A DNA stretch of 64,000 nucleotides from Zygnema cylindricum. Its lineage: Eukaryota; Streptophyta; Zygnematophyceae; Zygnematales; Zygnemataceae. This document shows positions 1-64,000 of the stretch, piece by piece (the stretch's first letter is position 1; every line of letters starts with the position of its first letter). Both the position numbers and the translations under genes were made by a program. The notes under the pieces were generated by a model. The model was not told where the DNA came from and searched no databases. It saw only the letters and a list, made by a program, of their open reading frames with translations. The stretch spans positions 32,839 through 96,838 of the forward strand of contig JBBHKE010000726.1 in the NCBI GenBank assembly GCA_037447655.1, read 5' to 3'.

Positions 1-2
1 AT

Positions 3-869
3 AATGAGGTTTATTTCATAGCTGAGAAGGGCAGTCAAGGAATATTCAGAATCGTTCTTTGCGATGAAATGAGTGTTCTCTACTCGTGTGCAAGTGAGAT
101 GATGCTTTGGCATAAAAGGTTGGGGCATGTGCATCTAGATAAATTAAAGAAAATGAAGAAAAAGGGAATAGTGGAGGGTATTACTTTTGAGGATGATGAG
201 ACCTTTGATGATTGTAGTGGATGTGCCTAAGGGAAGATTCATAGACTTCCATTTCCAATGGCAACCAAATTTAGGAGAGAGAAAGTATTAGATCTAGTTC
301 ACACTGATGTTTAGGGACCTGCCAGGTATGCTTCATATGGGGGGAAGAGATGGATGTTAACCATCACAGATGATTGGTCTAGATACACGAAGGTATACTT
401 TCTCAAACATAAGTTAGAGGTAATAAGATGTTTCAAAGAGTATAAAGTATGGAGAGAAAAACTACATGAATCCTCAATAAAAGAGATAAGAAGTGATAAT
501 GGGAAAGAATACACCTCAAGGGAATTTGAAGAATATCTTAAAGAAGAAGGAATTCATCATGAGAAAACTGTTCCCTATAATCCTGAACAAAATGGAGTAG
601 CAGAAAGAGTGAATAGAACTTTATGAGATATGTCCAGAAGTATGTTAACTGATAAGAGGATAGGGTTGCAGTTTTGGGCGGAGTCTATAAACTATGGTAA
701 TTTCATCAAAAATAGAGTCCTACCTTCAGCAAATAAGGAGGAAACTCCGTATGAGAGGTGGACAGGAAGAAAGCCTGATTTGTCTAGTTTGAGAGTGTTC
801 GGAAGTCAAGTCTACAATTTGGATTCCGATAAAACTAAATGGAAGTTAGAGGGAATAGGGAAACCATGA
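3..869 (+). pseudogene. Copia GAG-pre-integrase and integrase core, broken by stops
   Basis: The frame reads an HHCC-type zinc finger (WHKRLGHVH at about 108-135, then CSGC near 214-225), the first catalytic Asp in LVHTD (about 294-308), and the second Asp and Glu in IRSDNGKEYT and PEQNGVAERVNRTL (about 490-623). Integrase would insert the cDNA into host DNA. The stops are TAA 228-230, TAG 312-314, TGA 624-626 and TGA 867-869. Each lies in a well-conserved position, so they are lesions rather than real ends. The same frame resumes at once after each stop, so all are point mutations. Confidence 0.93.
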
Positions 870-2922
870 TATCTTGTAGGATATGATGAGAACACAAAAG
901 GATACCGAGTGTATGACTTGAAAAAGAGAGATATAATTTTGGTAAAACACATAGTGGTGATGAATGAAGAGAAGTCCATTGATCCATTCAAATATAATAG
1001 GAAAGTCAAAATCAGATTTGAAATGGATCAGTTTTCTTACTTTGACTTTGAAAATGAAGAGAAGGAAGAGGGAGAAAAAGAAAAATCTGCAAATCTACCA
1101 AAGGAGAAGGAGGAAAGGACAACATTCGAGGCAACGCCACAATACGAAGTGGAAACCGATGAGGAACTTCATGAGACACCGGAATTGGAAGATAGGGGAG
1201 CTGAAAATCTCCCAAAACGAAACCCAAGGATGCCTTCCATATCGGCGTCCGATTTTGAAGGGGGAAGAAGAAGTAGTAAACGACTTCAAGAAAGACAAGT
1301 AAATAACCAACTCACAAAGATGTCTCACCTAGATGAACCTCAATTATACTTAGAGGCCATAAACACTTCAGAAAGTAGCCGGTGGATCACAACTATAAAT
1401 GAAGAAATGGCCTCTATCATGGAAGCCAATACATGGGAGTTGGTAGATTGTCCACCGGACCGAAAACCGATCGGAGTTAAGTGGGTGTCTAAACTTAAAA
1501 TAATCCCGGATAATACCATTCAGAGGTACAAAGCTAAGTTAGTTGCAAAAGGTTATACTCAGAAAGGGGGGATAGACTACAAAGAAACCTTTGCACTTGT
1601 AGTCAGATTTCCTTCTGTTAGAATCCTTTTAAGTATAGCCGCAGCGGAGGATATAGATATCCACCAGATGGATATTAAATCGCCTTTTTTGCACAGAGAG
1701 TTTGAAGAAAAAATTTACATGAGGCAACCCGAAGGATTCGTGGAAAGTGGGGAAGAAATCAAAGTTTGTAAACTGATAAAATCACTCTATGGGCTTAAGC
1801 AAGCCCCGCGACAGTGGAATATAAAGCTAGACGAATTTCTGACCAGTTTGGGGTATATCAGAATTAGTTCACATCACTCTAAAATAATTAATTGAGGATG
1901 AGAATGGAGTGATATTTATTGCTATTTATGTAGATGATTTGTTGGTCTTAAGCAAGTCCTTAGATAAAATTAACAAACTAAAAAGGGATCTTAGAAGCAG
2001 TTTTGATATGAAAGATCTTGGCGAAGCAAAGTACATTTTGGGAATTCAAATGGAGAGAGATAGAGGGAATAGAATTATAAGACTCACTCAAAAAGAAGCA
2101 ATCGGTAATATGCTAGAAAATTTTCAAATAGAGAAAGCAAACGGATGTACTACTATTATGGATTTGAAGAAAGTGAGTGAGGAGAGTGAAGAGGGAGGAA
2201 TATTGATCATTAATGATGAGATGGATGAGATAGAAAGAAAACATATAGAAAATATCCCTTATCGGCAGATTGTAGGCAGTTTAATTTATTTTATGAACTG
2301 TACCCGTCCGGATATATCTGCAGCTGTAGGTGTCCTTAGTAGAAATCTAAATGAACCAAGAAAGAGAGACTGGGAGGCTGCCAAAAGGATGATGAGGTAT
2401 CTGGTGGGGACATGGTATTTATGGTTGCATTTGGGAGGCGAGCACATTGACATCACCACTTGGAGTGATGCCAGTTATGGAGATTTTCCTTTAAGGAGGT
2501 GTACGACTGGATAAGTGTTGCAAATTGGATCGGGTGCATGTTGTTGGAGTAGCAAGCAACAAAAAGTAGTTGCTCAGTCCACTATGGAGGCTGAATACAT
2601 GGCTTCTTGTGCTGCCACCAAAAAATTAATGTGGGTTAAATCTCTTCTTGAAGAACTTGGGTTCATAAAGTCTGGAACTCAAATTGTTTATTGTGATAAT
2701 CAAGCTGCTATCTCTATTGCAGCTAATCTGAAACATCACTACAAAGCTAAGCAAATGGATATTAGACTAAGCTTTGTCAGAGAGAAGGAAGAAAATAAAA
2801 TTATTAAACTGGTTCATAAAATTGATAGAGAAATGATTGCAAACATGATGACAAAACGAGTGCCTTCCCTTAAGTCGATTAATTGCAGAGAAAATTGTGG
2901 ATTAAAATTGAAAAGTGACTAG
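870..2922 (+). pseudogene. Copia reverse transcriptase and RNase H, one frameshift and two stops
   Basis: After a charged linker (about 1020-1330) the RVT_2-type reverse transcriptase begins. Motifs read KWVSKLK, YKAKLVAKGYTQ, QMDIKSPFLH, LYGLKQAPRQWN and, after a frameshift between 1893 and 1909, the catalytic YVDDLLVL (about 1927-1950). RNase H follows with TWSDASYGD, MEAEYMA and VYCDNQAA (2458-2710). A stop at 2512-2514 replaces the residue normally found after RRxTTG, and the frame resumes at 2515. The final stop is near 2920, just before the polypurine tract. The product would have made and trimmed element cDNA in virus-like particles. It is non-functional here. Confidence 0.93.
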
Positions 2923-2935
2923 GAATTAAGGGGAG

Positions 2936-3060
2936 TGTTGAAAAGAGGTAATTAATAGTTCACTTCCCTATTTTAGTTTTGCTTTAAAGAAAGAGAGTGA
3001 GGATCAAAGGCGCGCCATGGCTGCCGCTATATTTAGAAAGTAGCAATTTTTGAAGTAAAG
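2936..3060 (+). repeat. Start of a putative copia 3' LTR; far end not identified
   Basis: TGTTGAAAAGAGG follows directly on the polypurine tract, as expected for an LTR beginning with TG. I could not place the CA end, and sequence of other origin (a tRNA-like piece at 3076-3150) follows within 140 bases. The LTR may therefore be truncated or interrupted. Confidence 0.5.
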
Positions 3061-3075
3061 GGTATTTTACTAAAA

Positions 3076-3150
3076 TGATGCCTAAGTCTAGATTTGAACC
3101 TGTGACCTCTAGATTCTCTATAGCCTAACGCCTCAACCATTAAGGCGTTA
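3076..3150 (-). repeat. tRNA-like sequence, probably a SINE head or tRNA pseudogene
   Basis: Read on the minus strand, a B-box-like GGTTCAAATCT (about 3090-3100) lies at tRNA-like distance after an A-box-like TAATGGTTGAGG (about 3130-3143). The start can also fold as a perfect 6-bp hairpin (AACGCC..GGCGTT). The acceptor stem does not pair and the anticodon loop is not canonical, so this is no working tRNA. A tRNA-derived SINE head is the most natural reading. A chance match cannot be excluded. Confidence 0.4.
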
Positions 3151-3245
3151 CGAAACGATACACGTGACGGGTTTCATAAATATATAAAAATTAACGCAAC
3201 AGCTAATTAACAGCAGACTAACCAAAAGGAGCAATTCCTGCATGT

Positions 3246-5170
3246 ACGCGAATTTGAACCGTGTAAAATATGTTTTGATCAGACGGCCGGCATTATAGCC
3301 GCCACGCCAAGTGAGGTTTTGGCGGCATACGGAGATAGCGTCACGCGGTGCCACGTGGCGCCAGATTATTTGATACCGGAGAAGATGGGAGGAGGAACCA
3401 TGGCTTCCGATTTGACAAGTGTCACCTTGTAGACCTTGTCGTACAATGGTCGTACAATAAGTACATCGCCCATTGTACCTTCTTGTACTATATAGTGTTC
3501 CTATTGGAATAGGGTTTAGTAGTAGGTAGTCGTGAGTAGGCAGACCGAGACTTAGTAATATTTAGGTACCTCTCTCTCTAAGAGAGCTTGTAACTATAAA
3601 GGTCATCTTTGACCAGCCATAACTTACTGCTCAGGGGAGCAAATTCAGTGATTCTTTTTGCGTTTGACTCAAGGGAGTCTTGTCCTCACGGGGGTGAAAG
3701 TGGTCAGAATATTTGTGTGCCTGGGCGGCACTTATTCAGCGGGAAAGTAAAAGGGGCTAATGTTATCCTAGAGGCTTTTCATAGGCTGCTCATTTTGTAG
3801 GTCAATGGAGACCACAGAATTTCAGATACCCTTGTAAATCTTGTAAAATTCCCACGGGTTTTACCGGTGATGGCTTTCTCCCTTGTTTTACTATAGATGA
3901 AATGGCCGTAAAACTTCATTTTTGCCATTGAAATGTCCTTAGTAGAGGGGTTTATGTCGTGGATTGCTTGATTCGCAATCCAGTTGTCTAGAGCGGCCTG
4001 CCCTGTTGGTCCAAAGAAATTGCAATCCGCAATTTAATATTTGGTTGCCATTGCCGAAGATTGCCATTGTCAAGAGTTTTGTCTTCAATCACCGACTAAA
4101 AAGACAGTTTAAGAGGGTTTGAGGTGTATGATTCTTTAAGCATTTGAAATCTGTAAACTCCATAATAGCAGACTAATTTGTCTCTGTATTGAGAAGTATC
4201 TACATGTTCAGAAGGGTGGAGCATGGTGTGGGGTTGGCAACCATTCTAGTGGCAATCTGCGAAATTCTTAGGGCTCCATTGCCACGCAGAATTCGCAGAT
4301 CAAAAGAAGCTAATCTAGAAAATGCGACTCCAAGTTTATGTAAACCCATATGATTATCCCGTTGACAATAAATTCCCCATTATTCTTCACACTTGTGAAA
4401 CAAGACTTTTTGTGTGCTCAGTTCCACCACAGATTGCAAAGCTAGAATATGTGTTTTGGATACATTTTTCCACTTTTACCTTTCATTAGAAATGCAGCCA
4501 CCTCGGCAAGCAAAACCTTTGACCAACTACTCCTTTGTGTATCTTGGACTCCCCTGAGTTGGCAGCAAAAAGAATCACTAAAAATGGCGAAGTAAATTGA
4601 TAGTTATGGCTGGCCAAAGTTTGCCATTTATACAACAAGCTCTTTTGGATAGGGTGCTACCTACCCAAAATATTCTAAGTCCTAAACCCCTCTCTAAACC
4701 CCCAAGTAATAAGGTATGGAACAATCACATTACTGTAAAGTACATCAAGGTATAGGTATCGGTGTAGCTTTTGTACGGCCATCGTACGATATGGCTAAAA
4801 AGTCAACACATGTTATATCCAGACTAGTTCTTATAATCCTCGGAATTCCTACTTTCAAATGTTATCTCTCCACGTGGTGCCACATCATGCCACTTCAGAA
4901 AAATGGTAACGTACAAGAAAGAACAGGTGTCGGAGTACTTTTTGTACGAACTTTGTACACAATGCCATTTTGCGACATTTGTCACTTTTGGATTTGTTAT
5001 CTTCCGTTCCGAAGATTCCGCAAACCCGTATGATGTTGCCACGTGTCATTCAGAGTGGCGGCGTCCGCAAACCGCCAAATTGTCTTTCTGCGAAGCCGGC
5101 ATTAACCACGGCCGTCCGATTTATTTCGGCATTTAATACCCGACCGTCAAAACAAATGTTTGTATTATTT
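3246..5170. repeat. Large imperfect inverted repeat (arms about 3246-3790 and 4550-5170)
   Basis: The plus strand near 3246-3790 matches, in reverse complement and at roughly 65-70% by eye, the plus strand near 4550-5170. Shared landmarks are a GTAC-rich block (3440-3480 versus 4735-4800), CCACGTGG blocks, the GCCGGC..ACGGCCGTC block (3278-3300 versus 5095-5120), and the AGAATCACT..CAGCAAAAAG block (3640 versus 4565). This looks like two related LTR-type elements in opposite orientation, or a foldback element. The 730-base middle has no ORF I trust. A related copy of the right arm recurs at 35120-35455. Confidence 0.5.
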
Positions 5171-5520
5171 GTTTCGTCTATACTTTAAAGTACAGTTGTT
5201 TCTATACCCTACAAACCTTAATCCATTTAAATGCAAACCCTACTAAATACTATTTAAATGTCTACCAAACCTTATATGTTTTAGCACTAGTCCTATACTA
5301 AACGGATAAGGCTAACGGCTACGGGTTGCTTGACTGACGGTAGGTACCACGATCAATTCCTGGGTCCGTCAAAGACCTTTTTGGTAAGTCTACCAATTCT
5401 ACACCCTCTCTCCATGGAGAGCCTAGGGAGCCATGGCTCTAGCTCCCTGTCCAGCCTTTAGTGACTACAACAAGTGTGGGGGCTTACAGAAGAGTGTTAG
5501 AGGTAGACTCCCTTTGCTAT
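5171..5520 (+). repeat. Retroelement LTR-end-like and leader region
   Basis: AT-rich DNA ends in a TATA-like and transcribed-leader-like stretch. The block CTAACGGCTACGGGTTGC then GACGGTAGGTACC (5310-5350) recurs in the same orientation at 9498-9540 in diverged form. The following stretch, with GTGACTACAACAAG at 5460 and CAGACCTAGAAAATGC near 5536, recurs at about 35630-35720. The repeated order supports one retroelement family present at least three times in the window, all degraded. Confidence 0.45.
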
Positions 5521-5524
5521 TTTT

Positions 5525-6167
5525 TTATCCAAAAACAGACCTAGAAAATGCATAAATTTCAACAGTCTGGGCGGCCCGAGTCGCCAAGAGTAGATTCACG
5601 TAGGCGTGACCTTGTCCTTGTAGCTTCATGTCCTCCGTTAAGGTGGTAGTGACAGGGGAGGCCGCACTTGCAGCTAGATCGACCTCTGCTTGCACCACTG
5701 CAGCATCTAAAAGTGAATCTGAGACTTTGATACTAGGAGCCATCAAGGCGTGCTGCCTCCTTGTAATCGGCCAATGCCCCTCCAGCAAGGTAATTGATCA
5801 TCATAAGGAATAAGGTTGTTTCAAAGTCATCAAGAATGGGTCCTCCCCTATACTTGTTGATTTCAAACTGACTAAAAGATTTCCACAAAAGTTCAAAATC
5901 CGAGAAGTCAATCTCAGAGTTATCCCCCGTAAATATCTTCCTATCCCCTATCTCTTTCTCCTCCTCCGCAAGATTGGTGAATTGTGGAGAGGGCGGCCTG
6001 CTAGGACTAACAAATTGAGCGGGTGAGGTGACTCCTAGGTCCTCGTTTTTGGGACCAGAACCATTTCCTTCTCTGGTAAACGGTGTTACTCTAAAAGGTG
6101 TGGATCCCCCTCCCACTGAGGAAGTACCTACCCCTGAATATATGGTTGGTGTAAGGGTGTTCCCCAC
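5525..6167 (-). pseudogene. Gag-like retroelement fragment (degenerate, frameshifted)
   Basis: A minus-strand frame at 5733-6167 gives a Pro/Ser/Thr-rich segment and then an acidic, aromatic helix-like segment (FTGDNSEIDFSDFELLWKSF, followed by INKYRGG and ALADYKEAARLDG). A second frame at 5525-5788 seems to carry on after a frameshift near 5740, giving an Ala-rich helix. The wording 'FTGD..' followed by W..F helices recalls Ty3-type Gag or capsid segments, but no zinc knuckle or protease is visible and I cannot name a family. The region lies inside retroelement debris. A decayed host gene is possible. Confidence 0.35.
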
Positions 6168-8075
6168 GAGTATGGCCCCTTGTCACCTTAGTGCGGAGGG
6201 TGTCCGCGTGTGACGACTTGTCCAGCCGGGTGGTATCTACAGATTTAGTAGAGTACCCCAAGAGGACAAAGACGAAGGAGAAGACGAAGGCCCATACTTG
6301 GGATATGGTGTATTCCCTCTGGTCGTGCGTCCAGATCGAGCAGAAGGTGGGACTTCGGAATTCGAAGATGGAGAACGGTGGTGAGTGGGAGAATAGGCGG
6401 GAATAGTGGTATGAGCGGAAGTGATAGTCAGCCCGACCTCAGACTCGGAGAGTGAGGTGGGAATGTCTCTAGACTTAGGGGTATGCCTAGGGGACTGAGA
6501 GGAAGCAAGAGGAGGAGGAGAAAAGGGAAGATCTAGGGATACTCTAGGAGATGGCGAAGGAGGGGTTTAAGGTCTCAAGGGAATGTGAATTCTCTTGTCC
6601 GGTCGTAACTCCAACAAGGCTTCCACATTTAAAGAGACCTCCACAGAGACAAAAGTGGGCCTTTCCCGAGGAGCAAAAGCAAATTCACGAGGTAAATCAG
6701 CACCCAAACCCTTTATATTTGGTTCTCTGATTTCCCCCCCCTTCCTGCTATAGAAGAGTCTCTCAGCTAGTCTCCAAGGGAGGAATGTCGAGTTGAGTCG
6801 TGCGATAGGAGAGGTTCCTTTAGTTGGCGCTTCAGAATGCGGCCCAATCCCTAGAGAAGGGGGGATCTGCCCGCTAAGAATCCCACTTCACCTACGCCAA
6901 GTTTCCCGAATAAGCTTCAATTCTTGTTCCCATAAACTCCTCCTTTCTACCTCAAAGGTCTCATTATCTACTGCGGTAAATCCCACCCCCGCCGTAGCGT
7001 TCCCCTGAGATTTCATAATACATAATCGTTCTTGAGTCCTCGTGACTACACTAGTTAGGTTTGCTATTCCCATATCCAGAATTTCAAGATCGTTAGGCCT
7101 AGTCTGCCACCATCTTTCAGACGAATCTTCCGGTCCCGTTCTTAGAACCTCTAAAGCAGTAGGTTCATATTGCCAAAACCATTCGGAAGGGCAACCGAGC
7201 AGTGCGGCTGGAGAAGGTCTCCCGCTTGAGGCTGATAATTGAGGTGGGGACGTCTCTTCTTTTGGAAGAAGAGCAAATCTCCTCTTGTTCTCACGGTGGT
7301 CGAACCTCTTCCCCTTCGCAAAATCTCGCGATTCCCTCCTACCAGTCTTTTCTTCTTAAAGAGATCGAGAAGTGGTACGTCCCCTGGATGGTCTGCTAGC
7401 AAAAGTGTCTTGGGATGAAGATGGAGGGGGGCAAGGATAGGGATCTCTCTGGGGCCAGTCTTATAGAGACTTTGAAGAACTACTATCGGAAGAACTACTT
7501 AAAATCTCCACAACCCCTCCCACAAGTCTAACCACCCTGGCTTGATCTGTCCAAACCACTCTTTGAACTAACTCCCTCTTCACCTTTAACTCATGTAGAT
7601 CATGAAGAGCAACGAGTTCCTTGCATCCAAGATGACATGGATCCGCCAATACCGCGGGGTCAATAGGAATTTCAGCCCTAGGTACCTTAGATCGAGTATG
7701 AAACCCGACCTCCAAAAATGACCCAAAAAGGGCTCCCTAAGAGCTAATCTCTTTTGTCGGGACGTGGGAGACACTTTCTTCCTTTCCTCAGCTTGGGCCC
7801 TGGGGGCCTCTGCCCCAAATGGGAACTGTTTGGGAGTTAGGCTAGGAGGAGGTGGAGGAGCGAATGCCCTAGATGGTTCCTTGGCCGACGAATCAAAGAT
7901 GGCAACCATTGGGACGCATTCCTTGGACATCTGAGACCCTTTTTCCTGTACGGGCTTCCTTTGCCTACCGTGCTCTCAAAATCAGATATATGGGGTCTCT
8001 CCTCCCCCCATAAGATGATGGCAGCGGGAAAGGGAAAAAAAACATAAAATGGAACCTTAACTCCCTTCCACAAAG
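6168..8075 (-). other. Upstream part of the Gag-like region, no intact frame
   Basis: Several minus-strand frames of 60-114 codons overlap here (for example 7586-7930, with Ala/Pro-rich text). Base composition is close to that of the Gag-like segment downstream, and GC is higher than in the flanks. I read this as decayed coding DNA of the same element, but I could not join the frames, and nothing is recognisable by motif. The plus-strand frames show no family either. Confidence 0.3.
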
Positions 8076-9866
8076 AGAGCTTCCACTGTCAACACTCCTA
8101 TCCCCTCTAATCCGAGCGAACAGTTGCTTTTTCAATACTATACTTTTCTAGTGAAATTCAAAACAAATGCTCCCTCAAAACCTACTATTTTGATCAAAAG
8201 GTTTTGGCAAACTAATCCTAACAACACACCCATAACCAAAAAGAACTACCAATAAGGCACACTTGAACTCCCACGCAGGAATATAGGAAAGAACAATAAT
8301 AGGCCGTTTTAGTTTTAACAATATCACCTTGCGAAAGAAAAAGATAATAAAAGATAGAAATTAAAATGATAGCAAAGCGAGCTCAACATACCCTAAGAAT
8401 TAACGATGACCCAAAAGAGAAGTTGAAACCCTTCCGATGGTACCGAAAATAGGTAAGATCCTCCTTCACAACGCGGTTTCCGCGACTCAGAAACGACAGG
8501 ACTCTTTTCAGTTTCAACAACAAAAAGTCAAAATCGCCCAAAAGATGGATAGTACCAACTTGCCGTTCAAACTACGATCTCCACAAAAGACTCATTCAAA
8601 ACCAAGATGGCAATAGAGTCAAAAACACACACAAGATAAAGATTCTCCAAAATAAGGAATGCTTGGATTTTTTGAGGATTTTGTCAAGAGACAGTAATGA
8701 AAAAGCAACCTTTCTCCTTCGGCCCCAAGTGCCTTATACATCAAAGTTTGTCCAATTCTAGGTCCAAAAGTCAAAGTTATGCTATTAACCAATTAGCAGC
8801 AAGCAAGTGTAATTGAAATGAAAAAAGAATAAATAAATTGTACTACACTTGAGGCAAAAGGTTATGCTCCTGACTGCGGCTATATCCACAACCGGAAGTA
8901 ATTATTCGTTCCACTATAATAAGACAAAGTACTGAAAAGGACACGAAAGTGCCAGACTTTGACCTAAGGTAATTAATGGACCAAAGTTCAACTGAACCTG
9001 AACTGAGTTCTTATTGACACCTAACAGCATAATCTAGATGACAATCCGAAAAGTTACGTGGCAATTGTCAATGTACTCCCCACGAGGGCTGGTAGAAACT
9101 AGTCCCATGTAACGCAATTGCAATCTATGAGACGGTAGAACTTGGTCGTTCGACCTCCGTTAGGCGCAAAAGTAAAGTGCGTTTTGCTCAGTTTAGGAAA
9201 TAGAAGGATCTCGTTTGGACTGGTACACTCACTCCTCTATACTCTGATGGCCGTACGGGGTAGGAAAGGCCTAGAAATCTATGGTGGTACAAAGGTGTGC
9301 CAAAAATGCACACGAGCTTGACAACAGGCCGTTGAAATAAATGTTCGCAACGTTTGTTTCGTGCGGTACTTAATGCACAACGGAGTCTATGCTATGAAGT
9401 CCGTTCTTTTAGTTAAATGGAATTCAATACGTATCAATGTTTAAATAGGTATCGCTCCCTATATATATCAGCACAAGTCTTATACTCTAGGACAATGCTA
9501 ACCGCTACAAGCTACTTTGACGGACGGTAGGTACTAGGATGTGTTGTCCATAGCCATTTTCAGCCATGGATTTACCCTCGGAAACACCACAGACTACCCA
9601 AAAACAGCCTACTTTGAATCAACACAAAATTCTACAGTAATCATAAAACATGCTGAATCTATAATCACACACTGTTTCTAGGCTATAAAATAACCTTACA
9701 AAGTTTTAGACAAAAGAAATTAACACTGTGATCACATCATCTAGTCAAAGTTGCACAAAAATAGTCTTCCATAACTTTGATATAACCGACCAACTTCACA
9801 ATGAAGTAAAACAAATACCAGGCTTACAATACCCTTGCAAATCTGCGAAAATATAGACAATACAAG
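8076..9866. other. Gene-less repeat DNA with a second LTR-end-like block
   Basis: No coding frame is supported. 9440-9545 repeats the arrangement seen at 5270-5350: a TATATATA box near 9460, then ACAAGTCTTATACT, GCTAACCGCTACAAGC and GACGGTAGGTACTAGG. It is best read as the end of a diverged LTR or leader of the same family. The remainder shows no structure I can name. Confidence 0.4.
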
Positions 9867-9876
9867 NNNNNNNNNN
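9867..9876. other. Assembly gap (10 N)
   Basis: A run of exactly ten N, the same length as the second gap. It is most likely a placeholder of unknown true size. Repeats on either side make it risky to read anything across it. Confidence 0.98.
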
Positions 9877-10620
9877 CCTTTTGTTGTCTTTTTTTGGGAT
9901 TGAAATAGTGTATTCTTTCACAAAATCTGGAGCAAACTCTTAAAAACGTAAAAAAACAAAACACAAGTGTAAGGGTTTTTAAAGTCGTAATGGGCACATA
10001 TGTGAAGCTGTATATTGTACGCCGTCGCCGATTAAATAATCTTTAATGACGTTAGGTAAGGCTGTATGTTACAATTAGCTGAGAGCCAAAGATTCCCGTA
10101 ACTGGGTACATTAACATTGAATCGTTTGATTGAGACATAAGATGGCTTATAAGAGATATTTTAGAAAAGTTCACAGGGTTACACATTGTAGGCTGTTAAT
10201 TTTGTGGGTTAATGGAGACCACAAAATTTCAGTAACAATTTTGTTGTTACACATTGGGACACTTGAAAAGATTTTATAGAGAATATTCGGTAGAATACAG
10301 AGTTAGTTTGCTAAGTTACAATTACATGGGTCAATGCCCTTAGAAACCGAGAGTCGATTAACATTGTATGTCGGAATGGATTGCAGTAATTTCTAATAAA
10401 TTAGCCGCTGCCGCATGTTATATGTCGAAGTGTATACACGGGTAATGCTGAAATTTTTGGGAATGTGAACACAAAACAAAAAAATGCAAAAATTCTCAAA
10501 CGAGGTCTAAAACACTTTCTTATGTGATAAAGTTAGGGTTTTTTTCTGTTGTTTTCCTCCAAAACTTAGCCCTCAACGAGAAAATCCTCAGCCGCACCAA
10601 AAATTTGAAATTACCATATT
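9877..10620. other. AT-rich DNA without a gene
   Basis: No frame above background. One short piece near 10186-10240 (GGCTG then GTGGGTTAATGGAGACCACA) repeats 3783-3820, where GGCTGCTC is followed by GTCAATGGAGACCACAGAATT. It is a fragment of the same dispersed family. Confidence 0.4.
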
Positions 10621-10932
10621 CTAATTTGCGTCACTTTGAAACTTTAAATGTAATGCAGTTTGTCGTCTAACGTGTTTCGACCCACTTTCACGTCCCGCCT
10701 GCTCATCTTCAAACTTATTTTCAAATTTCATCGAGGTGATTTTAACTAAAGTTTCATTAAGCGAACAAATAGGGACGCGTTGTCCCACACGTCTTAAGTT
10801 TTGGAAAACTTTTATGCGTGGAGTACCAAAAAAAAAACCACCACAGGTTTCCAGTCTGTGTGTACTTTTTTCCGTGGACTTTTTTCCGTTCATGGACCGT
10901 GTAGGGGTCTCGAGCAATGAATTCCATTCCAC
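10621..10932 (-). CDS. Hypothetical small ORF, partly conserved in the second copy
   Basis: A 103-codon frame whose centre (HRLETCGGFFFG then VPICSLNETLVKITS) reads similarly in the paralogous unit at 36800-37015 (HRLDTCGGSFFG then LYGNLFKITS). Conservation of the frame between two diverged DNA copies hints at past coding, but one pair is weak evidence and the conservation could belong to the DNA. No known family is recognised. It lies divergent to the short plus frame at 11122. Confidence 0.25.
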   Translation of the reverse strand: MEWNSLLETPTRSMNGKKSTEKSTHRLETCGGFFFGTPRIKVFQNLRRVGQRVPICSLNETLVKITSMKFENKFEDEQAGRESGSKHVRRQTALHLKFQSDAN

Positions 10933-11340
10933 AAAAAGCGAAAGGTGCCTCTTTCTCTCTCCCTCTCACACTACCGCGTCTATCTCACAATTCTCGCGAT
11001 GAAAGACGACAATAACGGTATTAAATGAAAGATTTCTGAAAAATATTAATTTTTATTGTCTTTTGGCGTATTTTGATTGCAAGTAGAGGGATAAAAGACG
11101 AAAAAACACAATCGGGAAACCATGGCGGAAAGTTTTGGAATTAGTGACGTCGATGCTACTATAGGTGAGTTTGACGTCAAAATGTCACAACCCCTAAACA
11201 TCTACAATGTCACAAAAAATTATAGTACAATACACACCTACAACCGTCCATATTTTGTAAACGTCATCAATTGTCGCAAGTTTTGCAGTCGTCGACAACC
11301 ATCACAAATTACACACGTGTCTACATCCGTCACAATTTAA
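10621..11340. repeat. Duplicated promoter-like unit, copy 1
   Basis: This 0.7-kb stretch has a diverged second copy at 36800-37420. Both hold, in the same order, a minus-strand ORF piece sharing the text TCGG.FFG (10621-10932 here), a CTCTCTCTC pyrimidine block with a TATCTCACA..TCTTGC-type motif, the block TCGGGAA.CCATGGCG, and several TGACGTC elements with TGTCACAA. The ATG at 11122 opens a short frame (MAESFGISDVDATIG) followed at once by a GTGAGT donor-like site. I infer a promoter plus first exon, perhaps carried by a transposon. No downstream exon was found. Confidence 0.5.
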
Positions 11341-12205
11341 AGTAATGATTTCATTCCGTTACATCGGAACGCTCTGAAATCAAAAAATCTTTGCTAAAAA
11401 ACAAAGTATTAAGACTACGTTTCGGTTACATGGTAAAGTGCCCTAGGTTTTACACTGTTAAAAAAACTCTATTCCCAGTCATTGACACTAAAAAACACCA
11501 GCATGTGCATAGCTCAATATCGCACTTACCACTGATCGAATTGTTATGCGGTTAGAAGGTACATGTATATTGTACCTTTGTACCATATCGTGGTTGGATC
11601 AGCTCTTTCCAGACCTCATTTTTCCATTTGTCTTTCTGGTGTCTTTTTTTTTTCATTCTCGCTATCGTGACATTTGACGACGTCAAATTTTGGGGGACCA
11701 CAACCGACTTAAAAACCTCTCACGTGGTAAAATTCTGTTGGCCAGCTCCCTAACAGAGGAGTGACGTCAAAATTTACGTATTTGGGAGAGAAAAGTGTCG
11801 TGTGTCATTTTTAACTTTTTGCGCTAACCCTGGACTCTTGTTACAAAGGACATTTGCCCTTAGGGCGTCGTCCATGTTTAATTTTATGTTCGGAGTAGTT
11901 GTAATGTCATCGAATAGATTTAATTTCCAAGAACGCGATGGTAATACCAACAAAGTACAAAACATGATTGTCCCTAAAAAGTATTGATGACCAACAAAAG
12001 TTAAAGACCAAAATTCTAAAGGACTAAAAACACAACAAAAATGTGTTAAAAGCCTAAAAGGAAAGAAACAAAACAAGTACAACAAATTTAAAATATTGAA
12101 ACACTACAAACTACGCTAAAGCCTCAAACTACGCCCAAATAAAGATCAGAACTTTGGATGTCGTCTATATAAGCTAGGTTATCGCATAAAACATGAGAAG
12201 GTACA
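11341..12205. other. Gene-less AT-rich stretch
   Basis: No supported gene. TGACGTCA-like elements (near 11680 and 11765) carry on from the preceding unit. The frames at 11774-12085 look random. Confidence 0.4.
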
Positions 12206-12560
12206 AAGCTGCAAAAGTACAAACGTACACACATACAAAAGTACAAACATACAAATGGTACAAAAGTACAAACGGTACACACGTACAACCCGTACACACA
12301 TACATCCCTTACACACGTACAAACGTACACACATACAAACGTACACACATACAACCGTACATACATACAAACTGTACACACATACAACCGTACACACATA
12401 CAAACGTAAACATACAAATGTACACACATACAATAGTACACACATCACGAACGTACACACATTCAAACATACACACATACAAACGTACACACATACAAAT
12501 GTACACACTTACAATCGTACAAAAGAACAGGTGTACAAAGTTACAAATGTATAAAGGTAC
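12206..12560. repeat. GTAC-rich minisatellite, 16-bp unit
   Basis: About twenty tandem copies of a unit close to GTACACACATACAAAC, with single-base variants and a few 9- to 12-base units. The array is open in several frames on both strands (Tyr/Thr/His/Lys-rich on plus, Cys/Val/Tyr-rich on minus). The reason is the repeat, not coding. Confidence 0.92.
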
Positions 12561-12668
12561 ATCGAAAGGTTTGGACCTGGTACAAACCTGCGTCACATAG
12601 ATGATAGATCTCAGGCGATAGGTTGCAGTTGCTTCACTAGGCGATAGTAGATGATTGCCAAAAAGCTA

Positions 12669-13208
12669 CACCGCGAATCGTTATTAGGGTTTTAATTTAA
12701 ATAGTGTTGAAGAAAATTTACCGTAATTGATGCTAATAAAGAATTTGATTTTTTTTTTTAAAAAGGTGTATTCTAATTTCGGCGTTTATGCTAATTTGGG
12801 AACAGCAAAAATGGAATTTTCGCCGTACGATTATATACATTAATATATGTATCCGTACAAAATATTAGAAATCGTACGCCGTCGCGAATTTAAAATATCC
12901 GTACATTTCATACTAATTTACGTGTCAGACTAATCCCGTTTTTTTTAGCGCACGTTCCTATGCGTGCGCGTATAATTGAATTCATTTTTTATAAATTTTC
13001 ACTTGAAAAGGTACATTTATGTACGGTATGACATCGACCGTACACCACACTATTTATATTTTATTATAATTTCGGGCTTTACGCTATTTTGTACGGTACC
13101 TTAATTAACGTCAAGGAAAAATTAAAATCATGTATCCTATTTGAAAAAAAAAATCAAAATTTTAAGAACCCAAATTAGTGACTTTGACACTAATAACGAT
13201 TCGCGGTG
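12669..13208. mobile_element. TA-flanked MITE, 540 bp (CACCG-family)
   Basis: The ends are CACCGCGAATCGTTATTAG and its inverted counterpart CTAATAACGATTCGCGGTG. TA lies directly outside both ends (12667-12668, 13209-13210). No ORF, AT-rich, with internal CGTAC motifs. The TIR and TA target duplication fit a non-autonomous Tc1/mariner/pogo-type element. The assignment to that superfamily is by TSD and TIR only. Confidence 0.88.
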
Positions 13209-13210
13209 TA

Positions 13211-14444
13211 GACTACATGTTGGCTAATTGGCTTAGCGAAGAAAGAAATTGTGGCATATGGCGCTGGTTTTATAAATACTAAAGCGTCATACTAATTATC
13301 CACAAGGTTAATCATCTAATTGGTCAAACAGCATGTCTCCCAACTGATAGAGTGATGTGGTTCTCCAAACACTGAAAAAATAAATAAATTGAATTATAAC
13401 ATTGATTAGAATGTAGAATCCCTTTATATTGGAGCTGAACAGTTTACATAAATGGTTAACATTAACTTGCCACATCTTTGGAAAACCATTCAGTTGTAGT
13501 TTTGACAATATGAAGTTGATTAAAATAAAACCTAATCATAAAAAAAGAAGACATCTCATAGTTAAACCAAAATTTGGTTCATACAATGGCAACTAATTGC
13601 CATGAAAGCAATTAGTCAAAGTTGCACATTGGTATGGATATTTTTTTTCACAATTTCAGAACACAATTTTTGATATAACAATGAGCAATAACTGTCATGA
13701 ATAAGACAAAAAACATATACAATGCACAAAATCGAAAACAGGGAGTAGACAAGATTTTCCAAGTCTACTGCGAGTCCAAAAACAAGTATAGCAGTTTTTT
13801 TTCCCCTCCCAAGCTGAACACATTGTTTTTTCAAACATTCCCCAAAGCCATATTCATATCATGTCACAAAAGTGACAAACCAAACTTCCAACTCACCAAT
13901 TTGACAAATATATGTATTTTTTTTCGGCAAAAAAATGTCACATTAATTTTGGAAACGCTGTACAAGGATAACATCTCACTAATTTTGGAACCCACTCTCT
14001 AATTTTAGACTAAACGACGAGAGAAGAAATTTTGAACCTCAAAGAAAAAGGTTAGAAGATCAGTCAAGGGACTAATTTTCACAGCTAGCCAGCTGCCCTA
14101 CGGAAAAAAAGAAAGAAAAAAAAATTAAACTTCCTATAAAATCTGAATGTATGAACAGAAACCAGGGCAATTTTGAGTCGGTCAAGAAACCAAACTCTAC
14201 CGAAAGTCCTCTTCATATTTTGTCATTTAAAATCTACTTTTCTCATTTAAAATTACAAAAACCAACTAATACGAGCGAAGGGAGCATCGGAAAAGGCTAC
14301 GATTGCTTCCGTTCAAGCACTATGAAAAAAACCGGAAGAAAATGAAACTTTTGGATATGAATACTCCCGATTGTCCTTTTCTAAACAGATAGTATTCCCT
14401 TTTTACTTATAAAATTAAATACAAAGTTTGGGATATTTGAAATT
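13211..14444. other. Gene-less region downstream of the transporter gene
   Basis: AT-rich, with poly-T and poly-A runs. No coding frame is supported. The last part (14340-14444) should include the 3' UTR of the minus-strand transporter gene, with AATAAA-like signals on the minus strand not clearly placed. Confidence 0.4.
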
Positions 14445-17400
14445 TTAATGAATTGGGGCGTCTCCCGATTGAAACTTGCGGTTGTTGATTTCCGGAGGAA
14501 GCGCCAAGGTCAAAAGAAGGGCGACCACATGAAGGAGACCTAATAATAACCATGCGAAATGGTAGTCCAATGGGAAGAAAGCGTTAAGACCAATACTCCA
14601 AGCAAAAGTACTTCCAATTGTCCATGGGGCAGCCGCTTGAAATAAGGAGAGACCAGTAGTTTGAGCCCCATTTAAAACTCCCAAGTATTTGGGGTATTTG
14701 ATACTATTGTTGAAGAGGATAAACATCGCAGCCATGCCTGTCTCGTTGAAACTGGAGAGGGAGAGAGGGAGGGAAAGGACGGAGAGAGGGAGGGAAGAGA
14801 GTGAAGAAGGGAAGTGAGAGGGAAAGCGGGAAGAGAGAGGGAGAGAGAGCAGAGGGAAAAAATAAAAGAGAGAAGAAAAAGAATAACGACAAGGTCAGTT
14901 GAGAAAACAAAATCGCAGAAAAGAAGCATTGGAGAGAAGAGGGGAAAAACAAACAAGAGAGGAAAGAGGGAAAGAGGAAAAACAAATAAGAGAGAGAGAG
15001 AGGGGAAAAACAAACACGAGAGAAAAGAGAGAGGGAAAAACAAGCTTACCTTCTGATTGCGAAAATAATAATACATGCGATTTGAAGAGGGACTTTGTTA
15101 TCTCCCAACAATCGAACCATGGGGATTGCTGCCTGGAAAATGCCCGTGAAGAGAGAGAGCTGGAGGGCTCCCACGGCTCCGAGCTTGTTGATGAGCCAGG
15201 GATAGAGGAAGAGAGTGACAGGAATCTGAAAATAGGAAAAGGGGAAAGAAAAAGGGTAGAGATTTGTTGAACTAGGATAGAGATTATAAAAAGAAAGTAC
15301 GTGGGAAAGTTGGCGAGAGAGGGAGACAAGAAAAGAGGAGGAGAGGGTAAGGAGAGAAAGGGAGGAGAGGGTAAGGAGAGAAAGGGAGGAGAGAGGATGG
15401 AGGAGAGAGAAGGGAAACGGGGGAGAGAGAGAATGAAGAGAGAATGACTGAGCTTAACAATAGAGAGAGAGAGAGAGGGAGAGAGAGAGGGAGATCGTAC
15501 AAGGGTGAGTCCAGAAGCGCCTTGAGCGAGACCAACATTGGAAGTGACAAATCCAAGGCCTCCATACTCCCAGTCGGTAAGGGCCCAAAGGGGGAAAAGC
15601 TGAAAATAATAATGAAAAAAGTCTAATTAAAACATTTTTCATTGGAGACTGATAAAAAAAAATGTCGACGTAAGTGGGTAAACAAAGAACTACATGGACA
15701 AAGTGGGTAAACAACAAAATAAAAAATAAGTGAGAAAATTATATTGAGAAAGTGATTAAAGAGAATTAAATGGAAGTGGAAAATGGGCAAGCTTAGTAAA
15801 TATAGTATTTACCAATTTGGATAAAATAGGGGCTTACCTCCTCGAAACCGGTGAACATAAATCCAGCAAGACAGAGGATCGCCAAAGTCATAACTGAAAT
15901 ACAGAAAAAAATGAGGAAAATGTTTATAACTTTGATAAGTTTTACTACAATTAACAAAGTTTTACTAGAATTAACAAACTTGACGAAATCCTAATTATTA
16001 TTTTGACTTTGACCACTCTTGATTCATGAAATCTCCACATCGTCCTTCTCTTTTTAGCCTCAAATTTAAAGGAAGAACTAACAAAAAAGAAAAAGGCTAC
16101 CCTCACTCTAAAACTTTAAAACATTAAATACTTACGAGTTTCTCTGTTTCCGAAAAAGGCCATAAAGAGTCCCGGGTCTTCGTCTTCTACCATTCCCGAC
16201 TCGACAAGTGTAGTTTCTCCCTTCCCTCCCTTAGTTTTGTTTTCCACACTTGGTTTTGTTACCGCATTTCTCGACTTTCCGAGAGTTTCTTTGAGATAAA
16301 TAACGCAAAGAACAATACCCACTAAAGTCAAACAGGAAAGGACTAAATTGGGTAAAAGAAAGGGGAAAATTCCAAAAAGTCCGTTCGCACTGAAAAGACT
16401 GGGATACTGGATTGCCGGAGTAACTAAAAATCCTCCAACAAGGGGACCTGTATAAGGGAGAGGGAGAGGAGAGGGAGAGGGAGAGGGAAAGGGAATCGGT
16501 AAGAATTTAGGCCAAATTTAATGCTCAAGTCAATTTTAAAGTTTGGCTTTATTTTGTCAAGTTGGTGTGAATTCAGAGCATCAACTACGATACGGAAAAA
16601 CAGGAGAGGGAGGGAGAGGGGGAGAGAGAGAGGGAGAGGGAGAGAGAGAGAAAGAGAAGGCCACTCACCGGTGATGAGTCCAAGTCCCCAGCACAGACCA
16701 TACACAGCAAATCTGCAAAAAAAAAAAAAAAGATAAGGCGACGAAAGTATAAATGCCATTATGAGTGTCGATGATCGAGAGAGAGAGAGGGGGAGGGAGG
16801 GAGAGGGAGAGAGGGGGAGAAGAACAAGAAAAGAACTAGCAAAAGTTTATCGAATATAGGCTTTACCCTTGTGCAACATTGCTGTCGTCACAAATTTCCG
16901 TAATCGACCTGCAATATAGATTAAAAAAAGGGAATTAAATGTCAGTTAAAAAATTTTAAACACAGTATTGACAAATTATTATTCATGTAAAGACTACTTC
17001 CAATAACATGTGATTCTTTTCTTTAGGATTGATTATGCTCCCTCACATCCTCACTAAAGTACACCAGAATAGGAAAAAAGATAAAATAATGCGGGCACTG
17101 TAAAAGTCGCTCCAAAAGTGAACAAAAAACCAGTAAATACAAAAAACCAGCAAATAGTGTGGACATTTTGAAGTCGACTTAAAACTCACGTTTTTGCGAC
17201 GACGAGAACAGTACAGACTAAACCCAAAATAAATCGAGTCGAGACTGCCATCGGAAAAGAACTACTGAATCCAAACCAGAGAGAGAAAATCATATTTCCC
17301 GTGAGACCTATCAACATCACTGTCTTGCGACCGATGATGTCAGATATGTGCCTGCATCATCCACACAAAATACATTATTGTTACCTCAAGGAGAGCGGGA

Positions 17401-17499
17401 AATTGGGGAGAGGGAGAGGGAGAGAACGTTATGTGTTTGTGCGTATATGTGAGTGAAAGAGAGGGAGAGGAGAGGGAGAGGGAGAGAGAGAGAGAGAGG

Positions 17500-17588
<89 letters not shown>

Positions 17589-18327
17589 GGGGGGGGGGGG
17601 GGGGGAGAGGAGAGGAGAAAGATAAAATCTTGGTTTTTTGAGTGAGAACTTACCCCCATACTGGACCAGAGAGAAGACTGCCGATAAAAAAACAAGATGC
17701 CAGCATTCCAGCATAATACCTGCATTTATCAAATCACCACAAAAAATTACAAATTTAAACTCATGCAGAAATAATGAGAGAAAATGTCTTTAATTGAGCG
17801 AATTCTCAATACCTGCATTTTTCAAATCACCAAAAAACTATATGTTGGAACTTAATTTTGAAAAATAAGAGCAAATGTATATTTGTCAAAAAATCTCGAC
17901 ACTTTGCATTACAAAAACTCAATCAACTTCAAACTTGAACAATAACATCAATGATAGCAATAACAATGAAGATAACAAATACAATAACAAGAATTAAATA
18001 AAAGCTATTGAGGATTCACTCTCACCCGACTTGTGAAGTATCGTCTGTAACGCCAAATGTTGTGACAACAAGAGGAGAGAAGGGGAAAAGAACTGTGATA
18101 ATAAGAGAATTGGTAAAAAGAGCCACTCCAATGGCAGAAAGGGCAGCCATGGGAAGAGGAGTAGGGAGAGTGACAATCTTTCCAACTGAAGCTTGTTTTT
18201 CTTTTGTGTCATTCAGATTTGACTCTGTCATTGTAACTACGTCGGGTCCTGTAACAGAGAGGGAGGGAGAGAGGGAGAGAGGGAGAGAAGGGAGAGAGAG
18301 AGAGGAAGAGAGAGGGAGGGAGAGAGA

Positions 18328-18388
<61 letters not shown>

Positions 18389-18974
18389 GACTTTTAATTC
18401 CAAGTAAAATGTAAAGCGGAAAAGGAAGGGTGATGAGACACACAAAAAAGTAGAATGAAAAGGAAAAATGAAAAAAAATGAAATTCTAAGATTTATAAAA
18501 TGACTGAGTAAAATGGGTTAATTCAATGGTTTGAAAAAATGAACTAAAAAATAATTTAAGCCCAAACAAAAAATAATTAGAAGATGAAGTGAATGTGAGC
18601 TTGCTAAAATAATTATAGGATTAATAAAATGTAGTTTCAGTAAAAAGAAATCCCAAAATTATAAAAATGAATTATCTGTAAAAAACTATCACAATAATTT
18701 TCTGAATTAAAGCTTTTATAGTGGTAATTGCTTAGAATTGCAAGGGGAAAAGAGTTTCAAGTTTTTAAATATTTCAAAAAAAATTAAAGATGATAATGCG
18801 ACGAGGCAATGTTTTAAGCCAAGCGCTGATAAAGTTGTTAAAGTTTTGCATTTGGGAAATTAAAATCAATATATTTCCTTCAAAAAAAAAAATTTAACAG
18901 AAAAGTACTAAACTAAAAAATATACTTCAAATCTCACCTCCTTCTAGATAAGTTGTCTCGTTCTGAGGAGGCAT
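14445..18974 (-). CDS. ZIFL-like major facilitator superfamily transporter, 11 exons, 507 aa
   Basis: Exons in coding order: 18938-18974, 18026-18248, 17654-17719, 17190-17351, 16867-16908, 16669-16712, 16136-16447, 15838-15893, 15501-15599, 15050-15225, 14445-14751. All introns are GT..AG, phases agree and the sum is 1524 nt. The sequence follows the ZINC INDUCED FACILITATOR-LIKE / tetracycline-resistance-like MFS pattern: YYAGMLASCFF in TM2, motif A GHISDIIGRK (about residues 109-118), GLGLITGPLVGG with QYPSLFS and FPFLLPN, a hydrophilic loop rich in Lys/Glu between the two halves, LFPLWA, and NNSI..NGAQTTGLSLFQA in the C-half. Twelve membrane helices are expected. Family members export small solutes or metal chelates at the vacuole or plasma membrane. 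The substrate here is unknown. The start MPPQNET is the only ATG in that exon frame, and an upstream non-coding exon is possible. Confidence 0.93.
14752..15049 (-). repeat. Intron 10 filled by CT-rich (sense) microsatellite
   Basis: Nearly the whole intron is GAGAGG-type purine repeat on the plus strand, so CTCTCC on the transcript, running right up to the acceptor. It carries several overlapping shadow frames. Confidence 0.9.
15300..15500 (-). repeat. Intron 9 CT-rich microsatellite
   Basis: GGGAGGAGAG and GAGAGAGG units on the plus strand, including two exact GGTAAGGAGAGAAAGGGAG copies near 15346-15388. On the transcript it is a long pyrimidine tract. Confidence 0.85.
16450..16660 (-). repeat. 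Intron 6 CT-rich microsatellite
   Basis: Two GGGAGA blocks (16455-16495 and 16602-16658 on the plus strand) frame an AT-rich centre. The first lies directly upstream of the exon 7 acceptor on the transcript. A third block lies in the preceding intron at 16775-16822. Confidence 0.85.
17400..17630 (-). repeat. Intron 3 compound GA/GT/GA/G microsatellite
   Basis: On plus: GGGAGA units, then (GT)n at about 17500-17534, (GA)n at about 17535-17586 and a long poly-G at 17588-17605. The pure runs suggest recent slippage and the assembled length may be wrong. Confidence 0.95.
18250..18392 (-). repeat. Intron 1 GA microsatellite ending in poly-G, beside the exon 2 acceptor
   Basis: (GGGAGA)n then (GA)n then poly-G on plus. 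On the transcript it is a pyrimidine tract running directly into the exon 2 acceptor CTGTTACAG. Confidence 0.95.
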
Positions 18975-19004
18975 CTCTCCTTCCTTGTTTGAATTATCTC
19001 CCTC

Positions 19005-19100
19005 ACTCTCTGTCCCGTGTTCTCCTTCTCTCTCCCTCTCTCTTCCTCTTCCTCTCGCTCCCACTCTCTCCCTCTCTCTCCCACTCTCTCCCACTATATT
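19005..19100 (+). repeat. CT-rich microsatellite in the transporter 5' region
   Basis: TCTCCCTC units on plus, upstream of the start codon at 18974, so GA-rich on the sense strand. This is the opposite polarity to the introns of the same gene. It probably lies in the 5' UTR or promoter. Confidence 0.85.
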
Positions 19101-19209
19101 CCTTACAGGAGCTCGGCCAATAATTGAACTGGTTACTTCGAATCTGCGACGCACGAAAAAAATAGGTGTACGAAAAAAATATCGTGCGAAGCTGCGTCGG
19201 TTGTAGCGG

Positions 19210-20055
19210 CGCTCAGAGAGAGGGCTTCGAATCGAACTTTATGCTACAGGCGGAGAGGAGCAGAGACTGGTTTGAGTGAAACTGGAGAATGGGAGAACTC
19301 TTACATGCACTTTCAAATCTGGCGGCTGTCACGTCACAGCGAGACACGCGGTACGAACGAGCCGCAGGCAGCGAGAGGTGGCACGTGTCAAAATTGCTCA
19401 GTTATTCACCGACAAGTACGGAAAGTTAAACCAATACTTCGGGGGCCGGAAGTCCCGCAGTGGTTTTCGCGCGCGCGTAGTAAAGGAGGGTATTTATTGG
19501 TTCGTACGTCTGTGAGGGTACGGAAAGTACATGGGAGACTACGGATACTTTTGGACTGTAAAGATGTGAAGAAGGTAAACGTGGAAATTTAGGATAACAG
19601 TATCTGCTCGAACGTGGGGGTGGTACATCACGTTACCGTAATTGACAATTTGAGTCTTGGTGACGGTTATCTGCAACGGATAATCTACATAGAAACACAA
19701 ATAAAGGCAAATTTTACAGAAGGACCGTAGTCTCTCTCTTGTCGGAAAATCCGAAAGGCAGAAGGACTAGTACGGTCTATTGAATATTCTATCTTGTCAG
19801 AGCCGCGTCATGCGGGTAACTGCAATAGTGACGCTCTTGAGTTTTGGCGTCAAGTATACAGTACCGCAGCATCATACAGTTACACCGTACAAAATTGTGA
19901 ATCTGGAAACGCGCGATTCCCGCCGTTCGATGTGTTCATCGGAACTTGTAATTGGCTGGCAAGTTGAAGAATCGACCAGATTTGCAGAGTAAAACAAGCC
20001 TAATCGGACGGTCCAAGATGGACAATGTGAGGTTGCAAGTGGCTAAAAAATGCAG
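19210..20055. promoter_or_regulatory. Region upstream of the transporter gene
   Basis: No supported gene, and short frames only. It should contain the transporter promoter, but I cannot place a TATA box or start site with confidence. GC is higher than in the flanks near 19160-19500. Confidence 0.3.
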
Positions 20056-20110
20056 TACAGTAAACCGTCAATCGCTATTAGAGAAAAGGAATTAATAGCG
20101 TCAAAAAAAT
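20056..20110 (+). repeat. Left end of a MITE (TACAGTA then diverged CACCG terminus)
   Basis: TACAGTAAACCGTCAATCGC then TATTAG matches the left terminus of the CACCG MITE family with two or three changes. The homologous right end could be 21655, but the DNA between them includes unrelated repeats, so one 1.6-kb element is only a possibility. Confidence 0.55.
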
Positions 20111-20234
20111 ATTAATGTTCTCGCGGTGGGTTCACCAATACAGAACCAGTCAATTCGCTACACCTGGAAGATAGACACGTGCGTCGATGAAAAAATGAAA
20201 ATTTTCACACGCCCCCAAAGTCACGTGCCTTCGG

Positions 20235-20515
20235 ACAAGGTGACCGTAAAATATTTGCCGAAAAGAAATACGGTTTTTTCCTGAAAGTCAGCAGAGTGTA
20301 GGAGATCTTTGAGGTACATTGACGCGGTACACTTGTGAAGTACACGTATGAAATACGCAAGTACGGATTTGCATACGACCGGTACACTTGTGAAGTACAC
20401 GTATGAAACACGCAAGTACGGATTTGCATATGAAAATGGTCGGTTTCCAAATCTTTGCGATTTTTGAGATTTGATCGTCGACTTACGTGGAGCCATTCAA
20501 ATCGGAACACGTAAG
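20235..20515. repeat. Dispersed repeat with a 60-bp tandem duplication
   Basis: 20235-20330 recurs in reverse complement at about 38720-38815. Inside it, a unit of about 60 bp containing CACTTGTGAAGTACACGTATG is present twice in tandem (20329-20388 and 20390-20432). Confidence 0.7.
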
Positions 20516-21180
20516 TAAAAACATTTTACAGACGATACGCGATGTAACCGAGGCCTCTGTAATACATAAATTTTGTTGTCCGTACTATTACAGAGACCTC
20601 CTGATGTAACCATGCCCTTACGTACCATGTACATGCGTACGCAAGACCATACGACAAAACTTTTATACATTTTGCAGACGACCCCATCTCATTTTTTAGG
20701 GTTTCAATTTTCGAACATAACGAAAGTCCTTCGACAGAAATAGTGTGACGAACAAAAGTTACCGAAAATAGCGTGACGAGGGAATGTTACGAAATTTCGT
20801 TTTTAGTTTCGTTTATATTTTGGAAACCTCGTGTCATGTGGAAATCTTAAGATTTTTTGTTGGTTTTCCATCATGACACGTAGCTCAATTGTCCACCGTG
20901 TCACAGTTTTTTTTTTTTTCTGTGTATGCCAACCCACCTCGTCGAGGTGGGTTGAGTCTAACAGAGAAAATTGAAGCGAACTCATCGCAGATGAACATCC
21001 GACGGCCAGTATTACCTCCAAGACCTCCGTAGAGTATCGGCAAGATTCTCTGTAATGTTGGTTTTCGTATAAAACAAAATAGGCGGTACGATCTGGTACG
21101 GAGAGTCGCGGATTTATGTTAGAAACGCCACTTTTCGCTTGATGGAACTTCACCCTAATTTGAGATTTTCGAGATTTCGA

Positions 21181-21655
21181 AAACAAAAGTTACTCTAATT
21201 GATCCATAATGTTGATTTGGGTACAGCGGATCTGCCATCAGGATCTTCACAGTAAAATAGGGAAAAGTACATAATCAGACAAATCGTACACCACCGCGTC
21301 CTTTTACTCTAATTTATTCATAACTCTAATTTGGGTTTTTTCACGTATAATTAATACGCGATCAATATCTTCACCCTAAAATAGGTATAATTTCAGTCTG
21401 CATTATATTATGAGATCAATTTTAAGTGCGATCGCGATTATTTTAATCCATAACAAAGTACCATTTTGTACGGAATGACACTTACGTACACCACAATACT
21501 CAAGAAGATCATAAATTATACTTATTAACGCTAATTCACCAGAACGTTAATTAAAGTAGAAATAAATTTAGTATTCTTAATTCTATTTTAGGTGAAATCC
21601 TAAAAAGACGGGGGCGCCAATATAGCGAACATAACTCTAATAACGATTGGCGGTG
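21181..21655. mobile_element. MITE, CACCG family, 5' truncated
   Basis: The right end CTCTAATAACGATTGGCGGTG with TA outside (21656-21657). The body aligns by eye with 30400-30898 (GGGTACAGC.GATYTG, CAATCGTACAC.., ACTCTAATT..TAACTCTAATTT). The left third is missing or replaced. Confidence 0.75.
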
Positions 21656-22194
21656 TAGCTCTACATAATACAAGAGATCAACAAATACGATTCCTTCGAA
21701 TTCCTAAAGATTCACTGAGACCGTGGTTCCATTAGGCGGTGTCAGTAAACGTAATACGTTTACTGAAGCCTTCGTTCCATTGTGTCGAGTCAGTAACAGA
21801 CGTTTTTTTGCATGGCACATGCTGGTGGGCTCCACGTATTAAACTATTCCGATCGTGCGAAATCTTTGACAGCAAAATTTGACCACATATTTGTTACCAC
21901 CGGAGGGTAAAAACTAAAAAACATAGATGTTTCATTTGTACCATGCGCACGGAAAGGTATTTTGAAAAAGAACGCACATGCGCACTATTTAAAATTTCAC
22001 ATTTTTTAAAATGCGTTGACCAACTTTGACTTATTGTATGATAAAAATACGAAAAACTAAAAAAACAATGTTAGAATAAGATATAGTATGACATCTTAAA
22101 CGATTAAAGTATGAAGCATTAATCGATACCTTTATGCTCCAAATTTACTAGCGACGTTAGTGCCTCATTACCGAAATAATGAACCACAACTAAG

Positions 22195-22740
22195 GGTATG
22201 TCCCCATGTACTTGTAACTTAGCAAACTTACTTTGTATTTTAGCGCGGATCCGCCGGACCCGGTTTTCAAGTATCCCTATGTCTGTAAGGACGAAATCGC
22301 AACTTACGCTTATGACGATAGTATACGTCGATAGTACTTGTGACGATTGTCAGCGTCTACAATCTGTGGTCACACGTTATTTTTTGGAACTGATTTGTGA
22401 CGTCGCATGTCTTACCGTGACGTCGTAGACGTACTGCATTCCAGCCTGGCAGTTTCACGGCTGAAGAAAATGCGTTTTGCCCTTCGCGCCGCCTGTCTGC
22501 TCGAGGTGAAATGGCATCACAATTTGAAGACCCCTGCAAATAAAAAATTCGTGCTGGACGAAAACGGACAAAATCAAACAAACTGTGTACCTCTTTTCGT
22601 CTTGTTATAACGTAAACGGACAGAACATAGAGAACTATGTACTTTTCTTTGTCCTTGGAAATCGTAGGAATCTCTTCGAAATTTAAGGCACGTGCGAAAA
22701 AATGTTCCTATTTGTCAATCGAAAAAACCTAGTTCTGATT
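22195..22740 (+). mobile_element. Truncated copy of the 770-bp GGGTATGTCCCC element
   Basis: It starts at AAGGGTATGTCCCCATGTAC and matches 34334-34875 closely along its length, then diverges after CCTAGTT. The right terminal repeat is absent. The short frames inside it are not shared with the other copy, so it looks non-coding. Confidence 0.8.
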
Positions 22741-24790
22741 CCTACATTTTTCACGTTTCCTAAAAGGTGGTTCCTAATCCTGGTGGCTTGTGCATTATAC
22801 TATAATTTGCAGTACACACAAATGCAAAATTTATTATCCCCAAGTAGACCACCCGTTGGAGCTACAACATGCTCCCACTTTGCTTCTCGAATCCTTGGCA
22901 TGGCAACGTTTACGAAGGTTCGCGGAGGCTAAAATATGATTTCAATGGCGGCTACAATGGGGCTTCAATGGCGGCCACAATGCTGGCTTCGTGTCTCCAT
23001 GAGGTCATGGTAAGGACGAAAGGTCCATAAGTCGAAATCCAATTCAAATTAGACCGCGGAAATGAAGTAACTTATATTTTTTAGAAAAAACCTGTACAAA
23101 CCGCCTTTCCGTACAGTTGACACCCGTTTTGTCCGTCCGTTTGTACAAACCCTCTCTGTACAATCTGTCCGTACATGAACACTATACGAAATTTACGAAA
23201 AGTTAATGAAACCTAAAAAATAACGCATAATCGTAAAATTTTCGAATTTTAACGAATGAAACATCTATGGCAAAAACTAAAAAGTGAGTCGTACGAGGTA
23301 TTGGATAAAATCTGTAAGGGCGGATGAAAATTAAGATCTGTAAAAGCGTACGAAAATGACAGAATGGTTAGCGGATAACAACAGGAGCGTAAAAGAATAT
23401 CCTCCGTCAAAGATTTTCTCATGGCTTCCGGTGGCCTCGTGTTACACCCTGGCGTAAGGCAAATGGCCTATGCCACGTGTAGCCACCTGATCGCGTGTTC
23501 ATCGTGGATATCTTTTCACTTTCACGCGCGGCACAATGCTATTCGTTCAGGCTCTTAAAATTGACCTACTTCAGGTCACTTGTTGCAAACTGAAAGGTTC
23601 GACCGATGGCGTGTCTGACTCTGCATCCGACGGTATATGTTTACGCCCATAGCCTTGGAGAATCAAATCGATCATTCCGTAACCTTGTTTTTCTGACAAA
23701 TTAAAAACAAATAGTACGGCAGTGTACGAAAAGGTATGGCATTTAGTAAACAACCTCATTTTTTCACTAATGGAACTTCACCACAAGGGTGAGTCTCCAT
23801 GAGGAAGTAAAACCGTGTCAGATTACGCTTTCACTTCTCCATGAGACCATATCTCCATATAGAGCTGACATGGCGACACGTGGCATAATTCAAAGTTACG
23901 ACCCCGTCATTTTCCGGCGTTCGGTTTTATTTTTACGACCGTTCGGTGAACGGAATTTGTTTCGACGGTTTCCGTGCCGTTTTTTTGACGTTCACTCCCA
24001 ATATTTTTTACGATTTCGGCTGTTTTTCTGGCGTTCGGTTTCAGTTTGTCGACGGTTTACGTCGTTTTTGTCCGCAAACGTCACATTATTCTGATGATGA
24101 AGATATCAATCAACTTTTTGACGTTTAGTTTCAGTCTTTCAAAACATTAAGAAGAGTAGCCTCGAACAAGGTAATATGTCGAAGGAATCCACCAACTTAT
24201 TGTACTATACTCCAGCTCTTTCTACTCTTTTTTTTGTCACTGTTGTGAAGTGTTTGGGCAACAAATTGTAAACTTTATGAATATGGTTGAAGCCTTTCGC
24301 CATGCTTTCGACGAGCTTTCTTTCTTTTGGATATTTGAACCAAGTTCTAAAGTTGGTGAAAAATAGATTGACACTTTGCAAAAGGGAAAAGTCTATGTTT
24401 TGGATTCTTATTGGTTGATGGACGTGCGGATCCCACAAGATCTCATAAGAACCCTAAAGCGCCATTAAGACGCCATTGTTTTTTAAACATTTGAGTCCTT
24501 GTACCATTTGAGTTTATTGTAACCTTCAATCGTTTAAATGAGTATTTTTAACAAAGTCTGACATTGTTTTGTTATGTTAATTGTACTATGTATGTGATGT
24601 TGTTACTACAGTTACAGTATGCCGCCTTTCCCACGTACAATTAGTATATTATTGTCGTCTTCACCTTATTACAATTAACTCCACTAAAGTATGTTTTGCA
24701 CACATCATGCGCCACTTAACTAAAAAGTAAAATTATTACTAAATGGTTTTGTGTCGAGAAAGAACTACTTAGGAGTAGAGTAATTAACCG
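22741..24790. other. Gene-less repeat-rich stretch
   Basis: No coding frame is supported. Several pieces echo each other (TCTCCATGAGG near 22995, 23795 and 23838; CACGTG blocks at 23470 and 23877). 23920-24080 is a low-complexity TTTCGACGGTT-type stretch that opens a 101-codon frame by chance. A diverged MITE right end (TAATAGGGATTCGCGATG) is at 24791-24809. Confidence 0.4.
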
Positions 24791-25079
24791 TAATAGGGAT
24801 TCGCGATGCAGGTGTTTGTAATTGTTTCTCTTAGATTTTAAGATTAGATCTGGCGTTTTAATATCATACTTTGTCTAATTACGAAACCTCGGGATAAAAC
24901 CATTTTTTCGAGTTTTTTCAAATTCACAAGTTTACAAGTAGGTCCAAGTCTCGAGTGAGAGACAATACCTTATTGCATATTTTAAACATCCTAGGAAAAG
25001 TTAAAGAGGAATGATCCAAAGTAGTAAGATAATGGAAAAAATGAAATTTACTAACTGACAATTTTAAATTTTGTATTAA

Positions 25080-25925
25080 TAGATTTGAAAGCTCTTTCAT
25101 ACTTAAGGAGGTGGAGAGGGGGGGAGAATGAGGGGGGGAGAGGGTGAGGAGGGCTAGAGACAGTGGAAGGGGAAGAGATAAAAAGAAGAGTTTTACCTCC
25201 GGTTTATGGTATGAGTTTTCATAGCTTTCCCTCTCCCTCATTCTCCCCCTCCCTCTCCACCTCCCTCTCCCCCTCCCTCCCAATCACAAAAATTTGAAAG
25301 AGATTTGAAAGCTCTTTCACACTTTAGCTACGGAAACTCTCACCATATACAGGAGATGTAACTCTTATTTTTATCTCTTCCCTTCTCTAGGCCTCTTCAC
25401 CCTCTCCCTCTCCCTCCCCTCCCTCTCCCTCTCCCTCTCTTTACTTGGCCCTTTCTTGAGCGTTTTTCTCCTTAAGAGAATGGGGATTACCCATTATTGC
25501 TCCCAAACTATTAGGCTATAAAGCCCTTGGAAATATGCATGTTTTAAAAGTGACATAAGATGGAAAGTTTAGTAAGTACATTTGTTTTAGACATTGGGAG
25601 GGAGAGGGAGAGGGAGAGGGAGAGGGAGAGAGGGGGGGAGAGGGAGAGGGCGAGGGCGAGGGCGAGGCAGGGAGAGAGAGAGGAAGAGGGAGAGGGAGAA
25701 AGAGAGGGGGAAGGAATGGTAGAGGGAGGGGTAGAAGCCCTTGGAAACATTCATGTTTAAAAAGTGACCTAAGATGGAAAGTTTAGTAAGTACATTTGTT
25801 TTAGAACATTGGTGAGGGAGGGGAGGGGAGGAGGGAGGAGGAGGAGGAGGAGGGAGGAGGAGGGAGGGAGAGGAGGGGGGGAGTGGAGAGGGAAAGGGGA
25901 GAGGAAGAGAGGGGGGATGGTTAAT
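25080..25925. repeat. Cluster of purine/pyrimidine microsatellites with a duplicated flank
   Basis: GA-rich on plus at 25105-25180, CT-rich at 25226-25280 and 25395-25441, GA-rich at 25597-25735 and 25814-25919. The flank GATTTGAAAGCTCTTTCA occurs at 25083 and 25303. AAGATGGAAAGTTTAGTAAG with its surroundings occurs at 25557 and 25769, so tandem duplications of about 215 bp carry the microsatellites with them. The several Ser/Pro or Arg/Glu frames are repeat artefacts. Confidence 0.9.
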
Positions 25926-26890
25926 GAATAAAATCTTAAACCACACAACCATTTATTAATAAAAATCAAAGATATTCTTCGGGCTTAAATTTTGGGTGCA
26001 CTTCATGCACATCTTATTCAACTTAGGTTCTGAAAGTATCTCGTGAAAACTCGCTCTCTCTCTCCCCTTCCCTCTATTCTTTACCTCCCTTCCAAATCCT
26101 AAAATACTCTTAAAACAGTTGAAGACTAGAAGTCGAAAACTTCAATCATAGCAGTGGAATTTCATTCCTTCATAATCTTTTCATAACTATCTCTTTCCTC
26201 TTTTATCTTATGATATTTTTTGATAATATTTCGAGCCCCGTTACTAAACAGAATCTAACAATAAGAGTTACCTACATGATTACAGATATCTGAGAAGAAA
26301 ATAGGGAAGATAAAAACAAAAAAAAAATCACAAAAGAACCGAAAAAAAAAAAATCTTTAATTTTATTTTTCCAGGTTCAGGCACCTTGTAGCACTGGAAG
26401 TGTGATGTGGCTCATTTCTCTGAACCTTTTTTTTTTGTCTTTTGGTATTAACTGCCGAAATCTTTCCATCCTCATCTCGTCCTTAAACCCTTTCCCGTCC
26501 TCGACTACTTTTAAGTTTTTTTTTGACATTTCGTCTCATTCTGCGGCCTCCGAGTCTTGACATGGCTCATTTTTTTGAACCCTTTTTGTCCTTTTGCAAC
26601 TTTTGCCTTGTCGCCACATATCGTCAAAGCAAGTTTGTCCTTCAGTGCGACTCCATCAAAAAAAATTCATCACCTTAGGCCGATTTGGGCAGCAAAAAAA
26701 GAAAAATACTAAAAAAAAAAAAAAAAGGGCTTGCAATAAGGTGTCCAAGCAAATTCCTAAAACAATTTATTCTTCCTTCTAAAAAGGTTAACCTTCAATT
26801 TTTAAACTTCTCCTCCTAAACTTCTCCTTTGGTTGACGAATATTTCATATCTGTTTTCTCCAAAATTCATTAAAAGAAGTACGTATAAAA
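25926..26890. other. Gene-less AT-rich stretch
   Basis: Poly-A and poly-T runs and pyrimidine-rich pieces. No coding frame is supported. Confidence 0.4.
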
Positions 26891-26891
26891 T

Positions 26892-27155
26892 TTAGCTTAA
26901 CATCTGCTTCCGGAACTCTACAAAAAAAAGGGTCCTAATAATCTCTGCCTCCCAAAAACTCTCGTCCAGGAAAAAACAAAAAATCTCAAAAACTCTTACT
27001 TGACTACAATAGAGTTGATACGAATGAAAAGACAAAGAAAAAATTAAACCTTTCCCCAAAACGAACGATTTATACAGCTTAATCTTAAAATATTCTGTGA
27101 TCTTCCGAGCTCTAAACTGTTTCCTAATCAAACCCCAAACCCTGCCAAAACCCAT
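26892..27155 (-). CDS. Possible exon, unidentified
   Basis: On the minus strand an acceptor-like TTTGGCAG at about 27140 opens a basic and aromatic stretch (VWGLIRKQFRARKITEYF then KIKLYKSFVLGKG). A donor-like AAAGGT is near 27050. It could be a 3' exon of the gene that starts at 28930, but I cannot prove the join. The remainder of the 87-codon frame looks intronic. Confidence 0.25.
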   Translation of the reverse strand: MGFGRVWGLIRKQFRARKITEYFKIKLYKSFVLGKGLIFSLSFHSYQLYCSQVRVFEIFCFFLDESFWEAEIIRTLFFVEFRKQMLS

Positions 27156-27952
27156 TTAAAACTCCCTTTGTGGAGTTTAAAGCTGAGTTTCAGGATCTCT
27201 CTCTCCCCCTCTCTCCCCCCTCTCTCTCTATCTCCCCCTCTCTTACGCTCTAGATCTATTAACAGCTCCCTTTTTGGGGTTAACATCTGAGTCTCAGAAT
27301 CTCACTCTCCCTCCCTCTCTCCCCTCCTCTCTCTCACACTCTCTCTCCCTCACATTTTGTATCGTCAAAACTTCCGATAATCTTTCAGAACAATCTACTA
27401 CGATTTTTGACTTCAAAAAAAAAATACAAAAAAAAAAAAAATAAAAGAATAGTTACCGATTTAACTCTTTGCCCTAGTCGACTCTTCAATTTATTTTTCC
27501 CTCACTCTCATTTCTCACTTTTATTAAGAAAAATGAAAACCCATCCACCCCTCATTTAATTATTTTCCCCTCCCTATTTTTCATCAAAAACATAAAATTC
27601 TCTCTTCCAACCCCACTTTTTTTTCCTACCACTCCCCTCCCCACCCCACCACCTTCAAACTCTCCTATCATCATTTTTTTCTCTCAAAACATTCCCCTTT
27701 CTTTCCCTCCACCCCTCCCCAGTTTCTTGATCTCTCGTCATAATCAGCAATTCTTAAAATAAAATAAAAAAATCTTCTGATCTTCACTCCCACTTCTCTT
27801 CAAATAACAGCCCTTTGATTTTCCCCTAAAATGAAAACTCCCCAACAAAAGGGTCCTCTCCCTTTCCCTTCCCTTCCCTTCCCTTCTTTGACTCTCGTTT
27901 CTCTTTCCCTCTCAATTCTTCTCAAACTCTCGCCCTCTTATTTTCTCATCCT
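27156..27952. repeat. CT-rich tandem pieces and AT-rich DNA
   Basis: A unit of about 110 bp is duplicated: TTTAAAGCTGAGTTTCAGGATCT plus CT repeat at 27176, and GTTAACATCTGAGTCTCAGAAT plus CT repeat at 27279. CT-rich tracts follow to 27360, and CCCTTCCCTT repeats lie at 27858-27886. No gene is supported unless these are introns of the minus-strand gene at 28930. Confidence 0.6.
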
Positions 27953-28930
27953 CTAATTTTGATCGATAGCCACTTTTTGGGCCAAATAAAGCAATCCCAA
28001 AAAAAAGGGTCCCGAGAAAAGGTCATAACTCCCTCCCTCTCTCTCTCCCTCTACCTCCGCCCTCTCTCTCTCTTCCTCTGGAGGAGATATAGGCCCAATT
28101 ATCTGCCTCATATTCCTTTTCGGCGGTCCAAGACTCGGATCCCTCGGAGAAACATCATTATTTGTACCCCATTTAGGAGAAATGGGCCAAACTGTTGGAT
28201 TTTCAAACAGAGAAAAACCTTGTTTATTTTCAAAAACGTTATTATTCGAAAAAAAGTCTCCGTCGATTCTTCCTGTATCTGTAAAACTTCCTTTTAAACT
28301 TGTACGAGATCCACTGGTACGGATTTCACCTGTACGGAAGTCACTTGTACGGATTTCGCACCATGGAGTCCATCCGCTTGTGGAATCCGAATTTTGAATA
28401 AACTCGGATTTCGTATTATATTTTAGATTGACATTCTTTGAAGATTCCGTACAATCTGGGCCGTACGGATTTGTTCCTACGGCCAGCCATGGTTGAGATC
28501 TCGGAGCTTTTGGGCAAAAAGGGAGATCTGAGAGATTAAGGGACCGAGAAATGGGGTTTAATTCTTGAGTAGAAGGAGATTTGGGGTTTAAGGAATTGGA
28601 GTTTAAATTATTAGGGTTTACTATGTTGGGGTTTGAGGGTTTGAAGTTTAAAGAGGGTTCAGAAAAACTGGAAAATTTAGGAACGGCGCTAAGGTTATCC
28701 ATTGGAAAATCAAAGAGGTTCGGAGATTTAGAAGTGGAATTAGGTTTGGGAGAATTGGAGGTGAAGCTGGGTTTAGAGTGGGTAGAAGGAGGATATAAAG
28801 ATTTGGGGTTTAAATAGGGTTCAGAGAGATTTGGAGATTTCATATTGGAAGTAGGTTTGATATGGACATCTCCATAATTGATCCAAGCATCATTCCATAG
28901 GTCGTACACCATCTCTTTGTAATCTGCCAT
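27953..28930 (-). CDS. Hypothetical Ser/Asn/Pro-rich protein, at least the first exon
   Basis: I chose the ATG at 28930 (MADYKEMVYDLWNDAWINYG) because upstream codons only translate the CT-rich leader. The first 22 residues look folded. Then comes a long Ser/Asn/Pro/Leu-rich stretch of loosely repeated SEPSLNFKPSNPN-type text. A mid section holds three near copies of EIRTS/FRTG (28290-28365). Near the end come IIGPISPPEEERER and a Glu/Arg run encoded by GA repeat. A donor-like GGAG|GTAGAG at about 28050 suggests the last 35 residues of the open frame (to the TAG at 27953) may be intron. The gene may continue at lower coordinates. No family is recognised. Low-complexity, probably nuclear or disordered, by composition only. 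Confidence 0.5.
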   Translation of the reverse strand: MADYKEMVYDLWNDAWINYGDVHIKPTSNMKSPNLSEPYLNPKSLYPPSTHSKPSFTSNSPKPNSTSKSPNLFDFPMDNLSAVPKFSSFSEPSLNFKPSNPNIVNPNNLNSNSLNPKSPSTQELNPISRSLNLSDLPFCPKAPRSQPWLAVGTNPYGPDCTESSKNVNLKYNTKSEFIQNSDSTSGWTPWCEIRTSDFRTGEIRTSGSRTSLKGSFTDTGRIDGDFFSNNNVFENKQGFSLFENPTVWPISPKWGTNNDVSPRDPSLGPPKRNMRQIIGPISPPEEERERAEVEGEREGGSYDLFSGPFFLGLLYLAQKVAIDQN

Positions 28931-28934
28931 AGGG

Positions 28935-29585
28935 GGAAAGAGAGGAGAAGAGCGAGAGAGAGAGGAGATAGCAGGGAGATAGAAAGGAGAGAGGGAGGAG
29001 TGAGAAAGGGAAAGAAAGCGGAGAGAAAGAGGAGAGGAGAGGAAGAGGAAGAGGAGAGGAAGAGGAAGAGGAGAGGAGAGGAAGAGGAGAGGAGAGGAAG
29101 AGGAGAGGAGAGAAAGAGGAGAGGAGAGGAAGAGGAGAGGGGGAGTGGAGAGGAAGAGGGGTGAAAGATCACGGAAAGGAATAAAAGGATGGAAAGCAGG
29201 GAGATGATGGGAAGATTTGAGGTAGAAGGACAAGATGGGAGAGGAGGGAGAAAGGGGACTGAAGCGAGAAAAAGAGAGTAGGAAAGAAGAAAAATGAAAA
29301 AGAATCAAAATAAGGAGAAAAAAAAGAATAAACGAAAGACAGGAGAAAAGGGGAGAAAGGGAAGGGAAGGCAGACAGGAGAAAGAAGAGAATTCGAAAAA
29401 AAGAGATAGGAGAGAGAGAAGAGTGAACAGATGGAGAGAAGAAAGCAGGGAGGGAGAGAAAGACAAGGAACGCAAAGACCAGGGAAAGAAGAACTAAAGA
29501 AAAAAGATGGGAGAGAGAAGGGAGAGAGATAGAGAGGGAGGGAGGAGAGGGATAGGGAGAGAAGGGGGAGAGAGGAAACTGAAAG
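28935..29585 (-). repeat. CT-rich (sense) leader of the gene starting at 28930
   Basis: GGAGAGGAAGAG units on plus from just above the start codon to 29160, then looser GAAAGA/GGAGAG purine DNA to 29580. On the sense strand this is a 650-base pyrimidine tract covering the likely 5' UTR and promoter. All long Ser/Leu/Pro or Lys/Glu frames here are shadows of it. Confidence 0.85.
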
Positions 29586-30297
29586 ACACTGCAAACAACC
29601 TAACGTGTCTTTGACGTCACTTTATAGCTTTTCAGAACCCCTGCCAAAGTTCTGGAAACTTGCTGACAGCGAATATAAAATGGTGTTCACACTATGTGAA
29701 CGGAACAGAAGAATTCAAAAAATGGAAGCGTGGATTCCAGTTAACAATCTGCGTCGCGCAATTTCGGCGGTCGGATGAAACGCGAATACTAAGAGAGCGC
29801 CGCGTGTTACTATTTTAGTTGACGGCGGTAGTTCAGTGACATTTGGCAAAGGGAAATTTTGTAAGTCCCAATCGCGTTTGAGAAATAAAAAGCATAACAC
29901 GTGCGAAGATGTTTCTGCGTATAGACGGCAGGTGGCAGAGAAAGCTCGAATCTTTGGGAAAAGTGAAACACGCCTGGAAACCGGAAATTTGGAAGTTCAA
30001 ACCGACAAAAACACGAGGGAAAAAGGTCAGTTTTCAAAAATCATCGAATCGTGACCGTCTTTACTTCACTTCAGAAATCGTGTCCGTCCAAACTTAGAGC
30101 CACGTCAGCTTTTCAAATTTGAACGTTTGAAAGCTGGCGGGATTTGAGCAGTTTACAAATATCTTCGAAAAGCGGGAACTTGGAACGTGGAATGACGGCT
30201 ACAACTGTACGTAAAAATTTGAAGGCACGTGGATGCAAAATTGCATATCGTTATCATGCGGGACGCAAATTACAAAACTTGAAAAAATTGCTCCAAT
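29586..30297. other. Intergenic stretch, no gene
   Basis: TGACGTCA is at 29611-29618. The short overlapping frames on both strands (29715-30097) are not convincing. GC is higher than in the MITE-rich DNA that follows. Confidence 0.35.
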
Positions 30298-30299
30298 TA

Positions 30300-30903
30300 C
30301 AGTACACCGCGAATCGTAATTAGAGTAATGAAAAAATTAGAGTAAAAAAACCAAAAAAAACAATTAGAGTAATGAACTCTAATTTATGTACTTATAAATT
30401 TTTTGAAAAAAAAGTTATACACTAATTTTTCAACGAACGCCAATATGGGTACAGCTGATTTGTCGAGAGGATATCACAGTAATATAGGTAAAGTACAAAT
30501 TCTGACAATTCGTACACTGTCGCATACTTTAACTCTAATTAATTCCTAACTCTAATTTCAGTTTTTTAGGGGTGTAGGCAATACGCGACAAATAAATGTA
30601 CACTAAAACAGGTAGAGGTACGAAATATTTTAATTCACAGGGCAGTTTTTCGTGTGATAGAAGATATTTTTAAAAATATCTGTACTTGTGTAATTCAAAA
30701 GTACATTTTTATACGGACTGACACGTTTCGTACTCCACACTAATAAAAATATACATAAATTAAAATGGTGCACACTAATTGTTCATCTCGTAATTAGCGT
30801 ACAGGAAAAATTAGTATCGTTTACCCTATTTTAGGCAAAACCCTCAAAATTTAGGGGCGCCGAATTAGTGTTCAACACGCTAAATACGATCGACGGTGTA
30901 CTG
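30300..30903. mobile_element. MITE, CACCG family, long-terminus form, 604 bp
   Basis: The ends are CAGTACACCGCGAATCG and its inverted counterpart CGATCGACGGTGTACTG, with TA immediately outside (30298-30299, 30904-30905). The core between CACCG and CGGTG is 594 bp. The CAGT start next to TA resembles Tc1/mariner/pogo termini. No ORF. Confidence 0.88.
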
Positions 30904-31181
30904 TACAGTACTGTACTTTCCTGTGCCGTATATTACTCGTACGGTATAATTATAATGCTGTATCTTAAAGACTTAAAGTTCTATATCGTACTAATCCGGT
31001 CAAGGAGGCTAGAAAGAAAAGGGCATCGAAAAGAAAAGAAAATAATTTTCGTCGAGAAAAACCTGATTCTGGTGTATGGACGTATTATTGTTTGCAAAGT
31101 GTTGCTTCCAAACAGACGCCCTGCGATGAAAACGATCGTCCCTTGTCCATTTTTCGTGGGGGGGTGGTAATCTAATCGGTA

Positions 31182-32161
31182 CACCGTGAATCGCTATTAG
31201 CGTAATAAAAAATATAGCGTAATGAAACAATTAGCGTACTTTACGGTAAATTGTGTTTTTTCGGGTACACCATGATACTAATTTATCATGTACTCTAATT
31301 TGTAAACTGCTTTGTAAAAAATTTCGGCACGTAATATGTCCCCACTAAAACATGTAGATGTACAAAATTGTTCAAATCGTACGCCGTCGCGTTTTTTTGA
31401 CATCTGCGTATGCCGAAAAATATTTACGCAATTATATATTATTATATTTTCTGTACTTTTAAATTTTAAAATGTACGAAATAGTACACCGTGAATCGCTA
31501 TTAGCGTACATGAAGCTAATTGGGGTACCCCTTTTTTTGGGGCAAATTGTCAAATAGAATAAAGTACGCTAAATGTTTTTGCACGTTATTTGAGGTACCC
31601 CGCTCAATGCGGTTCATAACTGTAATTTAGTGTCCTTTTAAATAGTGTGGTGTACGGACTGTCAGATCTGTACTATTCCGTACATTTTAAAATTTAAAAG
31701 TACAGAAAATATAATAATATATAATTGCGTAAATATTTTTCGGCATACGCAGATGTCAAAAAAACGCGACGGCGTACGATTTGAACAATTTCGTACATCT
31801 ATATGTTTTAGTGTGGACATATTACGTGCTGAAAATTTTTACAAAGCAGTTTACAAATTAGAGTACGTGATAAATTAGTATCATGGTGTACCCGAAAAAA
31901 CACAATTTACCGTAAAGTACGCTAATTGTTTCATTACGCTATAATTTTTATTACGCTAATAGCGATTCACGGTGTACATATCTGACAGTCCGTACACCAC
32001 ACTATTTAAAAGGGCACTAAATTACAGTTATGAACCGCATTGAGCGGGGTACCTCAAATAACGTGCAAAAACATTTAGCGTACCTTATTCTATTTGAGAA
32101 TTTGCCCCAAAAAAAGGGGTACCCCAATTAGCGTCATGTACGCTAATAGCGATTCACGGTG
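31182..32161. mobile_element. 489-bp MITE (outer copy), split by an inverted second copy
   Basis: The left part is 31182-31485 (304 bp) and the right part 31977-32161 (185 bp), summing to exactly 489. Termini are CACCGTGAATCGCTATTAG and its inverse. TA flanks both ends (31180-31181, 32162-32163). Its TA at 31484-31485 became the target of the inner copy. The inner copy shows the uninterrupted form of the target, in which the same TA occurs once. Confidence 0.92.
31486..31974. mobile_element. 489-bp MITE (inner copy), inverted, inserted into the outer copy
   Basis: Same length, termini and content as the outer copy in reverse orientation, about 95% identical by eye. TA duplications are at 31484-31485 and 31975-31976. 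Together the two copies form an A-B-A'-B' arrangement with arms of about 304 and 185 bp. Neither has an ORF, so mobility needs a transposase from elsewhere. Confidence 0.93.
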
Positions 32162-32770
32162 TAGTGTTGGGTATCGGGTAGTTTCATATCGCGATAATTT
32201 CGATATTCGATATATCGAATATCGATCGAACAGATTCCTCGATATATCGTACCGGGACCAACATAAATTATCGCGATATATATCGCAAAAATTGCTTGTC
32301 CGTACAGTGAGAGTACGGACAACTGTACGAAAAAATGTACGTAAAATCGAACGAATAATCGTACGGAAAATTTGCCCCCTCCCCCACTGAGCGCTCGGGG
32401 GGGTTTGAAAAAATATATTGTCGATACGATATATCGGCGATATTACGCGATATTTCGATAATCAATATTCGGGTACCGAAGTGATATATCGATTATCGGG
32501 TACCCAAAATTCGGTACATATCGAATATCGGCAAGTGGTCTTCGATATCCAACACTACTAATCGGATTTCCCAACAAATTTTGACGGGCAGTCTGGCACA
32601 GGCGTTGAGCCCCGCATGCTAAAAAAAGAGCCAATCAGACAGTTTTTCGGTCCACCTCAAAATCACAGGGAAATTTCAAGTGTTCCGTACCGAACCAGAA
32701 TTCACCAACGTATACCGCTGTACAAACTTAACCGGAAACCGAAAGGGAGTTTATGGCGTCACGTACAGTA

Positions 32771-32969
32771 CACCGTGAATCGTTATTAGCGTTGATAAAT
32801 TATTAGTGTAAAGAAAAAATTAGCGTCATTCATTCTAATTTAGTGTCAGGATACGTGGCAGATTATGGTCCACTTCTTTAAATAGTGTAGTTTATTATAT
32901 TTAAGGTATTAATGTCAAAATTTTGGGGTGCCGATATAGAGTTCATAACGCTAATAACGATTCGCGGTG
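32771..32969. mobile_element. 199-bp MITE, CACCG family
   Basis: CACCGTGAATCGTTATTAG at the left and CTAATAACGATTCGCGGTG at the right. TACAGTA lies on the left and a single TA (32970-32971) separates it from the next element. An inverted second copy of the same length is at 39003-39201. Confidence 0.9.
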
Positions 32970-32971
32970 TA

Positions 32972-33471
32972 CACCGCGAATCGTAATTAGAGTAGGGAAA
33001 AAATTAGAGTACAAAAACTACAAAAAAGTATTAGAGTAATGAACGCTAATTTATGTGATAGAGCTGTTTCAACTATGAAGTTTACTCTAATTTATTTAAG
33101 TACTCTAATTTGGCACGCTAATATCCTCTATTGTAAATAAGGTATTTGTACAGAATTTGGCAAAACGTACAGTTTATCGTCACTATGACGTTTACACTAC
33201 GCGGTTTGTTAAAACGCAAGTACATGATAACGGCCTGTATTAAATCATTATTTGTACTTTTTTACTTAATAAAGTACAATTTTGCACGGTCGGAGGTCGT
33301 CCATACTCCACACTATTTAAAAAAAACTATATTATAATAAAAAACGCTAATTAAACTTTACCTTAAATAGAATGATGAAAATATTATAATATTTTACTCT
33401 ATTTCTTGTGATAGAGTCGAAATTTCGAGCAACCGAATTAGAGTAATTTACTCTAATAACGATTTGCGGTG
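32972..33471. mobile_element. 500-bp MITE, CACCG family
   Basis: It starts CACCGCGAATCGTAATTAG and ends ATTTGCGGTG, with TA at 32970-32971 and 33472-33473. 33762-34262 is an inverted, slightly diverged copy (501 bp). Confidence 0.9.
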
Positions 33472-33473
33472 TA

Positions 33474-33697
33474 CAGTACACCGTGTATCGCTATTAGGGT
33501 TAATAATTTTTTCGCCACTACGTATTTTCTCCATACACGCTTGTCGAATTTTCAATTTGAAACCTCCAATCGGAAGCTGCGAATGTTACCTTTCAATCTC
33601 AACCGTCAGATCCAAAATCCTATATGTATGTACAGAGAAAATATGTTTTTAAGTGGCAAAAAAACCATTAACACCAAGAGCGATTCACGGTGTACTG
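33474..33697. mobile_element. 224-bp MITE, long-terminus form
   Basis: CAGTACACCGTGTATCG to CGATTCACGGTGTACTG, with TA directly outside on both sides (33472-33473, 33698-33699). A related copy is at 46018-46192, next to the helicase gene. Confidence 0.88.
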
Positions 33698-33699
33698 TA

Positions 33700-34331
33700 C
33701 ACGGCGAATCGTCATTAGAGTCGATAAATAATTAGAGTAAAAAAACGAAAAAAGATAATTACACCGCGAATCGTAATTAAAGTAAATTACTCTAATTCGG
33801 TCGCTCGAAATTTCGACTCTATCACATGAAATAGAGTAAATGGTTCTAAATTTTTCATTATTCTATTTAAGGTAAAGTTTAATTAGCGTTTTTAGTTCTA
33901 ATATAGGTTATTTTTAAATAGTGTGGAGTACGGACGACCTCCGACCGTGCAAAATTGTACTTAATTAAGTAAAAAAGTACAAATAATGATTTAATACAAG
34001 TCGTTATCATGTTCTTGCGTTTTAACAAACCGCGTAGTGCAAACATCATAGTGACAATAAACTGTATGTTTTGCCAAATTTTGTACGAATACCTTGTTTA
34101 CAGTAGAGGATATTAGCGTGCCAAATTAGAGTACTTAAATAAATTAGAGTAAACTTCATAGCTGAAACAACTCTATCACATAAATTAGCGTTCATTACTC
34201 TAATTTTTTTTTATAGTTTTTGTACTCTAATTTTTTTATTACTCTAATTACAATTTGCGGTGTAGAGTTATGAACTCTATTTTGTGTACTCAACCCTTTT
34301 CAAAAATAAAGTTTACTCTAATTTATCAACA
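33700..34331. mobile_element. MITE remnant interrupted by a 501-bp MITE and cut by a third element
   Basis: The left part 33700-33759 (CACGGCGAATCGTCATTAG..) resumes at 34265-34331 after the inserted element. At the junction, ATAAT-TA-GAGTTATGAACTC matches the intact order CAATTAGAGTAATGAACTC near 30361-30380. The right half is missing where the element at 34334 starts. Confidence 0.75.
33762..34262. mobile_element. 501-bp MITE, inverted relative to 32972-33471
   Basis: CACCGCGAATCGTAATTAA to ATTTGCGGTG, with TA at 33760-33761 and 34263-34264. It aligns base for base with the reverse complement of the 500-bp copy, with scattered differences. Confidence 0.9.
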
Positions 34332-34333
34332 AG

Positions 34334-35105
34334 GGTATGTCCCCATGTACTTGTAACTTAGCGAACTTACTCTTAATTTTAGCGCGGATCCGCCGGACCC
34401 GGTTTTCAAGTGTCCCTATGTCTGTAAGGACGAAACCGTAACTTACACTTGTGAGGATTGTATACGTCAGCAATACCTGTGACGGCTGTCAACGTCTACA
34501 ATATGTGGTCACACGTTCTTTTTTGGAATTGCTTGGGACGTCGCATGTCTTACCGTGACACTGTAGACGTACCGCCTTCCAGCCTGTGCCGTTTCACGGT
34601 TGAAGACGCTGTGGCTTGCCTTCGCGTCGCCTGTCCGGTCGACGTGAAATGGCATCGGAATTTGAAGACCCCCGCCAAAAAAAAAAATCCTTACTGGACG
34701 AAAACGGACAAAACCAAACAAATTGTGTACTTTTCTTTGTCGTATTGAACGCAAACAGATAACACATAGCGAATTCTGTACTTTTCTGTCTTTGGAAATC
34801 GTATGAAAATTTTCAAAAATTAGGGAACGTGCGAATATATGTTCCTATTTGTTTTTCGAAAATACCTAGTTTTAATACACATCGCGCATGTGTTTTAAAC
34901 ATAAGGTTGAAGGTGACGTTTTTTGTTGTGGAAGTGGGTCAAAAACACAAGACGACAAATTTTCGTACATCCTAAGTTCGACGATGACGCAATTTGTACA
35001 CTACAAATTTGCGATTCCTTTGTACGGTTGCAACTTAGGCAGTACGGCGCTAAGTTTAACAGGAAAATGACAGAAAAAACCCTTACTTATGTACATGGGG
35101 ACATA
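34334..35105. mobile_element. 770-bp TIR element (GGGTATGTCCCCATGTAC termini)
   Basis: GGGTATGTCCCCATGTAC at the left and GTACATGGGGACATACCC at the right form a perfect 18-bp inverted repeat. The truncated copy at 22195-22740 fixes the left boundary. No shared ORF, so non-autonomous. The target duplication is not clear (AA or TA type), so the superfamily is undetermined. Confidence 0.85.
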
Positions 35106-35119
35106 CCCTAACTCTAATT

Positions 35120-35454
35120 GAAACTCTGAGACCTCCATTGGCCCTCAGAGTATGCAGATCCAAAAGAAGCTAATCTAGATAGTGCCGACTCCAAGTTAAT
35201 ATAAACCCAAGTGACTGACCCCTTGACAGTCAGAACCCCAATATAGATTCACCCCTGTGAAATAACACTTTCTGTGTGCTCAGTTCCACCACAGAATGCA
35301 AAGTTAGAATATGAGATTTGGACACATTCACCCACTTTGACTTTCCCTTAGAAATACAGCCACCCTGGCAGACAAAAACTCTGACCGACTACACCCCTGT
35401 GTAGCCTAGACTCCCCTGAGTCCGCAGCAAAAAGAATCACTGAAAATGGTCAAG
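35120..35454. repeat. Dispersed repeat shared with 4270-4600
   Basis: Shared blocks in the same order include AGAAGCTAATCTAGA, TGTGCTCAGTTCCACCACAG, GAAATRCAGCCACC and CAGCAAAAAGAATCACT. Identity is about 80% by eye. It ends at the N gap, so the adjoining part may be lost or collapsed. Confidence 0.8.
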
Positions 35455-35464
35455 NNNNNNNNNN
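35455..35464. other. Assembly gap (10 N)
   Basis: Ten N placed inside a repeat shared with 4600. The true size is unknown. Confidence 0.98.
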
Positions 35465-35938
35465 CGGCCAAGGGTGGCGCCATGAAAGGAATTAAATTTC
35501 CTTAGCACAAAGCACGCTGAGCCCGGACAACGCCTCACTAGAAGGCCTGATCGAACTCAAGTGCATGGAGCCTACATTGGAGGCGGGCTCTCTACTACAG
35601 TACGTCTGCCTGTTCCTCTCCACTTTCTCAGTGACTGCGACAAGTTTGAGAGTTGGAGAGAGAAGTTAGAGATAGACTGCCTCGACTTCTATATTTCTTT
35701 TCAGACCTAGAAAATACTAATAAAACCATTAGTTTCTACAGCACGTTCCCGGGTTACTCCGCCTTTACCACCCGTGGGATGTCCGTCTGCATGACATCAT
35801 CTCTCGGGCGGAGGTTACATCCGAGGTACGTGAACTCAAGCTAGTCCGGAAGATCACTCCGCAACAGGCCCGAGTCGCACGAAACACGATTCCTTTAAAT
35901 TAAGGAAAGTACCGCGGTGGGAACCGGCAGAGGGGGTG

Positions 35939-36235
35939 GCGCAAAGGGCACAGCAAACGGAGGAACCCGAAGCTGCCCAAGCTCCGGCACCAGAAGAACC
36001 TGCAGCGGCAGCCATTTCGCCGCAACCTGGGGCACCAGCAAAGGCACCAGAGGAAGAGGAGGACCGCGTTCGGTAGTGAATCACTCGAAGACGCTTGGCA
36101 GCAGATAACCATTATATTGCGCTGCTAGAGACTCGTTCTGAGCAGCTCCAAAAACAACTTGACACCCTACGACAGGAATTCAAGGAGTACCGTGAGGAGA
36201 CATACGGTATGCTCCGGCAATTACAGTCTCCCTAA
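35939..36235 (+). pseudogene. Retroelement Gag-like C-terminal piece with Pro/Ala linker and coiled coil
   Basis: One plus frame reads an acidic Pro/Ala/Glu linker (EEPEAAQAPAPEEPAA), two adjacent stops near 36074, then a clear coiled coil (YIALLETRSEQLQKQLDTL, QEFKEYREETYGML) ending at the TAA 36233-36235. 44 bases later a TGTAACAGGG LTR-like start appears. The leader-like stretch upstream (35630-35720) matches that at 5460-5550. I infer the remains of a small non-autonomous or internally deleted LTR element. The minus-strand Ala/Gly frame here is its shadow. Confidence 0.45.
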
Positions 36236-36279
36236 GTAAGCAAAGTTCAGCGGGACGCTGAATCCTTAGTGGGAGGCAC

Positions 36280-36700
36280 TGTAACAGGGTTACAAGGTTG
36301 TGTACTTAGTGGCTAGAAAATAGGTTGCTATAGTTGTGGTTGCAGAGCAACGCAGCTGCGATTCCAGATCAGCGAAACATAGCAGCATAGCAACTTAGTA
36401 GAATAGCGTAGCGCAGCATAGCAACGCAGCGGGGCAGTATAGCAACGCCGCAGAATGTGGATTTAACTGTATAGTTCTACAAAGATACCTTGGATAAATC
36501 TCGGTTGACCGCGAAGGTCCACGTGTACATTGTACAGTATTGGGTTGGCTAGCAGCTACTAAGTTCAAATGGTGGGACAGACGTAGTACGAGGCAGACTC
36601 TTTGGGTAGACCTTTGTAGCGAGCGCTGAATCTTATAATCCTTTCTAGAGTAATAAAGCGCAACCTTGTCTGTCATTGCTGTGTGCGCCTGTTGTTGCTA
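36280..36700 (+). repeat. Putative 3' LTR of the same element
   Basis: A purine-rich AGTGGGAGGCAC precedes TGTAACAGGG, a start common among Ty3-type LTRs. An AATAAA is at 36651-36656. The stretch 36380-36440 is a loose repeat of GCAGCATAGCAA. The right end is not placed. Confidence 0.4.
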
Positions 36701-36799
36701 CGGGAAGATCCTTGGAGCTTTTCGTTGTGCATTGTGTAGTATTGTGGTGCCTATATTTCCTGTCCCTTTTACAACGTCTTTCCAGGTAATCTTCAGACT

Positions 36800-37420
36800 T
36801 TATATAAATTCACTTTGCGATGTGATTTTAAATAAATTTCCATAAAGTAAACGAACAGGCACATGATATCGCACGTGCAAGAAGTTTTTTACAATTTTTG
36901 AGACCAGAATACCAAAAAAAGACCCACCGCACGTGTCTAGCCTGTGCTTGACTTTTTTATGTGCGCTTTTTTCCGTAGAGGGGCCGTGGAGGGGGTTTTG
37001 ACCAATGGACGTCATTTCGCAAAATCAAAGTCCATGAAAGCGCCTCTCTCTCTCTACATCTCCCACTAACGCCTCTATCTCACAGTTCTTGCAACGAAAA
37101 AAGGTAAGAAAGGTATCAAATGAAAGATCTATTCAAAATATTTCTTTTGGTTGTCTTTTAGCTTATTTTGGTGTGAAGTAGTGTGAGAACGGACCAAAAA
37201 ACAAAATCGGGAACCATGGCGTAATGTTTTGGAATTTGTGACGTCAACGCTATCATAAGTACGCGTGACGTCAAAATATCACAAACCCTAAACATCTACA
37301 ATATCACACATAGCTAGACGTCTACAACCGTCTCTTTTTTGTAAACGTCATCAATTGTCGCTAGTTTTGAACGCGTCTACAATCGTCACAAATTACACCC
37401 ACGTCTACTGTAACAGTAAT
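36800..37420. repeat. Duplicated promoter-like unit, copy 2
   Basis: The same order of blocks as 10621-11340: a minus-strand frame with HRLDTCGGSFFG, a CTCTCTCTC block, TATCTCACAGTTCTTGC, TCGGGAACCATGGCG and TGACGTCAA with ATATCACAA. Here the ATG at 37216 meets TAA after two codons, so any first exon is dead. Identity with copy 1 is about 70% by eye. Confidence 0.5.
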
Positions 37421-37852
37421 AGCGGATCGAACTTGTTTATAAAGAGGTATTAAGGCTTTATGATTATAGAGTACAAAATTTGGTAGATGTCCGCGTAAGA
37501 ATTACGCTATTTGGAGTTATATTTTAAAAGTTATAGCGATGGGTGTATTTAGATGACAGCATGGGGTCTAAATAACAAGTGGGTATCATTGAAACGGTTT
37601 AAGGGTCAAACTAGTACCGAAATTACGCGTGTACGTTTCATAAAGTTTTAAAGAAACGTTTAGTATGCACGGTGGTTCGTTTCGTACAAATTTTAGTACG
37701 AAACGTCACTTTCACTTAAGGGAATCTGTCGGAAGTTTCGCGTGCGAAATTTGTTACGCACGATCGTGCGAAGTCGCGTTTCGTTTGGCGCGCACTTTTG
37801 CACGTAAATGTTACGTAGTGAAACGTAACGTTTGATTGGTTAGTAAAGTGCT
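37421..37852. other. Gene-less stretch with TTCGTACGAAAC-type palindromes
   Basis: No coding frame. The piece at 37650-37830 is dense in ACGTTTC, TTTCGTAC and GCGCG palindromes. No known element was recognised. Confidence 0.35.
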
Positions 37853-37853
37853 A

Positions 37854-38128
37854 AGTAGTTAGTAAGAGATTTCGCACGTTTTTGCATTGGTCAGTCTGAG
37901 TCCTTGCTGATCAATAATTGGCCCAGGTAAAAGCCTATTAAAACGGAGCGTTGACTCTGGCCTGGCGAGTCCACGGCGATGATAGATAAATAGTGAAGTG
38001 TAAGAGGAGAGTAGACATCTTTTCCTTTGGAAAAATTTGTGGAAATTCCGGCTGATCTTGGTCCTGAGCGATTAATACCAAATTGGAGAAAAAGGCATTT
38101 TTGCATTAAAATCTCTTACTAACTAAAT
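37854..38128. mobile_element. Short TIR element (MITE-like), about 275 bp
   Basis: TAGTTAGTAAGAGATTT at the left and AAATCTCTTACTAACTA at the right form a 17-bp perfect inverted repeat. No ORF of interest. The target duplication is not clear. Confidence 0.6.
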
Positions 38129-38130
38129 AG

Positions 38131-38395
38131 TGTTTTAGTAGTTAAGATATAGAATTATTAAGAGTGGAGAGTAGTGGAAAACACTTTAATAAGCAGGGTT
38201 GAGCCACGAGGGCAAGAGACCAAGCTAATGTTATGTAGATAGAAGCTTCTTCTAATTTAAAGTTTATCCTTATGTGAGTGTGGTCGAATGTGGATGTGTA
38301 TTTTCCAATGTGTGGAATGTGTGGTTGGGATGGTTTGTAGAAATGGGATTTTCTGAGAGGTAGGAGATCCTGTTACATATGGTATCAAAGCTTTG
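38131..38395 (+). mobile_element. Solo-like 5' LTR and tRNA primer-binding site of a copia-type element
   Basis: TGGTATCAAAGCTT at 38380 is the usual primer-binding wording complementary to initiator tRNA-Met, and it lies three bases after ..GTTACA, a plausible LTR end. TGTTTTAGTA at 38131 would give an LTR of 247 bp, though that start is a guess. No intact gag or pol follows. The element is cut by a dispersed repeat at 38720. Confidence 0.55.
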
Positions 38396-38719
38396 GTTAG
38401 AAATCAAGGAGAAGTTTGCTCACTCGAATATCGACTGCCGTGACCAGTAAGGGTGCTCTAACCTGTGTCGCTAGAACCACAATGTGAAGTGGTAGGGGAT
38501 TGGAGGGAAACTGAGTGATCACACTGCCAGCGGCCGCTGGTAAGATGTGGGGCGTGTTAGGTCTTAAGGACTAAGGCAGGGTGGGCAGTGTAGCCACCGC
38601 TGAAACTCACTCCAATTACTTAGAGGCCAAAGAAACTTGCCTTCTCCTAGCAATGATTCATGTGTAGAGGGAGGGCTAGAAGCCATGAAGGGTGAGGATG
38701 TGAGGATTAGAAAGTAAAA

Positions 38720-38815
38720 GATCAATTGCGTCAATGTACCTCAGAGATCTCCTTCACTATGTTAACTTTCAGGAAAAAACCGAATTTCTTTTCGGCAAAG
38801 ATTTTACGGTCACTA
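38720..38815 (-). repeat. Reverse copy of the dispersed repeat at 20235-20330
   Basis: CAGGAAAAAACCGAATTTC, CCGTTTCGG-like and AGATCTCC blocks match in reverse complement. It joins directly to the hAT fragment at 38815. Confidence 0.7.
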
Positions 38816-38993
38816 AATGCCTCGATATATTGGCGATACGATATATCGGCTAAATATCGTGATATTTGGATAATCGATATATCGAGGCGATATATCGAGG
38901 CGATATATCGATTATCGGGTACCTAAAATTCGGTACATATCGAATATCGGCAAGTGGTCCTCGATACCCAAGACTACTAATTACGATTCGCGG
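38815..38993. mobile_element. 3' part of the hAT-like element
   Basis: It aligns with 32405-32557 (GATACGATATATCGG.., GATTATCGGGTACC, GGCAAGTGGTC) and ends CGATACCCAAGACTA. A CACCG-family MITE terminus (CTAATTACGATTCGCGGTG) follows at once, so it probably lies inside or against a MITE. The left end is missing. Confidence 0.75.
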
Positions 38994-39002
38994 TGTACTG
39001 AA

Positions 39003-39201
39003 CACCGTGAATCGTTATTAGGCTTATGTACGCTATATCGGCACCCCAAAATTTTGACATTGATACCTTAAATATTATATACTACACTATTTAAGGACGT
39101 GGACCATAATCAGCCACGTCTCCTGCCACTAAATTAGAATGAATGACGCTAATTTTTTCTTTACACTAATAATTTCTATACGGTAATAACGATTCAAGGT
39201 G
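39003..39201. mobile_element. 199-bp MITE, inverted copy of 32771-32969
   Basis: CACCGTGAATCGTTATTAG to ATAACGATTCAAGGTG, the same length and contents in reverse. The left flank reads AA instead of TA (mutated) and the right flank is TA at 39202-39203. Confidence 0.88.
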
Positions 39202-39308
39202 TAGCTTTCAGCTTTAAACGTTCAGACGGGAAAAACGCTTTCTCAAAAACAGTCTCATGATGATTTCCAGACCATCACATCCACATCCGGGTATTATAAA
39301 ATTGGATT

Positions 39309-39390
39309 CGTCTGCTGCAGGATTCGAACCTGCGCGCTTACAGGGCGCTGCCTTAGCAGGGCAGCGCGTTAACCACTCCGCCAAACAGAC
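39309..39390 (-). tRNA. tRNA-Ser (anticodon GCT)
   Basis: On the minus strand GTCTGTT pairs with AGCAGAC as a 7-bp acceptor stem with discriminator G. D-arm GGCGGAGTGGTTAACGC. The anticodon stem CTGCC/GGCAG encloses the loop CTGCTAA (anticodon GCT, reading AGC/AGU). A long variable arm typical of class II tRNA follows, and T-arm GCAGGTTCGAATCCTGC. Length 82. A TTTT terminator lies on the minus strand at about 39298-39301. Internal A and B boxes are intact, so it is probably expressed by Pol III. Confidence 0.95.
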
Positions 39391-39554
39391 CGTACATTGC
39401 CTCCTCATAAAAATAGATATATTGTATTTAATTTATTCTTCCAACGATAAACTCGTCGCAATCATCCTTTATCGAACGCTATCTTATGGGAAAAAGGCGC
39501 ACCCTTTCAAGAGAAACGTTAACAGATTCCTTAGGTGGCGTCAAGAGAAGTTTT

Positions 39555-39636
39555 CGTCTGCTGCAGGATTCGAACCTGCGCGCCCTAAGGGCACTGCCTT
39601 AGCAGGGCAGCGCGTTAACCACTCCGCCAAACAGAC
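39555..39636 (-). tRNA. tRNA-Ser (anticodon GCT), second copy
   Basis: Nearly identical to the gene at 39309-39390: same length, acceptor, D-, anticodon and T-arms. It differs in the variable arm and in one base next to the anticodon stem. No clear TTTT follows within 15 bases of its 3' end, so termination is less certain. The spacing from the first copy is 246 bp, start to start. Confidence 0.93.
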
Positions 39637-39639
39637 ATG

Positions 39640-41835
39640 TCGAGGACAAATTTATTCACATTATTTATTACTTTACAAATTATGCATTCAAAATTGATAA
39701 TACTGTATGAGGCCTATATCCCCCTCACATGTTCCGGTTATCTTTATCCTCCTTTTCTGGTGACGCTACCTGTTTCTGGTCAACATTCCCCGGCATGCCC
39801 AAATCCATACAAGATTCCTTTTAAACAGCTACTGTAGTAATTCAACAGCTACTGTAGTAATCTACAAAAAAATTGGTCGTAACTTGTTTTTTTGTCATAA
39901 ACTTCACCAACGCTAAGCATTTCACAACGTTTAGAATAAATAGCTCCTATGATCATTTGTAGCATTGTTCTCACCTACGTTATTGTTTGATTAAACATGG
40001 CGTAATTCACAAACATGTACCCTGCAATTTTTGACTGAATATTATCAAAATATACCATACAACGTTACCGTTTCTCAATCCATAAATGTAGTTTAATAAG
40101 AAAATTTGCAGCATTAGTTTTCCGTATTAGCGCTTCTCTTGCAGTTTCATAAATCACATTCGAAACATCGTTGGAAATCTTCAGGTAACATTCTATTGTT
40201 ATCGATTTTTAATGATGTGGAATGTTGGTGGTGGACCCTTCCTACACTACCCATCATTACTAGAGCTGAACACTAGTTCGATCATGATGTTTTTTGGTCG
40301 AAAGTTATAAAAAAAAGTATTATTAACAACACTCGAGGGAGGAGACTACAGCTTGCCTCGTCTACTTGTACTATTAGTAATTTAATTAGGAAATTCTGAA
40401 GGACTTTCCCAATAATAGTACATTGGAACTGATATTTTACAAAATAAAATTTATTTACGAGTATGTTAAAGTAGTTATGTGTGTCACCTATTGCGCACGC
40501 CATAGGAAATTCTTAGATGTCGTGTAACTGATTACAACAGTTGAAATATTGAAAGTGCTTTGTACATAAAATAATTTTAAAAGGGTAAAGCTACTACATC
40601 GCATTGCGTCGATTTTAGATAAGATACTGCAATTCGTAAGGTGAAATCTATCGTACTACATATCGTAATATTTGGTATCGTCAAGTTGTAGTATATGAAC
40701 ACACTTTCGATACATTTGATACATTATGATAAGTGATACATGATGCATACCTTTTATGTATAGTACACTTTACTGCGATACACTTTATGCACTTGAATTT
40801 CGAGACGCTTGTTATTAGAAACTAAACCTGACAAAATAATAACTACTTAAACGAACCGTTGTTGGGTAACGTTTGCTTTTATGAACAAGGTCACTTCAAA
40901 CCTCTCTCGTGTTACGAGTACGAATGACCGGACAAATTTGGATTTACCTACCTTTTGGGAGTTGCAATGGATATCGCATACAATACGAAAGTTGTAAAAA
41001 TAACGCATCGAGAACATTTTCACAAACCTTGTAGTATACAATGCAAACATGCGATTCACTAAGTAGAGAACTCGACTCCGAAATCCTCAAAGTTTTAGTA
41101 TTCAACAACGACACTTTAGTTGGCATAAAATCTAGTCAACAACATTTAATGCTTTGATTCGTCTTACAATTTCTAGTGGACGATTATGCAAAAAAGATGT
41201 CGTGCTAACGGATATGGGACATGGTGTGGATTTCCCAAAGCAAATGTTCTTCTTTTGTCAATTTTGATTGTAATAGCTATATCTATTGCTCTACGATTAA
41301 AATATATAAAACTTGAAACGATTTTTTTGTTATTTGTGTATTGTAACATCCTGGATTTGTTATATTGTTGTATTTTTCATCTAACATCATCGATGTTGTT
41401 CATTATTTTATTGTAAATTTTATTTTGCATTTTTTTGTGCATCCTGACATATTTCTTAGCTTTTTAAAAAGCTTTAGTTTTTTTTTTTTGAAGTTTCAGT
41501 TTAGATCTTAAACTTTTTTGGTACAATATTTTGGAAAGTTTAAAGGAAGCTCTAGTTTTTTTTTTCCTGATTTTTTTTACTTTTTTTGGTATTATGGAAT
41601 GTTTCTTGAGTACATTCAAGAATATTTAAAAGCTCTGTGATTTTTTTTTTACTTTGTTTTTTGAAGATATAGGAAGATTCTTTTTCACGTTTTCTTCTTA
41701 GTTTGAAGTTTTTTAGAATTTTTCTTTTGAAGGAGTATGATCAAAAGTAAAAAAAAAGTAACAGCATTGTGAAGAACTTTTACTTTTGAAAATGCTTTCA
41801 GCTTTCTTAAAGTAGACTGAAGTGTCTTTAACGTT
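39640..41835. other. Gene-less AT-rich region
   Basis: No gene is supported. There is a 21-base direct repeat containing CAGCTACTGTAGTAAT at 39823 and 39844. 40630-40790 is rich in GATACA variants. 41420-41770 is rich in poly-T. A 76-codon hydrophobic frame at 41186-41416 is considered chance. Confidence 0.45.
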
Positions 41836-41837
41836 CC

Positions 41838-42075
41838 ACAAGTAGAGAAAAATATGGACGAGTTTTACGTAAAAAAGGTCACAACCTGAAAGAAGGTATT
41901 GACCTTTTTCAAGAATTCTCAGTTAGAAAGAAGCATGACAAACCTCTATGTTTTAAAGGTAAGTATTGACAATTTCGCAGATAGAGAAAAGCACTCCAGG
42001 ACAAACCTCTTTGGAAAAAATTTTGAAACTCAAAGAAAGTATTGAGGTTCTCTAGGGTTTTGCAGCTAGAGAAAG
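41838..42075 (+). repeat. Degenerate tandem repeat, unit about 60-85 bp
   Basis: Units starting near 41838, 41919, 41979 and 42063 share TAGAGAAA.GCA(C/T).., GACAAACCTCT, AAAGTATTGA. The last unit runs straight into the GC-richer exon-like block at 42063, so the repeat may copy the start of an exon with its AG acceptor. Confidence 0.6.
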
Positions 42076-42990
42076 GCACTCCCTTTGGCGGATTCTGGAG
42101 GAAGCAGCCATGGCTAGTCTCCGAGCTAGAGGGCCAGGAGGAGGACACGCGGCAGATGATACAGGCTCTCGGAAAGTACTTTGCAAAGCGTATGGCAACA
42201 AGAAGGAACTTCTGCACTAGCGTAACAGGTAAAACTGTTTTCGAACAAATACATTCTGAATATCTTTTTTCTTATGTCGTGATATCTCTCAGTGGGTTCC
42301 AGTTTCTTTTCCTTTCTTTGCACCTTTTTAGGGTTGAGCTTTTCATTTAATTTTTTGGCTTTTGTTGAAGGAATTGTGTAAGGTATGTGCTTTAATATTA
42401 ACCCAGGGAAGGTAAGGTATATAAGGTTCTGAGATAAATTTCTGCAATCCCTGTAGACAATACAATGTAAATTGCTCTTAGCGTCAATAACACTTGTTCT
42501 GTCCTGGTTTTTTTGGTCTCTTAACTTAAAATGGTCTTAACAATACTAATTGTTTTTTTTCTCAATAAGAGGTTCAGGATCGACTGTGTCATTCGGACCA
42601 AAAATATTGTTTTTAACACTCAGTCCTCAGGCTAATTAATTCTTAATGCTAGTAGGGATTCACGGTTTTCTTACCTCGTTCTGCACATTATTTTAAAATT
42701 GAAGGAAGGAAATTTGATTTTTATCATTATAGCGGGACCCTTTTTTTATTTGATTATCTGTAGGTTCTGCCGACATTCACTTTCTCTACCTTTTTCCTGA
42801 AATTCATTTTGAAATTGAAAGGAATTGACAGGAAATTGTTCCAAACATTAAAACAAAAAACCATTTTCTTTTTACCGCAGGTCCTTTTGGCATCAGATTT
42901 CGATGGTTGCCCTCTTCTTGGTCTCTATATGGACACTCTTCAGGAGCTGGCAGTGTTTCCTATACCAACTTTAATGAGAAAAAGTGATAG
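42063..42990 (+). CDS. Possible two-exon gene piece, unidentified
   Basis: Exon-like block 1 runs from the acceptor TTTTGCAG at 42062 to a GTAAAA donor at 42231 (LEKGTPFGGFWRKQPWL.., QMIQALGKYFAKRMA). Block 2 starts after TTTACCGCAG at 42881. Only one phase joins them without a stop and it reads GPFGIRFRWLPSSWSLYG, ending near 42990. GC content stands out from the AT-rich flank. A frame starting at the internal ATG 42109 (MASLRARG) is also open. No family is recognised and no start is proven. Confidence 0.3.
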
Positions 42991-43140
42991 AAATGAAGTA
43001 CACAGACAAAATAAGAACGACCTTTCGGAACGAAATACGACACTGTTAAACAGAATAAGAAGGATGTTTTTAGACAGAGAAAAGTAGGAAAAAGAGGTAC
43101 ATTTATACTCAAGCATAGCTGCAACAGTCGTACAATCTTG

Positions 43141-43511
43141 TCCGACAAGGTGAGAATTACTATCTCTTTCTTTCTCCCCTTCTCTGCCTCCCTCTTTTTT
43201 TCCTCCCCTCTCCTCTTTCCCTCTCTCCCTCTCCCTCGAGACCCTCTCTCGCTTTCTGTGATTCGCCTCTCTCTCTCTCCCTATTTCCTGCCCTCCTGTT
43301 TCCCTCTCTCGCTTTCTTTCTCTCTCCTCTTTCTCTCACTCTTCTTTCCTTTCCTCATTCTCTCTCCCTCTCTACCACTTTCCCTCTCTCCCTTTTCCCG
43401 CCCTCTCTTCCGCTCTCCCTCTGTGCCTCGCTCTCCCCTCTCTCTCCTTCTCCCGTTTTCCCTCTCTCTTCCTCTCTCCCGTTTTCTTTCTATGTCATTG
43501 AATAAATTTTA
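43141..43511 (+). repeat. CT-rich pyrimidine tract
   Basis: 370 bases of TCTCCCTC and CTTTCTC text, imperfect. It opens a 124-codon Ser/Leu/Pro frame that is an artefact. Confidence 0.9.
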
Positions 43512-43824
43512 AGTGCAAACATTTGAAGCCTATAATCACATGTTTTCTAGAAAAACGGTTATGTTAGGCCCTTCATCTTTTTTTTTTTTTTTGGGTTTTG
43601 CCCCAGCACTATAAAAAGCTTCTTCATAAAGTGACTCTTTGATAATCTCCTTTTTTTTTTTTTATTGGTATGATAAGGTGAATAAGTTTTAGTTTTTTAG
43701 GGCAACACATAAGTAGTTAGAAACGGTTGGGATTTTGTGGTATTTTTATCCAATTTAGAAATATCTGATCAGCTTGACTTTATTTTGACCTTCCAAATTC
43801 AACCGTTGACGACAGCTTTACCAC
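43512..43824. other. Gene-less stretch
   Basis: Poly-T runs at 43570-43595 and 43650-43665. Nothing coding. Confidence 0.4.
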
Positions 43825-44190
43825 TTACAGTTTACCTGTCAGTTTATACCAGTCAGTTTATGCCTGTCAGTTTATACCAGTCAGTTTATGCCTGTCAGTT
43901 TATACCTGTCACTTTACACCTGACAGTTTACCGGGCAGTTCAACAGTCAATTTAACAAAATGATTTTTTCAGGACAGTCTAGACGCCATTTAAAAAACTC
44001 TTGTCATCTTTACCTTGATTTGAACTTCCAAGCTTACCCTCGGCAACACTGTCATAATGAGGAGGGAGGGAGGGAGGGAGGGAGGGAAGGTGGTCAGTTT
44101 ACCGGTCAGCTTTCTAACAGTCAGTTTAATCAGTTTAACTGCCAGTTTACCTGTCAGTTTAGTAGTCAGTTTACCCGTCAGCTAAACAAA
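43825..44190 (+). repeat. CAGTTTA minisatellite in two blocks with a GGGA array between
   Basis: Units of about 14 bp, CAGTTTATACCTGT with variants, at 43825-43955 and again at 44091-44190. The centre has (GGAG)n at 44061-44085. It opens a 122-codon Gln/Phe/Tyr-rich frame, judged artefact. Confidence 0.88.
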
Positions 44191-44459
44191 ATATTGGAGG
44201 CCAATAAAATAGAGAGAGTCACTGATGCTTTGGTCATATTTACACAGCACACAAGTAACATCGAAGAAACTTATGTTTTTTATTCCATTATAGATTTAAA
44301 AGTAACATTAGTAAACTTTTTGTTTTAATTCTTTTATAGATGAAAAGGTTCAATCATCAGTTACATGGTCATTTTTACGGTCAGTTTAACAGAATCATTT
44401 CATTTTCTAACCGCGTCATTTGTAATTGCAATTCATAGTGTATCGGTTTGTGAAATACT
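44191..44459. other. Spacer 3' of the minus-strand ORF
   Basis: AT-rich. Should hold the 3' UTR of the ORF at 44460. A stray CAGTTTAAC unit is at 44381. Confidence 0.4.
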
Positions 44460-45146
44460 TCAAGAACTTGACCACACCACAAAACCTTCTCCACTGAGCT
44501 GAAACTCCTCCACAAAACACGAGCGCATCATAGTTACCACCAACTGACGCTTTTTATTGGTCTCCGTATTCGTCTTAACAGAAGAAACCAACTTCTTTGG
44601 AACTGTACCGGATTGCTCCTGTGGTCCACTTCTAGACTGGGCCTTATTTTTTGTTGAAGTTTTCCTTTTTCTCCATTGCCAGATCCCTCTCATGCCCTTT
44701 GGCTTGCTATCTACTACACCAGGTTTTTCTGAACAGGCGACTTTCATCGAACTAAAATTCAAATGGCCCTTACAAGCTGTAACCTTTAGTCCTACAGACA
44801 CACTATATGAACAAAGTTTTTCAGCCAGAAGTTCTCCAACAACCAAGGGACCTAGATTCACTTTGACCTGTTCCATACCTGTTTTTTCATGTGTTTCTTG
44901 CTTTCGTAGCGCAGCAACTAAAACAAATGCAATGTTACTGGTATACACAAGATCCTCAATAAGTGTTTTTGTTTGAGCTTTTACTCTAGACCCGGCAGGA
45001 CGAACGGAAACCTTAGGAATGCACTCTATCTTTGGTAACTGTCCTTCTTCACAACATTTGATAATAGCCGCCTCTACATGTTTTTCTAGTAACTGCTGCT
45101 GTTCCAAATTTCTGGTATCCTGTTTCTCCCCTGCTGCTTGGGACAT
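44460..45146 (-). CDS. Uncharacterised 228-residue protein ORF
   Basis: An uninterrupted frame from ATG 45146 with ordinary codon use and no repeats. The N-third is helical and charged (LEQQQLLEKHVEAAIIKCC). The middle has VYTSNIAFVLVAALRK and VKVNLGPLVVGELLAEKLC with alternating hydrophobics. The C-third is basic (WQWRKRKTSTKNK). The same frame continues upstream of the ATG through GTTKKDNITLR to a single TGA at 45180-45182 and beyond to about 45455. The true protein may therefore be longer, with one nonsense change. No family is recognised. It lies divergent to the helicase gene. Confidence 0.55.
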   Translation of the reverse strand: MSQAAGEKQDTRNLEQQQLLEKHVEAAIIKCCEEGQLPKIECIPKVSVRPAGSRVKAQTKTLIEDLVYTSNIAFVLVAALRKQETHEKTGMEQVKVNLGPLVVGELLAEKLCSYSVSVGLKVTACKGHLNFSSMKVACSEKPGVVDSKPKGMRGIWQWRKRKTSTKNKAQSRSGPQEQSGTVPKKLVSSVKTNTETNKKRQLVVTMMRSCFVEEFQLSGEGFVVWSSS

Positions 45147-45179
45147 CCTCAGAGTAATATTGTCCTTTTTTGTGGTGCC

Positions 45180-45523
45180 TCATTTAGGATCACAAGCTTG
45201 TCTTCCTTGCTTTTGTCCTAATGTAACTGGATCCTGTCCAATTTTCTGTTGTAATCTGATGATTTTTGTTCCCGAAGGGGGTTTCTGATCGTCCAGGCCC
45301 CCATTTAAGTATCTGCATACAGAATCAAAGAGATAAGAAGACACATATTTCCTCTCCACAACTTTTTTGTCTGGTTTTGCTTCAATCTCAGACCATAAAA
45401 AATCCAAAAGGTGCGACTGATATAACCACACATTGATTGAATCTGTAATTCTAAATTTAATTTCTTACTTGCTTTGTACGTGGAGGGAGAAGAGACACGT
45501 CTTTCCAGGATTCTTTCAATCAT
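45180..45523 (-). CDS. Likely upstream part of the same ORF, with a 26-base intron-like interruption
   Basis: The frame 45180-45431 (SHLLDFLWSEIEAKPDKK, VVERKYVSSYLFDSVCRY) reads into the 228-residue ORF apart from the TGA. The ATG at 45523 opens another frame (MIERILERRVSSPSTYKA). Removing GTAAG...TTACAG (26 bases, about 45440-45465) joins the two frames. An intron that small would be exceptional outside ciliates and nucleomorphs, so a frameshift or a different first exon is also possible. Confidence 0.4.
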
Positions 45524-46017
45524 AGTTCAAAAGTAGGTAAAAGTAGGCCCATACAATATGCCTATTGTACGCAAAACATACAATATGGCCTTAGGACCCA
45601 TATTGTATTGGTCGCAAAATGAAAAATAATTGTAACAGGGTTGAGTTGCACATCGATCGATAGAGAATTAAACGTCATGTCTAAATTTTGAAAAACATTC
45701 GGACAAATTTTTTTTTCCGTGAGTTTTGAGGTATTTTTTATTTAAACCGTCAGATTCGGACGATCGGACGGTCTCTGATCAAAGTAGCGATCTAAGAAGA
45801 TCGCATGAAAAGCCCATACTACGCCGTGTCAGTTCGCTGGAAAAATTTCGTCCAGCGGCGTGCGCTTACAAGAGTGTGCACAAACGCACACACATACAGT
45901 ATGCCTACTCTACGCGAGTTTTGTGCCAAGTTTTGTGCGCCTTACCAAAGGCCTACCATAAAAACGCACTTTTGAACTATGGTGTGGACAGTCGTGTGAA
46001 ATAGTACGGGCACCGTA
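45524..46017. promoter_or_regulatory. Spacer between divergent genes
   Basis: This 0.9-kb head-to-head gap (with the MITE that follows) should hold the promoters of the minus-strand ORF and of the helicase gene. Repeated ACAATATG lies at 45550-45615 and a short CGGACGATCGGACGG at 45757. No TATA box is assigned. Confidence 0.35.
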
Positions 46018-46192
46018 CACCGTGTATCGTTATTACTGTAGTTTATTACCGTGAATGTTTTTCTCGCCACTTTCATCAGCTTTTCTCCGTGCACACTTGT
46101 CCAATTATTAATCTGACGGTTGCGATGAAAAAGGTTGAAATCGGACACGCTGAGTAAAGTGGCGAAAAAATAGTGACGCTAATAACGATATA
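46018..46192. mobile_element. MITE, CACCG family, 175 bp, right end diverged
   Basis: TA then CACCGTGTATCGTTATTA at the left. The body is related to 33474-33697 (TTTTTCGCCACT, TTTTCTCC, TGTCGAATT/TGTCCAATT). The right end GACGCTAATAACGATATA is diverged. It lies about 235 bp upstream of the helicase start codon and could alter that promoter. Confidence 0.75.
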
Positions 46193-46426
46193 TACTGTCC
46201 TGAAAGTCGTTCTGCAAAAATCGTGTCCCGACGCAAATACGAACATCGAAATCGGAATTCAAAACTCAGAAATTGCAGCAGCCAAAGTGCCAAATTTGAA
46301 ATTTGAAATTCCTCCAGTTCCGCTGCAGGCTGCAGCTCCTCCAAATTTGTTCTCTCCAGCAAAGGAAAAGTATCTTAAGGAAAATTTCCAAGGTTAGACT
46401 TTGGTCTCTTTCTCTTGCTTGGAGCC

Positions 46427-49400
46427 ATGGCTGCAACTCGCAAGAGAGCTTTCCAATCGCCATTGTTCTTTACAGTGACCGTAACAAACAGCAATGTAGG
46501 AAATGCTTCTCAGAATGAAGAAGAACATTCGCCTTCACGGAAGATTCTTGTCGACAGCAGTAATAGTTGTAACATGAATGCAACGGAAAGAAATAATAAT
46601 ATGAATAAAAATCTTGACATTAAAAACACAACTCGCATCAGCAGCGTCTGTGACAGGAGTAACAAGTTGAATAGCACCAGTATTAATAATGCCAGTAATA
46701 ATAATTGTACTACCAACGATAATTATGTCAGTAATAACAAAAACAGCAGGAAAAAAACCAGAGGAGGTTGTTTCAGCAGCATTACTAATCCTGAAAACAG
46801 TGTAAGCGATTGCAACGATGCAAATAATAGCGATTCTTTCGTGAGATTAAACGAAACAACCACGGCAGTTTCTCTTCAACAAGATGCCAACCATTTTAAG
46901 GCTGTTGTGGAATCTAAGAAGTCGAAAATCAGCAGTTTAAATTTGCACCATTCCATGAAAGTGACTCCGCAATCAGAAAAAAAGTCAAGCAAAGCCAATC
47001 CAGTGACTAATCCCAGTGAAATAAATCCTGTTATCCAACGTTATAATGTGCTTTATGCGGCTGTAAAGAGGAATGCGAAATCTAAGGGGCCATGGTCGGA
47101 TGGACTCCTCACTCTGAGAGGAATCTCTTACATTCTGAGCACAATTACAGGAAAGTCTGTTGCGTCAGTAGAGCGCAGAAGCAAGCATTTGCCGCCTATA
47201 GACGGAATATTGCAGGTGAGGAAGAGTTTCTCAGCATTTAAAAATATCTTTATAACTATTAGACTTATCTTGCAAAATTTCAAGTTTTCAGATCAGTTTT
47301 TTCCAAATTTCGTTGTTGTAGCCTTCGTTTTATTACAGTTAATGCATTAACATCCTCCTTAAGGATTTCGAAGTAAACAACATTACTGTTATTTACATTG
47401 GAAGGGTGAGGAGGAGGAAATCAAAGAGAGCAGTTTAAACAATATTTTAGCTAAGGCTCACCAAGAAGAGAGAAGAAGAAGAGGAATGAAAGCTCGGTAT
47501 GCAATAAAAAATGCACGTGCAAATATGCAGTTACTTAATTCAGAAGGTCATACTAATAATAAATTAATTGTCATGCATTACACATAGAGCCATGAAAGAA
47601 TTTGGCAACATGGCAGTCCCAGATGAAGCTATAATGGAGGATGTCAGTGCATTGGTGTACTCAATTTTCAATCCTTGTTTTGTATAAAAAAGAGAACCTT
47701 TTACAGGGCAGTTCAATTTGTTCTTGTTTTCCAAAGGGAGCTGTTAAAGGAGTATGTTCTTTTTATATGATTTGTTGAAAAAACTGGTGGCAATTTATTA
47801 TATTGATTTAGTTCGAATGGCTTGAGTGTGATCCTGTAGTAGTTGAAGGTGGCTTTTTCCTGCTGGCTGGCGGATTTTAACAAATTTGAAAAATACAAGT
47901 GAAATGCTGACAAAATATATCTGGTTTTTGGCATCTTGCAGATTGGAAAGTTCCACGTTGAGATAATGAGAGCCATAACCGAAGAAGAATATTTAAGTGG
48001 AGCTGCTTTTGATACAGGAACGGCTGGAATGATGAAAAAAAGTATAAAGAGAGCATCAAACTTAAACCATGAGGAGGCAACAAGGTGAGAAGTAAAGAAG
48101 ACAAGTGTGTATAAGTGAAGAATGCAAAACCTGCAGTCTTGTCTGCGTGTTTTTGGCTCATTTAGGGAGCGAGTTTTCAGCAAGTATTTCAGCAAGTTAT
48201 TCAGCAACTATTTCAGCAAATATTTCAGCAAGCTTTTCAGCATGTCTTTCAGCAGATTTTTCAGCTCGTTTTCAGCAAGTCTTTCAGCAACTTTGTCAGC
48301 AAGTATTTCAGCAAATGTTTCAGCAAGTTTTCCAGCAAGTTCTTAAGCATGCTTTTTGATAAATGAAAGTCTTGCTTTTCCTGTTTTTCAGAGACATTTT
48401 TTCTTGCGGTTGTTGTTTTTAGCAAAGCTCTTTCTTACATACAGGTGGTTGAAAAAATTCACCATGCAGGCCATCGAACTGTGCTGAATCAAACGCTGCA
48501 CAGCGTCAGCTGCAAGAGGTGTTTTTTTTTTTTTTTCGTTTTTTTTTTTGAGCGAAGGCTATTTCACAAATTCCAATCTATACCTATTAGATTTGTTTGA
48601 CAAAAGGCGAACCAAATTTTTGCAGCAGATTTCGTAAACCAGTTTGTGTAGATTATAATTTAATACACATTTGATTTATTTTTATTTAATTTTACTTTTG
48701 ATTTGATTTTTTTGAGATTTTCGTTTGACAGGATCAAGGAAGGGTTGTATGCAGGATGCTCTAATACTGAATGAAGAGCAACTTGAATATGAGAGTGGTG
48801 CAACTCCAGTGATTGTTGACAGAGTAAGGTCTTTGATCACAGGAAAAATTTCTTGCAGAGTCTTAATCTTAGCGTGGATATTGTGTATATAAGCTTGGTA
48901 GTTGCAATTTACTGTCTGATTGATTGATTTTTGTACCATTGGTCGATCGATTGATTTTGTATTGATTGATGGTGCCATTGGTTCATTGATTAATTTTTGT
49001 ACCATTGGTTCGTTGATTCATTTTTGTACAATTTCTTAATAAATTTTGGTTTATCGGTTGCATTTTTCACCGTTGGTTCATTGACTTATTTTTGTACCAT
49101 TTGCTGATTGCTTGATTTTTATAAAATTTCTTCACTGATTGATTTTTGTACCATTGGTTAACTAGTTGATACCACTGGTTGGTTCTTACCACTGGTTGAA
49201 TGATTGATTTTTGTACCATTGGTTGATTTAATCTCTGTGACAAGCAACCTCTGTTTATTAATTACAGCCTCTTATCTGCAATTGCAGCACATGGCTTCAC
49301 GATTAAGGCCACATCAACGGGAGGGTGTTAAATTTTTGTATGAATGTGTTATGGGATTAAGGAATCCTTTGTATCAAGGCTGTCTCTTAGCAGATGCAAT

Positions 49401-52400
49401 GGGTACTTACTGCTATTTCAACTGCGCTTAAGGGCTTTGATAGGATGTTTTGGTTGCGGGTTAGTGAAGAAATCATAATTTTCGTGAAAGAAAACGTAAA
49501 AATTTAAACCTCCAAGAAGGAATTCCGGTTTGCAACAGTAAATCTGGTGTGTCCAAAGAAATAGATTGGTCAATTGAAAAACAGAAAAAACAGTTAAACA
49601 CTGTCAAAAACGGTAAAAAGACAGCCAGAAAAGGTCAAAAAAATCATCAGGTGTGAGAATGTGAAACATTTTGCATAAAAAATTGAAAATTTCACAGGTT
49701 TCTTCTGCAGTTTTTGGCACTAACTCAATATTTTTCATAGCTGGATAGCATATGGCTAGTAATTATTTCCTGTTCTCTGGTCTTTTTAATTCTTAAAGTT
49801 TATAAAAGGCAAAAATTCTGGAACTTGCAGGCTTGGGAAAAACTCTTCAAGTTATAACATTGATATGGACGCTCTTAAAGCAGGTGAGATGAGTATCATT
49901 TCCACATTAACAAAAGGATTGATGGATGCGACTTGCTGCTACACAAGTTAGAATAGCACCAGATAACAGAGTTTCCCAATTTGTGATTATAAATGATGTA
50001 CAGGTGGTGGTGGGTCAACAGGTTAGGTGGATGTAAAAGTTGACATATTTTAAATATACTGTCATAAAACTAATGACACAAAACCCATTGTTGCCCCAGA
50101 TCCCTTGAGTGGATGTTTGAAATTAGCGTGATGATAAAGATGAGGTGTAGATGAGGTGTTTTTGGAATATGTCCAAAAAGGTTACGAGAGTGATTTGCAT
50201 TTTGCTGCGGGTTGGAAAGGGTTTTTTTTTTTATGAAATCCTTAACCCGTTGAGTGAGAGGTATATCACCTCCAAGTTCTACCAATATCTCCCTAATTTC
50301 ATCTATAATTTTTATATTACAAGTAACCGGGAAAGATCTTGAGTGATCTTCTCTTCCACCTGAAAGGAAAGCCTCAATTAATGACATCCCGATAATTAGA
50401 GCAAATTCACGTGGTGAGTTAGACCCAGTGAGATATCAAGAGCAAATGAAGTTAATGCCTCGGGTTTTATCTGTTTAATTGTAATTTTTGTTTTCATTTT
50501 TATGGTACTGAAATGGCAGGGACCGAATGGGAAACCGGCGGTTCGAAAGGCAATTGTTGTTTGCCCGTCATCTTTAGTCGAGAACTGGGGGAAGGAGGTG
50601 AGATAAAAAAGTGAGAATTTGCTCGAGTTGAGAGTGGAAATTTTCTTGAGTTAAGAGAGTGCGAACTTCTTTGAGTTAAGAGCATGAGAATTCATTTTTA
50701 AGAGAGCGAGAGTTCTCTTATAAAATCCTAAAAACACCTGATAAATCCTTTTGTTTTGTGGCTCATTTCCCAAGTGACAGGTGCGCAAGTGGCTAGGAAC
50801 TGAGAGACTCAAAGCTCTCGTTGTCCATGCCGGATCATCGTCATCGGAGGTACTTTTCTCCTGTTACTTTAGTTTTCAGCAAAAACTGTTTTTTTTTTGA
50901 GAGTGCTAGTTTTGACATCCTGCAGTCTTTCAAGAAAAACTGTTGAAAATCCTGTCCGAAAGAAAACTCATCAAACAGTTTTCTGAACAGTAAATATCTC
51001 TCTTTTAAGAATAATCATGGAGTTCAGAATGTTTGAGAAGGACTAAAACGATGTCAGACTTCTAAAATTAATTGCTGGAAGGATTGTAGTTTCATTAACC
51101 TCTTTTGTCCATGTCTGACACAGGCAAAATCGAAGTTGTCTGATTTCACCAACAGTTCCGTGTGGCCTCTTTTAATAACTAGTTACGAGCTTTTACGGAA
51201 ACACACAGCCACCATTGCCGCCGCCAAAGCAGGATTGTTAGTTTGCGATGAGGGGCATCGACTCAAGAACAGGTGAGACTGGAACTGTTGTGTGACACAA
51301 CCTTAAAGATCGCTTAACAAACTCGTTAAAACCCTCTGTGCATTGGCCTGGCAAATCGATCATCTTTTGCGTCTTTTTGAATTGTGCTCAGTGAACATAA
51401 TGTCATCCTGATATGCCACTCTTTTTTTTTTTTTGTCGATCAAATTTTTATTTGATGGCCCTATTCACATTTGAAAGTGCATGTAAGAGAGCCCTCCATT
51501 ATATTTGAACAAAAAGCCATCCCCTCAAAACTTCAACTTATCGAACAGTTTTATAATTGCTCATGTTTTAGAGTTGCCTGTGCGGGAAAATGCTGTTTAT
51601 TTTTACCCTTTTTGGCTTAGTAATTGCTGAGAATTACTCAATAATATTGGATTGGCCAGTAAATTCCATAGCTACTTACTAAATTAGCTGTTTTTGGTTG
51701 TTGTTCGCAGTGCAGGAAATAAAACCACAGCTGGTCTAATGGCTCTGGGATGTCCAAAGCGGATACTATTGGTAAGCTTCCAGTTAACTCCAAGTCAGTA
51801 TAGGGTCCAAAATCAAACCATATAAAGGTGGAAGGAGCAAAATGCTGATCATTTTATCACTAAATTGCCTGATTTTCTGTCCTTCTGTGGCTATGTTGAT
51901 AATTTCCATGCTGAATTTCTCCATTCCTTATTATTCTGTGGCTATGTGGTACGTAGGAGCACAACTCTCGTATTTTGCTGTTTAAATTAGTTTAAACCAA
52001 ATTCCGGCATTTTTTTCCTCTCTAAGCGCTTTTGAAGTTGCTTTTAATACAATAGAGTGTGAAAAACTAGTTTCACATATTAATTTTTGCCTATAGAAAG
52101 TAAAACAATGAATGATTGAAATACAAGTTCTTATGAAACACTTTAAACAATGATACAATTTTTGGTGATGGTCGGGGTATACAGACTGGAACGCCGGTCC
52201 AAAATGATCTGAACGAATTTTACGCCATGATGGATTTTGTTAATCCCAAAATTCTTGGACAGCTGGCAACATTCAAGAAACTGTACAGTGATCCAATCAG
52301 TAGAAGCCATGATCGTGACGCAAGGTATTTACTCCCTTTAGAAAGGCGTCTCCTTTTCTGGATTGTCTGGTTTTGAAGTGTTTTTTATAGTTTCTAAAGC

Positions 52401-55400
52401 TTTTTTGGAGTTTTCTATAAATGCGATAAAATCTATTAAACAAAACGAAAGAAGCTGAATTACTACAGTGGTGATTTTTTACGTTCCATGGTGCTAAAGA
52501 AATCTGTTTTTTGCAGCAACGAGGAACGTGACCTTGGGAGAGCGAGATCAAATGAGCTGCAAAAGAAGGTCAAAACTTTTGTTTTAAGAAGGACGGCAGA
52601 CACAAATAAACAATATCTCCCTGCAAAACAGGAGTGAGACCTCGTAAACCTCCATTATGATCTACTTTCTCTAGCTCTCATAGCTTTGCGGACAGGTTTT
52701 GTTCCCTTTCGTGAACATTTGACAAGCTTTCACATGGCTTCAGCTCCTTTACTACTCGTCTAGATTGTCCCTCTATCTATTTTCACGTGTCTCTCTCCAT
52801 TTCTGAGGCACATGTAATGTAATGGTGGTTTCATCTCATACAAAAACATAACTAATTAAGGCTTATTGGTCTTTGTCGCCTACTTTTTAATTGCAATTTT
52901 TGGGGTCATCCGTTGTTGTCAGCCTCGTAGTTGGATGCATTTGCTTTTTGGGAGTTGCTTATAGTCATAAATAGGAATAAGTATCTTATTTTTTTTTGCC
53001 TCCGGCCCAATACAATGAGGTAAAAGTCTTTGTTTTCAATATTAAAACAATGAGCTGCCTATCTATCTATTTGCTGCAGGTATATTGTGTTCTGCAAATT
53101 TCAGCCGAGCCAGCTGGCCCTCTATAAAGCCTTCCTAAAAACCACGGTTTGTATCTGCCCATCCTCTTTGTTTTTCAGAAGAAATACCGTGTGACTAACC
53201 CCATTGGAAATCCATTCATGAATTTTTTTCCTGCATTGTTATTGTTACTGTAGTATTCATGAAATTTTTGCTTGTAATATTCATGTATTATTCCTGTGTA
53301 GTCAGTCCCTTCTTTGATGGCATGTAAACATTAAACGAGTTAAATGGCGATAATGAAATAACGACAGAATGTCAATACTGGTTGTGAATGGTTACTGACT
53401 TCGGGTAATTTGAGTCTTGAGCAAATTTTAACAGGCTGTGAATGAATGGTTACCGTCGTTTTGTCATCGAAATCTTGAGGAGATTGTTTCTTAACAAGAA
53501 GCCTTCCATGTTTATTTATGTCCACAGAGATTCCGGTCTTTTTTTGAAGCGTCCGGCTCGATGGGCCAGGCTCTCGCGGCCATCAGCATCCTCCGGAAAC
53601 TCTCCAACCATCCCGATTTGGTCCGGGAAAGTGCCGAAGACGGGCATTCCTGCAAGCAGGACGAGGAACTACACCGCCCGTCGTTATTATGGTCAGTGAA
53701 TTATTAGTGTTAACACTGTTTTATAACTAACTGTATTATATTATGTTTTATGCAAACCGGCCGAGGAACCGGAGGAGGGAGAGAGAGTGAGAGGTTTTTT
53801 CAGCTATACTGTCTAGGTTGAAGGCAGGAGAATGCATTCATTCTCCGTAAATAATTCTTGTCATCTTACTTTACTTTTTTCTATTTGTGCAACAGTTGCA
53901 GTGTTCCGTTTACCAATGAGACTTTGGAAAGGTCTGGAAAAATGAAATGTTTGGAGCAACTCCTCCAAGCGGTACAGGTTACAACTGGAGGAGAAGGAAA
54001 GTGTGACAGAGTTGTAATTGTGTCAAATTTCACACAAACTCTCAATCTTATTCAGGTTCGCAGGACATCAATCCTCTCATAGTAATATTTCTCTAATAGC
54101 AATAATTCTTTAACAGCATTAGTTATTTAAGAACAAAATCTACTGTCTCCTGATGGAAGTTGTTTTGAATTCAGACTTCTGAGAGTAGGGATCTGAGCTG
54201 TAAAGGGTTTATTCATTTCCATCTGTGATTTCTTACTATGTGGTAGTAATTGAACTCTCTCTCTTTATGGTATCGCAGGAACTTTGCAAAAATGCTGGGT
54301 GGGAATTTTGTCGATTGGACGGATCCACCGACGTTGCAGTGAGACAAGCGATGGTTGATAAATTTAATTCTGGTGGGAGAGAATTTGTCTTTTTGCTTTC
54401 TTCCAAAGCAGGAGGCACTGGACTGAATCTCATTGGAGCGAATCGTTTGATTCTTTTTGATCCTGACTGGAATCCAGCGACAGACGCACAGGTACCCCTT
54501 TCATCGCTATTATTTTTATAACAGTTGGAGAATTATTGATCAAGGTTAAAGTGGGATTAGTGTTGACAACAGAAAAATATATTTCGAGGATGTTTTTTTG
54601 TTAACTTCTTCCGTTCACATTCTGCTTGAGCTCGATGTAAATAGATGGATCAGCTATTGCAGGCTGGACTCTGGTAATCCTGATATTTACGAATAAATAG
54701 AAGAGGATTGTTCCAAATACAAAAGAAATCTCAAAAGAAGTAAGAATTAGCCACGCTATTAATTGCCTTTACGCCTTGGGTTAACAGGCAATGGCTCGTG
54801 TTTGGAGAGAAGGCCAACGTAAAGCTGTGGTCATTTATCGGTTCTTGACAACAGGGAGGTATAAGTTTCCTCCATTATTCTCCATTATTCTCTATCATTG
54901 TCCTGCATTCTGGTTCCTTCACTGAAATTTCTTCTCCATGATCAAAGGTTTCATCATCTTTTCTCCTCCATTTTTCTCCTTTATACTCCTTTATTCTCCA
55001 GTGTTCTCGATTCTTCACCATCACTCTCCATGATATAAAATGCCATTTTGTCATCCTTTGTCATAAGCTAGCCGGACAAGTTCGCTAGTTGAGGCCACAA
55101 CAGTGTTAAAAATTGAAACGGTGTCACGATTCGAAACAGTTTTACAATTTGTCCCAACACTTTTAAAATTCTTCCAAACAGTCGTACAATTCGTCGAAAC
55201 AGTCTCGCAATTTGTCCAAACACTTTTACAACTCGAAACAGTTTTATCAATTCGAAACAATTTTACTTGTGTTTTTCGCTAGACTTGACTTTAAGAAAGT
55301 AAGTTTCTTGGAGCGCGGTTTTGCAGCATAGAAGAGAAAATTTATCAGAGGCAAATTGTGAAGGGAGAAGCAGCAGCGGCTGTTGGAAGCAGTGGAGGAG

Positions 55401-56277
55401 GGGTATGCGGAGGCCGACATTTCAGTCACGAGGAGCTCAAGGAGTTATTTACATTGCGTGAGGTGATGTTTACCTTTCCAGCTCATTTACTTTTCTCTTT
55501 ATTTACTTCAATTGCTCTTGTTTACTGTTTTTGTTTCGTGCATCTTTTGTATTTTTTTTCGTGAGGCGTTTGAAATGGAGAAGAAACTGGAACTGGAGTG
55601 ACCTCTCTCCTCATTGTCTATCAAAACACCTTATCCAAGAAGATTTCAACAGACACTAACGGAAATGCTGCTCTATGTTATCCTCCGTTGAAATCAATCG
55701 CCCTCTACAGGACACGAAATGCGACACTTTTGACCTTTTGTCTCGGTCGAGCATACCGGCCGCAGAGAGATGGCGAGACCACTCCTCTGAGATTGAGGAC
55801 GAGGCTTTGGCAAAAACTGTTGCCCATGGCGGAATCACATTTGTACAACGCCACATAGAAGATGTTGGGAATTTGGACGGCATTATCAATAATGCCGAAC
55901 TGACGATGGAAAAAAACGCGACAGATGTAAACCCATCAAGAAGGGGATGTGATTCTAGACAAAACTGGACCGATACCGAAGAAAGAACTTATAAAAGAGA
56001 GCCTTGTCGAAAAACAAAAGATGAGTTTGTTTGTGAATCGATAAGTTATGGTCGAACTGAATCACGAACGGAGGGTGAGGCACACAACAAAAACATGTCA
56101 AATTGCATTCTTTCGACGGACGACTTTTGCACAACGGCTTCCGCAGCATCAGCTCTCGCGTGGTCCCTAAAACCACGACAAGGAGGTAATAATAATAATA
56201 TAATAAAAATTGGGGTACCAACGCACTCCTTAGTTTTACGGAAAGGGCCCTGTCTAACTTTTGTTGATGTAATTTGA
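46427..56277 (+). CDS. RAD54B: RAD54B/RDH54-type Swi2/Snf2 DNA translocase, 19 exons, 1069 aa
   Basis: Exons: 46427-47215, 47942-48084, 48470-48518, 48755-48823, 49288-49402, 49831-49883, 50520-50597, 50781-50849, 51124-51272, 51711-51771, 52185-52324, 52517-52633, 53080-53146, 53528-53691, 53896-54055, 54279-54491, 54788-54858, 55327-55462, 55711-56277. All phases agree (3210 nt). Residues 1-200 are Asn/Ser-rich. About 202-310 ([21 protein letters not shown] to [16 protein letters not shown]) resembles the N-terminal domain of RAD54B/Rdh54. ATPase motifs: [18 protein letters not shown], Walker A GLGKT (389-393), DEGH (497-500), TGTPVQNDL (526-534), [37 protein letters not shown]. The tail has [10 protein letters not shown]. 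It remodels DNA and Rad51 filaments in homologous recombination. Exons 3-4 are the least certain. An upstream exon at 46200-46395 is possible. DAMGLGKT replaces the usual DEMGLGKT. Confidence 0.94.
47216..47941 (+). other. Helicase intron 1
   Basis: Exons 1 and 2 join in phase 0 and in sense (..DGILQ then IGKFHVEI..). The open Glu/Arg-rich piece at 47412-47520 ([19 protein letters not shown]) is not needed. It may be an alternative exon or decayed coding DNA. Confidence 0.6.
48175..48356 (+). repeat. TTTCAGCAAG minisatellite in helicase intron 2
   Basis: About fourteen units of 10-14 bases, each with pyrimidines plus CAG, the wording of a 3' splice site. It lies between exons 2 and 3. It opens Ser/Ala/Phe-rich frames that are artefacts. 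Confidence 0.92.
48915..49232 (+). repeat. GATTGATTTTTGTACCATTG minisatellite in helicase intron 4
   Basis: About ten diverged units of 25-31 bp, all with TTTTTGTACCATT(G/T) and a GATT or TTGATT run. The array occupies most of the intron 5' of exon 5. Confidence 0.88.
50598..50715 (+). repeat. Donor-derived tandem repeat in helicase intron 7
   Basis: Three to four units of about 32 bp built around GTGAGAATTT and TTGAGTTAAGAG, starting at the very donor (GTGAGA) of exon 7. Confidence 0.75.
54870..55030 (+). repeat. TCTCCATTATT repeat in helicase intron 17, 5' block
   Basis: Loose repeats of TCCATTATTCTCC and TTCTCCT beginning 10-15 bases after the donor. Imperfect. Confidence 0.65.
55085..55265 (+). 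repeat. AACAGTTTTACAATTTGTCC repeat in helicase intron 17, 3' block
   Basis: Six or so units of about 29 bp, AAACAGT.TTACAATT.GTCC, just upstream of exon 18. Distinct from the 5' block of the same intron. Confidence 0.88.
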
Positions 56278-58083
56278 TGGTATAGACCGTTACGTGTGTC
56301 CCTCATGGTTCTCCAGCGTTGTTGAGATATTCTTTTGTGTTTGTTTGACAAACTAATTGTGGTGTGTGACCAAAAATAGACATGTTATTCATGAATGTTA
56401 GTTTGTTACGAGTAGGTAAAAATAGAATCATCTTGCCTGGTAAGCTACTTTTTCGCAATGGCCTACAATTGTTATACCACTATTATTGTGGTGTCCCTTA
56501 TTGTAACTGACAGGGACTTCTCCCGCATGGCTGTTTGTTTACCTTGTGTTGTTTTCCCACAGCTGTGTCAAAGTTCACAGGAAGTTTCAGCAATTGGTCG
56601 GGCGAGGCAATGGAGACATCTCAGGATGAGGGAGGGAGATACGATGATGACAATTTCAGTTTGTAATTATCCTCGATTCACAGTTTTGGTTTGTAATCAT
56701 CCTCAATTGACAGTTTGTTTATATTATCATCAGTTGTGTTAAATAGTCTTCCAATTCAGGCCGTCCGATTTGTAACCGTCGACTTTAGTTCGTTTTTTGG
56801 GAGCTGAGGATTGAAGCTGTATATAAATGATTGCACTTTAAATGAAAGCTCATATTTCGAGTTTCAAGAAGAACAATACTGAGAGCCTGTGTATATTTTT
56901 GGCGCTAGCCCGATGTTTGATGGCAAATAAAGGGACAACGGTCACAAGTGTAGTGCACACCATAATTTTAAAATCGCATAACTTCTTCTTAAGTCGATAA
57001 CATAGATAGATTACTAATCGTGATTAAGAATTTACCCACTTTACCCATGGTCCACTTTCTTCTCTCCATTTCCCAATAGTGTGTATTTACCATAAAAACT
57101 GAGTTTAACAATTTTTGAGCCGAAGGTTGACTCATTAAAAAACCGTTTTTTTTCTATTTTTGAAACAAGCAAACGTTTCACTTTATGATTGCCCGCTGGT
57201 TAAAAAAGTAGTGCGAATAACAATTATATGGTGCACTTTACTTGTCATGGAAGATTTTTTGTCCTGGTGTGTAATCTTAGACCAAAGAACTCGTTAAAAA
57301 ACCGGAATGAGGGTGTTACTACATACCACAAAACAATATAGAGTAAAAAATACAATATTGTGTAAAATGCTAATTGTTAAAATGACCATTATCGCCCGGT
57401 ACTCATTTGTTTGTTACGGTGGCATTTCATTCTGGTTGACATTTTGTCCAATGACAAAAGATGATCCGTTTCTTTATTTTTTATTGACATTTAAAACATT
57501 TGACTTTCGTGTATTTCGCACATAAGGCTGGAATGATATTTTGTAGGAATTTTGTTCGTGGCTTCTCTTTTTTTTCGACCTCTCCTTATGAGTTTTATAA
57601 ACCCAAAATTTGTAGACAACTTTCATATAAATTGCTACGTCTAACTGGTTTCATTTCACAACAGATAATGGCATTTTTTGCCCAAATGGGAAAAACAAAT
57701 TGAAAATTTGTCTAAAAAGGGCAAATTCCTAACTTCTCCTTTATTTTCTCCAAACATGTTCTCTTCCGATTTCAAATCCATCAGATGTGAAACTAAACTT
57801 CAAGCTTAAGGCTTGCCCTAACAAAATCAAAAAACCTCTAAAGTAGAACCCCAAGAAAAACTTCCACAAAAAAAAAAAAATCTCTGTTTTTTCCACTCTA
57901 AACATTCTCCAAAACATATGTCCCTCTTTCATATGTCTCGCCTCACAAACTTCCATTTTTTAAGATTCCACACAATTTACAAACATTTTTCCGTTTTTCC
58001 GTTTTTTTCGAAACATTCAACGACTTCCAAAACCGACAACGGACACTACCAAGAAATTTCCTGTCACTAAAAGACAAAACTCT
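56278..58083. other. Spacer between convergent genes
   Basis: It lies between the 3' ends of the helicase (plus) and the coiled-coil gene (minus). A short repeat of TCAGTTTGTAATTATCCTC lies at 56660-56745. No coding frame is supported. It should contain both poly-A sites, which I did not assign. Confidence 0.45.
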
Positions 58084-61000
58084 TTACAACTGATACGGCA
58101 ACGACAACGATGGCGATTGACTCACAGGACCGGAGCTTTTCGATCCTCTCTCTCCCTCTCCCCTCCCCTCCCCTTCCTCCTCGCTCTCAAAATTCTCCGT
58201 CTCCTCTCCTCTCATCGTATCCTCCTCGTCGTCGTCTGTCTCCTCCCCCCCTCCTCTCCTCCCTTCCTCTTTCAGCTCTCCCTCCTCTGTATCTCCCTCC
58301 TCCGTCCCTCTCTCTCCTTTTCCCTCCCTCCCTAATTTTGTACGAGGTTCGATTATGTCTATCATCTCATTTATCGCCCGATGAACCGAAGAAGACCGAT
58401 AGGAAGCTTGAGAATCGACTCCTCCCTCCTCTCTCCTCCGCCTACCCCCTTGAATCGACCGTTTTGTACGAGATTCCGTTCCTTTTTCGTTATTCGGACC
58501 ATCTTGGTTTCCCCCCCCCTGACTCTCCACCCTCTCTCCCCCCTCCTCCGTCCCCTCCTCTCCCCTCCCCCCCCTCCCTCCCCTCCCTCCTCTCCCTCCT
58601 CTCCCTCCTCTCCCTCTCCTTCCCCCCTCCGAATCCCCACTCCCCTCCTCCCTCTCCGAGCTCGAATCCGCCGTATCTTTCGCCCAACTGCCCGGAATTT
58701 CCGACGACAAAAGAAAATTTTCGTCAGGTGATTTCTGTTGTTTTGTCGTTTTCTCAGGTGGTTCACCAACAGAGGGGAGATTGTCGAAGATTCTCGGACC
58801 ACCAGCTGGCGCTTGGGTGTCACATTCCAAAACGGGGAGAGTTTCTCCCTCTACCCCCCACTCGTTCGTCCCTTTCTGAGTCTCTCCCTCTCTCTCTCCC
58901 CACCCTCTCTCTCCGCCTCTCTCTCCCTCTCTCTCCCTCTCTCTCAACACCTGAGATAGGATCTGCGTGGATTCAATTTTTCCTCCACTCAATTGACTCA
59001 TCGTATCTTTTAGTTGTAAAGAGGGCGAGGGCTCTCTCTCTCCCCCCCTCTCTCCCTCCCTCTCTCCCCCCTCTACGGTTTCATCCTGACGTGTCTCTCT
59101 CTCTCCCTCCAAAAGGGTTGTCCCTCTCTCCTCCGACTCCCCTCCTCCCTCACATGCATCTGCCATGGCCGTGTCTTCTGAATCCCCTCCTCCCTCTCCC
59201 TCTTTCCCTCTCCCTCCCGCGTCACAAGTCACTTCCAAGTGAGCTTCCGAAAACCTCTCATCTTCTCTCTCTCCCCCCTTCTCTGTCTGTGTATCTCCAT
59301 CTGCGTCTATGTCTACCTCTCCCTCCTCCTCCAGTTGCAAGTTCCCCTCTCCCACCTTCCCTTTCTTCTCCCCCTCTCCCTCCCCCTCGCCCTCCCCCTC
59401 TCCCTCTCCCCCTTTCACTCCCTCTGCCTCTCCCACTCCCTTTCCGACGACCTTTCCCACTACTACTCCCATTCCCTCTCCCTCTCCCTCCCTACCTGTC
59501 CTCTTCCCCATTCCCTCTCCCTCCCCACCCTCCCCTCCCCCTCCCCCTCCCCCTCCCCCTCCCCCTCCCCCTCCCCCTCCCCCTCCCCCTGCCCCTGCCC
59601 CTCCCGTGACAGGGTTCTTTTTTTGTCCAACTCCCCCGCTAGGCTCCAAATCGTCCTCTTCGTCCTCTAGTGTGCGCATTAAATGCTTCATTCTCTCCTG
59701 TTGTCTTATCTGCAAAGTGGCGATCTCCGAGGCCGAGGCGTGGAAGGCCCTTAACTGCGTCTCCCTGTTCTCTCCCTCTCCCTCCCCCCACAACCCCAAA
59801 AGGAAAAAAATAACAATAATAGAGTCAGATTTTTGGAAAGGACTAGACGTTGGGTTCTCACTGTTCTCTCTCCCTCTCCCTCTCCTTCTCCCTCTCCCTC
59901 TCCCTTCCCCCTGCACTACAAAAGAAAAAAAACCGGCATCAAATAATATGAGATATTATCAAGTTGCGTCTCTCTATTCTCTCTCTCTCTCCCCCCCCCC
60001 CTCTCTCTTCCCCTTGTCCCCTGGAATAAAAAAACAATCTCAAATAAAGACCAAAATGAAGCTCAAATAATAGAAAAAACCACATAACTGAGTACCTCTG
60101 TCCCCTCTCCCACTCTCCCTCCCGCCCGCCCTCCCCCCCCCGCCCCCCCCTCCCGCCTCAGCATAATCCTCTCCCTTGCCCCCCCCAGCCTCTGCTGTTC
60201 GAGTGCCAGGTGGCGCTCCAAGGCTGCCTTCTCTCCCGCCAGCTGGCTCGTCTTTTTCTGCTCCTCGGCAAGCAGAGCCTGCACAAATGGACAAAACTGA
60301 TGACGTCAGCACACAAAAAAGAAAAAAAATGCTGACATAGATATACACACACAATACAAAATTGCAGACATCAGGCACTCACATCGGACAAAATTGCACA
60401 CATAGGACAAAATTGCTGACATCAACACGCGCCGAAAGACAACATTATGCAAAAAAGGAAAATGCTGACATCATCAGCATACACAAAAATACAAAAAGCA
60501 GCAGCAGACAGAAGGCACAACGCTACAAAATTGCTGACATCAGCATACACCAAAGACAAAATTGCTGCCATCAGTCAACACAAAAAAACAAACTTGCAGA
60601 CATATCATGCACAAAAAGACAAAACTGCAAATGGAATGCACAAAAAAGACAAAATTACTGACATCAGCACACAAGATAAAATCCCTGACATCAACACGCA
60701 CCGACAAAAAGACAAAATTGCTGCCGTCAGCCTACCAACTAATAGTGTAGGTTTTTAAAGAATCAAATATTAGGGCGTTTGTAAAGAAAAAATATCTATA
60801 CCAACTCTTTTTGAAATTCCTCTTCAATTCGCGACATTTTCCTCTCAGCTCCTTCCGCTCGCTGCCCGAAAAAAAAAAAAAAGGGGGAGGGAGAAAACAT
60901 AAAAAAAACACATGATAAAAGACAAAAATAAGTAAAAAGGAAAAAATAACAAAATAGAAACACCTCGCCCTGCCTCTCCCTCCGCTCCCCTCCCTCCCTC

Positions 61001-63524
61001 TCCCTCCCTCTCTCCCCGTCTCTCCCCCTCGCTCTCTCCGCCCTTCCCTCTGCCTCTCCACCTCCCCTCCCTCTTTCTGATCCAGAAGATCTGTTTGCCG
61101 GATTTTCCTGGCCTGATTTGCACTCGATGCGGAATCTGGCTCCTGACGCAAAATCTCCATTCCTCCTCTCTCCCTCTCTGCGACTCCCGCCTCCCTCTCT
61201 CTCTCCTGCCACCCCCCCCCAAATAAGAGAAAACATAACAAAAATTAACAAAAACTGAAAAAAATAATAAAAGTCGACAGAATAGGACAAAAAAAAAGAA
61301 CAAAAATCACAAAAGTTTGAATAGAAAAAATCGGAAAAGAGTAAACAAAAGATAACAGAAAGTTTGCAAAAATTAAACAAAAGTTAACGAAATTTAACAA
61401 AATTTAACAAATTTAATCAAAGTTAACAGAAGTTACAAAAATAAACAAAATTTAACGAGATTTAACAAATTTAACAAAGAGTCATAAAAATTTAACAAAT
61501 ATTTGTTACATTTTTCTATACCAAGTATTTGTTAAATTTTTCTTCTCCCTCTCCTCCCTCCCAAAAATACAGAATTGCGATAAATAAAAACAAATACTAA
61601 CAAAACATTAAATTAAACGAATATACATAAAATACAAAGAAATGTAAACAAATATAAACGGATTTAAACAATTGTAAACAGTTAATAAGCGGATTTAAAT
61701 AAGTATAAACTACTTTAAACGGATTTAAACAATTATAAAGTGATGAAATCGGATTGAAACAATTATAAACAAATATAAACGGGCTTAAACAATATTAAAA
61801 ACAATTTTAAACTGAATCAAATACAAGATGTAAATCGAAGATTTGTTAAGTCTATCACAAAACAACAATTCACATAAAATCCCCAAGAAAAAAAAAATGA
61901 GAACAAGGAAAATAAAATAAAATAATAATAACAGAAAAAAAGGGGCTTCTTACCAATTTCCCTCGAAGAGTTTCCTCGGAATTTCGCAAATCCTTTTCCT
62001 TTCCCTGAAATTAAAAAAAGAAAAAAACAACAATAATAATAATATTCAGAAAAAAAAAAGCAAAGCTTCATATATATATCATGCAATTTTTTACGGTGTT
62101 ATAATTTGAATACATTCAACCCTTTTTTTTTTTTTTTTTTGACTACAAGGTAGATTTAAAATGTGCCATAAATAAAAAAAAAAAACTTCCCCAAACCCCC
62201 ACACTCGGTCCCTTCCCCGGCCCTCCCACTCAAATAAAAGAAAAAAGAAGTAAATAAATAATAAAACAAAAAAAAGAAAAAAAAAACATTCGAAAATAAC
62301 ATCCTCCCAACCTTCCCCACACTCGTTCACTTCCCCGCCCCTTTCTTCAAATAAATGAATAAAAGATGTATAACAATAATAAATCTCCCAACCTTCCCCA
62401 CACTCCTTCCCTCCCTCGCCCCTCCCACCCCAAAAAAAAAATAAAAAAAAATTACCTGCAGATTCTCCACCTGCTCCTGCAGCTGCTTCTGCAACTTCAG
62501 GGAAGCTTCCGCACTTCTCGCCCTCTCCCTCTCCCCCTCCTCCCTCACCTTCTCCAACGCCTCTCTCATCTCTCTCTCTCCCTCCTCCCTCTCTCTCTTC
62601 CTCTCACTCAACTCTTCCTGGATCCGCTTTTGGAGCTCCAAGATAATTGCTTTTTGTCTGAGGGAAATATAAGGGGGGTAAAGGGGGAGAGAGGGAGGGG
62701 GAGAAGAGGGGGAGGGAGAGCGTGAGAGGGGACGAGAGGGAGGGAAGGAGGGGAGGCAGAGAGGGAGGGGCGGAGAGGGGGAGAGGGGGAGAGGGGGAGA
62801 GGGAGAGAGAAGGGAAGCGAGAGAGAGAGAGGGAGAGAAAGAGCAACAGAGAGTGACAAAAAAATGTACATATGATATGGGTGTATCTGTCGTCTCTCTA
62901 TTTTTTTCTTCACCTTTCTATTACAGTTTGAATATTTCCCTTCACTTCCGTCTGAATTATTGGCCAATCCTCGAGTTTTCTTAATTTTTTTGAGTCTCCC
63001 CTCGCCCTCTCCCTATCTTTAATGATTTCACTTTCGAGATTTTTTTTTCTTGTTCTTACATTTTCACATTACTTTTACAATTTCTTTTACAACTTTTTAA
63101 CAACTTTTTTACAACTTTTTTCCAACCTTTTAAACAACATTTTAACGATTTTGCTACAACGTATTTACACTTTTTCACACTTTTTTTTTTTTTTTTGCTT
63201 ACTTTCCTTGTTCTTACAATTTTCACAACATTTTTACAATTTATTTTACATCTTTTTGACAGCTTTTTTACAACTGTTTCACACTTTTTCTCTATTTTTT
63301 TTTTAATTTTTTTTTCCTTACTTTTCGATTAAAATTTCCGCCTCCTCTCTCGACTGTTTCGCGGCCGCGAGACGCTGTTCCAAATCTTGAACCTCTCTCT
63401 CTAGTTCTGTGACTCGTGTCATATTCCTCTCCCTCTCCCCCCTCTCTACCTCCAAAAGGGCCTCCCCTTGTCTCACCACCTCTCGCCATTTGGCATCCAC
63501 TCGGGCCAAAGATTCTTGAAGAAT
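58084..63524 (-). CDS. Coiled-coil protein with a Glu/Gly/Arg-rich tail, 3' part of the gene
   Basis: Exons in coding order: 63322-63524, 62456-62657, 61954-62004, 61062-61205, 60802-60861, 60096-60278 and about 58084-59781. Junctions are in phase throughout. The first six are heptad-rich coiled coil (ILQESLARVDAKWREVV, LEREVQDLEQRLAAAKQ, KAIILELQKRIQEELSE, LLAEEQKKTSQLAGEK). The last exon opens with LRAFHASASEIATLQIRQQ and LMRTLEDEEDD, then about 500 residues of acidic/Gly/Arg low complexity with islands of normal text (VHRAINEMIDIIEPRTK) and a Gly run coded by CCCCCT units. From memory, the ASEIATLQ..RTLEDEE stretch recalls the end of plant FHA-domain coiled-coil proteins. That is tentative. 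The start lies beyond 64000. The acceptor of the last exon lies in purine repeat and is approximate. Confidence 0.72.
58140..59600. repeat. Polypurine/polypyrimidine low complexity inside the last coiled-coil exon
   Basis: CT-rich on plus (TCCCTCTCC, CCCCCT at 59530-59600), GA-rich on the sense strand. It keeps both strands open: 610 codons on minus and 499 on plus. The minus frame carries the ordinary-looking islands, so I take the plus frame as its shadow. Confidence 0.9.
60285..60735 (-). repeat. AAAATTGCTGACATCAGCA minisatellite in a coiled-coil gene intron
   Basis: About twelve units of roughly 30-40 bp on plus, with ACAAAATTGC and GACATCA(G/A)CA cores. They fill the intron between exons 60802-60861 and 60096-60278. 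Confidence 0.9.
61370..61810 (-). repeat. AAACAATTATAAACGGATTT repeat in a coiled-coil gene intron
   Basis: AT-rich loose tandem units (TTAACAAATTTAAC first, then AAATATAAACGGATTTAAAC) between exons 61954-62004 and 61062-61205. Confidence 0.75.
62660..62850 (-). repeat. GA-rich (plus) microsatellite in a coiled-coil gene intron
   Basis: GGGGGAGAG and GGGAGAGA units on plus directly beside the acceptor of exon 62456-62657, so a CT tract on the transcript. Confidence 0.88.
63050..63315 (-). repeat. TTTTTTACAAC repeat in a coiled-coil gene intron
   Basis: TTTTACAACTTTTT units in two blocks (63050-63150 and 63215-63290). Just downstream of the exon 63322-63524 donor on the transcript. Confidence 0.75.
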
Positions 63525-64000
63525 CTGCATTTTTTTTTACTAATTTATTTAGTTGTTTATTTCTTGCTTTGTTTTATTTATTTTTTTGGTGTTTTTTGGA
63601 TTTTTTTGGTTTTTTTTCTGGTTTGGTTTTTTCTGGTTTTTTTTTGTGTTTTTGTTTCAAAGAGTCAAAGCTGTTAACAGTTGTGAAAAACAACTGTGAA
63701 CAGTTGTGAAAAATAACTGTGAACGGTTTATTTTTTTCATTTTTTTTCAGGGTTTTTAAGGAGGTAGTTTTTGAGGTATTTTATATTATTTCTGGGTATT
63801 TTGAGGAATAGTTTCGGTGGTTGTGTCCACTCGGGCCAAAGCTTCCTAAAGTTCATTTTTTTTATTTTTTTTTCCATAAAGTTGAAGTTGAATTTTGATT
63901 TAAATTGGGTTTTTTTCGGGGGGTTTGCAAAAGTAAACCTTTGTTTTTGGGTTTTTGGGTTTTTTTGGTTTCGCTTTTTGGTTTTTGTTTTGAGGTTTTT
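63525..64000 (-). other. Intron at the window edge with a partial exon copy
   Basis: T- and TG-rich intron. 63820-63855 repeats the edge of the neighbouring exon (CCACTCGGGCCAAAG then CTTCC in place of ATTCTTG), a small duplicated exon fragment. Confidence 0.5.

Follow-up and report, generated by a model that had tools for sequence, protein, structure and literature searches.

Recurrent insertion of a TA-duplicating MITE family at the terminal TA of hAT-type elements in Zygnema cylindricum

The window analysed here, a 64-kb stretch of Zygnema cylindricum DNA, contains a nest of transposable elements at positions 31172-32565. Its outermost member is a non-autonomous hAT-type element of 396 bp (32162..32557, + strand), with a left TIR TAGTGTTGGG at 32162..32171 (+) and a right TIR CCAACACTA at 32549..32557 (−; TAGTGTTGG when read on the − strand). 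The 8-bp TSD of this element, CTAATCGG, agrees at 8/8 bases between its left copy (31172..31179) and its right copy (32558..32565). Between the left TSD and the hAT lies a 489-bp MITE on the + strand that is split into two parts, the first of 304 bp (31182..31485), terminating in the TA at which the inner MITE inserted, and the other of 185 bp (31977..32161). This outer MITE is preceded by a TA at 31180..31181, which is the left copy of its own TSD and was formerly the terminal TA of the hAT, and is followed by the TA at 32162-32163, with which the hAT begins and which doubles as the right TSD copy of the MITE. The inner MITE, also of 489 bp and with the TIR CACCGTGAATCGCTATTAGCGTA, occupies 31486..31974 on the − strand, opposite in orientation to the outer copy, and is flanked by TAs at 31484-31485 and 31975-31976, the latter being its right TSD copy. 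A sequence-only reading had described this arrangement, and its coordinates were exact to the base throughout, including both CTAATCGG copies, all TAs and the 304+185 split. The window has 10-N gaps at 9867-9876 and 35455-35464, and the nest is free of both. At 870-2922, the window also holds frames of a Copia-type retrotransposon split by stops; RVT_2 is found in the first of these, and among eight window frames compared with Pfam it was the only one to give a match (Copia-type reverse transcriptase).

Alignment confirmed that the TA-flanked, split MITE holds an inverted copy within it. With the inner MITE and one TA removed, the two copies differ at 13/489 positions (97.3% identity), and each serves as an empty-site reference for the other, as had been proposed. 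They had also been called the same MITE inverted, which stands at the level of the family; as individual copies, they are separated by 13 substitutions, and both have closer relatives elsewhere in the genome. In a tree of 52 rows, the nearest copy to the inner MITE is L028:1501 (5 differences; L numbers denote loci fetched from the assembly), while the outer MITE is nearest to three copies, each at 8 differences.

The order of events, hAT first, then outer MITE, then inner MITE, agrees with that read earlier and is forced, barring rearrangement of the parts, because the duplications are nested: the hAT TSD encloses everything, and the outer TA duplication encloses the inner MITE with its own TA. 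Sequence divergence is useless for dating the two MITEs relative to one another, the inner copy being 8 and the outer 9 differences away from the majority sequence of the 52 copies, with 3 and 1 private changes respectively; the insertion order is therefore taken solely from the nesting. We found no disabled hAT terminus of the kind that the outer insertion had been thought to produce. Instead, duplication of the TA rebuilt TAGTGTTGGG, so that a complete hAT end, consisting of the right-hand TA plus GTGTTGGG, directly adjoins the MITE and is intact in sequence, and it is the old flank of the hAT, its TSD, that was moved ~980 bp away by the MITE insertions. Because the TA is duplicated and the end rebuilt, terminal insertions need not break the hAT, and an element such as this one may retain its function.

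Inverted insertion of one MITE into the other produced the A-B-A'-B' interleaved palindrome noted earlier, and we located both pairs of arms. The first pair (31179-31487/31669-31977) spans 309 nt at 97% complementarity and the second (31474-31673/31974-32173) spans 200 nt at 96%. When the 980-nt MITE part was folded as RNA, the predicted energy was −572 kcal/mol, compared with an average of −212 over 20 shuffled sequences (z −43). In the predicted fold the first helix forms, and the crossing helices cannot coexist in one simple hairpin. Long hairpins from the interleaved inverted MITE copies could feed small-RNA silencing.

We searched the assembly (352.8 Mb, 2689 contigs) for both families. 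A hAT-only search gave 3478 first-look places, of which 40 were scored and the 39 besides the window were fetched (L101 is cut by a contig end). The 8-bp duplication, whose absence from other hAT copies would have counted against the earlier reading, recurs in the family: exact 8-bp TSDs flank 25 of the 39 other fetched loci. Two pairs of loci have a TSD word in common and may be duplicates. For the 25 exact TSDs the consensus is (C/G)TAATTA(G/C), and when both strands are read, giving 50 readings, the last base is C or G in 41. The TIRs of hAT elements begin YARNG, which fits the TAGTG...CACTA termini seen in most of the 37 copies printed; hAT ends were described by the pattern TAGTGTTG[GT]GTATCG. 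A second, partial hAT copy lies at 38825-38976 of the window and is 85% identical to hAT positions 252-396.

For the MITE, a MITE-only search gave 1636 first-look places, 40 of which were scored. With this many matches to either element, the observation cannot be put down to chance. Together with copies from a first query that contained the hAT and second copies within fetched loci, this yielded a set of 52 distinct full copies, the outer copy of the window included. The element is 489 bp long with a perfect 23-bp TIR that starts CACCG..AATCGCTATTAGCG, and the copies have a median of 8 differences from their majority sequence. A TA TSD is present on both sides of 51 of the 52 copies; these 51 were parsed and L052, whose match lacked one base and whose TA the script missed, was dropped. 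The 17-base MITE end has 14,070 matches genome-wide at ≤1 mismatch (reversed control, 37), and no stop-to-stop frame of 130 aa was found within the element. It is thus short, non-coding, bounded by TIRs, high in copy number and uniform in length, as befits a MITE. The family is probably Tc1/mariner-like, a superfamily that duplicates TA, and would be mobilised by a transposase acting in trans.

Insertion at the hAT terminal TA recurs across the genome, which extends the nest observation beyond what the single window showed. A 23-base junction, MITE end-TA-GTGTTG, was found 409 times genome-wide (≤1 mismatch; reversed control, 0), or at ~2.9% of MITE ends (409/14,070), a count that may include duplicates and so be inflated, because two of the junction loci, L118 and L119, share 98% identity across 1493 bases. 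Among parsed insertions, the MITE sits at the exact hAT terminal TA in 9/51 (95% interval, 8-31%), namely at L040, L034, L013, L049, two sites at L028, L056, L048 and the outer copy of the window, in a sample that includes the window copy that prompted the analysis and L013, which entered only via the first, hAT-containing query. Restricting the count to copies from the MITE-only search gave 6/40 (L040, L034, L049, L028:1501, L056 and L048). No MITE was found clearly inside a hAT among the 51 parsed sites; L035 lies between or near hAT-like pieces. Starting from the hAT instead, 2 of 39 copies not chosen for MITEs carry one exactly at one end (L088, L093). The share at hAT ends is lower in the wider MITE superfamily, where 12 of the 212 MITE-type ends in the window and 41 loci adjoin a hAT (1/23 in the 64-kb window) and the junction accounts for 409/14,070, versus 9/51.

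We read 24 of the junction loci (L102-L121 and L123-L126), 20 of which were every fifth of 100 listed, except that for one place already known the adjacent entry was taken instead. By eye, 20/24 (16/20 and 4/4) continue as hAT-type TIRs, and the remaining four do not read as hAT of the window type. The junctions involve the left as well as the right end of the hAT, and hATs of two subfamilies; the MITEs found there fall into length classes of 489, 501, about 519 and about 217 bp. Four hATs (L010, L018, L107 and L124) bear MITE ends at both termini.

What do these sites have in common with other targets of the family? Across the 42 MITE sites that lie outside hATs, the position table is palindromic around the TA, with C or G adjoining the TA in 81/84 half-sites and beyond it mostly T, then T or G. 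Scored with a motif built from these 42 sites, with positions treated as independent, hAT termini have a mean likelihood ratio of 27 and a median of 3.9 (n = 81), compared with 1.47 for TAs of the window (n = 4256) and 0.22 for hAT-interior TAs (n = 1738). The end of the hAT is used rather than its interior because this simple motif favours hAT termini over hAT-interior TAs.

The explanation that in our view best fits the data, and that we hold with considerable confidence, is a succession of hAT, MITE at its terminal TA and inverted sister MITE, in a genome where the motif leads MITEs to land on hAT ends recurrently and independently. In the nest, the 396-bp non-autonomous hAT-type element inserted first and produced the 8-bp TSD. 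Its terminal TA was then entered by a MITE from a large, TA-duplicating and probably Tc1/mariner-like family, and a sister copy entered, inverted, at a TA inside the first MITE. The terminal insertion obeys a palindromic target preference of the family, roughly ACA-S-TA-S-TGT. One half-site comes from the hAT TIR (TAGTGTT...), and the inner base of the other comes from the hAT TSD, whose last base is usually C or G. Because TIR and TSD between them supply these parts of the MITE target motif, hAT ends are recurrent landing sites, used independently many times. We infer that the motif is the main cause of landing at hAT ends.

The motif model nevertheless seems to under-predict the hAT-end share, given the number of hAT ends assumed. 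With 7,000-20,000 hAT termini assumed, it places 0.5-1.6% of insertions at hAT ends, versus the 9/51 observed. Across this assumed range, the observed share is ~3- to 30-fold above the motif expectation. Targeting beyond the motif, in which the MITE transposase is drawn by bound hAT transposase, by DNA bending or by a longer stretch of the hAT TIR, would account for such an excess. It would also fit the behaviour of TAGTGTT half-sites, which divide between hAT and non-hAT as 8:2 when inserted but as 2:9 across the window, an odds ratio of 18 from small numbers (p 0.009). However, the number of hAT ends is an assumption, the model was built from 42 sites with independent positions, and the 2/39 occupied copies in the unselected hAT sample are compatible with the motif alone within a wide interval. 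We regard targeting of this kind as possible, though rather unlikely. We are similarly tentative about a fuller version, in which a TA-duplicating family uses hAT termini as a neutral landing site beyond what the simple motif provides, rebuilds the end, occupies both termini in some cases and returns to a given TA over time.

The insertions at the loci read are independent of one another. At ten loci, each with a different TSD, the hAT TSD copy beyond the MITE still agrees at 7-8 of 8 bases: the match is 8/8 in the window, L009, L022, L105, L117, L088 and L126, 8/8 by eye at L010, where 5 extra bases, TACAG, lie beside the MITE, and 7/8 at L018 and L118. Of these, L126 is weaker evidence, because its TSD word CTAATAGC is also part of the MITE TIRs. 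In the MITE-centred set, where some places carry a second locus number (L009 is L056, L022 is L034, L018 covers the two sites at L028 and L010 is L040), a TSD copy agreeing at 7 or 8 bases out of 8 remains outside the MITE at 6/9 hAT-end sites, and L013 has 6 of 8. The 24 junction loci include five with 7-8 of 8 bases (L105, L117, L118, its near-copy L119, and L126) and two with MITEs at both ends (L107 and L124); at the testable loci L104, L108, L109 and L114 no hAT TSD was found, and in 13/24 the outer end was not found. L093, from the unselected hAT sample, runs off its contig.

These loci might instead descend from a composite, a hAT with a MITE fused at its end that was copied as a unit, such that the junction count would reflect duplication of a chimaera. 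Some junction loci are indeed mutual duplicates, including the near-identical pair L118/L119 and the diverged copies L107 and L012. The last two are 92.7% identical over 920 bases, the hAT end occupied in L107 being unoccupied in L012, with the occupancy reversed at a second MITE site. A travelling composite is nonetheless at odds with a different TSD at each of ten loci with the MITE inside it, with the use of left and right ends and of two hAT subfamilies, and with the variable lengths of the junction MITEs. The hAT pieces beside junction MITEs are 66-89% identical to the window hAT, whereas the MITEs are 94-98% identical to the window MITE. Nor do hAT-adjacent MITEs cluster in the tree, where their 9 rows require 9 label changes against a shuffle mean of 8.6 (52 rows). 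Because the TSDs are kept at ten loci and the MITEs do not form one clade, we read the junctions as repeated insertions; for the loci read, TSDs and tree led us to reject the composite, which we consider highly improbable. Equally improbable is the view that TE-dense regions simply gather all TEs, with no hAT targeting as such and the exact fit a coincidence: the window is dense, with 23 MITE-type ends, but density predicts insertions anywhere in the hAT whereas those in the sample are at its terminal TA, and 409/14,070 is far above the ~2e-4 chance of GTGTTG after TA expected from base composition. One further site, L048/L011 (L011:2048-3030), has a MITE exactly between two facing hAT right ends without a hAT TSD, perhaps through rearrangement or recombination between MITEs.

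The nest itself is ordinary, well-preserved TE nesting, and greater interest attaches to how often MITEs have landed on hAT termini. In the literature considered here, the closest analogue is bacterial: IS4321 and IS5075, of the IS1111 family, enter the TIRs of Tn21-family transposons, described as a 'safe harbor' (PMC8269217). The likeness lies in repeated insertion at a fixed place in the TIR of another family, and the MITE does show recurrent independent insertion at one such fixed position. Here, however, the genome is of eukaryotic type, the inserting element is gene-less, has TIRs and duplicates TA, and the place is the very terminal dinucleotide of the hAT; the target resembles a loose palindromic motif. 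We considered membership of the MITE in IS1111 and rejected it on the lack of a 130-aa frame, the terminal TIRs and the TA duplication, so the comparison is one of analogy.

Nested and multimeric MITEs have been described in rice and maize (Jiang & Wessler 2001, via PMC10664404), with 11% of rice MITEs reported to be in multimers. The window shares with these the nesting of MITE in MITE, and differs from what is described there in that the frequent host site is the hAT terminal TA and the hAT end is rebuilt. The SaTar elements of guayule and rice are non-autonomous, Mutator-like MULEs whose arrays have been described as uniformly non-nested (PMC5907723). They resemble the present elements in being short and non-autonomous and in forming arrays at a common target, whereas ours duplicate TA and are nested. 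Dada is the name of a family of DNA transposons that target multicopy small RNA genes. Eukaryotic DNA transposons reported to have such targets (PMC3706591) likewise show a strong preference for a repeated target, though that target consists of host genes rather than another transposon. No report of a eukaryotic transposon or TA-duplicating MITE targeting hAT termini was found among the titles and abstract openings listed from the open-licence literature. This base-exact, end-preserving mode of landing is a non-bacterial counterpart of the insertion sequences resident in transposon termini, and its some hundreds of natural replicates bear on how far local sequence alone sets the target choice of a transposon.

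Short spacers of a particular kind accompany the MITE family. Where TA-NNN-TA stands just outside a MITE-type end, the triplet is CTG in 31 cases and CAG in 13, with the others listed at ≤2 each (200 distinct ends, window and 41 loci). TACWGTA follows MITE-type ends at 30899-30915, 33472-33478 and 33693-33699 of the window, and also in L020, L025 and others. These TACWG units may be footprints left by Tc1-type excision or may mark a preferred target. At L010:1890-3020, a hAT with MITEs at both ends and the TSD GTTACCGG has on its left an extra TACAG that separates the TSD from the MITE, as an earlier visit to the terminal TA would have done by leaving a unit like an excision footprint. At window positions 32769-33762, copies of the MITE superfamily follow one another in a train, and neighbours either share a TA or are linked through TACAGTA/TACTGTA.

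Landing also occurs in the other direction. The hATs at L073 and L078 lie within MITE TIRs, their TSDs GCTATTAG and CTAATAGC falling in the TIR motif CGCTATTAGCG, and the hAT of L126, with TSD CTAATAGC, bears a MITE at its own end. In these few cases the ends of each family resemble the target of the other, and targeting may run both ways between hAT and MITE. Finally, at L051, L053, L060, L061 and L016 the MITE stands at a TA beside another repeat, ~TACCTGCGCGCAGC, perhaps the end of a third element.
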